This document shows positions 1 through 62,300 of a stretch of DNA of 62,300 nt, piece after piece. The stretch lies in the NCBI GenBank assembly GCA_023248635.1, contig JAHFED010000035.1, positions 1 to 62,300 on the forward strand, written 5' to 3'. Both the position numbers and the translations under genes were made by a program. How positions within the stretch are numbered: position 1 is the first letter of the stretch; the number at the start of each line of letters is the position of its first letter. The notes under the pieces are model-generated. The model was given only the letters and a program-made list of their open reading frames with translations, did no database searches and was not told the DNA's origin. This stretch comes from Myxococcales bacterium (lineage in GTDB: Bacteria > Myxococcota > UBA727 > VGSZ01).

Positions 1-69
1 CGTGGCGAATGGCTGTGACCTGGTCCATCTGGAGCATCTCCCAGCGGAGCACCTGGCTCCGCGTTGGGG

Positions 70-113
70 TGGCTCACTTTCAGACCGGCGATTGGCCCAC
101 TTTCAGACCGGCG
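70..113. mobile_element. Possible insertion-sequence end (paired 21-bp direct repeats)
   Basis: Two 21-bp direct repeats, TGGCTCACTTTCAGACCGGCG and the same sequence with TGGCCCAC at its start, lie 23 bp apart at 70-90 and 93-113. Repeated TGGCCCACTTT-type blocks are typical of the ends of IS21-family elements, so the transposase genes may lie left of the window. This is recall of a motif style, not a match. No transposase codons are recognisable in 1-330, and the rest of that stretch holds no gene I can support. Confidence 0.35.
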
Positions 114-299
114 CGTGCAATCGTCGCGTCTACGTCGACGGCCCTTGGTCACGAGAGCTTCGCGGTGCTCCGGCCGCTCGCCCTGCCCGTCGACGCCTGT
201 ACGCGCTTCTTGTTCATCGACCCGTGGTTTCGCTCGCCGCTTCCTTCACGCCGACCTTGGGGCTCGACGCTCTGCGGTCTGCTTCGTTCGCTGTGACCA

Positions 300-544
300 A
301 CTCACGAGAGGACTTTCACCTCCAAGTCAGCACCCATGCCGGGCGCACGGGGCCCCGCGTCCGGCTCCGCCGGCGCGGGGGGAGGTCTGCACCAGACCTC
401 CCAGAAGAGCATCCCCGACGGCGATGAACGAGACCGCTCCGCGGTCGAAGTTCAGAGAGATCGGGGATCAGACCTCCCAGAAGAGCATCCCCGACGGCGA
501 TGAACGAGACCGCTCCGCGGTCGAAGTTCAGCGAGATCGGGGAT
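300..544. repeat. Composite three-hairpin repeat, copy A, with tandem 76-bp duplication
   Basis: Three consecutive inverted repeats are visible: 353-380 (arms CCCCGCG and CGCGGGG around an inner CCGGC/GCCGG stem), 381-401 (arms GGAGGTCTG and CAGACCTCC, loop CAC), and 411-468 (arms ATCCCCGA and TCGGGGAT). The block 393-468 is then repeated almost exactly at 469-544, a 76-bp tandem duplication. Diverged copies of the whole module lie at 59920-60041 and 33191-33286. No convincing gene overlaps it. Confidence 0.8.
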
Positions 545-550
545 CATTGC

Positions 551-840
551 TTCAAGCGCTGAGGCGCCTGAAGTCTTGAACATCAAGACTTCAAGACGCG
601 CCAGCGTCTTGAACATCAAGACTTCAAGACGCGCCAGCGTCTTGAACATCAAGACTTCAAGACGCGCCAGCGTCTTGAACATCAAGACTTCAAGACGCGC
701 CAGCGTCTTGAACATCAAGACTTCGAGTCGCGCCGACGTCTTGATCCATCAGAACTTCAAGACGCGCCAGCGTCTTGAACATCCAAACTTCAAGACGCGC
801 CAGCGTCTTGAACATCAAGACTTCTCGAAGCATCGCGCCA
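551..840. repeat. Tandem array of 33-bp palindromic units
   Basis: The unit is a 24-bp palindrome with 10-bp arms TTCAAGACGC and GCGTCTTGAA around GCCA, followed by the 9-bp spacer CATCAAGAC. Good copies begin at 590, 623, 656, 689, 756 and 789. Degenerate copies begin near 551 and 722, and a truncated one near 822. The period is 33 bp, with one 34-bp step. Both strands stay open in some frames because 33 is a multiple of three, which creates spurious reading frames of 11-residue repeats. Single copies occur at 31439-31471 (inside metH), 57352-57375 (reverse orientation) and, degenerate, at 1407-1430 and 42511-42533. Confidence 0.92.
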
Positions 841-923
841 ACTCGCCCCCGAACAATGAAGGCGGGCTTCATCGCGAGCGAAGCGAGGCGGAACCCACGC
901 CTCCCGCGAGGGCAAAGGATATC

Positions 924-974
924 TTCCATGCGGATGCCGCAGTCGGCGCAGCCGACAAAAGCATCCGCATGGAA
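924..974 (-). terminator. Large hairpin at the 3' end of the small unknown gene
   Basis: The outer arms are TTCCATGCGGATGC (924-937) and GCATCCGCATGGAA (961-974). Inside them is a second stem, GTCGGC/GCCGAC, with loop GCA. The hairpin begins 3 bp beyond the minus-strand stop at 977, so it would fold at the end of that transcript. Its upstream side (about 860-920: GCTTCATCGCGAGCG and CCGCGAGGGCA) is shared with the repeat at 12236-12495, which also ends at a minus-strand stop codon. Termination is inferred; there is no clear U-run. Confidence 0.6.
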
Positions 975-976
975 AA

Positions 977-1378
977 TCAGACCTTGGTGACGATGATGCG
1001 GTCGCGCTCGAAGCGCACCGTGACCAGCCCGCCCTTCTTCACGCCCAGAGCCTCGAGAGGCAAACGGAGGAAGGGGCTGCCGGTGGCGAGCTTCTGGGCG
1101 CGGTAGGTGCGATCAGTGCCGACCAGAGGCGCCGAGCGACCACGGCGGCCTTGGCCGATGTGGGTCTTGACGAAGTCATCGAGAGTCGCAGCGGCCGCAC
1201 CCTGCTGGCGGAGAGCGTCGAGTGCCTTGCGCACGGCACCGCGGGACGCTTTGCCATCTTTGAGCAAGCGCTCAACGGCAGCGACGCCGTCGGAGAGGTA
1301 GGCAATCTGAATGTCCTTGTACGAAAGACGCTTGCCCGAGCGGGGCGTGCCCTTCGACTTCTTGGAGGCTTTGGCCAT
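977..1378 (-). CDS. Small basic protein of unknown function
   Basis: A 133-residue protein. I chose the ATG at 1378 because AAAGGA lies about 8 nt upstream; an in-frame start 11 codons earlier would add residues with no better ribosome site. The N-terminus is Lys/Ser-rich (MAKASKKSKGTPRSGKRLS). The middle is helical, and the last ~30 residues alternate as short strands (LPLEALGVKKGGLVTVRFE), loosely like an AbrB/SpoVT-type swapped hairpin. That resemblance is weak and I assign no function. It is transcribed away from RNase R, with 250 bp between the two starts, and its stop abuts a large hairpin. Confidence 0.65.
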   Translation of the reverse strand: MAKASKKSKGTPRSGKRLSYKDIQIAYLSDGVAAVERLLKDGKASRGAVRKALDALRQQGAAAATLDDFVKTHIGQGRRGRSAPLVGTDRTYRAQKLATGSPFLRLPLEALGVKKGGLVTVRFERDRIIVTKV

Positions 1379-1406
1379 CTGGAGATCCTTTCGAGTGAGA
1401 ACAAGG

Positions 1407-1436
1407 ATCAAAACGCGCGAGCGTCTTGAACGTCAA
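1407..1436 (-). promoter_or_regulatory. Candidate promoter overlapping a degenerate palindrome copy
   Basis: Read on the minus strand, TTGACG (1436-1431) is followed after 18 nt by TTTGAT (1412-1407), a plausible sigma70-type pair about 30 bp upstream of the ATG at 1378. The spacer and -10 coincide with a degenerate copy of the 33-bp family palindrome (arms TTCAAGACGC and GCGTTTTGA, 1407-1430). The promoter call is by eye and weak; the palindrome match is clearer. Confidence 0.35.
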
Positions 1437-1629
1437 TGCGGGTCCGATTGCTGCGGTCCGCGTGACGGCGCAGACGAGCTCTTTGGAGAGACAACGTCTG
1501 CGAAACCTTTTCTGCCTGCGCAGCAATCTGTGACACCAATAGCAAAGGTGCAGACCAGATTGGAAGCCTGAATCAACGGCAGGTTGCTTTTTTCTACGCC
1601 TCGACGACAACTCGATGCTGGAGTTATTG

Positions 1630-4569
1630 ATGCCAGCGACTCTCTCGCCCGATCGCGTCCTTGCCGTCTTGGAAGACGCTGCTGGCCGCGCGTTGAAGGC
1701 CAAAGACGTCTCCCGCGCCCTCGGCATGGGCGCCGACGACCGCGCTGAAGTGCGTGAGGTGCTGCGGGCTCTCGTCGACGACGGCCGGGCCCAACAGCTC
1801 GAGGGCGGGCGCTTCGTCGTCGCCGGCAAGGGTGGCAGGGCGGCGGGCGTTGTGGGCGTCGTCCAGCGCAAGGCCTCGGGCGTGGGCTGGTTCGTGCCCG
1901 ATGACAAGCGTTTCAAAGATGGCTTTCTGGCGCCCGCCGAGCTCAAGACCGTGGTCGATGGGGATCGCGTGCTCGCCCGGCTCGAAAAAGGACACCGCGG
2001 CAGCGTCGCCGTCGTCGTCGAAGTGCTGGAGCACGCCCGCACCTCGCTCACCGGCACCCTGCGCACCAGCAGCGACAAGAGGAGGAACCAGGGTCCGGCG
2101 GCCTTCCTCGAGGTCGACGACAACGTGCTCACCGGCCCCGTCCGCATCAGCGACCTCGGCAGCACGGGGGCCAAAGAAGGTGACGTCGTCGAAGTCGAGA
2201 TCCTCGCATATCCGACCGCGGCCCAGCCCGCCTCGGGACGGGTGACTCGCCGCATCGGCGAGAAGGGCGCCCTCGACGTCGAGATCGAGCGCCTGATCGT
2301 GAGCGCGGGGGTCGTGCGCGCTTTTCCGCCCGCTGCCACAGCCCAAGCCGAAAGCCACGGCGAAGACCCCGACGACGACGACCTCAAGGGCCGCCTCGAT
2401 CTGCGGCGTTTGCCCATCGTCACCATCGATGGCGAGACCGCCAAGGACTTCGACGACGCCGTCTACGCCGCCCCTGGCCAGCGCAAGGGCACCTGGGATG
2501 TCGTCGTCTGCGTTGCCGACGTCTCGCACTACGTCACCCTGGGCAGTCCCCTCGACGACGAAGCGCGGCGACGGGCCACCAGCATCTACTACCCAGGTCG
2601 CGTGATCCCGATGCTGCCCGAGGCCCTGAGCAACGGCCTGTGCTCGCTCAAGCCCAACGTGCCGCGCTTGTGCGCCACCGTGCAGTTCGTCGTCGACAGC
2701 AACGGCGGCGTCTCCGGCGAAGAATTCGCGTTTGGCGTGATGCAGTCGCGCGCCCGCCTCACCTACTCGTTGGTGCAGCGCTTCCTCGACGAGGACGAGG
2801 GCAAGGCCGATCTCTATGCGGTGCCCCCCCAACCCAGGGACGCCGTCGCCTCCACCGCTCGCCTCACCGAGGAGGTCAAGGTCTCGCTTCGACACCTGGC
2901 CGCCGCCGCCCGGGCCCTGCGGGCCGCCCGCAGCGCCCGCGGTGCCTTGGACTTCGAGCTTCCCGAGGTGGTCATCGACCTCGACGTGCGCAAGGAGCCC
3001 CTGGGCCTGCGTCACCTCGAGCGCGCCTTCAGCCATCGCCTGATCGAAGACCTGATGATCGCCGCCAACGAAGCCGCCGCCCGCTTCTTTCACGGCCAGA
3101 GCTTTCCCAGCGTCTACCGAATTCACGAGGTGCCCGACGACGAGAAGCTCGAGCGCTTCTTGAACCTGGCCCGACCGACGCTCTTGGCCACCGGCCAAAA
3201 ACTGCCGAAGTCGATTCTCGACGACGCCGGCTCCTCGCAGGGCTTGATGGCCGTGCTCAACGCGCTCGGGGATCATCCGTCGCGCTCGGCTCTGGACATG
3301 CTGTTGCTGCGCTCCATGAAGCAGGCCCGCTACTCCGTCGACAACGTCGGCCATTACGGGCTGGGCTCCGAGGCCTACCTGCATTTCACGTCGCCCATTC
3401 GCCGCTATCCCGATTTGATCGTGCACCGACTGCTGCGCTCGCGCTTGGGCAAGGGCACCAAAAAGAAGAAAGCCGAAGGACACGACGACGGCCTGATCGC
3501 CGACCTCGAAGACATCGCGGCGACGTCGTCAGAGCGGGAGCGCAAGGCCTCCGATCTCGAGCGCGCGGTCTCTCAGCTCTACGCCTGCTGGCTGATGAAA
3601 GACCGCATCGGCGAAGTGCACCCCGGCGTCGTCACCGGCGTCTCCGAAGCCGGCGCCTTCGTGCGGCTCGAGGATCTCTTCGTCGAGGGCCTCGTGCGCA
3701 TGCAGGACCTGGGCAACGAGTACTTCTCCTTCGACGACGAGCAGCTGACCCTAAGAGGCGAGCGGTCGCGCGACGTCATCTCCTTCGGCATTCGCTTCGA
3801 GGTCGAGCTCTTGGCCGTCGATCTGCAGCGGCGGCAGATGGGCTTTTTGCGCGCCGGGCCGCTGCTCAAGCCCGGCCACGGCGACGACGCTGCAACCGCC
3901 AAAGCGCGCCAGTGGCCCGAGCAGCAACACAGCAAGACGCCGGTGCATCTGCAGGCACCGGCAACGTCGTCACCGCCTCGCTCGGGGGGAAGGGCCGCCG
4001 CGGGTTGGGAGCCGCGCACCGACGCCCGACCGGGGCAGCGAGCCGCAGACGACGCCCGCCGATCTCCCGCACGCGGCGGCGGAACCAAGCAGCCAGCCGC
4101 CAAGCTCATTCGACGTCAGGCACGGGCCGATGAACGTCTCGACATCATCGCACCCGCCGGTGATCCCCGTGGTCGAGGTCGCGGCGAGAAGCAACGCGCG
4201 CGAATTTTCGAAGCCGCCATCCGCCACATCGAAGAGGGAACGGCGACGCCCGAAGAGCACATCCTCGTCGAGGAAAGGCGCGCCCAGGCCGACCGCGATC
4301 TCGAGGTGCAGGCCCGACCGCCCGCCGACGAGAAACGCCAGCGCCAAGCCGTGAAAAAAGAGCGCGACGAGCGCAGCCAGGAACGCCAGGGGCGCTACGA
4401 AGAGCAGCAGCAGATCCAAAAGAAGAAGCCCGAGCTGCCCGAGCTCCCCTTGAAGCTCAGTGGTCCCGAAGCCCTGCGCGAGCTCTTCGCGGCCCGTGGT
4501 GGAGCTACGAAGAAGAAGAAGAAGAAGAAGAAGGCTTCGCCGTCGTCGAAGAAGAAGCCCTCTCGATGA
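1630..4569 (+). CDS. rnr: Ribonuclease R (3'-5' exoribonuclease) with long charged tail
   Basis: A 979-residue protein. The ATG at 1630 has TGGAG 6 nt upstream, so I prefer it to the ATG at 1615. Order of domains: an N-terminal winged-helix region (about 1-75), a cold-shock/OB region (about 80-150), the RNB catalytic domain (about 255-590) with IDGETAKDFDDAV near residue 265 supplying the metal-binding aspartates, and an S1 domain (about 660-745, GVVTGVSEAGAFVRLEDLF). RNase R degrades structured RNA processively in the cytoplasm. The usual length is about 750-820 residues. The extra ~220 residues at the C-terminus are low-complexity, rich in Arg, Glu, Gln and Lys, and end with eight consecutive lysines. 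The last 65 bp overlap the convergent esterase. Confidence 0.93.
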   Translation: MPATLSPDRVLAVLEDAAGRALKAKDVSRALGMGADDRAEVREVLRALVDDGRAQQLEGGRFVVAGKGGRAAGVVGVVQRKASGVGWFVPDDKRFKDGFLAPAELKTVVDGDRVLARLEKGHRGSVAVVVEVLEHARTSLTGTLRTSSDKRRNQGPAAFLEVDDNVLTGPVRISDLGSTGAKEGDVVEVEILAYPTAAQPASGRVTRRIGEKGALDVEIERLIVSAGVVRAFPPAATAQAESHGEDPDDDDLKGRLDLRRLPIVTIDGETAKDFDDAVYAAPGQRKGTWDVVVCVADVSHYVTLGSPLDDEARRRATSIYYPGRVIPMLPEALSNGLCSLKPNVPRLCATVQFVVDSNGGVSGEEFAFGVMQSRARLTYSLVQRFLDEDEGKADLYAVPPQPRDAVASTARLTEEVKVSLRHLAAAARALRAARSARGALDFELPEVVIDLDVRKEPLGLRHLERAFSHRLIEDLMIAANEAAARFFHGQSFPSVYRIHEVPDDEKLERFLNLARPTLLATGQKLPKSILDDAGSSQGLMAVLNALGDHPSRSALDMLLLRSMKQARYSVDNVGHYGLGSEAYLHFTSPIRRYPDLIVHRLLRSRLGKGTKKKKAEGHDDGLIADLEDIAATSSERERKASDLERAVSQLYACWLMKDRIGEVHPGVVTGVSEAGAFVRLEDLFVEGLVRMQDLGNEYFSFDDEQLTLRGERSRDVISFGIRFEVELLAVDLQRRQMGFLRAGPLLKPGHGDDAATAKARQWPEQQHSKTPVHLQAPATSSPPRSGGRAAAGWEPRTDARPGQRAADDARRSPARGGGTKQPAAKLIRRQARADERLDIIAPAGDPRGRGRGEKQRARIFEAAIRHIEEGTATPEEHILVEERRAQADRDLEVQARPPADEKRQRQAVKKERDERSQERQGRYEEQQQIQKKKPELPELPLKLSGPEALRELFAARGGATKKKKKKKKASPSSKKKPSR

Positions 4570-5296
4570 GCGCTGCCAGCGCTTCGAGCACGCTGCCATC
4601 GATACCGTGACCTCCAGCGAACTCGACGAAGTCCACGCTCAGGCCGGCATCGTCGAGGAGCCGGTGCAGGTGTTTGCCCCACGAGAATTGCAAGATGGGA
4701 TCGTGGGTGCCGTGGGCCTGGAGCACGCGAAGTCCCGCACGCTGGGGCGCGAGCCTTTTCCACTCAGCCGCATTGACGGGTGCGCCCGAGAGGATGGCGA
4801 GGGCGGCCGGGGCCTCGTCGAGGCGCAGAACGACGTCGGTGGCCAACATCGCGCCCTGGGAAAAGCCGCCGACGACGACCCTCGACATGGGCACCTTGGC
4901 CTGCAGCAAGAGCGCGCCCAGCATCGCTCTCAGCGCCTTGCGAGCCTCGGGCAAGCCCGGCGGCGTTTCGTCGGCCATGAAGGGATCGGCGCCGTGGGCG
5001 ATGGCCTCTTGGAGCCGGAGCATGTCCAGCGGCCACCAACAGCGCGCCGCCGACGCTCGACCGGCCCCGTCGACCTCGAGGGGCAAGAGGCCTTCGGGAA
5101 ACACGAAGCGCACGCGCCCGACCAAGCCTGGACGCAGCTCGAAGCACTCCCGCGCCAACGAGATGAGGTCGGTGCCGGGCGCGCCGAAGCCGTGACAGAG
5201 CACCACCACGAGATCGGGTGGCCCCGCGCGGGCGTCGTCGTCGATGACCCGCACGGTCAGGGGCCCCAGCGGACCCGTGATGAGCTTGATGGTCAT
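4505..5296 (-). CDS. Phospholipase/carboxylesterase-type alpha/beta hydrolase
   Basis: A 263-residue soluble hydrolase of the YpfH/esterase-B type. The nucleophile elbow GFSQGA puts Ser146 as nucleophile; HGTHDP (Asp199) and GGHGID (His230) complete a catalytic triad, and CHGFGAPG near residue 34 fits the oxyanion loop. Substrates are probably small esters or thioesters and cannot be read from sequence. The start overlaps the stop of the upstream lipoprotein by 4 bp (ATGA), so translation is probably coupled. The C-terminus ends in eight serines, encoded antisense to the poly-Lys run of RNase R. Those residues lie beyond the fold and are probably dispensable. Confidence 0.85.
   Translation of the reverse strand: MTIKLITGPLGPLTVRVIDDDARAGPPDLVVVLCHGFGAPGTDLISLARECFELRPGLVGRVRFVFPEGLLPLEVDGAGRASAARCWWPLDMLRLQEAIAHGADPFMADETPPGLPEARKALRAMLGALLLQAKVPMSRVVVGGFSQGAMLATDVVLRLDEAPAALAILSGAPVNAAEWKRLAPQRAGLRVLQAHGTHDPILQFSWGKHLHRLLDDAGLSVDFVEFAGGHGIDGSVLEALAALIERASSSTTAKPSSSSSSSS
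4510..4533. repeat. (AAG)8 microsatellite shared by two convergent genes
   Basis: Eight AAG triplets encode Lys8 at the tail of RNase R on the plus strand and a Ser-rich tail at the end of the esterase on the minus strand. Changes in triplet number would lengthen or shorten both proteins together without a frameshift. Confidence 0.9.
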
Positions 5297-6066
5297 GGGG
5301 TGGGCGTCTCGACGGGGCGCGGCGCACCTTCGAAGGGGGCCTTGGCCTCGGGCGCGGGGACTGCGTCGGCGGGGGCGGCTTCGTCGCTGGCGTCGGGCAG
5401 CTCGGGAGCGTCGCCTTGGGGTCCGGCGTCGACGACGCGCTCTTCCAGCTCGTCGTTGAAGGCCCGCGCCGCCTTTCGATAGAGCGGCGTCGCGAAGGGC
5501 ACCGACACCGCGGGCACGAGATAGGTGTAGGCGGCGGCGACGATGACGCCGAGGCTGATGCCGGCCAGAAAACCGCCGCTGGTCGCGAGGTAGAGCTGGC
5601 TCTGCTCGTCGGCGTCGATGCCGTCGGCGACGGTGGTGGGGACGAACCAGCTGATGGCACCTGCGACGAGGCCGATGCTCATGCCGCTGCCGATGATGAC
5701 CACCTCCCCGGTGCCCGAATGCGCGAACTGATCGAAGCCCACGGCGGGGTGCTCGAGCACGGCGGCGGCGTCGTCTGACGTCGACAGATAATTGAAGGCA
5801 TCATCGGACCAGGCCGGCGAAGACACGTCGTCGACGCGGGACACATGAATGTCGGCGGCGACGGCGGCGGGGTCGGCCCCTGGCCGGCGGATGAGACCGC
5901 GCTCGTAGACGACGCCGTAGGCCTGCATCAGCTCGGCCTGCGCGGCGTCGGAGCCGTCGTTTTGCAGCTCGACGTCGGCGGGGCCGCGGCCCAGAGCGCT
6001 GAAGGCACAGCCGCCGAAAAACGAGATCGACAACGAACCAGCCACGAACATCAGAATCGACCGCAT
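5293..6066 (-). CDS. Membrane lipoprotein of unknown function
   Basis: A 257-residue protein with a lipoprotein signal (MRSILMFVAGSLSISFFGGC, lipobox FGGC). Two later hydrophobic stretches lie near residues 125-145 (IIGSGMSIGLVAGAISW) and 175-195 (GFLAGISLGVIVAAAYTYL). The C-terminal ~50 residues are Pro/Ala/Asp/Glu-rich and probably disordered. The gene sits between the PilT-like ATPase (69 bp upstream) and the esterase (4-bp overlap), apparently in one operon. I recognise no family. Confidence 0.75.
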   Translation of the reverse strand: MRSILMFVAGSLSISFFGGCAFSALGRGPADVELQNDGSDAAQAELMQAYGVVYERGLIRRPGADPAAVAADIHVSRVDDVSSPAWSDDAFNYLSTSDDAAAVLEHPAVGFDQFAHSGTGEVVIIGSGMSIGLVAGAISWFVPTTVADGIDADEQSQLYLATSGGFLAGISLGVIVAAAYTYLVPAVSVPFATPLYRKAARAFNDELEERVVDAGPQGDAPELPDASDEAAPADAVPAPEAKAPFEGAPRPVETPTP

Positions 6067-6135
6067 TCACTCTCCCCAGAAACAACTCGAAAAAAAGTGC
6101 CGTCACCGCAGCTGGCGCTGGCGCAGCGCTCGTCG

Positions 6136-8088
6136 TCAACCACCGCGTTGGGTGCCGATGCTGGGGCGCCGGGGCCCGTCGGGGTTTTGCCCATCGCTGC
6201 GTTGGGCCCCAGCGGCTTCGGGGCGCACGGGGCGCTCTTCGCCTGGCGGAGCCCGGTTGCAGCGCCGAGCAAGGTCGACCTTGTCGACGGCGTTGGACAA
6301 CGCTTCTTGGTAGTCGACGCGGCCGTCGTTCACGAGGGTGGCCAGGGCTTCGTTCAACATGGTGTTGCCGAGCGCTTTGCCAGTGGTCATCGCCGACGCA
6401 ATCTGGTGGATCTTGCCTTCGCGTATCAAATTGGCCACGGCGAAGCTGACGACCAAGGTCTCTAGTGCCGCGCAGCGACCGCCACCGACTTTTTTACATA
6501 GGGTCTGAGCGACCACGCCTTTCAAAGTATCTGCGAGGACCGAGCGAACCTGGTTCTGCTGATCCGACGGGAAGAGATCGATGATGCGATCGATGGTCGA
6601 GATTGCCGTCGCAGTGTGCAAGGTACCGAAGACGAGGTGACCAGTGTTTGCTGTCTCGAGGGCCAGGCTCACGGTCTCGAGGTCGCGCATTTCACCGACG
6701 AGAACAATATCTGGATCTTCGCGAAGCGCTGACTTCAACGCCCTGTGAAAGCTCTTGGTGTGGGGGCCGATTTCTCTCTGGTTGATCAGGCACTTGATCG
6801 ATTGGTGCACGAACTCGATGGGATCTTCGAGGGTGATGATGTGGTCGCTGCGGCTCTTGTTGATGAAGTCGATCATCGCCGCCAGCGTCGTCGACTTGCC
6901 CGAGCCTGTGGGGCCGGTCACCAGCACCAGCCCCTTGGGCAGCTCGCTGAGGCGCTGGCAGATGGGGGGCAGGTTCAGCTGCTCGAAGGTGAGGATCTTG
7001 GCGGGGATCACCCGCATCACCGACGACACCCCGCCTTTGTCGCGAAAGAGGTTCACGCGAAAGCGGGCGACGCCGACGATGGCGTAGGCGAAGTCGGCGT
7101 CGTTGTCGTCGGCGAAGGCCTTCTTGCTGCGCTCTTCCATCACGGGCTCGAGCAGGGCGTACACCTCGTCGGCGCCCAGGGGGCTGGTGTCGCCGATCTC
7201 TCTCATCTCGCCGTCGAGGCGCCAGCGCGGCTTTTGGCCCCCCGAGATGTGCAGGTCGGAGCCACCTTCGGCGACGAGCCGACGCAAGAGCGCATCCAAA
7301 CGGGGGGTCTGGCCCGGTGCCGACGACGCCGGCGACGGCGACGACGACGCTGCCTGGTGTTGGGGATCGTTGCTCCAGCCCGAGACGCCAGCGACGCCAG
7401 ACATCGCCCTTTCGAACAAGCTTGGGGTGATGCGCCGCGCGTTGAGCTCCATGCCCGGCAAGAGCTCGCGCGCCGCAGCCAACACCTTGGTGCTCGCGTC
7501 GTCGACGAAGCCCAGGATCAGCACGTTGCCCACCTGCTTGATGGGCACCACGCGGTGGCGGTTGATGAAGTCGATGGGAAGCAGCGAGAAGACTTCGTCG
7601 TCGAGCTGGGCGTCGTCGTCGAGGCCGGGCATGGGCAGCTGTCGCGACGACGACGCCAAGCGCGCCGCCAGGGCCCGGCTGATGCCAAAGCCAAAGCTCG
7701 GAATGCGCTCGTACATCACCTGAAAGGCCTGGCGCTCGAATTTCAGGAGCAAGGCCCGCCCCGCGGCGACGACGGTGGCGGAGCGCGGCGAGCCAGTGAG
7801 CAAGCCCATTTCGCCGACGCTGTCGGGGGGGTTGAGGCGGGCCAGCTCGACGAGGTCACCGGCGGGCAGGCGCGTGTTCACGCCGATTTCGCCCGCCAGC
7901 ACGACGTAGAAAGAGTCCGAGGGCTCCCCTTTTTCCATGATGACGTCGCCAGTGTCGGCGGTGAAGAGCTGACCGCGCCCAGCCACCTGCGCGAGCACGT
8001 CGGGGGTGAGCTGACCAAACAGGGGCGACTGCCCGAGGGCCTGCACAACACGGGGGACGAGATCCCCCTCGAGCGGGAGCTGCTGCAT
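6136..8088 (-). CDS. PilT-like type IV pilus ATPase with N-terminal cyclic-nucleotide-binding domain
   Basis: A 650-residue three-part protein. Residues ~10-130 form a cyclic-nucleotide-binding fold whose phosphate-binding cassette (GEMGLLTGSPRSATV, Glu93 and Arg102) looks intact. Residues ~155-240 resemble the GspE/PilB N-terminal domain (FSLLPIDFINRHRVVPI). Residues ~275-620 are a PilT motor with Walker A GPTGSGKST (near 391), REDPDIVLVGEMRD and a His-box GTLHT. PilT motors power pilus retraction at the inner membrane; typical PilT is about 350 residues. The start was chosen for GGAAG 9 nt upstream; an ATG at 8106 is the alternative. Everything upstream of 8106 is repeat sequence. It heads an apparent operon with the lipoprotein and esterase genes. 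Confidence 0.88.
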   Translation of the reverse strand: MQQLPLEGDLVPRVVQALGQSPLFGQLTPDVLAQVAGRGQLFTADTGDVIMEKGEPSDSFYVVLAGEIGVNTRLPAGDLVELARLNPPDSVGEMGLLTGSPRSATVVAAGRALLLKFERQAFQVMYERIPSFGFGISRALAARLASSSRQLPMPGLDDDAQLDDEVFSLLPIDFINRHRVVPIKQVGNVLILGFVDDASTKVLAAARELLPGMELNARRITPSLFERAMSGVAGVSGWSNDPQHQAASSSPSPASSAPGQTPRLDALLRRLVAEGGSDLHISGGQKPRWRLDGEMREIGDTSPLGADEVYALLEPVMEERSKKAFADDNDADFAYAIVGVARFRVNLFRDKGGVSSVMRVIPAKILTFEQLNLPPICQRLSELPKGLVLVTGPTGSGKSTTLAAMIDFINKSRSDHIITLEDPIEFVHQSIKCLINQREIGPHTKSFHRALKSALREDPDIVLVGEMRDLETVSLALETANTGHLVFGTLHTATAISTIDRIIDLFPSDQQNQVRSVLADTLKGVVAQTLCKKVGGGRCAALETLVVSFAVANLIREGKIHQIASAMTTGKALGNTMLNEALATLVNDGRVDYQEALSNAVDKVDLARRCNRAPPGEERPVRPEAAGAQRSDGQNPDGPRRPSIGTQRGG

Positions 8089-8109
8089 GGGCGCACTCTT
8101 CCACATTCT

Positions 8110-8405
8110 CTGTCGGCCTTCGCGCGGAAGCACGCGCTTCGCGCGGGAGCGAAGCGCAGAGAACGCCTTCGGCGCAGAACGCCTTCGGCGCAGAACGCCT
8201 TCGGCGCGAACGCCTTCGGCGCAGAACGCCTCCGGCGGGGCCAAAGGGTCCAGGGCAACCCGCTTTGGAATCCCTGCCCTTTGGCGATCGCGTCCCTCCG
8301 GCAGTTGCCCCGAAGGCTGTCATGGTTCGGGCCGCCTCGTGGCAAGTGCTCGAGGGAACGACGGCTTCGATGCCCCATCGCTTTGCGTTTGGGGAACAGG
8401 ACGCT
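8110..8405. repeat. Dispersed ~200-bp repeat with GCG-rich tandem flank, copy 1
   Basis: This intergenic stretch begins with short tandem blocks (AGAACGCCTTCGGCGC repeated several times at about 8158-8230). It continues into about 180 bp that match the reverse complement of 42245-42450, for example GAACGCCTCCGGCGGGGCC, GCCGCCTCGTGGCAAGTGCT and GCGTTTGGGGA. Identity is roughly 75-80% by eye, with one copy carrying about 25 extra bases. The element separates the divergent PilT-like and VWA genes. It has no clear gene. Confidence 0.8.
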
Positions 8406-8514
8406 GAAGTATTTGACGACATCGGCGTCCCGGCGATCGTCCGACGCTGATCCGGTTGTCATCGTGCTTTGGCCACGGCACACCCAGGGGAGCTGCTTGT
8501 CTCGGAGGGTTCAG

Positions 8515-9882
8515 ATGCGCGTGCGCTTCATCCCCGTCGTCGTTGCCCTGGTTGCCACTGCCGGCTGCGATCGCTGCGGTACCGAGGTCATCAACCAGTT
8601 GCCGGCGGCGTTGGAGCAGCCTGATGTCTTCACGCAGAAGGGTGCGGCACAGGTCGACATCTTGTGGATGATCGACAACTCCGGATCGATGGCCGCCGAG
8701 CAAGAGAAGGTGGCGGAGCGCTTTAACCAGTTCTTTAATCAGCTCATTGTTTCGCAGGTCGACTACCACATCGGCGTCATCACCTCGGACCCCGACGAGG
8801 GCGGCGTGTTGCGACAGTACGGCGGGCCTGCGGTGCAGAACTGCGCGGCCTGCCGCTTCATCACCAAAGACGTGCCCTGCGACGACCCCAACGTCGACAT
8901 CAGCGGTCTGGCCACCGAAGCCGAGATCGAAGCCGCCCTCGCCGCCGACTGCCCGGCCCAGCTCGTGTTTCGCAAGCTCATCAAGGTGGGCACCAGTGGC
9001 TCATCCTTCGAAGAGGGCTTCACCCAGGCCGCCACCGCGCTGGGCGCCCGCACCGTCGATCCCGTCACCGGCTTCCCCGACGGCGTCGCACCCACGGAGA
9101 ACGACGGCTTCCAGCGCGAGGCGGCGTCGCTCTACATCGTCTTTGTGTCCGACGAAGAAGAAGGGGCCAAACAAGACGGCTCACCCGTGCGCTACTACCA
9201 ACGCCTCTTCGAAGGCCTCAAGCAAGCCGGCAACGAAAACAACGTCGCCGTCGCCGCCATCACCGGCTACCCGACCGACAACCCGCCGGCGCCGCTCGAG
9301 GAGGTCTGCGACATCCTCTCCACCACCTTCGACAACAACCCCGGCAACGACGATCCCCGCGCCGCCGCCGTCAAAGAGGCCATGCGCAATTTCCGCAACG
9401 GTTGCGTCGACACCGAAGCCGGCCCCGACGACGACGCTGCCTTTGCTGAGCTGGGGGGCCGCTACATCGAGCTGGCCTGTCGCACCGGCGGCGTCGTCGC
9501 CAACATGTGCGAGGCCGATTACACCACCGCTCTCGACGCTCTGGGTGCCAACGCGGCCGGGCTGCTGCGCAAGTTCACCATCTCCCTGCCCGAGCGCCTC
9601 AACGACGGCGACGACTGCGTGCTCTTTGGAGACGCCGAAGACCTCAACGTCGACTGCAACGGCGACGGCAAACAAGACGGCGAGACCGATGGTCCGCTGT
9701 GTGTGAAGGCCCAGTGCATCGGCGAGAGCGAGCCCACCCTCCAGCCCCGCGGCTCGGTGTGGGAGTGGGAGGATTCGACGTCGTCGGTGCGCTTTGGTGG
9801 CTCGTGCATCCCCGCGCCCAACACCGAGGTCGTCATCACCTATGGGTTGCGCGCCGAAGGCAACAACCCCTGTGGTGGCTGA
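8515..9882 (+). CDS. Lipoprotein with von Willebrand factor A domain
   Basis: A 455-residue protein. The ATG at 8515 has GGAGGG 5 nt upstream. The signal peptide ends in a lipobox (VATAGC, Cys18). From residue ~47 a VWA domain begins with the metal-ion-dependent adhesion site DNSGS (Asp54, Ser56, Ser58) and continues through VDYHIGVITSDPDEGG and ASLYIVFVSDEEEGA. VWA domains bind protein partners through a divalent metal. Many paired cysteines suggest an exported, oxidised protein. It is the first gene of a three-gene set with two Cys-rich lipoproteins (4-bp gap, then a 4-bp overlap), so it is probably a surface adhesion or sensing protein working with them. Confidence 0.85.
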   Translation: MRVRFIPVVVALVATAGCDRCGTEVINQLPAALEQPDVFTQKGAAQVDILWMIDNSGSMAAEQEKVAERFNQFFNQLIVSQVDYHIGVITSDPDEGGVLRQYGGPAVQNCAACRFITKDVPCDDPNVDISGLATEAEIEAALAADCPAQLVFRKLIKVGTSGSSFEEGFTQAATALGARTVDPVTGFPDGVAPTENDGFQREAASLYIVFVSDEEEGAKQDGSPVRYYQRLFEGLKQAGNENNVAVAAITGYPTDNPPAPLEEVCDILSTTFDNNPGNDDPRAAAVKEAMRNFRNGCVDTEAGPDDDAAFAELGGRYIELACRTGGVVANMCEADYTTALDALGANAAGLLRKFTISLPERLNDGDDCVLFGDAEDLNVDCNGDGKQDGETDGPLCVKAQCIGESEPTLQPRGSVWEWEDSTSSVRFGGSCIPAPNTEVVITYGLRAEGNNPCGG

Positions 9883-9886
9883 GCGT

Positions 9887-11014
9887 ATGAATTCTGTCCT
9901 CGCCGGGCGCTGCCCCTGCTCCGTGTGCTCCCGCCGGGGCGCGCGGCTGCGGAAAATCATTCCACTCCGCGCTCTGCTGCTCCTCGTCGGCGTCATCTGC
10001 GGTGCTGCGGGCTGTCCCCAAGCTGTGCAGGAACGGGGCTGCGCCTCGGATCTTGATTGCTCCGCCGATCAACGCTGTGACGCCTCGCGCGGCCTGTGCC
10101 TCTGCATCGACGACAACGCCTGCGACGCCGCCGAATTCTGCAACCTCGCCGGCGCCTGCCAACCCAAGCTCGAATGCCTCAACAACGGCGACTGCGGCGG
10201 CGGCACCTCGATGTGCGACAGCACCACCGGCGCTTGCGTGACCTTGTCGGCGAGCCTGCAGTGCGTGCTCGACAGCCAGTGTCCCTTCGGCAGCTTCTGC
10301 GAGGGACAAGCCTGCCGCTCGGGCTGCCGCGAAGACGGCGACTGCGCGCTGGGCACCCCCTGTATCGCCGGGCAATGTGACGCAACCCCTGGAGCATGCA
10401 GCGGCAATTCCTTCTGCGAATTCGGGCAGTTGTGCAACGCACAAAACCGCTGCGTCGATCACGCGCTGCGCTCGACCTTGTGTGCGGAGTGCCAGTCCGG
10501 TGACTTCCTCAGCGATTGTCCCGAGGACTGTCTGATCGACCAAAGCGTCGCCCCCGACCCCTGCTCTACCAACGCCGATTGCGATCGCGGCGAGTGCCTC
10601 GCGGTCAATTGCCAAAGCAGCGCCGACTGCGCACCCGGCCAGACCTGCGACGACATCGACTTCTTCTTCGGCATCGGCACCTGCTCTCAGAAAATCTGCC
10701 AAGGCGGCTTTTGTGGAGGCACCGGCTGCGACGACGTCAGCAACCCCTGCCCCCGGGGCTATTTCTGCGCGGTGCTGCAGGTGGTGAGCAACAACCAATG
10801 CACCCTCGGCAGCGGCTCAAGTGAGTGTGGCGCCCCGCGCAATTGCAACGGCGGCGGCGAAAACGGCGCCGTCGGCTTCTGCTCTTGCGCCCAAGACTCG
10901 GACTGTCCGGCGGGGGCCAACGCCTCGTGCGTGAACCCCGGGCCCTTCGGTTCGTGCGTCATCGGCACCACCTGCGCCCCCGCCGACGGGTTGCTGTGCG
11001 AGGACCTTCGATGA
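9887..11014 (+). CDS. Cys-rich repeat lipoprotein (paralogue 1)
   Basis: A 375-residue protein starting 4 bp after the VWA gene. The likely signal peptide is RALLLLVGVICGAAGC, preceded by an unusually long basic and Cys-containing N-region; a GTG at 9923 could be the real start. The mature part is a string of C-x(2)-D-x-D-C-type units (CASDLDCSADQRCD, CREDGDCALGTPC), resembling Cys-rich extracellular modules frequent in myxobacterial lipoproteins. It is homologous in order and spacing to the next gene. The first ~12 codons overlap a 31-bp sequence repeated at 56207-56237, so the N-terminus may derive from an inserted repeat. Confidence 0.78.
   Translation: MNSVLAGRCPCSVCSRRGARLRKIIPLRALLLLVGVICGAAGCPQAVQERGCASDLDCSADQRCDASRGLCLCIDDNACDAAEFCNLAGACQPKLECLNNGDCGGGTSMCDSTTGACVTLSASLQCVLDSQCPFGSFCEGQACRSGCREDGDCALGTPCIAGQCDATPGACSGNSFCEFGQLCNAQNRCVDHALRSTLCAECQSGDFLSDCPEDCLIDQSVAPDPCSTNADCDRGECLAVNCQSSADCAPGQTCDDIDFFFGIGTCSQKICQGGFCGGTGCDDVSNPCPRGYFCAVLQVVSNNQCTLGSGSSECGAPRNCNGGGENGAVGFCSCAQDSDCPAGANASCVNPGPFGSCVIGTTCAPADGLLCEDLR
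9897..9927. repeat. 31-bp repeat, copy 1 (in signal-peptide region)
   Basis: The 31 bp starting TCCTCGCCGGGCGCTGCCCC match 56207-56237 at 28 of 31 positions. Here they fall inside the first codons of the Cys-rich lipoprotein. The other copy is intergenic, just upstream of the methyltransferase start. Confidence 0.6.
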
Positions 11015-12228
11015 GGCTGGCGGCCGTCCTTTCCCTCGTCGTCGTTGGGCTCTCATCGGCCTGCGAAGGCTGCGGGGCGCCGGCGCTGCAGCAGTGCAGC
11101 ACCGACGCCCAATGCGACCCCAAGGGTGAAGGCTTTCTGCGTTGCGACGTCGACCTCGGCATCTGTCTGTGCACCGATGATCGGGGCTGCGATCCAGCGG
11201 AGATCTGCAACGCCCTCGGTCGCTGCCAGGCCGAGAGCGGCTGCAACAGCAACGCCGAGTGCCGCCCCGGCCTCTTTTGCGACGTGACCACCGCGCAGTG
11301 CCTGGCGGTCACCGAGTGCGGACCCCAAGACGGCGAAACCTGCTGCGTCCTCGACAGCCAATGCGGCTTCAACAACGTCTGCGACAGCCTGCGCAAGAAG
11401 TGCATCCCTGGGTGCCGCGACGAAGCCGACTGCATCTTGGGCCAGGCCTGCGTGCGCTCCCTCGGGCAACCGCTGGGCGTGTGCGCTGCCGGGGTGTGCA
11501 GCGGGGACAACCTCTGCGGCTTCGGCCAGGTCTGCAGCTCCGACGGCGAATGCGAAAACGACAACCGCGGGCCCTATTGCCTGGGTTGCAGCGGGGGCGT
11601 GGCCTCTGACGACTGCGGCGAACCGGGCAACTTCTGTCTCACCGACAGCGTCAACGGCGGCGAATTCTGCGGCGTCGATGCCGCCGACGGCCAAGCCTGT
11701 CCCTTCGGCTACGACGCCAGCGACGTCATCATCATCCCGCCGGCGGCACCGTTTTGCAACGCCGAGGTCTGCGTGGTGCCCGAGGGAGAGACCAGCGGCA
11801 CCTGCTCGCAAAACGGCACCGGCTGCACCCTCAGCGAAGATTGCCCCATCGGATTTCCCGGCGGCGACTGCCCGCGCAATGCCGTGGGCAACTGCCGCAT
11901 CGACCAGCTGCGCTCCTGCACCGACGACGCCGAGTGCGGCGAAGGCGACGCCTGCCTGAAGCAGGAATGCCGCTTCGGTGAAGGCGACGCCTTTGGCTAT
12001 TGCTCGTGCACGCGCGACTCCGACTGCCCGCGCGATCGTTGCGTCGACATCAACCCCGCCAGCACCCTTGGACACTGTGAGCTGTCTGGTCACGACTGCT
12101 TCGCCGACGCCGACTGCGAGGCGATCATCCAGTGCATCGACGGCGGCTGCTTCATTGGTCGCAACTGCGCACCCGGCGACGGCCGCACCTGCCGCGACCT
12201 CGTCACGCCCATCGCTCCCGCGCCCTGA
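11011..12228 (+). CDS. Cys-rich repeat lipoprotein (paralogue 2)
   Basis: A 405-residue protein whose ATG overlaps the previous stop (ATGA). A clean lipoprotein signal ends at LSSAC (Cys18). The mature region repeats Cys-rich units (CSTDAQCDP, CLCTDDRGCDPAEICN, CCVLDSQCGFNNVCD) in the same order as the preceding protein, so the two are tandem duplicates. A Pro/Ile-rich insert (VIIIPPAAPF) near residue 240 is absent from paralogue 1. It is probably displayed on the outer membrane with the VWA lipoprotein. The exact ligand or role is unknown. Confidence 0.8.
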   Translation: MRLAAVLSLVVVGLSSACEGCGAPALQQCSTDAQCDPKGEGFLRCDVDLGICLCTDDRGCDPAEICNALGRCQAESGCNSNAECRPGLFCDVTTAQCLAVTECGPQDGETCCVLDSQCGFNNVCDSLRKKCIPGCRDEADCILGQACVRSLGQPLGVCAAGVCSGDNLCGFGQVCSSDGECENDNRGPYCLGCSGGVASDDCGEPGNFCLTDSVNGGEFCGVDAADGQACPFGYDASDVIIIPPAAPFCNAEVCVVPEGETSGTCSQNGTGCTLSEDCPIGFPGGDCPRNAVGNCRIDQLRSCTDDAECGEGDACLKQECRFGEGDAFGYCSCTRDSDCPRDRCVDINPASTLGHCELSGHDCFADADCEAIIQCIDGGCFIGRNCAPGDGRTCRDLVTPIAPAP

Positions 12229-12235
12229 GCATTGA

Positions 12236-12495
12236 TTTGGGGCTTCATCGCCAGCGGAACGCAGCGGAAGGCGTGCGCCCGAGGGCACAGAGTATTCCGG
12301 ATTCCGGAGCCGCGAGATCGATCGCGAGCGGAGCGCAGCGGAAGAAGTGCGCTCATCTTCCGCCGACAAATCAGCCGGCTGCCGGATCGATCGCGAGCGG
12401 AGCGCAGCGGAAGAAGTGCGCCCGCAAGGGCAGAGAATATTCCGGAGCCGGGCGATGCAGTCGGCTGCGCCGACTGCATCGCCCGGCTCCGGAAT
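12236..12495 (-). terminator. Repeat element ending in a perfect 27-bp-stem hairpin
   Basis: The convergent gap 12229-12494 is filled by three related blocks sharing CGAGCGGAGCGCAGCGGAAG (about 12250, 12325 and 12395). They are followed at 12439-12495 by a perfect inverted repeat: 27-bp arms beginning ATTCCGGAGCCGGGCGATGC, loop TGC. The hairpin touches the minus-strand stop at 12495, so it probably terminates that operon and could also end the plus-strand lipoprotein operon. It shares layout and inner stem (GTCGGC/GCCGAC) with 860-974, but the outer stem has different paired bases. Confidence 0.75.
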
Positions 12496-14219
12496 CAGTC
12501 GAGGGCGCTGATCGACCTCTGATCACGGCTCGCCGGTGCGCCGCCATCGAAGTCCGAGCGACGAGACAGCAGGGCCCGCGCGGCCTGGTGGAAGGTGCCG
12601 CGGGCCAGGTGCACCACCACGAGCAGCGGCAAGAGCGGCAGCACCGGCGCAGCCAAAGCGAAGGCGCGGTCGACGAAGTCGAGCTTCACGGCGTAATAGA
12701 GCCCGCCGCCCAGGAAGGCGCAGGTCGCGCCAGCGAAGGCCAACGACGTCGACAACACCATGGTCGAGACGGCCCCCGGGCCCATGGCCAGCTCCGACAG
12801 GCTGGCGGCGTCGAAGAGGGGTTGCAGGGCGCCGCGAAAGACCGCGAGGCCCGCGATGCCCAGGGCGAGGGCCACGATCAAACCGGTGGACCACAGCACG
12901 CGCAACCAACCAAAATCGAGCACCAGCGCGCCGCCGACGGCGAGGAGCGCGGGAAAGCCGACGACGACGGGACAAGCTGCCAACCACTTGGCGAGCAGCA
13001 AACGCCGCGGAGCCAGGGGGGCGCCGTCGATGATCCAGATCGCGGGACCTTCGAGGCCGACCTGGGGGAAAGCGAAGCGCGCCGCAAGGCCGCCGGCGAC
13101 GAAGCCGACGATGCCCGTGTGCATGGCCACCAAGACGACGCCGCCAAAGGCTCCCAGCCCGCGCAGCCCGTCGCCCAGCGCGCTGGCGTTGACGAGGTAG
13201 AGCACGCCGACGCCGGCGAGGAGCACGACCTGACCCCATTGTCCAGGGTCTCGCACGAAGGCCAGGAGATCTTTGCGCAGCATGGGCTGGAGATCACGGG
13301 GCGCCAGCGCCGTCGCCCCCCGCCAGAAGCGCTCGGCCATCGATCCCCGCAGCACGCCCGTGGGTGACTCGTCGACGGCCAGCTTGCGCGCCCGGTCGTA
13401 GAGAAACACATGGGCAGCGAAGGCGGCGGCGACGACGAGGGCGACGACGCCAGCGCCGGCGCAAAAGGCAAACCCGTCGGCGTCAACGACGAAGAGGGCC
13501 AATTGGCGAGAGGGCAGGAAGGACGGGCCGATGGCGCCGCTGTCTTTGGCGGCGCTGAGCAGCTGGTTGGCCCCCTCTTCCGTCAGCAAGCGCTCGACGC
13601 GGGCGCGGCGAAACCAGACCAAGGCGGCCGTGACGCCGATGCCCAGCAGCAAGAGGGAAATGCGACGCAACCGCCCCGCCGGCAACATGGCTCCGCCCAC
13701 ATGAGCGAGGCCGACGCCGACAGCCAAGGGCAAGGGAACGACGACGACGACGGCGACGACGGCGCGCAGCGCTCCCGCGAGGCCCAGGCCGCCGCCGAGG
13801 GCGAATCCTCCCAGCGCGGTGCTGCCCAGTGCCAGGGTCGGCGGCAGGGCGGCGAAGGCGGTCTCGGTGCAGCGATCGACGAAGCGGGCGGCGGCACCAG
13901 TGGGGGCGCTGTCCCACATCCAAAGGTCCTGGGACTGAAAGAAGGACTGGGCAGCGTGGCCGAGGGAGGAAAAGACCAGCGCGGCGGCCAAGCCGGTCAG
14001 TCCCGTGCTCGTCCCCGTCAACAAGAGCTCGGGCGCGTGCCGCCAGACCACGTAGTAGCCGCCGCCAAAACACGCGCCGAACACCACCAGGGCCAGACCG
14101 ACGCCGAGGCCGGCCAAGCCGACCAAGCGCCCCTGCCCCCGCGCGGCTTCGGCCTGCAGACGACGACGCAGCCGCAGCCAGCGCACCCTTTGTCCGGCAG
14201 CGATGGCGTGCAGCTTCAC
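12495..14219 (-). CDS. Polytopic membrane protein, ABC-exporter-like
   Basis: A 574-residue protein starting at a GTG that overlaps the upstream stop (GTGA). It is almost entirely hydrophobic, with roughly 12-14 predicted membrane spans separated by short basic loops. It vaguely resembles large ABC-2-type export permeases: paired halves and a central soluble stretch ([20 protein letters not shown]) of the kind seen in such permeases. No ATPase gene is adjacent, so the assignment is tentative. It is the last gene of the operon that begins with uvrC. Confidence 0.7.
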
Positions 14220-17041
14220 GGCATCACATCTTCAGCGTCGCGTGGGCTCAGGCGCAGAGAGAGAGAACGCGAGCGCAGCACACCGGCGAGGCGCGCAAAG
14301 GGATCGCCCTGGCCCGGGGGAGGTGCGATCGCGAACAACTCATCGTCGACGCGCAGGCCGCCGTCGATCTCGAACTCGTTGGCGACGTTGGTGTCGCGCC
14401 CGACGATGGCCGGCTGCGGGTTGGTCACATGGGCGCCGTCGACCGCAACGAGGCAGCCCTCGAGCCGCGCCCGGGCGTTGTCGACCACGAGGGCATCGAC
14501 GTCGGCGAGGGCGATCAACAACCCAGCGACGGGCCGCCCGCTCTCCCGCAAGCGAAAGGTGGTCGGCGGCTTCAGCTCCCGCTCGAGGTCGAAATCGGCG
14601 ACGAGGCCGTCGATGTCGACGAGGTCACCCCGTGCGGGGCGCGCCTGCCCGGCGCCCGAAAAGACGAAGACGCAGCTGCCGTCATCACCCGCGAAGCCCG
14701 GCGACTCGGCTGCAAGGCGTACGGAGTAGCCATTGATGAAGACGCCAGTGACCTCCATGTCGACGAGGGTCACGGGTCGCTCGAAGGTCTGGGCCACATC
14801 CTTCACGGCGTAGACGCTGGCGAGGCAATGGTCGGGAGCCTCGGGCGCGGCGGCGCAATCGCAAGCGTCGCCGAAGCCGTCGCCGTCGCTGTCGGCTTGG
14901 TCCCGGTTGGCATTGGTGGCGCAGTTGTCCACCGGGTCAGGGACGCCGTCGTCGTCGACGTCGGCCGGCAAGGCCGCGCAGGCGCCGCGGTCGAAGGGGC
15001 AGGGATCGCAGGCGTCGCCAACGCCGTCGCCGTCGACGTCTGCTTGCGCGCCAACGTCCATGGGGCGCACCGGGTTGAACAGGCCCGGGCAGTCGTCAGA
15101 GACGTCGTCGACGCCGTCGCCATCGATGTCGCCGCCGCGGGGCACGCCGTCGTAACGAGAGGAGCCCGCGACGCTGTTCTCGGGCGCGGCACGCTGGGGC
15201 AGACAGCGCGGCTCCTCGGGAGGCTCCTCCCCGGGGCAGGTGAAGAGCGGGTAGGCGAGCGTGGGCACTTGCTCGACGGTGAAAGCGCTGAGCCCGAGAC
15301 AGACGGAGCGCTCTTCGCCACACACCGACAAGGGCGCGCAGCCCGCGACCAGAGCATCGACGGCGTCCGGCAGGCCCACCAGGGGTTGGCCATGCACGAG
15401 CACGAGCAGCACATCATCGACGTCGGCGCCCACCACCGAGCTGTAGGGCCCCCGCTCGTCCTGGGCGTAGACGGCGATGTCGCCGAGGTGGCCCGGGACG
15501 AGGGAGCCCAGCCGCCCAGCGGGGTCGACGACGGCGACGTTCTCGGTGGCCATGCGCCACAGCTCCTGGCGCGAGAAGGTGTCGGCGAGGTAGGTGTCGT
15601 CGACTGCGTCGGCGCAGCGCAGCTCGCGCAGGAGGTTCATGGACCCGCTCACGATCCAGTCGGTGCCGATCAAGAGCGGCACGCCGAGGTTCTTCAACAG
15701 GCGCGCGGGTACGACGTCGCCGTAGAGGTCGAGGGACGAGCGCGGCGACCACACCACTGCCGCGCCCGTGCGCGCGATGCGGAAGGCCCCCAGGGCGTCG
15801 ACGGCGACGAGCTCTTGTACCGCCATGCCAGGGGCGACGTAGTCGACGGCACCGCCCGTCAGGCAGTCCAGCTCGTTGGCAGCCTCGCCATCGATGCCCG
15901 GGGCGATGTGCGCGGCGGTCGGTGTCGTGATCGCCGCGGGCAGCGCGTCGTAGGCGCAGCCCGCGCTCAGGAGCTTCGGCACGGCGTCGTTCTGGTCACC
16001 GAGTGGAAAGACCTCGGCATCAATGCGCGTGAGACCGGCGAAGCCCGCATCGCCGCCGTCGTCGAGGTTGCGCAGCAGGCCTGTGCTCTGCGCGCCGCCG
16101 ATCAGCGACGTCTCACCAGCGAGCGCATGGCGCAGCTCCGCCCCGGCGCGCAGGGCTGTCGAGCCGGACTGGAAGGTGAGGGGGGGGTGAGCACGCGTGC
16201 CTTTGCGCCAATCGTGGCGGTGTTCCCAGCGCTGCTCGTCGTCGACGGCATCGTTGGCCGGGTCTGCGCGCCACGGCACACCGGTGCTGAACGCGAGGTG
16301 TTCATGCGCGTTGATCAGGCCCGGCGAGATCACCGCGGCACCGCAGCGCACGTGGGGCGCCGTGCCCGTGGAGCAGCCGCAGCCGGCGCACACGATCAGA
16401 CCATTGTTGTCGATGACGACGGTGCCGCCGACGACGATGCCATCGCCAAAGAGCAAGGTGCCCGACAGGGCCACGCTGTTGCCGTCGCGATCGCCCTCAT
16501 CGACGTCGCAGCCGCGCGCGGGTCCGGGCGGCGCCCCGCTGCAGACCTCGATGGTGAAGTCGCCCTCGTTGCCCACTTCTCCTTCTCCCTCCCCTTCTCC
16601 TTCTCCCTCTCCTTCTCCCTCTCCTTCTCCCTCTCCTTCTCCTTCTCCTTCTCCCTCCCCTTCTCCCTCCCCTTCTCCCTCCCCTTCACCTTCTCCTTCT
16701 CCGACGTCGCCTTCGCCCTCGCCCTCGTCGCCCTCGCCCTCGTCGCCCTCGCCCTCGCCTACGTCGCCCTCGCCCTCGCCCTCGCCCTCGCCTTCTCCGA
16801 CGTCGCCTTCACCCTCGCCGACGTCGCCTTCGCCTTCACCCTCGCCGACGTCGCCTTCGCCTTCCCCTGCTGCCTCGCCTTCTCCTTCTTCGCCCTCGGC
16901 AGGCTCACACACGCTTGCGCGGCAGCGCAGGAGCGGGCCGCAGTCGTCGTCGCTCACGCAGCTGCGACCCTCGAGCGTGAGGGGGGCGCGCGCGAGGAAG
17001 CACGACGTGAGCATGAGAGCGCCGAGAACGACGACGCGCAT
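14216..17041 (-). CDS. Secreted amidohydrolase-like lipoprotein with Gly-Glu linker and TSP3 repeats
   Basis: A 941-residue protein. The ATG at 17041 shares its A with the upstream TGA stop. The lipobox is LTSC (Cys14). Residues ~50-160 are a Gly-Glu linker. An amidohydrolase-superfamily domain follows, with the metal motif NAHEH, a [10 protein letters not shown] segment and [16 protein letters not shown]. Then come calcium-binding thrombospondin-type-3-like repeats ([41 protein letters not shown]) and a C-terminal beta-rich domain. Relatives usually carry HIAEG and a later His; here I read HIAPG and VAPGM, so catalysis may be impaired. It sits in an operon after the FlgO/TolB-N-like gene. 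The likely location is the outer surface. Confidence 0.8.
16577..16885 (-). repeat. Gly-Glu coding repeat
   Basis: Hexanucleotide repeats of the GAGGGC/GAAGGG type encode about 100 residues of alternating Gly-Glu with occasional Asp-Val. The stretch links the signal-proximal Cys cluster to the amidohydrolase-like domain. A similar repeat is present at 57514-57990. Confidence 0.9.
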
Positions 17042-17769
17042 CACTCACTGGCCATCGCGGCAACACCGACGACGACGGCTCCCGCGGCCAGCGCGCCACC
17101 ACCGATGTAGGCGGCCATGGCGACCGTGCCCCATGTGTCGCTGCCGACGTAGCGCTGGCGGGCGGCGGTGGCATCGAGGTTGAGATCGGCGTTGGCGTCG
17201 TGGGCGAGCGAAGTGCTCTCGAAGTCAGCGAAAGCCCCGAGGCCCGCGACGACGATGGCGCCTCCGGCGAGCGCGGCCGAGACGCTCCACAGCGCCACTG
17301 GCCGCCCCGCGGCTTGGGTCCGGACGTCGATGTCAAGGACGAGGACGCGGATGCTTGCGTCGCCAATGCGCGCTCGCGTCGCTTGCGCGAGCTGGGTCGC
17401 CAGCTGCTCGGCGACATGCGCGAGATCGCTGGGGGTGGCGGCGCGTCCGACGACGCGATCGAGACCCTGAGCGGCCTTGGCGTCGAACGCACTGAGTTGC
17501 AGCAACAGCTCGTCGCCGAGGACATCAACGCTGCCGTAGACGACCACGCGGGCATCGAGGGCGGCCGCGATCTCCGCGAGGCAGCTCGCGTCTGCGTCGC
17601 AGCCGCTGCCTTGCTTCTCTGCTTCGAGATCGATCGCGTGCCGGAAGTCGTCGCGCGTCAGCACGTCGACGCCGGACTGGGTGCTGAATGCAGCGCCGAG
17701 CAACCCGGCGACGAAGCGGACGTCGACGTCGGGCGCCGAGGCGAGCAGCAGGAGCAAGGGCGCGAGCAC
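17041..17769 (-). CDS. FlgO/TolB-N-like exported protein (paralogue 1)
   Basis: A 242-residue protein with a GTG start. After a short hydrophobic leader ([13 protein letters not shown]) comes a domain with [38 protein letters not shown] and [20 protein letters not shown], the pattern of FlgO/TolB N-terminal-like domains common in Myxococcota. Two C-terminal hydrophobic segments (near 160-180 and 220-240) probably anchor it. It is clearly paralogous to the product of 51401-52240. Both genes lie directly upstream of a giant secreted lipoprotein gene, so a shared partnership in envelope assembly is inferred. Confidence 0.75.
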
Positions 17770-17833
17770 AGCAGCGATCGTCGGCCGACGCAGCCGACGT
17801 CGTCAATGGCCGTCGGCGTCCGAGGGTGCGGTC

Positions 17834-19999
17834 TCAATCTGACCCGCAGGCATCGCCATCGACGTCGTCCTCGCTGCCGTCTTCCTCATCGGCGGTGTCG
17901 ACCCGCAAGGCGGCGAGGATGCGCTCGGCGAGGGCTGCGCCGATGCCGGGCACGGCGGCGACGACGGCGACATCAGCATCGGCCACGGCTCGGGCGCTGC
18001 CCAACACGCGCAACAGTGCTTTCCTCTTTTCAGGACCGATGCCGGGGATCTCGTCGAGCACGGAGCGCAGGGTGCGGCGTTTGCGGCGTCCGCGGTGGGC
18101 CGTGATGGCGAAGCGGTGGGCCTCGTCGCGGATCTGCTCGATGAGGAAACGATCCGCGGTGTGGGCGCGCAGCACCAAGGGGTCCTTGACCCCCGGCAGG
18201 AACAAGCGCTCAGGGCTCATCTGCAGATCGGCGTCGTCGACGGCGTCGGCTGCGGGGCCGAGGGCGCCGCGATCCTCGCGGGGGGTGTCGGGCCGAGGGC
18301 GCGTCTTGCCGGCCCTCTTGCCCTTGACGTTGAAGGAGCGCGCCTTGGCCACCGATGCCAACGCCAGCCTCGGCCCGGCGGCTGCGAGCTGCGGGGCCTG
18401 CCCCTCGCCCTGGTTGACGACGACGACTCCGTGGTCGCGGCACGCCGTGATGGCTACGTTGAGCTGTCCTTTGCCGCCGTCGACGATGAGCAGGTCGGGC
18501 AGGTCGTCGAGCTCGCGCCCTCGCCGCAGACGACGGCCGATGGCCTCGTAGAGCATCGCGAAGTCGTCGGTGCCTTCGACGGTCTTGATGTTGAAACGAC
18601 GGTAGCGCGCTTTGTCGGCCGCGCCATCGACGAAGCACACCTGGCTGGCGACGGCGTCTTCGCCCTGGAAGAGCGAAATGTCGAAGCACTCGATCACCCG
18701 CGGTGACGACGACAGCCCCAGCCTTTCTTGGAGGGTGGCCAGGCCCTTTTCGCGCGTCTCTTTCTTGCGCAGCCTCTCTTCGATGGTGGTCACCGCGTTC
18801 TTGAGCGCGATCTCGACGAGCTTGCCGCCCTGCCCCCGCTGCGGAACCCGCACCTCGACCTTCTTGCCGCAGCGCTCGCTGATGACCTCCTGCAGGGCCA
18901 CTTCGGCTCCGGCGAGGCCCTGGCTCAGCAACACTTCTTCGGGAATCGAGAGCAGGTCGATGTCGTCGTAGAGCTGATCGAGCCAGCTCGTCACCAGCTC
19001 CTCGGTGGGAAACTCGGCGCGGTCGAAGTCGAAGGTCTCGAGCCCCTGCATGCGACCATCGCGCACCACCACCCGCGCCAAGACCAGCAACGAACCGCGG
19101 CGCTCGATGCCGTAGATGTCCTGGTTGCGGCGGTGTTCGACGTCGGTGACGGCCTGGTCGTGCAGGGCGGCGACGATCTGGGTCAATTGATCGCGCACCC
19201 GGGCCGCACCTTCGAAGGCCTCTTGTTCGGCGAGCTCGGTCATACGGCCGCGCAGACGGTCGGCGAGCTCGGTGCGACGCCCAGACAAGAACAGCGCGGC
19301 ATCTTGCACAGATTCAGTGTAGCTCTGAACCTCGTAGACGCACGGTGCCGGACAGCGGCCGATCTGGTGCTGCAGACAGGGGCGGGTGCGGTTTTCGAGC
19401 ACCGAATCGCGGCAGGTGCGCAGCTGAAAGTGCCGGTTCAAGACCCTCAAGGTCGAGCGCGCCGACGTCGCCGAATGGTAGGGCCCAAAAGTGCGAGCGC
19501 CGAGCTCCCGCGCCGTCGACGTCGACTCGTCAGCGCGGGGGCCGCGCACCACCTCGACCCGCGGAAAGCGCGCGCGCAACGGCTGCCGGGGATCCGTCGA
19601 CGGCTTCGTGATCAGGCGCAGGTGGATGAAGTTTTTGTCGTCGCGCAACTTGACATTGAATCGCGGCTGATGTTCACGAACCAGCGTTCGCTCGAGCAGC
19701 AGCGCTTCCTTCTCGTTGCGCACCACAATGACGTCGAGATCATCGAGAAGATCATCGAGCCAATCAACGAATTGCCGCGTGTCCGATCCGGAAAAATACG
19801 AGCGTACGCGCGCACGAAGATCCGCTGCTTTACCGACGTAGAAGCTCTCGCCTTGGCGATCCTTCATGATGTAGCACCCGGGATCGGTGGGCAGCGTGCG
19901 CACGCGCTCGGCGATGCGCACGCGGCGCTCGGCTCGGCTCTCTCTTTTCGGCACCGGCCCTGCACCGGGCGCAGCGCCGTCCTCGGGTGGTTTGGGCAT
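17834..19999 (-). CDS. uvrC: UvrABC excinuclease subunit C
   Basis: A 721-residue nucleotide-excision-repair nuclease. It has an N-terminal GIY-YIG domain (GCYIMKDRQGESFYVGKAAD) that makes the 3' cut, a Cys cluster (CRDSVLENRTRPCLQHQIGR, then CPAPC) like the iron-sulphur site of UvrC, a UVR motif (AEQEAFEGAARVRDQL), an RNase-H-like domain for the 5' cut (IECFDISLFQGEDAVASQV) and a tandem helix-hairpin-helix (IPGIGPEKRKALLRVLG, VPGIGAALAERIL). The family is usually about 600-620 residues. The excess comes from a 30-residue N-terminal extension, a charged insert before the helix-hairpin-helix region and an acidic C-terminus. It heads the minus-strand operon and is divergent from ybaB. Confidence 0.95.
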   Translation of the reverse strand: MPKPPEDGAAPGAGPVPKRESRAERRVRIAERVRTLPTDPGCYIMKDRQGESFYVGKAADLRARVRSYFSGSDTRQFVDWLDDLLDDLDVIVVRNEKEALLLERTLVREHQPRFNVKLRDDKNFIHLRLITKPSTDPRQPLRARFPRVEVVRGPRADESTSTARELGARTFGPYHSATSARSTLRVLNRHFQLRTCRDSVLENRTRPCLQHQIGRCPAPCVYEVQSYTESVQDAALFLSGRRTELADRLRGRMTELAEQEAFEGAARVRDQLTQIVAALHDQAVTDVEHRRNQDIYGIERRGSLLVLARVVVRDGRMQGLETFDFDRAEFPTEELVTSWLDQLYDDIDLLSIPEEVLLSQGLAGAEVALQEVISERCGKKVEVRVPQRGQGGKLVEIALKNAVTTIEERLRKKETREKGLATLQERLGLSSSPRVIECFDISLFQGEDAVASQVCFVDGAADKARYRRFNIKTVEGTDDFAMLYEAIGRRLRRGRELDDLPDLLIVDGGKGQLNVAITACRDHGVVVVNQGEGQAPQLAAAGPRLALASVAKARSFNVKGKRAGKTRPRPDTPREDRGALGPAADAVDDADLQMSPERLFLPGVKDPLVLRAHTADRFLIEQIRDEAHRFAITAHRGRRKRRTLRSVLDEIPGIGPEKRKALLRVLGSARAVADADVAVVAAVPGIGAALAERILAALRVDTADEEDGSEDDVDGDACGSD

Positions 20000-20084
20000 G
20001 CAGTTTCCGTCTGGGCGATCCCTGGCTACATCACTGGGCCTACAGGGCTACACACTGATCCCTTCTCACGCACAGGGAGACAAC

Positions 20085-20399
20085 ATGTTCGATCCATCCA
20101 AGCTGGGCGAGATGATGGCCCAGGCGCAACAGATGCAGCAGCGCTTGCAAGACGAGCTCAAGGTCAAGGTGCTCGAGGGCCAGGCCGGCGGCGGCATGGT
20201 CAAGATCGAGGTCAATGGCATGTTCGAGGTGACCAAGGTGACCATCGACAAGAAAGTCGTCGACCCCGACGACGTCACCCTGCTGGAAGATCTCGTGCGC
20301 GCCGCGGTGACCCAGGCCCTCGCCCGCGTGGAAGAGGCGCGCATGGAAAACGCCCGCGCCATGGCCGGCAACATGGGGCTGCCCGGCGGCCTCTTTTGA
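20085..20399 (+). CDS. ybaB: YbaB/EbfC nucleoid-associated protein
   Basis: A 104-residue DNA-binding protein. The ATG at 20085 has GGGAGA 4 nt upstream. The sequence is typical: an N-terminal helix (LGEMMAQAQQMQQRLQDEL), the core GQAGGGMVKIEVNGMFEV and a C-terminal helix. It is dimeric and binds DNA. It is followed after 2 bp by recR, the usual order in bacteria, although dnaX is not upstream here; uvrC is divergent instead. Confidence 0.95.
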   Translation: MFDPSKLGEMMAQAQQMQQRLQDELKVKVLEGQAGGGMVKIEVNGMFEVTKVTIDKKVVDPDDVTLLEDLVRAAVTQALARVEEARMENARAMAGNMGLPGGLF

Positions 20400-20401
20400 G
20401 C

Positions 20402-21016
20402 GTGAGCAATGTGTCGTCGTCGGACCCGATCCGGGCCCTGGTCTCGCAGCTCTCGCGCCTGCCGGGGATCGGTGAGCGCACCGCGACGCGCCTGGTGCAC
20501 CACCTCTTGCGCCAGGATCGGGCGCTGCTGCACGCTTTGGCCGAGTCCCTCGTCGACGTCGCCGACCATGTTCACGAGTGCCCCCGCTGCTGCACCCTCA
20601 CGGCCAACATCGGGCGCTGTTCGGTGTGCGAAGACACCCGCCGCGACGACGCCATCCTCTGCGTGGTGGCCACCATCCAGGATCTCGCGGCCATCGAGGC
20701 GACGTCGGAATTCCGCGGCCGCTACCACGTGCTGCACGGGACGCTCTCGCCCATCGACGGCACCCGCCCCGACGACCTGCGCCTGCAGCCGCTCTTGGCC
20801 CGCCTCCTCGACGACGACCAAGGGGTCGCGGAGATCATCTTGGCGACGCCGCCCTCGGTGGATGGCGAGGCCACCGCCCTGTATCTCAAGAAGCTCCTGG
20901 GACTCCACGGCTTGAAGATCACGCGCATCGCCTCGGGGGTACCCGTGGGGGGGGATCTGCAATTCGCTGACAAGCCGACCCTCGCCCGCGCCATCGCGTT
21001 GCGACGTACCATCTGA
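20402..21016 (+). CDS. recR: Recombination mediator RecR
   Basis: A 204-residue protein. The GTG at 20402 is the best start: no ATG precedes the conserved N-terminus, and it follows the ybaB stop by 2 bp; a TTG at 20396 is possible. Features are an N-terminal helix-hairpin-helix (LSRLPGIGERTATRLVHHLL), a C4 zinc finger (CPRC and CSVC) and a TOPRIM domain (VVATIQDLAAIEATSEFRGR) with the HGTLSPIDG loop. RecR loads RecA with RecF/RecO on gapped DNA. Confidence 0.95.
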   Translation: MSNVSSSDPIRALVSQLSRLPGIGERTATRLVHHLLRQDRALLHALAESLVDVADHVHECPRCCTLTANIGRCSVCEDTRRDDAILCVVATIQDLAAIEATSEFRGRYHVLHGTLSPIDGTRPDDLRLQPLLARLLDDDQGVAEIILATPPSVDGEATALYLKKLLGLHGLKITRIASGVPVGGDLQFADKPTLARAIALRRTI

Positions 21017-21036
21017 AGGTGCGCTCTGGAGGGCCC

Positions 21037-21732
21037 ATGCACGTCAACGACGAATACGCGCGCAAGCACATGGCGGCCGAAGGGGACGCGCTCTTCTTCG
21101 ACAAGAAACACTGGCCGCGCTGGTTCAACCGCTTGATCGGCGGGGCCATGATCGCTGCCTCGTGCGCCGTCGTCGGCGGCGCCGTCGTCGACGCCAAGCC
21201 CGAGCTCCTCGTCGCCCTCTTGCCCATCAGCTTCAGCTTTGTCGCGCAGCTCTCGTTTTCGACCTTGAGGACGATGGTCACCCGCCGCTTCGTCCATATC
21301 CAATATGGACTCTTCGGACCAAAGATTCCCATCGAAGACTTCATCTCCGCCGACGTCGTCGACTACGATTGGAAGAAGTACGGCGGCTTCGGCATTCGCT
21401 ACAGCATCCGCGATGGCTCGATGGCCTACAACATGATGGGCGACCAGGGGCGCGCGGTAAAGCTCGTCTATCGCGCCAAGGGCAAAGAAACGGTCCTCCT
21501 GGTCAGCGCCGACGACCCCGAGCGTTTGTGCGCCGCCATCGCCGAAGCTCGTGCGACGTCGACGTCGGCCCCCGCCAGCTCTCTCAGCGATGTGCGCCTG
21601 CGTCTAGGCGTGCAAGACGCGCCCCCGCCTGCGACCCCGGCGGCGAAGCAGAGCAGCAACATCACCCGCGACGAGCAGATGCCTGAAGAAGTGCGTGAAC
21701 GGATCGCAGCTGCGCAGCGTGAGAAGCCCTGA
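21037..21732 (+). CDS. Membrane protein with PH-like cytoplasmic domain
   Basis: A 231-residue protein. The ATG at 21037 follows GGAGGG. Two adjacent membrane helices (residues ~30-75) precede a beta-rich region (RRFVHIQYGLFGPKIPIEDF, YGGFGIRYSIRDGS, KETVLLVSADDPERL) that resembles bacterial PH-like domains. The last ~50 residues are low-complexity. It is downstream of recR but functionally unrelated as far as can be seen. Its stop is 4 bp from the stop of the convergent gene. Confidence 0.75.
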   Translation: MHVNDEYARKHMAAEGDALFFDKKHWPRWFNRLIGGAMIAASCAVVGGAVVDAKPELLVALLPISFSFVAQLSFSTLRTMVTRRFVHIQYGLFGPKIPIEDFISADVVDYDWKKYGGFGIRYSIRDGSMAYNMMGDQGRAVKLVYRAKGKETVLLVSADDPERLCAAIAEARATSTSAPASSLSDVRLRLGVQDAPPPATPAAKQSSNITRDEQMPEEVRERIAAAQREKP

Positions 21733-21736
21733 GCGC

Positions 21737-22381
21737 TCACCCTTGGGATCGTCGCCCGCGCCTGAGCAGCAGAACCACAGAGAGCACGACTGCGGTGTCG
21801 GCCCCAGCCAAGCCCCCCGCGGCGCACCCACACCCTGGCGGTGAGAGGTCGCCATCGCGCCGTTTCCGCCCAGCGGGCTGCTCCGGCTCAGTCACACCGG
21901 CGTCCGCCTCGTCGGCGTCTGGGGTCCCAGCGTCGGGGGCGGGGTCTGGGCTCCCAGCGTCGCGCGCGTCGACGTCAGCCGCGGCAGCGACGTCGACACC
22001 GACCGATGCCCTGACGCTCGTGCCCATGGAATCCAGCACGTCGACGACGGCGAGATAGCTGCCGCCCTCGTGATCGCCGTAGAGATGCTCAACGACGAAG
22101 GGGCCAGAGCTCTCGGCTACGACACCGGCCATCGAGAGTCCGTCGCCACTGAGCCAGGAGACCCGATGAGGGGCGACGCCGCCGGCGAGGTTCGCCGTGA
22201 GGTGCACAAGAGCCGGAGCGACACCGTCGACGACCTCGGCGCTGGCGACCGCCGAGAGCTCGTCGGGTGCGCCCGAGCTTGGCAGCACGAAGGTGTGGGC
22301 CAAGGGAGCCACGCCGTCGTCGACGTCCTGGGCGGTGAGCAACAAGCGTCGGCGGCACCAACCACATCGCCTTGCAAGCAC
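21737..22381 (-). pseudogene. MYXO-CTERM protein remnant lacking a signal peptide
   Basis: A 214-codon open frame. The C-terminus has the MYXO-CTERM plan: PPGCGCAAGG, a hydrophobic stretch and an Arg-rich end (VVLLLRRGRR). That plan marks exported proteins processed at the surface in Myxococcota. The middle contains a PKD-like beta domain (VHLTANLAGGVAPHRVSW) and an Asp/Pro-rich linker. No signal peptide can be found in any frame of the 60 bp up to ugd, although MYXO-CTERM proteins need one. I infer a 5' truncation; an intact intracellular protein with this tail would make no sense. Confidence 0.55.
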
Positions 22382-22440
22382 CGCGGTCCCCTGAGCCCCG
22401 TCGACGTGCTGGCCTCACATGCGGACCCTCGAAGCCAAGC

Positions 22441-23751
22441 TCACACTCGGCCGATGCCGACGTAGACGAAGCCGCGCTGCCGCAACTGCTGGGGGTCGTA
22501 GATGTTGCGACCGTCGAAGACGACCTTTTGCTTCAGCTTCTGGCCGATGTCCTCCCAATCGGGGCTGCGGAACTCGGGCCACTCGGTCATCAGCACCAGC
22601 GCATCGGCGCCGTCGACGACGGAATATTCGTCCGGCCCGAAGGAGAGCTGGTCGCTTGCCTTCTTGCCGAAGTGGGACTGGGCGTTGGGCACCGCCACCC
22701 GATCCCAGGCGCGCACCGTGGCGCCCTGGGCCAGCAAGCCCTCGATGAGGGGAATGGCCGGGGCCTCGCGGATGTCGTCGGTGCGGGGTTTGAAGGCCAG
22801 GCCCCAGATGGCGATCACTTTGCCGGCCAAAGAACCGTCGAAGTGGCCGATCACCTTTTCGAGCATGAGGCCGCGTTGGCGCAGATTGGCGGCGTCGGTG
22901 GCCTCGAGGATGGACTGGGGGGCGCCCTGCTCGCGTCCCATGTGCGCGAGGGCCTTCACGTCCTTGGGAAAGCAGGAGCCGCCATAGCCGACGCCGGGGT
23001 AGAGGAAGGCCTTGCCGATGCGGCTGTCCGAGGACATGCCGCGGCGAACGTCGTCGACGGAGGCCCCCACCTTCTCGCAGAGCGCGGCCAACTCGTTCAT
23101 GTAGCTGATGCGCGTCGCGAGCATGCCGTTGGCGGCGTACTTGGTGAGCTCGGCGGACCTCGTCGACATCAGCAGGATGCGCAGCTCTCGCAGGAGCAGG
23201 GGCTTGTAGAGCCGTTCGAGGGCCGCGCGCGCCACGTCGTCGTCGACGCCCAAGATGATGCGCTCGGGCCGCAGGAAATCGTTGACGGCATCGCCCTCTT
23301 TCAAGAACTCCGGGTTGGAGGCGACGTGAATGGGGTGTTTGCCGCCGGCCACCAGGGCGCGCAGGCGGGCCGCAGTACCCACGGGCACGGTGCTCTTGGT
23401 CGCCAGCACCAAGGGGCCGCTGGCCGCGTCGCGCACTTGGGCGGCCGCCTGAAGGACGAAGCGCAGATCCGCGGAGCCATCGCTCGCTGGGGGCGTGCCC
23501 ACGCAGAGCAGCACGACGTCGCGACCGAGCAGCGCCTCCTTCAGATCGCTCGCGAAGCGCAGACGCCTGGCTTTCACATTTGCCGAAACGAGATCTTCGA
23601 GGCCCGGCTCGTAGAAAGGGATGACACCCCCGCGCAGACTCTCGAGACGTGGGAGGTCGACGTCGACGCAGACGACGTCGACGCCGGCATCGGCGAGCCC
23701 AGCCCCGCTGACCAGGCCGACGTAGCCGGTGCCCATGACCGCGATCTTCAT
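22441..23751 (-). CDS. ugd: UDP-glucose 6-dehydrogenase
   Basis: A 436-residue cytoplasmic enzyme oxidising UDP-glucose to UDP-glucuronate with NAD. The ATG at 23751 overlaps the asnB stop (ATGA) and gives the canonical start MKIAVMGTGYVGLVSG with the Rossmann GxGxxG. The catalytic cysteine is in GVGYGGSCFPKDVKAL. The C-terminal UDP-binding domain (GLAFKPRTDDIREAPAIPL) is complete and the length is normal. It is the third gene of a GT2-asnB-ugd operon, pointing to a uronic-acid-containing surface glycan. Confidence 0.93.
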   Translation of the reverse strand: MKIAVMGTGYVGLVSGAGLADAGVDVVCVDVDLPRLESLRGGVIPFYEPGLEDLVSANVKARRLRFASDLKEALLGRDVVLLCVGTPPASDGSADLRFVLQAAAQVRDAASGPLVLATKSTVPVGTAARLRALVAGGKHPIHVASNPEFLKEGDAVNDFLRPERIILGVDDDVARAALERLYKPLLLRELRILLMSTRSAELTKYAANGMLATRISYMNELAALCEKVGASVDDVRRGMSSDSRIGKAFLYPGVGYGGSCFPKDVKALAHMGREQGAPQSILEATDAANLRQRGLMLEKVIGHFDGSLAGKVIAIWGLAFKPRTDDIREAPAIPLIEGLLAQGATVRAWDRVAVPNAQSHFGKKASDQLSFGPDEYSVVDGADALVLMTEWPEFRSPDWEDIGQKLKQKVVFDGRNIYDPQQLRQRGFVYVGIGRV

Positions 23752-25730
23752 GCCTTCTCCTGCGCTCTCGGGCTTCGGCGACGCCAGAGCATCCACATCA
23801 ACATCGACCAGAGCAGCTTTCGGTGGTTCGCTTGTTTGCTGCGGTGCTCACGCACCAGGGTGCGTACCACCCGCGCATCGAGGAAGCCGTCGGCGACGAC
23901 GTTGCGGTCGCCCAGCAGCTCATCGACGAGGGGGGCCAGCGCGCCGTTGAGCCACGCTGCGACGGGCATGCCGAACCCCTTCTTGCGCCGCCGCACAATC
24001 GACTCCGGGAGGAGCCCGCGGGCGACGTGCTTGAGCAGGTGCTTGCCCGAGCCCCCCTGCACCTTGTCGGCGACGACGAGGGAGAGGGCGAGTTCGACGA
24101 CGTGCCGGTCCAAAAAGGGCGCGCGGGCCTCGAGCCCTGCCGCCATGGTCGCGCGATCGACCTTCTGCAGCACGCCGGCCGCCAGATAATTGCGCAGGTA
24201 GCCGAAAGTGACGACGTCGAAGGCGTTGCGGGCCCCGTGTTCTTCGATAGCCACGCGCTCGAGCTCATCGAGAGGTCGCAAGAGATCGCGCGAATCGAGG
24301 TGGGAGCGCAGGTCGGGCGCGAAGAGAGCCCGCAGTCGGGCGTCGGTGGCGCCCGCCAAGAAGAGCTGGTGACGACGCAGCGGCCGTCTTTCACCCAGCC
24401 CGTCGAGGGTGCGCTGCAGCTTGAAGTCGAGGGCCAGATCGCTGTGCGAGACCGGCAGCGCCCTCACCGCCCGCAAGAGCAGGTCGGTGCCTGCCCCCAG
24501 CAAGGGCAGGCGATCGAGCAGCGGCGGCCGCAAGCTCTCGACGACAAAGGTGGGATAGCCCCCGAAGAGCTCGTCACCGCCGTCGCCGCCGAGGGCCACA
24601 GTGACGCGCTCGTGGGCGAAGCGGGCCAGCAAGAAAGTGGGCACCACGCTGTGATCGGCGAAGGGCTCGGCGAGGTGCGCGCCGAGGTGCGGAACCACGT
24701 CGAGCAGCGCGCGCTCGTCGACGATGTGCTCGTGGTGACGACTGCCGACGTGCCTGGCCACCGTGCGCGCAAAGACGCTCTCATCGAAGCTGGGGTCGCG
24801 AAAACCGATGGAGAAGGTCTCGAGCTTGGTGGTGTGGCGCGCGGCCAAGGCCGCAACCACGCTGGAATCGATGCCCCCCGAAAGAAATACGCCCACCGGC
24901 ACGTCGGCGTGCAGCAGCCGCGCGCTGACGGCATCGTCGAGGGCGGCGCCGACGACGTCGACCCGGGCGTCGAAGCTGGTGGGCACCGCTACGCCGCCGA
25001 AGCGCCACGAGCCGAAGGGACGGGAGCGGGTGTGGTCCCAGGTGTTGGGTCGCTCGAGATCGAATTCGACGACGTGGCCGGGGGGGATCTTCCAAGCCCC
25101 GCACCAGATCGAGTCCGGATCGGGGACGAAGTCAAAAGCGAAGAAACGCGCCGCCGCGCTGACGTCGACGTCGCCGCTGCGATTGGGCAAGAGCTCAAGG
25201 GCCTGCAGCTCGCTGGCAAAGGCCAGGCGCGGACGACCGCCGAAGAAGCGCGGTCCGGCGATGGTCAGCGGCTTCTTGCCCATGGAATCGCGCGCCAGGA
25301 TCAAGCGCCGACCAACGACGTCGACGGCGGCGAAGGCGAACATACCCGAGAGCTGGGGACATAGTTGCGTTCCATGCTCCAACAGGCCGCGCAGCAGCGC
25401 CTCGGTGTCGCTGTGATCCGAGACGAAGCGGTGTCCCCGCCCTTGCAGACCATGACGCAACTGTTGGTGGTTGTAGATCTGGCCATTGAAGACCAAGGCA
25501 AGGCGCGTCTGGGAGGGTTCGACGTCGTCGACCATGGGCTGCGCACCGCCAGCGAGGTCGAGGATCGAGAGACGGCGGTGGACAAGGCCCGCGTGGGCCA
25601 GGCCACCCCTGCCGCGCCACACCCCTTCGCCGTCAGGACCGCGGTGGGCCAGGGCGTGGGCCATGCGGTGCAGGGTGGCGTCGTCGACGACAGCGCCTGG
25701 GGCTTCGATGAGGCCGGCGATCCCGCACAT
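23748..25730 (-). CDS. asnB: Glutamine-dependent asparagine synthase-type amidotransferase
   Basis: A 660-residue enzyme with the N-terminal nucleophile Cys2 (MCGIAGLIE) of the glutaminase domain and the ATP-pyrophosphatase loop LSGGIDSSVVAAL in the synthase domain. It is full length for AsnB. AsnB homologues inside polysaccharide clusters often amidate uronic acids rather than aspartate. The neighbours (a glycosyltransferase and ugd) make that reading possible here, but free asparagine synthesis cannot be excluded. It begins 3 bp after the GT2 stop. Confidence 0.9.
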   Translation of the reverse strand: MCGIAGLIEAPGAVVDDATLHRMAHALAHRGPDGEGVWRGRGGLAHAGLVHRRLSILDLAGGAQPMVDDVEPSQTRLALVFNGQIYNHQQLRHGLQGRGHRFVSDHSDTEALLRGLLEHGTQLCPQLSGMFAFAAVDVVGRRLILARDSMGKKPLTIAGPRFFGGRPRLAFASELQALELLPNRSGDVDVSAAARFFAFDFVPDPDSIWCGAWKIPPGHVVEFDLERPNTWDHTRSRPFGSWRFGGVAVPTSFDARVDVVGAALDDAVSARLLHADVPVGVFLSGGIDSSVVAALAARHTTKLETFSIGFRDPSFDESVFARTVARHVGSRHHEHIVDERALLDVVPHLGAHLAEPFADHSVVPTFLLARFAHERVTVALGGDGGDELFGGYPTFVVESLRPPLLDRLPLLGAGTDLLLRAVRALPVSHSDLALDFKLQRTLDGLGERRPLRRHQLFLAGATDARLRALFAPDLRSHLDSRDLLRPLDELERVAIEEHGARNAFDVVTFGYLRNYLAAGVLQKVDRATMAAGLEARAPFLDRHVVELALSLVVADKVQGGSGKHLLKHVARGLLPESIVRRRKKGFGMPVAAWLNGALAPLVDELLGDRNVVADGFLDARVVRTLVREHRSKQANHRKLLWSMLMWMLWRRRSPRAQEKA

Positions 25731-25733
25731 GTT

Positions 25734-26714
25734 TCAGCCGGACACCTTGGCTGCCGACGGCCCGAGGGCTCGTTGGGTGCCCACCGTCTCTCGGACCAGA
25801 TAAATCGGCTTGTGTTGTGACTCATGATAGGTGCGGACTTGCAGCTCGGCCAGCAACCCCATCATAATGCTCTGCACTCCCAATAGGAGCAAAAAAGCAG
25901 CCAGTAATCCCAGCGAGAATGTGTGTTGCCAATGAACATTGGCGAGCTTGATCCCGACGACAGCCAGGCCCGCTGCGCCGCCAAAGAAAGACAGCCAAAA
26001 CCCATAGAATCCGAAGAAATAGATCGGCTTTGTCGCGTAGTTTCCTAACAATTGGACTGTCATCAAATCCAGCAAGACTTTGAAGACGCGATCCATGCCG
26101 TAATGAGACACACCGCCGGCGCGGGGGCGGTGGTTGACGACGATTTCTGTGATCTTGGCCCCGGCCCACGCCGCGTGGATGGGGATGAAGCGGTGCATCT
26201 CGCCATAGAGGTGCACGTTTTCGAGCACGCTCTTTCGGTAGGCCTTCAGGGTGCAGCCATAGTCGTGGATGGCGACGCCGCCGACGCGGGCGATGATGCG
26301 GTTGGCGATCACCGAGGGAAAGCGACGGGAAAAGAGGCGGTCTTGGCGGTGCTTGCGCCAGCCGGACACGACGTCGAAGCCCTTGTCGATCTCGGCCAAG
26401 AGGCGGGGCACGTCGGCGGGGTCGTTTTGCAGATCGGCATCGAGAGGAACGACGACGTCGCCGCTGGCGTGATCAAAGCCTGCGACCATGGCCGCGGTTT
26501 GCCCGAAGTTCCTGCGAAAGATGATGGCCCGGTAGCGCGCGTCTTTTTCCGCCTGCGCTTTGATCAAGCTCGGGGTCTGATCGCGGCTGCCATCGTCGAC
26601 GAGGATCACCTCCAAGTCTCCCGCCCAAGACGCGGCCATGGCGTCGACTTCGGCGAAGAGCCGGGGCAGATTCTCTGCTTCGTTCAAGCAGGGGACGACG
26701 AGGCTGACCTTCAT
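25734..26714 (-). CDS. Family 2 glycosyltransferase, polyprenyl-phosphate type
   Basis: A 326-residue protein that starts MKVSLVVPCLNEAENLPRLF. The GT-A fold shows DDGSRD and the metal-binding PLDADLQNDP. Two C-terminal membrane helices (residues ~240-300) match the DPM1/GtrB/ArnC group, which transfer sugars to polyprenyl phosphate at the inner membrane. The product probably feeds surface-glycan or lipid modification together with asnB and ugd in the same operon. Its start is only 15 bp from that of the divergent DUF2079 gene. Confidence 0.9.
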   Translation of the reverse strand: MKVSLVVPCLNEAENLPRLFAEVDAMAASWAGDLEVILVDDGSRDQTPSLIKAQAEKDARYRAIIFRRNFGQTAAMVAGFDHASGDVVVPLDADLQNDPADVPRLLAEIDKGFDVVSGWRKHRQDRLFSRRFPSVIANRIIARVGGVAIHDYGCTLKAYRKSVLENVHLYGEMHRFIPIHAAWAGAKITEIVVNHRPRAGGVSHYGMDRVFKVLLDLMTVQLLGNYATKPIYFFGFYGFWLSFFGGAAGLAVVGIKLANVHWQHTFSLGLLAAFLLLLGVQSIMMGLLAELQVRTYHESQHKPIYLVRETVGTQRALGPSAAKVSG

Positions 26715-26729
26715 CGTCGTCGTCGTAAC

Positions 26730-28517
26730 ATGATACGAATCGCCATGGACGTTGCGGACCCCCGGCCCCGACGCCTCGTCGCGGGGGCCATCGGCGGCGG
26801 ATTGGGGGCCGTCGGCCTCGCCACCCATCTCGGCGCACCGCCCGACGCCGTCGTCGACGTCGCCTGTGTGCTCGGCGCCCTGGCGGGGGTGTTCGTGCGC
26901 CGGCGCTGGGCCCGTGCCCCCATCGCCATCGTCGGCGTCGGTGTCTTTCTGCTGCGGCTGGTGTGGGTGCTGCCCGTTTTGATGGTCGGTGTGGTCACCG
27001 CCGCCGCCCTGGCCCTGGGTCTCGCGCGCTTGGTGCCCGCGCCCCCGCCGGGACGTCAGCACGTCGTCGTCGCCGGTGGAGCCGCGGTGGTGGCGGGCCT
27101 CGTGTACACGGCCTTCAGCGTGCACCGACACCTGCGCTTCGGCTCGGGCTCGTGGGATTACGGCTGCTACCTGCACAACGCCTGGCTCTTTGCCCACGGC
27201 CAGGCCTTCTCGACACATGCCGTCTCGAGCGTGCTCGGCGACGCAGCCTTTTGGGGCGGCACCAACCACTTCATGCCCAGCCTGGTGTTCACCGCGCCGT
27301 TGGCCTGGGTGATGGAGGCGACGTCGTCGACGTCGCTGCTCTTGGTGGCCCAGGTGGCCGTCGTCTGTGGCGCCGTTGTGCCCCTCGCCGCCGTCGCCCG
27401 GCGCCGCGGCCTGCCGCTCTTGACGACGACGGCAGTGGCCCTGGCCTTTCTCTTTCACACCGGTGTGCAGGCGGCCCTGCTCTTTGACGTGCACGAGGTG
27501 GCGCCCGTTCCGTGCTTGATCTTTGTGATTTTATGGATTGTCGAAACGAAGCAAGCGTCGGCCCGCGCCGTCGGCGCCGTCGTCGTCCTGCTCCTGCTTC
27601 TGGGGGGCACCAAGGAGTCTGCCCTGCTCTACGCCGCTGCGCTGAGCGCGCTGCTGATGCTGCGGCCGGGGTGGCGGCTGCTCGGCGTCGTTGGCGTCGT
27701 CTTCTTCGCTGCGGCTTTCGTCGTCGTCGTTGGTGTCGTGCAGCCGGCCCTGCTCGAGCCTGAGAGCAAAGGCATGATTCACCTGGCCCGCTTCGGTGGC
27801 GGCGACGCCGGCGGCCTGCTGCAGAACGTGTTGTTGCACCCCGGACGCACCCTCGTTTCGCTCATTTCGCCGGATGTGAAATTGATGAGCATTGGCACGG
27901 CCGGCGCCGGCTTTGGCTTTCTAGCGCTGGCCTCTGGGGAAGCCCTGGTGCTTGCGCTGCCCAACCTGGCCGAGCGTTTTCTCGCCGACAAACGCGAGAT
28001 GTGGGGCCTGGGCTTTCACTATGGCCTCGTGGGCGCTGCATTTCTGTCTTGGGGGGCTCTCGACATCGTCAGCCGACTGCGTGCGCGCCTTTCCGCGGCA
28101 GTGCTGCCGCGTTTCGATGTGTTCGCAAGCGTCTTGCTTCTGGGATCGACGCTTGCCAGCAGCGCCTTTAGCCCCACGCCGCCCGACCTCGCCACCTTCG
28201 ACAAGCCTTACTACGCCAGCGCCGACGACATCGCGCGCTACCAGCGGGCCCTGGCGCTGGTCGCTGACGACACCGCCGTCATCGCCCAGAATCACTTCTT
28301 GCCCCACTTGGCCCTGCGCGAGCACATCTGGCTGCCCGAGCGGCGCTTCCTGGCTCGGGCCGACGTCGTGGTGCTGGACACCGCCGCCTCACCTTGGCCC
28401 CACGACCCGCACTCGGTGCAGCGCCTGGTGGCCGACCTGGAGCACGACCCGCGCTTCGACGTCGCTTTTCACGAGGCGACGACGTGGGTGTTCGTCAGGC
28501 GTCGATCTTCCACTTGA
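26730..28517 (+). CDS. DUF2079-type polytopic membrane protein
   Basis: A 595-residue inner-membrane protein with about ten membrane spans. The extracytoplasmic stretch GSGSWDYGCYLHNAWLFAHG, NHFMPSL, and the C-terminal soluble part FDKPYYASADDIARYQRAL and QNHFLPHLALREHIW are typical of DUF2079, a family I associate with GT-C-like membrane glycosyltransferases. No ribosome site is clear; an ATG at 26745 is an alternative start. It is divergent from, and probably functionally linked to, the GT2 gene. The last 23 bp overlap the convergent redoxin gene. Confidence 0.8.
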   Translation: MIRIAMDVADPRPRRLVAGAIGGGLGAVGLATHLGAPPDAVVDVACVLGALAGVFVRRRWARAPIAIVGVGVFLLRLVWVLPVLMVGVVTAAALALGLARLVPAPPPGRQHVVVAGGAAVVAGLVYTAFSVHRHLRFGSGSWDYGCYLHNAWLFAHGQAFSTHAVSSVLGDAAFWGGTNHFMPSLVFTAPLAWVMEATSSTSLLLVAQVAVVCGAVVPLAAVARRRGLPLLTTTAVALAFLFHTGVQAALLFDVHEVAPVPCLIFVILWIVETKQASARAVGAVVVLLLLLGGTKESALLYAAALSALLMLRPGWRLLGVVGVVFFAAAFVVVVGVVQPALLEPESKGMIHLARFGGGDAGGLLQNVLLHPGRTLVSLISPDVKLMSIGTAGAGFGFLALASGEALVLALPNLAERFLADKREMWGLGFHYGLVGAAFLSWGALDIVSRLRARLSAAVLPRFDVFASVLLLGSTLASSAFSPTPPDLATFDKPYYASADDIARYQRALALVADDTAVIAQNHFLPHLALREHIWLPERRFLARADVVVLDTAASPWPHDPHSVQRLVADLEHDPRFDVAFHEATTWVFVRRRSST

Positions 28518-29049
28518 TCGAGCAACCCAAGGAAGGGTGCTGCGCCGCCGAGATGGGCTTGCCCGTGATGAGGGCGTCGACGGCAGCGGCGAGCTCGCGG
28601 CGCTTGACGAGCTCAGGCTGCTTCCAGTTGTCGTCGAGGCGACCGCGGTAGACCAGCTGCTTGCCCCGGTCGAAGAGGAAGAAGTCCGGCGTGCAGGCGG
28701 CGTCGAAGGCTCGGGCCACGCGCTGTGAGGCGTCGACCAGGTAGGGGAAGGGGTACTTCTTCTCGACGGCGCGCTGGCGCAGCTGCTCAGGGGCATCGTC
28801 GGGGTACGCGACCCAGTCATTGGAGGCGATCAACGTCGTCGTCAGGCCCCGAGGCGCCAGCTCGAGGTGCAGCGCGATGAGGCGATCTTCGACGGCTTTG
28901 GCGTATGGACAATGGTTGCAAAAGAACACAACCAGCGCCGCCGGACCGCTGACGACGTCGTCGCGGCGGCGCTGCTCACCAAAGACGTCGGGCAAGGTGA
29001 AATCGGGGCAAGGCGTTCCAATCGCGGCGGCAGGCGTGGCCATGGGCAT
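28495..29049 (-). CDS. Thioredoxin-fold redoxin (AhpC/TSA-like)
   Basis: A 184-residue protein. The ATG at 29049 has AGAGGA 9 nt upstream. The thioredoxin fold carries FFCNHCPYAKAVEDRL, a CxxC site in the family of small redoxins with the CNHCPY signature, and the cis-Pro loop ACTPDFFLF. There is no signal peptide, so it is cytoplasmic. It probably reduces peroxides or protein disulphides; the partner is unknown. It is divergent from metH with 61 bp between starts. Confidence 0.87.
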   Translation of the reverse strand: MPMATPAAAIGTPCPDFTLPDVFGEQRRRDDVVSGPAALVVFFCNHCPYAKAVEDRLIALHLELAPRGLTTTLIASNDWVAYPDDAPEQLRQRAVEKKYPFPYLVDASQRVARAFDAACTPDFFLFDRGKQLVYRGRLDDNWKQPELVKRRELAAAVDALITGKPISAAQHPSLGCSIKWKIDA

Positions 29050-29110
29050 GGGCGGTTGTCCTCTCTCCTCGAGAAGCTAAGCGAAGGTCTCCTTTGTCGT
29101 CGAGCCAGCA

Positions 29111-32100
29111 ATGATCACCAAGCCCCGCCTGACAGCATCTGATCTGCGCGACCTCTTGGCCACGCGCATCGTGGTCTTCGACGGCGCCATGGGCACGCAG
29201 CTGCAGAACCGCAAGCTGGTCGCCGACGACTTCGGCGGCGAAGCCCTGGCCGGCTGCAACGAGCACCTGGTGCTCACCCGTCCCGACGTCATCGCCGACG
29301 TGCACCGCGCCTATTTCAAGGCCGGCGCCGACTTCGTCGAGACCGACTCCTTTGGCAGCACGCCCCTGGTGCTCGATGAATACGGCCTGGGGGCAAAGGC
29401 CCTCGAGCTCAACGAAGCCGCCGCCCGCATCGCCCGCGCCGTCTCGTTGGAATTCACCGACAAGCCCCGCTTCGTCGCCGGCAGCATGGGTCCGACGACC
29501 CGCGCTCTTTCGGTGACGGGGGGCCTCAGCTTCGACGCGCTGGTGCAGCACTACGCGGTCCAGGCCGAGGGCTTGCTTCGCGGTGGCGCCGACGTCTTGT
29601 TGCTCGAAACCAGCCTCGACACCATGAACGTAAAAGCAGGGCTCATCGGCATCGAGCAGGCCGAACAGAAACTGGGTCTTGTCATCCCTGTGATGATCTC
29701 TTGTACCATCGAGAGCACCGGCACCATGCTCGCCGGTCAAGGCGCCGAGAGCTTCCACGTCTCCGTCGAGCACGCCAGCCGACGCAAAGGCGGGCTCATG
29801 ACCGTGGGCATCAACTGCGCGACGGGCCCCGATCCCATGGCCGACCACATCCGCGCGCTCGCCGAGCTGTCGCCCTTTGGCATCTCCTGTATGCCCAATG
29901 CCGGGCTGCCAGATGAAGACGGCAAATACGGCGAAACACCCGAATCACTCGCACGCAAATTGGGGCGCTTCTGCGACAATCATTTCCTCAACGTCGTCGG
30001 CGGCTGCTGCGGCACCACCCCGGCGCACATCGAGGCCATCACCAGCATGGCCAACGCCCACAAACCGCGTGCCCCCAAAGAGCGGCTGCGGCCCATGGTG
30101 TCAGGCGTCGACTTCTTGGACCTCGAAGACGTCACCCCCATCATCGTCGGCGAACGCACCAACGTCATCGGCAGCCGGGCCTTCAAGCGCCTGGTGGTCG
30201 AGGGTAAATGGGAAGAAGCAGCCGAGATCGGTCGCAAGCAGGTGAGAAACGGCGCCCACATCGTCGACGTCTGCCTGGCCAATCCCGATCGCGACGAGAA
30301 GACCGACATCATCGCCTTCCTCGAGCAGCTCACCAAGAAGGTGAAGGCTCCCTTGATGATCGACTCCACCGACGCCGAGGTGCTCGAAGAGGCCCTCAAG
30401 CGCTGTCAGGGCAAGGCGGTGGTGAACTCCATCAATCTCGAGGATGGGCGCGAGCGCTTCGACGACGTCGTCCCCCTCTTGCACCGCTACGGCGCCGCCG
30501 TCGTCGTCGGCTGCATCGACGAAGATCCGGTGCAGGGCATGGCCGTGACGCGCGCGCGCAAGCTCGCGGTGGCCGAGCGCAGCCACGCCCTGCTCACCGG
30601 TGAATACGGCGTCTCCGAAGACGACATCATCTTTGATCCATTGGTTTTTCCCTGCGGGACCGGCGATCAACAATATATCGGCTCTGCCGCAGAAACCATT
30701 GAAGGCGTGAGAATGATCAAGCAGCGCTTTCCGCGCTGTCGCACCATCTTGGGCATCTCAAACGTGAGCTTCGGCCTGCCCGAGGCCGGACGTGAAGCAC
30801 TCAACACGGTTTTTCTGCACAAGAATTTCGAGGCCGGCCTCGACATGGCCATCGTCAACGCCGAGAAGCTCGAGCGCATCACCCACATCGACGCCACAAC
30901 CATTGGCGTGTGTGAGCGCCTGTTGCTCGCCAATGCCGGAGCCTACGACGCAGCCCTGATCGCCTTCACCGAGCACTTCCGCGGGGTCGATGTCAAAAAG
31001 AGCGCGGGGCGCGATCTCTCTCTCCCCGTCGACGAACGTCTGCAGAAGAACGTCATCGAGGGCAGCAAAGAGGGGCTGGTCGACGACCTCGAAGAGGTGC
31101 GCAAGACGACGCTGCCGCTGGACATCATCAACGGCCCCCTCATGAAGGGCATGAGCGAGGTCGGCCGCCTCTTCGGCAACAACCAGCTCATCGTCGCCGA
31201 AGTGCTGCAGTCCGCCGAGGTCATGAAGGCCGCGGTGTCCCATCTCGAAAAATTCATGAGCAAAACCGAGGGTGCGGCCAAAGCCAAGATGCTCTTGGCC
31301 ACCGTCAAAGGGGACGTTCACGACATCGGTAAAAATCTCGTCGACATCATCTTGTCCAACAATGGATTCGAGGTCGTCAACCTTGGCATCAAGGTCGCCC
31401 CCGCCGCCCTCATCGCCGCCGTGAAGCAACACGCGCCAGACTTCAAGACGCGCCAGCGTCTTGAACATCAACTCTGTATCGGGCTCTCTGGCCTCTTGGT
31501 GAAGAGCGCGCAGGAGATGGTGGCCACTGCCGAAGAGCTCAAGGCCGCCGACATCGATCTGCCCATCTTCGTCGGGGGCGCCGCCCTTACCGAGCGCTTC
31601 ACCTATGGCCGCATCAAGAAGGCCTATGAGGGAGAAGGCCGGGCCGCCGTCGTTCTCTACGCCCGCGATGCCATGACCGGCCTCGACCTCGCCAACCGGC
31701 TCTTCGACGACAGCAAGCGCCCTGAGCTGATGCTCCATCTCGAGAAAAAGCGCGCTGATGCCACTGCTGTGGTGGTGCCGTCGACGTCGAATCCTCCCCT
31801 GCCCGGCGCTCCCACCGAGCTGGTGATGGGTTGGACCCACGAGATCCACCAGCCCCCCGACACCCGACTGCACGTGCTCGACGACGTCCCCGTCGAAACG
31901 CTGTGGCCCTACATCAACCCCATGATGCTCTACGCCCGCCACCTCGGGCTCAAGGGCCGCGTCGACGATCTCGTGGCCAAGGGCGACAAGAAAGCCATCG
32001 AGCTCAAGCGCCTGGTGAAGGGCGTCGAAGACGAGGTGCTCGCCAAGAACCAATTGCGCGCCCGCTGCTTGTGGCGCTTCTTTCGCGCTGCGCGTCCTGA

Positions 32101-32659
32101 CGGCGAAGACGCCATCGCTTTCTTCGACGGCGACGTCGAGGCTGCCCGCATCGCTTTTCCGCGCCAGGCCGCCGGCGAGCGACGCTGCATCGCCGATCTC
32201 GTGCCCGCACTCTCGTCGGGCAAGCGCGATCACGTCGCCCTCTTTGTGACCTCGTGCCAGGGACGCACGGCGCCGATGCGCGCTCTCGCCGACCAACTGA
32301 AGGAAGAGGGCTCCTACGTGAAGATGCACGCGTTGCAGGCCCTCGCCATCGAGACCGCTGAGGCCCTCGCCGAGTGGGTGCACGAGAGCCTGCGCAAGAG
32401 CTGGGGCATCGGTGATGCGGCGTCGACGACGAAGCAGGATTTGTTTCAAGCCCACTACCGAGGTCGCCGCTACTCCTTTGGCTATCCCGCCTGCCCCCGC
32501 CTCGAAGATCAGGCGACGCTGTGGCAGCTGCTCGGGCCGCACAAACACATCGGCGTCGAGCTGACCGAGGGATTCATGATGGAGCCCGAAGCCAGCGTTT
32601 CGGCGCTCGTGTTCCAACACCCCCAGGCCGCGTACTTCTCCGTCGGCGGCGAAGGCTGA
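29111..32659 (+). CDS. metH: Cobalamin-dependent methionine synthase with an inserted 11-residue repeat
   Basis: A 1182-residue four-module enzyme that transfers methyl from methyl-tetrahydrofolate to homocysteine. The homocysteine domain starts at DGAMGTQLQ and holds the zinc-ligand Cys pair GGCCGTTPAH. The pterin domain (VGERTNVIGSRAFKRLV) is followed by the cobalamin domain with the lower-ligand motif DVHDIGKNLV. The C-terminal activation domain ends YFSVGGEG. Family members have one residue between PD and IGLSGL; here twelve are present (FKTRQRLEHQLC), a net gain of 11 residues or 33 nt, and the DNA is one copy of the palindromic repeat. The frame is intact, so function is probably retained. 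No cobalamin riboswitch could fit upstream. Confidence 0.95.
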   Translation: MITKPRLTASDLRDLLATRIVVFDGAMGTQLQNRKLVADDFGGEALAGCNEHLVLTRPDVIADVHRAYFKAGADFVETDSFGSTPLVLDEYGLGAKALELNEAAARIARAVSLEFTDKPRFVAGSMGPTTRALSVTGGLSFDALVQHYAVQAEGLLRGGADVLLLETSLDTMNVKAGLIGIEQAEQKLGLVIPVMISCTIESTGTMLAGQGAESFHVSVEHASRRKGGLMTVGINCATGPDPMADHIRALAELSPFGISCMPNAGLPDEDGKYGETPESLARKLGRFCDNHFLNVVGGCCGTTPAHIEAITSMANAHKPRAPKERLRPMVSGVDFLDLEDVTPIIVGERTNVIGSRAFKRLVVEGKWEEAAEIGRKQVRNGAHIVDVCLANPDRDEKTDIIAFLEQLTKKVKAPLMIDSTDAEVLEEALKRCQGKAVVNSINLEDGRERFDDVVPLLHRYGAAVVVGCIDEDPVQGMAVTRARKLAVAERSHALLTGEYGVSEDDIIFDPLVFPCGTGDQQYIGSAAETIEGVRMIKQRFPRCRTILGISNVSFGLPEAGREALNTVFLHKNFEAGLDMAIVNAEKLERITHIDATTIGVCERLLLANAGAYDAALIAFTEHFRGVDVKKSAGRDLSLPVDERLQKNVIEGSKEGLVDDLEEVRKTTLPLDIINGPLMKGMSEVGRLFGNNQLIVAEVLQSAEVMKAAVSHLEKFMSKTEGAAKAKMLLATVKGDVHDIGKNLVDIILSNNGFEVVNLGIKVAPAALIAAVKQHAPDFKTRQRLEHQLCIGLSGLLVKSAQEMVATAEELKAADIDLPIFVGGAALTERFTYGRIKKAYEGEGRAAVVLYARDAMTGLDLANRLFDDSKRPELMLHLEKKRADATAVVVPSTSNPPLPGAPTELVMGWTHEIHQPPDTRLHVLDDVPVETLWPYINPMMLYARHLGLKGRVDDLVAKGDKKAIELKRLVKGVEDEVLAKNQLRARCLWRFFRAARPDGEDAIAFFDGDVEAARIAFPRQAAGERRCIADLVPALSSGKRDHVALFVTSCQGRTAPMRALADQLKEEGSYVKMHALQALAIETAEALAEWVHESLRKSWGIGDAASTTKQDLFQAHYRGRRYSFGYPACPRLEDQATLWQLLGPHKHIGVELTEGFMMEPEASVSALVFQHPQAAYFSVGGEG
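31439..31471. repeat. Single 33-bp palindromic unit inside metH
   Basis: The 24-bp palindrome at 31442-31465 is identical to the array consensus (arms TTCAAGACGC and GCGTCTTGAA, loop GCCA), and the flanks GAC and CATCAA are also those of the array unit. It encodes DFKTRQRLEHQ in the metH frame, just before the conserved IGLSGL strand of the cobalamin-binding Rossmann fold. Confidence 0.93.
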
Positions 32660-32681
32660 GGGCTGTTAGGACTCCCTCAGC
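32655..32681 (+). terminator. Hairpin overlapping the metH stop
   Basis: Arms GCTGAGGG and CCCTCAGC enclose an 11-nt loop between metH and the next gene. It has no U-run after it, so termination is uncertain; it could be a partial terminator or a stabilising 3' structure. Confidence 0.35.
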
Positions 32682-32697
32682 ACACCAAGGGCGGCCC

Positions 32698-33186
32698 ATG
32701 AGCAACACCAACCACAGCCTCATCGACGACGTCAAACGGGCCAAGGCCGATCTCCACCAGCTCGCCGACGAGGTGAAGCTCAAGGTCCACCTCGCCCGCA
32801 AGGACGCCGCCGACTGGTGGACGGCACTCGAGCCGGCCCTCACCCGCGCCGAGCACCGTCTCGACGACGCTGTGCACAAACTCGGCGACGCCGCGGCCCA
32901 CGGACGGGTGCAAGCGCATCTGGGTCTCGCCGAGCTCAAGAGCAGCTGGCCCGGCCTCGAGAAGGCCATCTCCCACATCGTCGACGACGTCAAACAGAGC
33001 AGCGTCGCGGCCGTGGACACCGCTCGCGTCAAGGCGCACCTGGCGGCGATGGACGCTGACGCGCTCACGGAAAAAGCCGAGCACGAGTTGCACAAGATCA
33101 GCTCGGAAGTGGAGCAGGACACCGAACGCGCGGTGGCCGAGCTGCGGGCCAGCTTTGCGAAGTTGCGCCAGAAGATCGGCCGGTAG
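32698..33186 (+). CDS. Small all-helical protein of unknown function
   Basis: A 162-residue, charged, cysteine-free protein. The ATG at 32698 has AAGG 7 nt upstream. The whole length reads as amphipathic helices rich in Ala, Lys, Asp, Glu and His (LIDDVKRAKADLHQLADEVK, AVAELRASFAKLRQKIGR), suggesting coiled-coil bundles. It has no signal or membrane segment. It follows metH by 38 bp. The composition recalls stress or structural coiled-coil proteins, but no family is recognised. Confidence 0.75.
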   Translation: MSNTNHSLIDDVKRAKADLHQLADEVKLKVHLARKDAADWWTALEPALTRAEHRLDDAVHKLGDAAAHGRVQAHLGLAELKSSWPGLEKAISHIVDDVKQSSVAAVDTARVKAHLAAMDADALTEKAEHELHKISSEVEQDTERAVAELRASFAKLRQKIGR

Positions 33187-33190
33187 CCGC

Positions 33191-33286
33191 GCACGAAGCG
33201 GAGTTGGGTGGGCCCGACTCCGGCTCCGCTGGCGACCCAGGAGGAATCCCGACCACGGTGAACGAAGTCATCCGAGATTGGGGATC
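33191..33286. repeat. Composite hairpin repeat, decayed copy C
   Basis: The sequence GCGGAGTTGGGTGGG followed by a weak hairpin and then ATCCCGA...TTGGGGAT (33246-33286) matches the modules at 300-544 and 59920-60041. The middle hairpin is missing and the arms have mismatches, so this looks like an older, decaying copy. It fills the gap between the helical protein and the convergent adaptor gene. Confidence 0.6.
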
Positions 33287-34559
33287 AGGGGCTCGCGCCC
33301 GGCCGCACTTCAGGCGCGCCGCCGTCTGGAGCAATGCGCACTTCGTCGCCGTCAGCGAGGCCTTCGACGATCTCGGCGTGGGTCAATGAGGTCTGCCCGA
33401 CTTTTACGGCGACCTCGGCGCCGGAGGCCCGCACCACGCGGTAGCCGCCGGGTACTTCGCGCAACGCCGCCAAGGGCAGCAGCAACACATCCTTGGCCAA
33501 CACCGTCGAGATGTCGGCCCGCACCGTTCCGCCGGGACGCAGCTGCTCTTGGGCCTTCTCGAGCTCGAGCACGACCTTGAGCTCCTTGAGCGAGCCCTGC
33601 GGCCCGCTGCTGCCGGTGCGCTCGTTTCTGGTCGTGGCGAAGTCGTCGCGGCTGACCACTTTGGCGCTGAGCGACAGGTCGGGGAACATCGTCGGCACCA
33701 CCACGGCCGTATCTCCCACCTTGATGTTGGAAGCGTCGCGCTGGCGCACGTAGACGCTGGCCTTGAAGCGATCCAGCTCCGGAATCTCCAGCAGCTTGTC
33801 GCCGGGCCGCACCACCTTTCCCGGTGCGACCTTGGTCATCACCCAATTCAGGCGCGTGTAGGGCGCGTAGAGGATGCCGTCGGCGGGGGCCATGACCTGC
33901 ATCTGATCGAGCTGAGCGCGCATCTCGTTCAATTTGGTGCGCGCCGCAGCTACTTGGATGCGCTCGGCCTCCAACGCCGCGGTGCGCTTCTGCTCGACGA
34001 CGTCCAGCTCTTTGCCGTCGAGATCGAGCTGCAACTCGGCCCGGGCCAGCTCGACCTTGGCGCGCTCGAGATCCAGCTTGGAGATGAGGTTCACGCCTTC
34101 GATGACGTTCATCTTGGCGAGCTCGACGGCCAGGGTGGAGCGGCGAGCGGCGAGGGTGCGGTTGATGCGTTCGTCTTCGTATTCGGCGTGCACCTTGGCC
34201 TGGGACGCTTCGGCGACGAGCAGCTCGTTTTCGCGGTCGCGGATGTCGCCCTCGAGCACGCTGCGCGCGAAGGTGAGCACGCGATCGCCCTTCTTCACCA
34301 GCGTGCCATCGGGAACGACGGACTCCACCGTGACCTGCCAGATGTTGCGCAGCTCGGGGGCGAAAATCGGGTGGGCTTCGGCGGCCTCGAGCTCGCCATA
34401 GAAGCTGCTGGCAAAGACCAGGTCTCCCTTGGAGACCTGCACCGTCGCCCCGATGGGCAGGCGCGCCTCGACCGGCGCCGGGCCCGTGCGGCCGCAGGCC
34501 AGCGCCGCACCCAGAGCGACGACGAGGAGCAGACGCGTGGACGGCGATGGGTCAGCCAT
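33285..34559 (-). CDS. Membrane-fusion (adaptor) lipoprotein of a MacAB-type pump
   Basis: A 424-residue periplasmic adaptor with a lipobox at AALAC. It has the HlyD/MacA order: barrel-sandwich (KKGDRVLTFARSVLEGDIRD), a long coiled-coil hairpin (residues ~95-205), the second half of the sandwich (MAPADGILYAPYTRLNWV) and a beta-barrel region. It is the last gene of a five-gene operon and overlaps the permease by 8 bp. A second adaptor is encoded in the same operon at 35784-36971. Confidence 0.87.
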   Translation of the reverse strand: MADPSPSTRLLLVVALGAALACGRTGPAPVEARLPIGATVQVSKGDLVFASSFYGELEAAEAHPIFAPELRNIWQVTVESVVPDGTLVKKGDRVLTFARSVLEGDIRDRENELLVAEASQAKVHAEYEDERINRTLAARRSTLAVELAKMNVIEGVNLISKLDLERAKVELARAELQLDLDGKELDVVEQKRTAALEAERIQVAAARTKLNEMRAQLDQMQVMAPADGILYAPYTRLNWVMTKVAPGKVVRPGDKLLEIPELDRFKASVYVRQRDASNIKVGDTAVVVPTMFPDLSLSAKVVSRDDFATTRNERTGSSGPQGSLKELKVVLELEKAQEQLRPGGTVRADISTVLAKDVLLLPLAALREVPGGYRVVRASGAEVAVKVGQTSLTHAEIVEGLADGDEVRIAPDGGAPEVRPGASP

Positions 34560-35787
34560 GAAGCAACGCCTCTACTGGGTTGATGGCCGACGCCCGCAGC
34601 GCCGGCCACAGGCCGAAGGTGAGGCCGGTGATGACGGACAAGCCAAAGGCAATCAAGGTCGCCTCCCAGGCAAAAGCAACCTGCAAGTCGAAGGCGACGC
34701 CGACGGCGAAGGATCCCGCGTACCCAAGGACCACGCCGATGGCGCCGCCGGCGAAGCAGATGATGACCGACTCCACCAAGAACTGATCGCGGATGTCGGC
34801 GCGGCTGGCCCCGATGGCCCGACGCAGGCCGATCTCCGAGATGCGCTCCATGATGTTGGCCAACATGATGTTCATGACGCCGATGCCGCCCACCAACAGC
34901 GAGATGGCGGCGATGGAGATGAGCACCAGATTCAAGATCGCCTGCGTCGCCCTCTTCTGCTGCAAGATCTCCTCGGGGGCCACGAGCTCGAAGTCCTCGA
35001 CGCCCTTGTGGCGCGCGCGAATCACGGGGCCGACGGCGAGCTTGGCGGCGAGGGTTTGCTCGAGGCTCTCGACCTCCACCGAGAGCACATCGATCTCCTT
35101 GTAGGCGTCGACGGGAGCGATCTCTTCGATAGCGGCGTCGAAGGGCACGATGACGGCCTGGTTGTAAAGACCGGGATCGAGCGGCAGATCGCGCACCGAG
35201 GCCTTGTGCGCGAGCACGCCGACGACCTCGAAGTAGGCATAGCCGAGGCGGATGCGCCGACCGACGATCTGGGCGTCGTCGTCGCCGAAAGCGTTCTTTG
35301 CGAGATCGGCGCCGAGCACGACGACGCGTCGTCCGTAGCGATCATCGAGCTCGATCAAGGGCCGACCGGCTTTGACCTTGAGGCGGTGCAGATCGAAGAG
35401 CCCCGCCGACGCCGCCACGATCTGGGCGTTGTAGGCCGTGCTGGGCAGGTCGGTGACGCCGAGGCTCGAGATGCGGGCCCAAGCCGCGCGCCCCAGGCCC
35501 GGAAAGGTCGACCGCAGCGCGCGCAGGTCCTCGCGGCTCAGTCCGCGCGAGTCGTTGACCAGCTCGGCGATGCGCTCGTCGGCGATGGGCTTGGCCTTGA
35601 TGTGGATGACATTGCCGCCGAGGGCCTCGATGTTGGCCACGATCTCTTGTTGGGCGCCCTCGCCGATGGACATCATGCCGACGACGGAGCCGACGCCGAG
35701 CACCATGCCCAACAAGGCCAGCGACGTGCGCAGGGGGTGGGTGCGGAACTGCCCCAGACTTCGGCGCAGCTGCATTCGCAGGATCAT
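34552..35787 (-). CDS. MacB/FtsX-type ABC permease
   Basis: A 411-residue permease. It has an N-terminal membrane helix preceded by LRRSLGQFRTHPLRTSLALL, a large periplasmic domain (residues ~40-280) and three C-terminal helices with NIMLANIMERISEIGLRRA, a MacB-type coupling signature. Unlike classical MacB there is no fused ATPase; the ATPase is the separate gene at 36968-37675. With the adaptors and the TolC-like protein it should form a tripartite pump driving export from the periplasm. Substrate unknown. Confidence 0.9.
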   Translation of the reverse strand: MILRMQLRRSLGQFRTHPLRTSLALLGMVLGVGSVVGMMSIGEGAQQEIVANIEALGGNVIHIKAKPIADERIAELVNDSRGLSREDLRALRSTFPGLGRAAWARISSLGVTDLPSTAYNAQIVAASAGLFDLHRLKVKAGRPLIELDDRYGRRVVVLGADLAKNAFGDDDAQIVGRRIRLGYAYFEVVGVLAHKASVRDLPLDPGLYNQAVIVPFDAAIEEIAPVDAYKEIDVLSVEVESLEQTLAAKLAVGPVIRARHKGVEDFELVAPEEILQQKRATQAILNLVLISIAAISLLVGGIGVMNIMLANIMERISEIGLRRAIGASRADIRDQFLVESVIICFAGGAIGVVLGYAGSFAVGVAFDLQVAFAWEATLIAFGLSVITGLTFGLWPALRASAINPVEALLHG

Positions 35788-47789: not shown

Positions 47790-50700
47790 TCACTGCGGCG
47801 TGAAGAAGGCGTCGTCGATGAGGATCGTGAAGGGGATGTCGCCGTTGTCGACACAGTTGGCGCGCAGCCGGGCAGACCTGGCACTGGGAGAGGGCACGAG
47901 GGGGGAAAACTCGAAGCGGGCGAAGGCGGTGGTGTCGACGGGGACAAGCGCTCCAGTGGCAAAGGTAGCCTGACCCGTCGTGCAGATGTCGTCGTCGAAG
48001 TGCACCAGCTCGGCGTTGCACCCCAACCCCGGTCCGCCGCCGCTGCGAACCTTGAACTGAGCGCCGATGCTGTAAGGCCCCTCGGTGAGGAGAAAGCAGG
48101 GGCTCTCGAAAAACACCCGGGTGGTGATTCCGTCGTCGCGCGAAATCACCTGGGCCGCACCTAGGGCAGCGCTGCCCAGGCTGGAGTTGTGATCGGCGGA
48201 ATCGCAGTCCTCGAGCACCCAGCCGCCGATGCTGACGTCGAAGGCGCAGTTGGGCACGAGATTTCCGTCGGGACCGCCGCAGGGCTCGAAGGTGCAGGTG
48301 CTCGAGCAGCCGTCGCCAGAGAGCGTGTTGGCGTCGTCGCACTGCTCGGGGGCGATGACTTGCCCATCGCCACAAAATGGAGCGCAAACCGACGGTCCCG
48401 CGGTGGTGCAGGTGAAACCTGACTCGACCTTGCAACCGCCGGTGCAGCCGTCGCCAGAGAGGCTGTTGCCGTCGTCGCAGTCCTCTCCCGCCCCGACGAC
48501 GCCGTCGGAGCACACCGAACAGCTCGACGTATCGCGCCCGCAGGTGGCAGTGCAGGTGAGCGTCCCCCCCGTGAAGTCGCCGACGCCGATGCAGCTCGCT
48601 TGGGTGGCCACGGGGTCGCAGGCCTCGCCAGGGTCGACGACGCCGTTGCCGCATCGACTGCAGCCGGAAACATCGAAGGAGCAGCTGTCGCAAGCGAGTG
48701 TCCCGCCGCCGAAGCCCAGGGAGACGCAGGAGGCGCCGTTGAGCGCGGCGCCGTCGCAGTCCTCGCCGGCGTCGACGGCGTTGTTGCCACAGGTGGTGCA
48801 GGCGGCGTCAACGCAGAGCTCGCCGTTGCCGCAGCAGTCGCCGCCGCACAAGGTCTTTCCTGGGTCGCACTGGCAGATGCCCGACGAGGAGCATTGGCCA
48901 GAGCAGCACTCGCCGCCGCCCTCGCAGCTGCCACCCGGCCCGGCGCAGGCGCCGCAGAGCCTATCGCTGCAGTTCGGTGCTGTGGCGGGGCAGACGTTGT
49001 CGCAGGCGCCGCAATTCTGTGGGCTGCTGCGAATGTCGAAGCAGCCATTGGCGCAGGCCGTGGTGCCGACCGGGCAGGCTTCTTCGCACCCGTTCGCGCC
49101 GCAGACTTCATTGGAGTCGCAGCATTGTTCGCCGCACGCGCTCTGCTCCGATCCGCAGCCGCACACGCCGGCGATGCAGTTCCCCGCACAGCAGTCGGCG
49201 GCAACGCCGCAGGCTGCGCCAAAGGTGCTGCAGCCCGGCGAGCTGCAGGTCCCCGCGGAGCAGCTTTGCCCGCTGCCGCAGCTGTTGGTGCAAGAGCCGC
49301 AGGCCCGGGCGTCGATGTTGACGTCGACGCAGCCGAGGGTGCCGCAGTCGTTTTTGCCGTTGGGGCAGGTGAAGACGCAGCCTCCGGCCATCGAGTTGCA
49401 GGTGCCCTGGCGTCCGTCGGCCGTGGCGCAGGCATTGCCGTTCACGCTCGGATCACAGCGGGTGGGGAGGCACAGCGCCGGGAAACACAGGCCCAAGGTG
49501 CCATCTTCGAAAGAGCAGCTTTGGTCAGCGGGTGGGTCATCAGCGCAGATCCGGGCGGCGCAGCTGCCGCTCTCATCGCAGATGCCCGGCTGGTTGAAGC
49601 GCGCCGGGTCGGTGGGATCAGGGGCGGCGCAGGAGCTCCCCGGCGGCAGCACACCGGGGTCGCAGCTGCGCGGGAGGCAGGAGCCATCGATGCAGAAGCC
49701 GGCGTCCTCGGTGGGATTGCTGGTCGGGCACGGCTCCCCGTCGGTGGGTGTTCGACAGGAGCGCACACAGGTGCCGGCGTTGTCGCAATTGCCCGCCTCG
49801 TCGGCGGTGGCGCGGCAGAGACGGCCGGCGTCCCTCGCGACGCACCGCACCAGCGCGCACTCGCCGTCGATGGCGACCTCGTCCGCCGCGCAGGGGCCGC
49901 CGCAGTCCGGGTCGTCGGCGGGACAGTCGACGCAGTCGCCGTTGGCGTTGCGCACGGTTCCGGCGGGGCAGGGATCCTCGCAGGCGGCGGGGTCGGCGCC
50001 GCAGTCGGTGCAGGCGCCGTTGATGATCTGGAAACCATCGGGGCAGCAGCCACCGGCAGGGTCGTCGCAGGTCACAGCGCACGTCCCGTCGTCCTGACAA
50101 ATGCCGGCCAGGTCGTCGACTCGACACTCGGCGCCGGGGTCGCACGGGACGGTGCAGCGGCCGTCTGGGGTGGAGCAGATGCCCGTCTGTCCGTCGGAGG
50201 TGAGGCAGGTCGCGCCGAGGGTGTCGGGTCCACACTCGCCGGGCAGAACGCACTGGCCACCGACGCACCGCTCGCCGGCGCCGCAGTCGCTGTCGCTGTC
50301 GCAGTCTCCCTCCCCGCTCTGACACGTCGCCGAGCAGGCAGCGCCAGGCGGATCGCAGTCTTCACCGGGGTCGAGGGAACCGTTGCCGCAGCGGGAGCAG
50401 ATGTCACCGTCGTCGTCGCTGTCGCGCTGCTCGGGGTTGGGGTCGAGGTCGCAGTTGTCGTCGACGTCGGCGACGCCGTCTGAATCCCGATCGAGCGCCG
50501 CGCTCACGTCGGGGAGAGCGACCGCGGGTCCCACTTCGGCCTGCAGGGCATCGAGGACGGCGCCCATGTCCACGCTCTTTTCGGCCTCGTCGAGCTGCGC
50601 GACGACCTCCTGCTGCAACGCGCCGTCGTCTTCGAGGTCGTCGGCGATGGAGTTCAGCAGCTCCTGCAGCTCGGTGTTGACCGGTCCCGTCGGGCCTTCC

Positions 50701-51398
50701 GCACGAGCCACAGCAGCTTGGGACACCACCGCGCTGAGCAGCAGGAGCCAGCCGTCGCCGGCGCCGCTGCCGAGGATGTCCATGGTGGAGCCCTCGATCT
50801 GCTGGGGCACCGCACTGGGAGCGCCCACCTTGAGGGCGTCGAGCAGCTCCCCCTCTGCGGTGGCCTCGGCGGCGGCGGCGGACCGGCCGCCCTTCAGCAG
50901 GGCCAGGGCGCGGTCGAAAGCCATGTGGGTGACGACGTTGACGCGGGCGGTCTGCGATGCGTTGTCGCTGACCCGGTAGAGGCCTCGCAGGCGCAGCTCC
51001 CCCTGCGAGGGGGTACCCAACACCTCGTTGAAATAGCCGCCCTTGACCTCGAGCTCAGCGAGGCCCAGGTAGTTCACCGGGAGGTTGAAGGCGCCCAGGC
51101 TGTTTTCTGTCTCGCCGCGAAAGATCTGACCGGTGGGCTCGCCGGCGTCGTCGAGGGCGATGAGATCGAAGCCGGCGCCGACGATGAAGGGCCCTTTTTG
51201 GAAGCTGCCCTCGAGGCCGACCCGTTGCGGCACCTCGGCGAGGGGCAGGCAGACGCCCCCCACGCAGTCTTCGCCCTCCCGGCACAGGTGGTCGTCGGCG
51301 CAGCGCAGGCCATCGAGGTTCGGGGGATCAAAGACGCAGCCCGAAAGCCCCGAGAGGCCGGCGACGACGACGACGCTGGTGACGAGGTTCCGGACCAT
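47790..51398 (-). CDS. Giant Cys-rich surface lipoprotein with DUF4215-type repeats
   Basis: A 1202-residue protein. The ATG at 51398 has GGGAG 6 nt upstream and follows the upstream stop by 2 bp. The lipobox is LSGC. Residues ~55-290 form a domain with EGSFQKGPFIVGAGFDLIAL, YFNEVLG and VNVVTHMAFDRAL. A calcium-type stretch (DSDGVADVDDNCD) is followed by some 600 residues of Cys-rich units, including DUF4215-type repeats (CGNGVVDPGEACD, CSDGVVGAGEDCDDGNSLSG, then DGC). The C-terminal ~150 residues look like a jelly-roll domain (GGWVLEDCDSADHN). It is co-transcribed with the upstream FlgO/TolB-N-like gene. Probably displayed outside the cell; ligand unknown. Confidence 0.82.
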   Translation of the reverse strand: MVRNLVTSVVVVAGLSGLSGCVFDPPNLDGLRCADDHLCREGEDCVGGVCLPLAEVPQRVGLEGSFQKGPFIVGAGFDLIALDDAGEPTGQIFRGETENSLGAFNLPVNYLGLAELEVKGGYFNEVLGTPSQGELRLRGLYRVSDNASQTARVNVVTHMAFDRALALLKGGRSAAAAEATAEGELLDALKVGAPSAVPQQIEGSTMDILGSGAGDGWLLLLSAVVSQAAVARAEGPTGPVNTELQELLNSIADDLEDDGALQQEVVAQLDEAEKSVDMGAVLDALQAEVGPAVALPDVSAALDRDSDGVADVDDNCDLDPNPEQRDSDDDGDICSRCGNGSLDPGEDCDPPGAACSATCQSGEGDCDSDSDCGAGERCVGGQCVLPGECGPDTLGATCLTSDGQTGICSTPDGRCTVPCDPGAECRVDDLAGICQDDGTCAVTCDDPAGGCCPDGFQIINGACTDCGADPAACEDPCPAGTVRNANGDCVDCPADDPDCGGPCAADEVAIDGECALVRCVARDAGRLCRATADEAGNCDNAGTCVRSCRTPTDGEPCPTSNPTEDAGFCIDGSCLPRSCDPGVLPPGSSCAAPDPTDPARFNQPGICDESGSCAARICADDPPADQSCSFEDGTLGLCFPALCLPTRCDPSVNGNACATADGRQGTCNSMAGGCVFTCPNGKNDCGTLGCVDVNIDARACGSCTNSCGSGQSCSAGTCSSPGCSTFGAACGVAADCCAGNCIAGVCGCGSEQSACGEQCCDSNEVCGANGCEEACPVGTTACANGCFDIRSSPQNCGACDNVCPATAPNCSDRLCGACAGPGGSCEGGGECCSGQCSSSGICQCDPGKTLCGGDCCGNGELCVDAACTTCGNNAVDAGEDCDGAALNGASCVSLGFGGGTLACDSCSFDVSGCSRCGNGVVDPGEACDPVATQASCIGVGDFTGGTLTCTATCGRDTSSCSVCSDGVVGAGEDCDDGNSLSGDGCTGGCKVESGFTCTTAGPSVCAPFCGDGQVIAPEQCDDANTLSGDGCSSTCTFEPCGGPDGNLVPNCAFDVSIGGWVLEDCDSADHNSSLGSAALGAAQVISRDDGITTRVFFESPCFLLTEGPYSIGAQFKVRSGGGPGLGCNAELVHFDDDICTTGQATFATGALVPVDTTAFARFEFSPLVPSPSARSARLRANCVDNGDIPFTILIDDAFFTPQ

Positions 51399-51400
51399 GC

Positions 51401-52240
51401 TCACTCCCAATAAAAAGGGGCGGCGACGGCGACGGCGATCCCGCTGACCGCAACGACGGCGCCGACGACGTAAAGGCTGTTGGCGATGGTGGCGTAGAAG
51501 TCACGGTCGCCGTACACGCGCACGGCGTCGTCCTGGAACGCTTCCTTCCTCGCCTGGGTGTCGCCAGACTGGGCCGTGATGCCCGCGAGCACGCCGCCGC
51601 CCATGATCGCCCCGCCGGCGACGATGGCGCCGCCGCCGCCCAGCAGCATCCAGGTGCCCGTCGACCACACTTCGAGCTGGGAGGTCGCCCCACTGGGCGC
51701 AGGGGGAGGCTCCGGCTGCTTGGTGGCGTGCTCGAGATCCATCATCAGCAAGCGAACGCGCGCGCCGCCCGCCGTGGTTGCCTCGCTGTCAGCAGGCCCG
51801 AGCAATTCGTCGACGGCGCCATCGACATGGGCGAGCAGGTCGTCGACGGAGCCGGCCTTGATGCTGACCCGCCCGGCGGAGGTCGCCAGCTTGGAGTCAA
51901 AGAGGTTGAGCGAGAGCAGGATCTGGGTGCCGATGGACGCGACGCTGCCAAAGACGACGTAGCGCGCCCCCATGGCCCCGGCGATCTCGGCCATGCACGA
52001 CGTCGCCTCGGAGCAGCCGGCGATCTGCTTGTTGGCCTCGAGCTCCAGGGCCCGGCGCACATCGGCCGACGAGATGACGTCGAAGACCTTGTGTCGCGCC
52101 GCCGCCACCGTGGTGAGCTCGCTGAGGGCCTGGGCGGTGTTGGCATCGACGACGACGGCGGCTGGGGTGGCGGCCCCGGCCTGGGCGCGGGGCGCGAGGG
52201 CGGCAGCAACCACAAGCAAGGCAACAACGCGGGCGCTCAT
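51401..52240 (-). CDS. FlgO/TolB-N-like exported protein (paralogue 2)
   Basis: A 279-residue protein. The ATG at 52240 gives a proper signal peptide (MSARVVALLVVAAALAPRAQ), so I prefer it to the ATG 13 codons earlier. The domain (SSADVRRALELEANKQIAGC, SCMAEIAGAMGARYVVFGSV, LLSLNLFDSKLATSAGRVS) aligns clearly with the product of 17041-17769, including the paired cysteines. Two C-terminal hydrophobic segments follow. Its gene is 2 bp upstream of the giant lipoprotein, the same arrangement as at the first locus. Confidence 0.78.
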   Translation of the reverse strand: MSARVVALLVVAAALAPRAQAGAATPAAVVVDANTAQALSELTTVAAARHKVFDVISSADVRRALELEANKQIAGCSEATSCMAEIAGAMGARYVVFGSVASIGTQILLSLNLFDSKLATSAGRVSIKAGSVDDLLAHVDGAVDELLGPADSEATTAGGARVRLLMMDLEHATKQPEPPPAPSGATSQLEVWSTGTWMLLGGGGAIVAGGAIMGGGVLAGITAQSGDTQARKEAFQDDAVRVYGDRDFYATIANSLYVVGAVVAVSGIAVAVAAPFYWE

Positions 52241-52393
52241 CGCCAGACGATACCTCTGAGCGTCGGTGGGCGCGATCATCGTGCCGAAGTGTGTTTGAGC
52301 CGCGCCGACGGCTCAAAGCGCGGCAAGGCGCTGCGCGCCTGGCGTGTCGGCAAGCCCCGCTTTTCTTTTTCCGCCAATGCGTGACGACGACGA

Positions 52394-52954
<561 letters not shown>

Positions 52955-53101
52955 GCGTGAGAGCGTGGCGATGGTTTGGGCCGTCGCGCCTCAGACGCGG
53001 GAATAAACCTGTGCCCTCAGGCCAAGGCAGCCGAACGCGACGACGTCGGAGGGCTCGATCTCCCGCTTGGCCGCGTGACAGCGCGCTGCTACCCCCCCCC
53101 C

Positions 53102-54151
53102 ATGCGCCTCGCCCTGCCCGTCTTTGCCTTTGTCGTGGTGTCCATTGGCTGCGCGCCCTCGTCGGGTCCGGGGGCCAAGGGGAAGAAAGCAAAGACCGGC
53201 GAAGTCGTCGCCGAGATCGGCGCCGAGAAGCTGACCGTCGGCGAATTGCAGAAGAAGCTCGACGAGCAGTCGCCCTTTGTGCGCACGCGCTACACCGAGC
53301 CGAGCAAGAAGCAGGAGCTGCTCGACGCCCAAGTGCGCTTCGAAGTGCTCGCCGCCGAAGCCCGCAGCCGCGGCTTTGCCGACGATCCCGAGGTCGAAGA
53401 CGCCATCAAGAAGATTATCGTGCAGCGCCTGACCCGCGAGGAATTCGACGGTCGCGTGCAGCTCAAAGACGTCACCGACGCTGAGCTCGAGAAGTATTTC
53501 AACGAGCACAAAGCCGACTACCAAAAGCCCGAGATGGTGCGGGCGAGCGTCATCAGCGTCGCCTTCACCGATCCCACCAAGGCCGCCGCCACCAAGGCCA
53601 TCACCGAAGCGCACCAGCAGGCCGCCGATCCCAAGAAGCTCGAGGACCGCAACGCGTGGAAAGACCTCGTCACCAAGTTCTCCACCGACGAAGCCACCAA
53701 AGCCGCCGCCGGCGACCTGCGCTATTTGTCCCGCGACGAAGCCACCGCCCGTTTCGGCGCGGCTGCCAGTGATTGGCTCTTTGCCTCCGACGAGCAAAAC
53801 GCGGTTTCGGCGGTGCTCGAGGCCAGCAGCGCGCTGCACGTGTTCAAACGCACGGGCAAGCGCAAGGCCATCGAGCGCACCTTCGACCAGGTGAAAAACC
53901 AGATCAAGAATGTCGTCTACCGCGAGAAGCGCACCGCGGCCTTCAACGCCTTCGTCGACGACTTGAAGAAGAAGTACGGCGTGAAGACTTTTCCCGAGCA
54001 CCTCGCCAAGCTGAAGATCGATGCCACCCCGCCCCCCGGGGCCGACGACGGCCACGGCCCCGCCGGACACGGCGCTCCGGCGCAGGGCCTGCCCCCAGCA
54101 GCAGACGGTGACGGCGACGACGACCGCGCGGTCAAGGGTGCCACCCCGTGA
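53102..54151 (+). CDS. SurA/PrsA-like periplasmic lipoprotein, degenerate rotamase
   Basis: A 349-residue protein with lipobox VSIGC (Cys17) and a helical chaperone core (GELQKKLDEQSPFVRTRYTE, LLDAQVRFEVLAAEARSRGF) like SurA/PrsA. The parvulin-type region (residues ~140-240) keeps the general pattern (FSTDEATKAAAGDLRYLSRD) but lacks the usual GGDLG and GxHII signatures, so rotamase activity is doubtful. The tail is Pro/His/Asp-rich. It overlaps the next gene by 4 bp (GTGA). Probable role: folding of outer-membrane or secreted proteins. Confidence 0.8.
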   Translation: MRLALPVFAFVVVSIGCAPSSGPGAKGKKAKTGEVVAEIGAEKLTVGELQKKLDEQSPFVRTRYTEPSKKQELLDAQVRFEVLAAEARSRGFADDPEVEDAIKKIIVQRLTREEFDGRVQLKDVTDAELEKYFNEHKADYQKPEMVRASVISVAFTDPTKAAATKAITEAHQQAADPKKLEDRNAWKDLVTKFSTDEATKAAAGDLRYLSRDEATARFGAAASDWLFASDEQNAVSAVLEASSALHVFKRTGKRKAIERTFDQVKNQIKNVVYREKRTAAFNAFVDDLKKKYGVKTFPEHLAKLKIDATPPPGADDGHGPAGHGAPAQGLPPAADGDGDDDRAVKGATP

Positions 54152-55236
54152 TCAGGTGCTGTTGGGGTGCGCTGCTGGTCTCGACCTTGGTCGGCTGTCC
54201 GGCCGATCCCGGGGCGCGGGTACGCGAACCCATCGCCGTCGTCGGCGACGCCGTCGTCGAAGAGGGAGAAGTGTTGGCCATCCTCGCGCAGCGCGGCGTC
54301 GCCCGCGTTGCCGATCTCGAAGAGCGCAAGCTGGTCACCAGTCAAATCCTCGAGCAGCTCGTCGACGAAGAACTGCTCCTGCAGGGCGCCAGCAAGGCCA
54401 GCATCAGCGTGAGCGAAGAGGCAATCGAGCGCGAAATCCGCCACCGCGGAGAAGGCTATGGTCCGGGCAATTTCCAAATCGCCATGACCGCCGAGCAGCT
54501 CACCATCGACGCCTTCCGCAACGGCATTCGACGTCGTCTGACGCAGGATGCTTTCTTGCGCGTACGCCTCGCCCAGCTGCCAGCGATCACCGAGGCCGAA
54601 ATCCGCGCCACCTACGACGCCACGGTGGCCAACGAGCGCAAGCCCGCCCAGGTGCGGCCTCGCCAGGTCTTGGTGCGCACCGCCGAAGAAGCCCGCCACG
54701 TGCTCGAGCTCATCAACACCCGCAAGATGACGACGGAGCAGGCGGCCCTGAAATTCTCGACGGGCCTCGAAGCCGACGCGGGCGGCGACCTCGGATGGTT
54801 TGCCCAAGGAGAGATGCCCCGCGCCTTCGACATCTGCTTCGTCTTGGCCCCCGGACAGGTCTCCGACGTCGTCGCCTCCGACTACGGCTTTCACATCTTT
54901 CAGCTCATCGACAAGCGCGAGGAGCGCACCGAGCCCTACCGGGCGGTGCACGATCAAATCGCTGAAGATCTGTTGCGCGAACGACAATCCGCAGCGGTGC
55001 GGGCGATCATCGACGAGCTGCGCCACCACACCCCCGTGCAAGTGGCCAAAGACGGCGTCGACCGCCTGGCCGCTCTGCTGCCCAGCGCCCCCGTGCTCCC
55101 CGCCGCCGTCCTCGACCAGGGCAACGCCCGCGCCCTCGACAGCCACATCGAAGGCGCGGTCGACCCCATTCCACCGCTGGTGCGGCTGAAGCGTGACGCC
55201 CACGCCGAAGCGTCCGACGGTGAGGCGGTGCCATGA
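54148..55236 (+). CDS. SurA-like lipoprotein with parvulin domain
   Basis: A 362-residue protein from a GTG start overlapping the previous stop. The lipobox is VGC (Cys17). The N-terminal chaperone helices (EERKLVTSQILEQLVDEELL) are followed by a parvulin domain with RPRQVLVRTAEEARHVLELI, GGDLGWFAQGEMPRAFD and SDYGFHIFQLIDKREE, all typical. It lies between two relatives and overlaps both by 4 bp. Confidence 0.88.
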   Translation: MIRCCWGALLVSTLVGCPADPGARVREPIAVVGDAVVEEGEVLAILAQRGVARVADLEERKLVTSQILEQLVDEELLLQGASKASISVSEEAIEREIRHRGEGYGPGNFQIAMTAEQLTIDAFRNGIRRRLTQDAFLRVRLAQLPAITEAEIRATYDATVANERKPAQVRPRQVLVRTAEEARHVLELINTRKMTTEQAALKFSTGLEADAGGDLGWFAQGEMPRAFDICFVLAPGQVSDVVASDYGFHIFQLIDKREERTEPYRAVHDQIAEDLLRERQSAAVRAIIDELRHHTPVQVAKDGVDRLAALLPSAPVLPAAVLDQGNARALDSHIEGAVDPIPPLVRLKRDAHAEASDGEAVP

Positions 55237-56192
55237 TCACGGCCTTGCTGCCCGCGCTCCTGCTGGCCGGCCTGCCGGCGGCCAACGACGCCGTCGTCGT
55301 CGAGAGAATCATCGCCGTCGTCGACAACGCCATCGTGTTGTCGTCGGAGGTCGAGGCGGTGATCGAGCAGCTGTCCCAATCCCAACCCATCGCTGCCGGT
55401 CTGGACGAAAAGGCCGTGATGCAGCAACGGCGGGATCAGGTGCTCGACACCCTCATCGCCGAGAAGCTCCTCGACGCCGAAGTCCGCAAGCTGCGCATCG
55501 ACGTCACCGCCGCCGAAGTCGATCGCATTGTCAAGGCGACCATGGAGGAGAACAACCTCACCGAAGACACATTGAAGATAGCACTCGGTCGCCAGGGCAT
55601 GACGCTGGATGAATACAAAGAGCAGCTCAAGAAGCAGCTGACCAAGATGAAGATCGTTCAGATCAAAGTCAAGAGCCGGGTCAACGTCACAGACACCGAG
55701 GTGAAGACCGCGGCGAAGCAGAAAGAGCAGTCGAAGGCGGCGCCGTCGGGCCCCTCGCAAGTGCGTGCCCGCCACATCTTGTGGTTGGTCCCCGCGGGTT
55801 CCGATGGAGAAGACGCCAAGCGCCTGGCCCTGGCCGCCCGGGGACGAATCGAAGCCGGTGCGGCCTTCGCCGACGTCGCCAGCGCCGAGAGCGAAGATCC
55901 CGGCAGCAAGAGCCGCGGGGGCGATCTCGGGACCTTTCGGCTCGAAGAAATGGTGCCGGAATTCGCCCGCGCCGCAGCCGAAGCACCCGTCGGCAAAGTG
56001 GTGGGCCCCGTGCGCACCCCCTTTGGATGGCACCTGATCCTGGTCGAAGAGCGCATCGCCGACGCCCCGGGCGATCCCGAAAAGGCCCTCGAAGACCTGC
56101 GGCAGAAACTCTACGAAAAAGAAGTCGAGCTGCAGTTTCAGCAATACATCGAAGAGCTCAAGCGCGACGCCTTCATCGAAAAGCGTTTGTAA
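55233..56192 (+). CDS. SurA-type peptidyl-prolyl isomerase/chaperone
   Basis: A 319-residue protein with a Sec signal (MITALLPALLLAGLPAANDA), so it is soluble in the periplasm. The SurA N-domain starts VVERIIAVVDNAIVLSSEVE; one parvulin domain follows (RARHILWLVPAGSDGEDAKR, RGGDLGTFRLEEMVPEFARA, TPFGWHLILVEER). E. coli SurA has two parvulin domains; one is common elsewhere. It is the third gene of the chaperone operon, which fits a cell with many large exported lipoproteins. Confidence 0.9.
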   Translation: MITALLPALLLAGLPAANDAVVVERIIAVVDNAIVLSSEVEAVIEQLSQSQPIAAGLDEKAVMQQRRDQVLDTLIAEKLLDAEVRKLRIDVTAAEVDRIVKATMEENNLTEDTLKIALGRQGMTLDEYKEQLKKQLTKMKIVQIKVKSRVNVTDTEVKTAAKQKEQSKAAPSGPSQVRARHILWLVPAGSDGEDAKRLALAARGRIEAGAAFADVASAESEDPGSKSRGGDLGTFRLEEMVPEFARAAAEAPVGKVVGPVRTPFGWHLILVEERIADAPGDPEKALEDLRQKLYEKEVELQFQQYIEELKRDAFIEKRL

Positions 56193-56206
56193 CCCCCGTG
56201 GTTTTT

Positions 56207-56237
56207 TCCTCGCCAGGCGTTGCCCCTGCTCCGCGTG
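56207..56237. repeat. 31-bp repeat, copy 2
   Basis: TCCTCGCCAGGCGTTGCCCC and the following 11 bases match 9897-9927 at 28 of 31 positions. It lies in the 70-bp gap before the methyltransferase gene. Confidence 0.6.
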
Positions 56238-56262
56238 GCCCCCCCAGAACGCTTGGCTCGTC

Positions 56263-57156
56263 ATGAGCGATCGCTTTCGCGGCTGGGTGCGCCCCGGCCC
56301 GCGCATCCCCGAGGTCGTCGACGGCGCCACCGACGACGTCGCCGACGACGAAACCCTGGATTGGTTGTGTGGGCACTACCGCATCTTCCAGTACGCGACG
56401 GGCCATCGCTTCTCCGCCGACGACGTCTTGTGTGCTTGGTTCGCCAGCACCCACGCGCCCCGGGTCGAGCGGGCTTTGGACCTCGGCTCCGGCATTGGAT
56501 CGGTGGCGATGACGGTGGCCTGGCGGCTGCCGGGCTGCACGCTGGCCACCATCGAGGCCCAAGAGATCTCCCTGCGGCTGGCCCGCAAGTCCATCGCCAA
56601 AAACGGCCTGGGAGATCGGGTCACGCCTTACCTCGGTGACCTGAGAGACACTGCCCTCGTCGACGACGTCGTCGGCCGTCATGGGCCCTTCGATCTCGTG
56701 ACCGGCTCTCCGCCTTACTGGCCCCTGGGACAAGCCTTGCCCGCCCACCATCCCCAGGCCGTGCCCGCGCGCCTCGAAGTGCGCGGCGACATCGCCGACT
56801 ACGCCCGCGTTGCCGCCCGCGCCCTGGCGCCCGGTGGCGTGTTTTCCTGCGTGTTCCAGGCCTCCCAAGACGCGCGGGTGCGCCGGGCCCTCGACGACGC
56901 TGGCTTGGCCTTGCTGGTGCTGCGCTTCGTTCGCTTCAAGGCCGCGGCGACGGCGGCCGAGTCCGGCATTTCCCTCTACGTTGCTTGCCGCAAGCTCGAT
57001 GTTCCCCGCGGGTTCCACGGGGGGCGCGAGGGCAAGCCGGTGATCGAACCCGACCTCGTCTTGCGCAGCGCCGGCGGGGGCGTGCACCCCGAATACGCCA
57101 CCGTGCGGCTGCAATACGGCTTCCCGCCCGGCGACGCCGACCCCGACGAGCGCTGA
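56263..57156 (+). CDS. TrmN6-like N6-adenine methyltransferase
   Basis: A 297-residue SAM-dependent methyltransferase. The early segment YRIFQYATGHRFSADDVLCA is characteristic of TrmN6/YfiC. The SAM-binding motif is LDLGSGIGSVAMTV, followed by TIEAQEISLRLARKSI. The catalytic motif is GSPPYWP, a variant (N/S)PPY, as in amino-methyltransferases. E. coli TrmN6 methylates A37 of tRNA-Val1. It is about 50 residues longer than E. coli TrmN6, mainly at the C-terminus. Confidence 0.87.
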   Translation: MSDRFRGWVRPGPRIPEVVDGATDDVADDETLDWLCGHYRIFQYATGHRFSADDVLCAWFASTHAPRVERALDLGSGIGSVAMTVAWRLPGCTLATIEAQEISLRLARKSIAKNGLGDRVTPYLGDLRDTALVDDVVGRHGPFDLVTGSPPYWPLGQALPAHHPQAVPARLEVRGDIADYARVAARALAPGGVFSCVFQASQDARVRRALDDAGLALLVLRFVRFKAAATAAESGISLYVACRKLDVPRGFHGGREGKPVIEPDLVLRSAGGGVHPEYATVRLQYGFPPGDADPDER

Positions 57157-57351
57157 CCGACGCAGCGCTCGCGCCGAGGAGTCAACGACGAGGTCATGGG
57201 GGGCCTGGTGTGCGTCGAGGTGTGGGAGCGCGCGGCCCCATCGGCGTGGTGGCCGATACCTCGTACTGCCGCGGGAGGCAGTCCCATCGTCGGAAACAGC
57301 GAGAGGCGTGCCTCCTGCTTGGCACGGCGCCGGAGGATGAAGTTCTGCTGG

Positions 57352-57375
57352 TTCAAGACGCTGGCGCGTCTTGAA
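57352..57375. repeat. Single palindromic unit upstream of the LRR-like lipoprotein
   Basis: The 24-bp palindrome is present in reverse orientation relative to the array (arms TTCAAGACGC and GCGTCTTGAA around TGGC). It ends 57 bp before the ATG at 57433, so it lies in the 5' untranslated or promoter region. The rest of 57157-57430 holds no supported gene. Confidence 0.85.
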
Positions 57376-57432
57376 GTCGTTGGTGAATCTGCTGCTATCG
57401 TCTCCGCCGACCTTCCAAACGGAACAACCCAA

Positions 57433-62300: not shown

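Follow-up and report, generated by a model that had tools for sequence, protein, structure and literature searches.

The tandem array of short palindromes near the left end of a 62,300-nucleotide stretch of Myxococcales DNA, here called the window, probably consists of copies of a REP-like mobile element that is non-autonomous and is inserted in single units by a hairpin-recognising activity. We put the probability of this reading at about 0.65. The genome (6.53 Mb in 135 contigs) is a fragmented assembly of 96.7% completeness. Besides genome-wide pattern searches, 1.846 Mb (28% of the genome, 101 sequences) were read base by base; densities in this sample are biased, since it was partly picked around copies, whereas contig C9 (400 kb) was covered from end to end.

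The array and its repeat unit

A tandem palindromic array with degenerate units had been predicted at 551-840. It is real: TRF reports a repeat at 573-824 with period 33, 7.6 copies and 91% matches, and mapping of the units agrees. The spacing had been called strictly 33 bp. This holds for most steps between the hairpins at 590-812 (33, 33, 33, 33, 34, 33) but not for that from 722 to 756, which measures 34 bp, and 34-bp units exist. The following features of the window belong to the repeats or to the gene that carries one.

551-572, + strand: leading hairpin, degenerate, TTCAAGCGC-TGAG-GCGCCTGAA, read from the sequence
573-821, + strand: tandem array of family A units, period 33 with one step of 34
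590-613, + strand: hairpin unit 1, exact (pattern search)
623-646, + strand: hairpin unit 2, exact (pattern search)
656-679, + strand: hairpin unit 3, exact (pattern search)
689-712, + strand: hairpin unit 4, exact (pattern search)
722-745, + strand: hairpin unit 5, degenerate, 5 mismatches (core search)
756-779, + strand: hairpin unit 6, exact (pattern search)
789-812, + strand: hairpin unit 7, exact, followed by the tail CATCAAGAC at 813-821 (pattern search)
1407-1430, + strand: single hairpin, degenerate, located between rnr and the gene at 977-1378 (core and model searches)
29111-32659, + strand: metH, cobalamin-dependent methionine synthase, with a unit in the B12-binding domain
31442-31474, + strand: single 33-bp unit (hairpin 31442-31465 plus tail), in frame in metH, reading FKTRQRLEHQL
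52294-52317, + strand: weak family-C-like hairpin, 19.9 bits, E 0.005 (model search)
57342-57375, - strand: single 34-bp unit, hairpin 57352-57375, tail CCAGCAGAAC
59876-59952, - strand: another interspersed repeat with the empty target site ...GAGCGAAC|TTCAACTGGACTTGGG

The array can be folded in two phases. The original prediction drew a 10-bp-stem hairpin around CATCAAGAC (GTCTTGAA-CATC...), which is present in the array but is not conserved among dispersed single copies. These keep only the 24-bp hairpin TTCAAGACGC-GCCA-GCGTCTTGAA, and the first phase was rejected as the unit for this reason. Genome-wide, the GCCA phase has 459 matches at up to 3 mismatches (243 on the + and 216 on the - strand) as compared to 157 for the other; reversed-pattern controls gave none for either. 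With 459 matches the unit is anything but absent from the rest of the genome, and a dispersed palindromic element was rightly suspected; the number of units per site varies as well. Among the four single copies named in the window, those at 31442-31465 (+ strand) and 57352-57375 (- strand) are exact and that at 1407-1430 has 3 mismatches, while 42511-42533 is found neither among the cores with up to 6 mismatches nor among model matches up to E=1.

In the 101 sequences, the core yields 329 matches at up to 6 mismatches; five shuffled-stem controls, run on 40 of these sequences, together yield one. The 329 cores form 144 clusters, of which 74 contain one unit and 70 are arrays with at most 9 units, with cores spaced 33 bp apart in 102 cases and 34 bp in 59. 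Aligning the 109 clusters whose best core has no more than 3 mismatches, on one strand only, reveals that conservation begins abruptly at TTCAA on the left and ends on the right after a tail of 9 or 10 nt (CATCCAAAC, CCATCAGAAC and others) plus TTCA(A), with background beyond the unit on both sides; tails were surveyed in 80 clusters, and 17 without a recognisable tail end were set aside. These sharp limits define the unit as hairpin plus tail, 33 or 34 bp long, and an array as n units followed by TTCA(A). As single-stranded DNA the unit has a folding energy of about -11 kcal/mol (z about -6).

Other repeats lie in the window. A 76-bp direct repeat in two copies (393-546) is part of a large composite interspersed palindromic repeat, GATCCCCGATCTC...GGGGAT, the 20-mer of which occurs in 42 copies in the 1.846-Mb sample. 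Short tandem palindromes at 8160-8237 and 42445-42507 (AGAACGCCTTCGGCGC, GCGTTCTTCCGCGCGAAGC) possibly represent another hairpin family, and low-complexity tandem repeats occupy predicted coding regions at 16576-16888 (periods 6-27 bp) and 57511-57994 (6-90 bp).

A constant loop on changing stems

A k-mer census revealed additional interspersed palindromes in the sample. Among 374 perfect hairpins with a 9-bp stem and a 4-nt loop in the 1.846 Mb, the loop is GCCA in 284, and the six anagram loops of GCCA account for 0-2 perfect hairpins each. The GCCA hairpins fall mainly into four stem families, A (179), B (TTCATCGCC, 54), C (TTTGAGCCGT, 27) and D (TTTGCGCCGT, 20). Genome-wide, at the threshold used for A, C/D have 375 matches and B 249, the controls none. 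Families B, C and D are likewise arranged head to tail with a period of 33-35 bp, and mixed arrays exist, e.g. C followed by B in L104. The loop is 4 nt long, the stems 9 or 10 bp; they differ between families but compensate. In a set of 35 distinct hairpins, both sides are altered at 8 of the 9 stem pairs, with a covariation score of 0.80 as compared to 0.23 after shuffling; as these hairpins were chosen for good pairing, the percentage paired is inflated, the variety of stems around one loop is not. At two loci (L137:226-438 and L102:11385-11532) the 33-bp GCCA hairpins of family B alternate with a 30-bp hairpin, AATTCACCGACA-CGCGAAGCGC-TGTCGGTG, with a period of 63 bp.

The 25-mer of family A was found in 1 of 39 genomes, this one, and in none of 38 relatives; the A hairpin occurs in 1 of 4 genomes of the family, and the named genomes of GTDB gave no match to the 25-mer. 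The sister species of the same genus (G001) holds 24 matches to a B-like pattern, which has none in G002 and G003, and carries arrays of TTCTTCGGC-GCCA-GCCGAAGAA in 32-bp steps, that is, own stems with the same loop. A covariance model matched at least 23 of 195 genomes of the phylum, with 41 candidates scored per genome, so that counts are lower bounds: at least 55 in this genome, at least 6 in G182, at least 5 in the sister species, and at least one or two in each of the remaining genomes, which may be chance. G182, from another family of the phylum, may represent one more lineage that carries elements of this kind. Viral contigs, phages and plasmids gave no match, and four loci searched against Rfam gave nothing above the gathering threshold. 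Among the open-licence papers listed by our literature searches, none describes a GCCA-loop hairpin family.

Insertion sites and copies within genes

One host repeat allows filled and empty sites to be compared, and the DNA-level evidence for empty sites rests on it. The repeat, ending ...GAGCGAAC|TTCAACTGGACTTGGG, has 27 matches in the genome, 23 of which could be scored (of the other four, one lies at the end of a contig, one diverges on its left side and two are repeat views of scored loci). In 18 the site is empty, as in the copy at 59876-59952 of the window; three contain exactly 33 bp, i.e. one unit, one contains 165 bp (5x33), and one is a deletion scar that holds ATCCAAAC only, consistent with deletion of the hairpin between GAAC repeats. 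The insertion is exactly 33 bp, and the shared AACTTCAA can be read either as element sequence or as target duplication, the latter being expected, along with terminal inverted repeats, of a MITE of a DDE transposase. Some of the 18 empty sites could also be losses, because precise deletion between the shared AACTTCAA repeats empties the site too. The occupied copies lie in differing versions of the host repeat, possibly reflecting several insertions, though a single insertion may also have been copied afterwards. A two-flank search for further empty sites in all GCCA families returned 28 rows; those inspected were overlaps within arrays, and none was used.

The flanks that would have met before insertion preferably join as C|T, in most cases ahead of TTCAA. 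C|T is found in 51 of 108 A clusters (108 of the 109 aligned) against 5.8 expected, a count that degenerate half units on the left may inflate.

The clusters avoid genes. For 131 of the 144 (up to 4 mismatches; genes from a simple in-house gene caller), 95 are wholly intergenic, 21 lie across a gene end, 9 inside genes and 6 at sequence edges, whereas random placement would put about 109 inside genes. It had been proposed that a length of 33 bp with open frames would permit life within genes, and the in-frame copy in metH bears this out. It begins at 31442 and encodes FKTRQRLEHQL, 11 residues that remain unmatched in phmmer alignments to the MetH chains 8ssc and 8g3h, which we take to be of the Thermus type. 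In HflX (L122), four units stand in frame in a region that homologues leave uncovered. The case of E1 dehydrogenase (E1-alpha, L133) is not clean, its net excess over homologues being about 21-22 residues instead of 11. Leaving out one copy at a gene end, 6 of 8 intragenic copies use the same FKTRQRLEHQ-like frame out of four open frames (binomial 0.004). The tails in genes have nine nt in 8 cases, ten in none, with one undecided, as compared to 67, 34 and 6 outside (Fisher p 0.055), which may hint at frame-saving tails being favoured inside genes.

How the units may spread

The reading we prefer, a REP-like element moving as single units, can be put in steps. The unit is one hairpin (TT-stem-GCCA-stem'-AA) to which a tail is joined; the tail has about 9-11 nt and ends in AC, and the whole measures 32-35 bp. 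A hairpin-recognising activity, perhaps with single-strand (HUH/Y1-like) chemistry, would read the shape and the GCCA loop but not the stem sequence and would insert a single unit exactly at C|T, preferably C|TTCAA, without longer target duplication. New units would stack head to tail because each again starts with TTCAA. Later changes to arrays would be local, namely gain and loss of units and homogenisation, for which slippage is the most likely cause; the hairpin could also be lost between short direct repeats.

IS200/IS605-derived elements offer a likeness, as they have a hairpin and insert exactly beside a short target without duplication. Differences are that here no Y1 gene was found and that the unit has one hairpin only; moreover, guide complementarity, as outlined in PMC8266576, is not recognised. 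The resemblance to the TnpAREP cut at C|T does not by itself prove Y1 chemistry, and a guide of the GTAG type was not found.

A less probable but still serious explanation, to which we give perhaps one chance in a handful, is that these are classical REPs or REPINs moved by a REP-associated tyrosine transposase (RAYT) that is merely missing from the 96.7%-complete assembly. As described in PMC3733652, PMC8266576 and PMC3116915, GTAG-tagged REPs resemble our units as hairpins of 20-40 bp in hundreds of copies, mostly intergenic and some intragenic; the TnpAREP proteins of E. coli and S. maltophilia are reported to cut at C|T (PMC8266576), as at our junction, and in some REP groups the loop can matter for recognition. 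Family B even holds GTAG in its tail CCTGTAGAC, though variably (e.g. CCTGTGGAC, CCTTAGAC), and fragmented assemblies often lose multi-copy genes. Against this, GTAG is found at the hairpin foot in none of A, C and D, and inverted pairs are not the main arrangement: neighbouring A copies are ++ in 92, -- in 76, +- in 12 and -+ in 5 cases, i.e. 168 on the same strand and 17 on opposite strands, whereas REPs pair head to head. The REPIN model of PMC3116915 ascribes mobility to the inverted pair; the sites described here are occupied by single units, inserted alone, and the loop is constant while the stem changes. The RAYT for which the original prediction had proposed a search did not turn up either. 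Y1_Tnp (PF01797) has no match in this genome (one candidate scored, a result that at 96.7% completeness is not final), and one weak match each in G001 and G003.

Other candidates for the enzyme gave no lead. The genome has 11 tyrosine recombinases, no special excess over 5, 6 and 12 in relatives, and repeated transposase genes at 85% identity or more over 60% of the length were not found in the 28% of the genome read; a collapsed multi-copy gene might be missing from the fragmented assembly. The moving enzyme may lie in the unassembled part, have diverged beyond recognition or have been lost.

We consider it very unlikely that the palindrome is under selection as a site with a regulatory or structural role, either a transcription terminator or a palindrome that a nucleoid or regulatory protein binds, and persists by function and not by mobility. 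The hairpin is stable and its location intergenic, as such a site would be. Yet the intergenic clusters lie between codirectional (51), divergent (26) and convergent genes (18) close to the available intergenic space, and 29 are oriented opposite to and 22 along the genes; the lack of a marked convergent preference and of a clear orientation bias argues against terminators and for tolerated insertion. In addition, stems vary between families while pairing persists, unlike a sequence-specific site, A is missing from all 38 relatives, and the empty sites are exact.

Less probable still is pure replication slippage with segmental duplication, by which units would multiply locally and be scattered with larger segments. 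Several arrays do share flanks because they lie inside another repeat. Tails are identical in 53% of pairs within arrays but in 10% between arrays (32 arrays of at least 3 units each), a count reached in 0 of 2000 permutations. It would seem from this that arrays, once seeded, expand locally. Against slippage as the whole explanation, 144 clusters are spread over 1.846 Mb, similarity stops at the unit ends, flanks are unrelated at most sites, and one unit sits inside metH. The array in the window, thought to be a possible source of the element, did not emerge as such but as one of many arrays with locally homogenised tails.

The only reverse transcriptase of the genome is of retron type XIII (PADLOC RT_XIII; L190:1225-2694, - strand, contig C11) and lies amid three ncRNA-like copies whose conserved parts match while their long inverted stems differ, the first holding an A-type hairpin with the loop TTGC. 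That it copied the hairpin into cDNA which was then inserted is scarcely credible, given that at this copy density chance could well place one hairpin there (a rough estimate), that its loop is TTGC and that the reverse transcriptase shows no link to other copies.

We file the REP-like element in neither tagged superfamily. PMC3733652 divides REPs, mostly single or inverted, into a GTAG- and a CGTC-tagged superfamily, the latter without known transposase. Our units share with CGTC REPs a 4-nt loop, stems of similar length, a short 3' tail (some start with CCA) and the lack of a known dedicated transposase; their 4-nt loop and 9-10-bp stems are at or just above the CGTC range (4-5 nt, 8-9 bp). 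They differ in that a CGTC (or TGTC/CCTC) tag beside the stem was not found and stems start with TT instead of AT; also, CGTC families seldom form clusters and have a negligible share of head-to-tail dimers (PMC3733652), whereas here both are the rule. Functioning like REPs, the units are best filed as a REP-like variant tagged by its loop. A tentative idea, which we hold to be somewhat doubtful, is that they form a class of mobile DNA of their own, in which single hairpins are recognised through their invariant GCCA loop and not through a tag at the foot, and stems are free to vary provided that they pair. Such hairpins would be moved singly by an enzyme different from the known RAYTs and could colonise proteins in frame.

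Like Rickettsia palindromic elements, the units are palindromes in frame inside unrelated protein genes; this likeness is by description (PMC10969869), and those elements are about 150 bp long while ours have 32-35 bp, are mostly intergenic and often tandem. Rickettsia being the first, this would be the second setting where conserved enzymes gain peptides from tiny palindromes. How REP-type repeats without transposase, the CGTC class of PMC3733652, spread is an open question. Hundreds of near-identical units, the same site empty and filled, a scar, and the same loop on other stems in the sister species make it testable here, as the question of what reads the GCCA loop and joins at C|T.

Follow-up and report, generated by a model that had tools for sequence, protein, structure and literature searches.

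In-frame insertion of a very short, probably mobile palindromic repeat in the cobalamin-binding domain of methionine synthase in a Myxococcales bacterium

The stretch of DNA analysed here (hereafter, the window) spans 62,300 nucleotides of a contig of a Myxococcales bacterium and carries a complete metH gene (29111–32659, forward strand), which encodes a cobalamin-dependent methionine synthase of 1182 amino acids. The open reading frame scores above the curated cut-off of TIGR02082, all domains are present, and a Pfam scan recovered the five Pfam domains in the expected order, including the B12-binding domain PF02310 (residues 726–847; 31286–31651, forward strand). Within this domain, 12 residues (FKTRQRLEHQLC) separate PD from IGLSGL, the latter being preceded by the motif HAPDFKTRQRLEHQLCIGLSGL, vs. 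a single residue in 24 out of 24 homologues. These were drawn from 24 genomes of the phylum and compared at the codon level, and the extra residues (779–789 in our protein) are present in none of them (0/24). The preliminary description of this DNA had reported one residue in the family against twelve here, and had equated the excess of 11 residues (33 nt) with exactly one repeat unit; both observations are borne out, the second by the codon alignment. No cobalamin-independent MetE was found in this genome, and a separate homocysteine methyltransferase-like protein is encoded on another contig (C54).

Across the insert, the DNA reads GAC TTC AAG ACG CGC CAG CGT CTT GAA CAT CAA CTC TGT ATC GGG, which includes a perfect 24-nt palindrome, TTCAAGACGC-GCCA-GCGTCTTGAA (31442–31465, forward strand), belonging to a repeat that we call family A. 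This palindrome is identical to six units of a head-to-tail array found by tandem repeat finder and pattern search (573–824, forward strand; 7.6 copies of a 33-bp unit, two of them degenerate), while shuffling the window yielded no match at all (expected number of zero). The pattern search also retrieved two intergenic copies: a degenerate one upstream of a minus-strand gene (1407–1430, forward strand) and a perfect single one with a tail of the 34-bp type (CCAGCAGAAC then TTCA), upstream of the gene at 57469–59727 (57352–57375, reverse strand). Other repeats occur in the window. Directly before the array, positions 393–546 hold a 76-bp repeat that is present twice and whose ends are inverted (GATCCCCGA/TCGGGGATC-like), which represents another family; positions 8118–8360 and 42289–42499 hold related clusters of short palindromes in opposite orientation (arms 83–97% complementary), i.e., yet another dispersed family; and a group II intron D1–D4 domain (Rfam RF02001) lies at the contig end (92–266, reverse strand).

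In the codon alignment with the 24 homologues, the 33-nt insert is best placed at 31445–31477 (forward strand) relative to the empty sites of the two congeners, or equivalently at 31442–31474 if the left TTC is counted to the element. It had first been located at 31439–31471, of which the 33-nt size stands and the placement does not: GAC (31439–31441) and the TTC after it probably belong to metH itself and not to the insert, because the congeners have GAC TTC ATC (G001) and GGC TTC ATC (G002) at this point. The match to the array, which had been said to include the flanking bases, does extend from A31438 to A31471 (AGACTTCAAG...GAACATCAA), and stops short of the last six nucleotides of the insert (31472–31477, forward strand), for which the array comparison gives CTCTGT against the consensus GACTTC. 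Four of these six bases thus differ beside a perfect hairpin, a number of right-end mismatches equalled in only 2 of 29 terminal units with a perfect hairpin. A complex mutation may account for this divergence, as may a local adaptation of the residues that lead into the strand.

The corresponding metH sites of the congeners read CCG GAC TTC ATC GGC (G001) and CCC GGC TTC ATC GGC (G002), both with TTCA at the junction. The insertion is therefore of exactly 33 nt, at a site carrying TTCA, and would most simply date from after the split from both congeners. Since the 11 residues are absent from every homologue, their inheritance from a common ancestor is ruled out, and the claim of an inserted unit survives the comparison with congeners and more distant relatives alike. 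A second empty site is provided by a protein-kinase gene (contig C63), in which two family-A units lie in frame after NPYF (FKPRQRLEQED LKPRERSEAPA), the G001 orthologue reading CCC TAT TTC AGT, where TTCA likewise marks the junction. With TTCA found at 0.25% of coding positions, chance is an unlikely explanation for its presence at the two empty sites. The empty sites of metH and of the kinase gene indicate that insertion is probably directed to TTCA; this tetranucleotide flanks the element on both sides and is single at the empty sites of the two genes, and the additional one could be a target-site duplication as in MITEs, or equally the right end of the element itself. One might fear that a repeat unit was mis-stitched into metH from short reads, given an assembly in 135 contigs and so abundant a repeat. 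Yet such an artefact is very improbable, as the flanking sequences are the two parts of a single conserved gene, in frame with each other, the sequence closing the insert on its right is unique and does not occur in the array, the junction falls on the TTCA of the congeners, and the same pattern recurs in other genes.

The genome (6.53 Mb, 96.7% complete) contains 435 sites matching the palindrome with at most two mismatches, vs. 0 in the three other genomes of the family, and 363 sites with at most one mismatch, vs. 0 in 194 other genomes of the phylum. Among 84,980 other species, matches amount to seven, all in Bradyrhizobium macuxiense. The dispersed repeat of this species has the same 10-bp stem, with other flanks and no tail, an apparent coincidence; kinship was rejected, the stem alone matching, inside a larger unrelated repeat. 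A phage or plasmid source was likewise rejected, the palindrome pattern having no match in viral contigs and the array none in plasmids. Because the repeat is scattered across the genome of this species and lacking in its relatives, we regard it as being, or having been, mobile on sequence grounds, in agreement with the preliminary description. Locus-level counts rest on 2.08 Mb read directly (about one third of the genome), with gene calls from a self-trained model. There, 185 family-A copies, 90 of them with a perfect hairpin, occupy 89 loci: 81 intergenic, five in predicted genes and three at gene edges, even though coding DNA makes up ~84% of the sequence. Copies lie near gene starts and stops without preference (43 vs. 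39), and a terminator or regulatory role was rejected on this basis.

The borders of the element were determined from an alignment of 80 family-A loci. Its general structure is a TTCA...TGAA hairpin (24 nt) and a tail of 9 or 10 nt, followed by TTCA. The left border is sharp, with only a weak C conserved at –1 beyond TTCA, whereas on the right, the 9-nt tail (CATCAAGAC, CATCCAAAC) or the 10-nt tail (CCATCAGAAC) leads to TTCA and then to random sequence. This right end is decayed in about half of the loci, TTCA being present where the tail is intact. In arrays, which are nearly all head-to-tail, 62 steps have a period of 33 and 19 a period of 34. The ends of the consensus, TTCA-AGACGC...CATCAAGAC-TTCA, are direct and not inverted, and no terminal inverted repeats were found between the TTCA repeats of family A. 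Since the stem is as variable as the loop (8.15 vs. 8.0 changes per position) and paired stem changes are at chance level (8 observed vs. 7.4 expected), selection on the hairpin is not visible, and hairpin covariation was rejected.

Further in-frame insertions were found in other genes. Confident family-A insertions concern metH and genes on contigs C28, C60 and C63, all in the same strand and frame and yielding FKTRQRLEH-like peptides; the C60 gene is without homologues, hence of uncertain status. Copies in a coiled-coil protein of contig C22 (4–5 mismatches) are probably compositional and were left out of the counts. Three of the six reading frames of the unit are open, and the frame shared by the genic copies (about 0.04 by chance) is suggestive of, and no proof of, selection on the peptide. 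Because 33-bp and 34-bp versions both exist, the 33-bp length of the genic units does not on its own provide statistical support for frame selection.

A hairpin scan uncovered a second repeat of 33 bp, family B, with the structure TTCATCGCC-GCCA-GGCGATGAA, then CCTGTAGACAA and TTCA, with the same TTCA ends as family A. It has 240 sites here, one in G001, and isolated chance-like matches elsewhere. Family B is often fused to a 30-bp module C (TTCACCGACA...TGTCGGTGAA), which gives a 63-bp composite. One such B+C composite (EFTDSASRVGELSTGSSPGGDEF) lies in frame in an EPSP synthase-like gene (contig C11, 3079–4446, forward strand), where solved EPSP synthases have no counterpart, and another at the C-terminus of a ThiF-domain protein (C36), also in frame, while a protein of contig C78 has a family-B copy outside its SLT domain. 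In an MshEN-domain protein (C28, 9891–13136, reverse strand), the low-complexity linker contains 21-residue B+C repeats in tandem as well as a single family-A unit, every one of them in frame; matches to this repeat stretch occur at about 90 further places in the genome.

Regarding MetH itself, the 33-bp insert preserves the reading frame and introduces no in-frame stop. The B12-binding domain shows dN/dS values of 0.19–0.28 vs. the congeners, with 5 private substitutions out of 118, compared to 3/116 and 4/117 in the congeners. The enzyme is still under purifying selection, and its constraint is normal despite the insert. The repeat can enter an essential-type gene without breaking the frame, as first proposed. 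When solved MetH chains are aligned, an 11-residue gap falls where the insert sits, a position that we take to be the loop leading from the second helix into the third strand of the Rossmann-like fold, at the strand end away from the cofactor. The insert would be tolerated because its residues loop out, a reading based on this alignment, alignment-free structure prediction being too poor (pLDDT of 43). That the insert was kept as useful, its 11 residues or an mRNA hairpin tuning the activity or the expression of MetH, is unlikely. The four right-end changes clustered in an otherwise perfect copy do resemble local adaptation, and genic copies all give the same hydrophilic peptide frame, but the element also occurs in unrelated genes, is mostly intergenic with no preference for starts or stops, and change in MetH is not accelerated around the insert. 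Still less credible, to the point of being negligible, is that ribosomes skip the 33 nt as in byp elements, the peptide never being made: a hairpin of suitable size does sit in a conserved gene, but skipping is unnecessary for an open, in-frame insert that is a multiple of 3, and metH has no landing codon matching the take-off codon TTC (TGT instead). To our knowledge, byp bypass cases are mitochondrial.

Altogether, the metH insert is very probably a copy of a very short non-autonomous mobile palindrome, multiplied in this species only and inserting at TTCA. IS200/IS605-type elements insert as single strands, guided by a hairpin, at a tetranucleotide. The TTCA direct repeats without inverted ends of family A fit such a hairpin-guided single-strand insertion by a putative enzyme, or template switching at TTCA microhomology, and a trans-acting enzyme or template switching would thus be the mobilising mechanism. 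Under the former, the element would be mobilised as a single-stranded hairpin and would insert at TTCA, the fresh TTCA at each of its ends offering a new target, at which repeated insertion, or slippage, would build head-to-tail arrays. In metH, it would have entered GAC-TTCA-TCGG, a sequence still present in G001, MetH gaining 11 hydrophilic residues just before the core strand of the B12-binding domain and presumably still working. As for the enzyme, no intact Y1/RAYT transposase was found in this genome (96.7% complete), and mobilisation by a RAYT was rejected for lack of an intact gene. In the single Y1-like match (C9, 359453–360406), SEVR replaces the HUH motif and a W stands where Tyr is expected. 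This protein carries an apparent DnaA C-terminal region, is also present in the relatives G001 and G003, both without the repeat, and looks domesticated.

Insertion may also have required no transposase, a replication fork or repair event switching template at TTCA microhomology into an array, copying one unit and switching back. We give this possibility appreciable, if less than even, credence. A few bases of homology suffice, the insert is exactly one unit long, TTCA stands at both ends and at the empty sites, tandem arrays are common and an intact Y1 transposase was not found. However, two-unit or part-unit copies should then be frequent, while the hundreds of dispersed copies in one species, their sharp borders and the existence of at least one further TTCA-ended family suggest a dedicated process.

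Among known systems, the element comes closest in behaviour to the Rickettsia palindromic elements (RPEs), the CGTC-type REPs and the GC clusters of yeast mitochondria. According to the account in PMC2229807 (with Ogata et al. 2000 cited there), RPEs are palindromic repeats of one lineage, found in frame in conserved genes, and a guanylate kinase that carries an RPE is both translated and active. The likeness to RPEs put forward in the preliminary description holds for this behaviour, i.e., dispersal in one lineage and in-frame presence in conserved genes (here metH and the C63 kinase, with empty sites), and not for membership: in the same account, RPEs are Rickettsia sequences of 105–146 bp with terminal inverted repeats, whereas our unit has 33/34 bp, one asymmetric hairpin with a tail and TTCA at both ends, and belongs to another phylum. 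REPs tagged GTAG or CGTC, including RPE-4 and RPE-6, are hairpins of 20–40 bp with >100 copies and several families per genome, occasionally genic, CGTC REPs also occurring without a dedicated transposase (PMC3733652). Our element shares with them a palindrome of this size, a high copy number (435) and a mainly intergenic location (81/89 loci). It differs by its hairpin foot (TTCA and not GTAG/CGTC, CGTC being found in family A only inside the stem and the GTAG of the family-B tail not being fully conserved), by head-to-tail arrays instead of head-to-head dimers in opposite orientation (PMC3733652), and by the lack of a functional RAYT in the recovered genome. Yeast GC clusters are palindromic mobile units of ~42 nt with tiny direct repeats (AG or ACT), composite units and no known enzyme (PMC4478555); the likeness lies in the shortness of the palindromes, the tiny direct repeats and the merging into composites, but those are organellar with other direct repeats, while ours occur in a bacterium, form tandem arrays and include in-frame copies in genes. 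In contrast to MITEs, family A has no terminal inverted repeats. The element is thus set apart from RPEs and MITEs by size and inverted repeats, and from REPs by tag, dimer arrangement and RAYT. Short dispersed repeats of Nostoc (~24 nt), reportedly described by Elhai et al. in 2008 as mobile with empty sites in relatives, are also very small dispersed mobile sequences, of different sequence and phylum. Tentatively, families A and B (with the shorter module C) might together constitute a single, hitherto undescribed class of ultra-short mobile hairpins of bacteria, with TTCA ends (and, in A and B, a GCCA loop) and a common putative machinery acting at TTCA without a RAYT, donating in-frame peptides to core enzymes.

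Rickettsia and Wolbachia are the best-known examples of palindromic repeats spreading in frame through protein genes. The present locus provides a clear example from a different phylum: the unit is far smaller, both congeners keep the empty site, and the insertion falls within a conserved domain of a core enzyme. This locus affords a rare, clear look at how a core protein is reshaped by mobile DNA of very small size, as well as a natural with/without pair for testing the tolerance of MetH. Moreover, in a genome with at least two TTCA-ended families and no intact Y1/RAYT gene, the TTCA junctions may offer a route to how transposase-less REP-like hairpins move.
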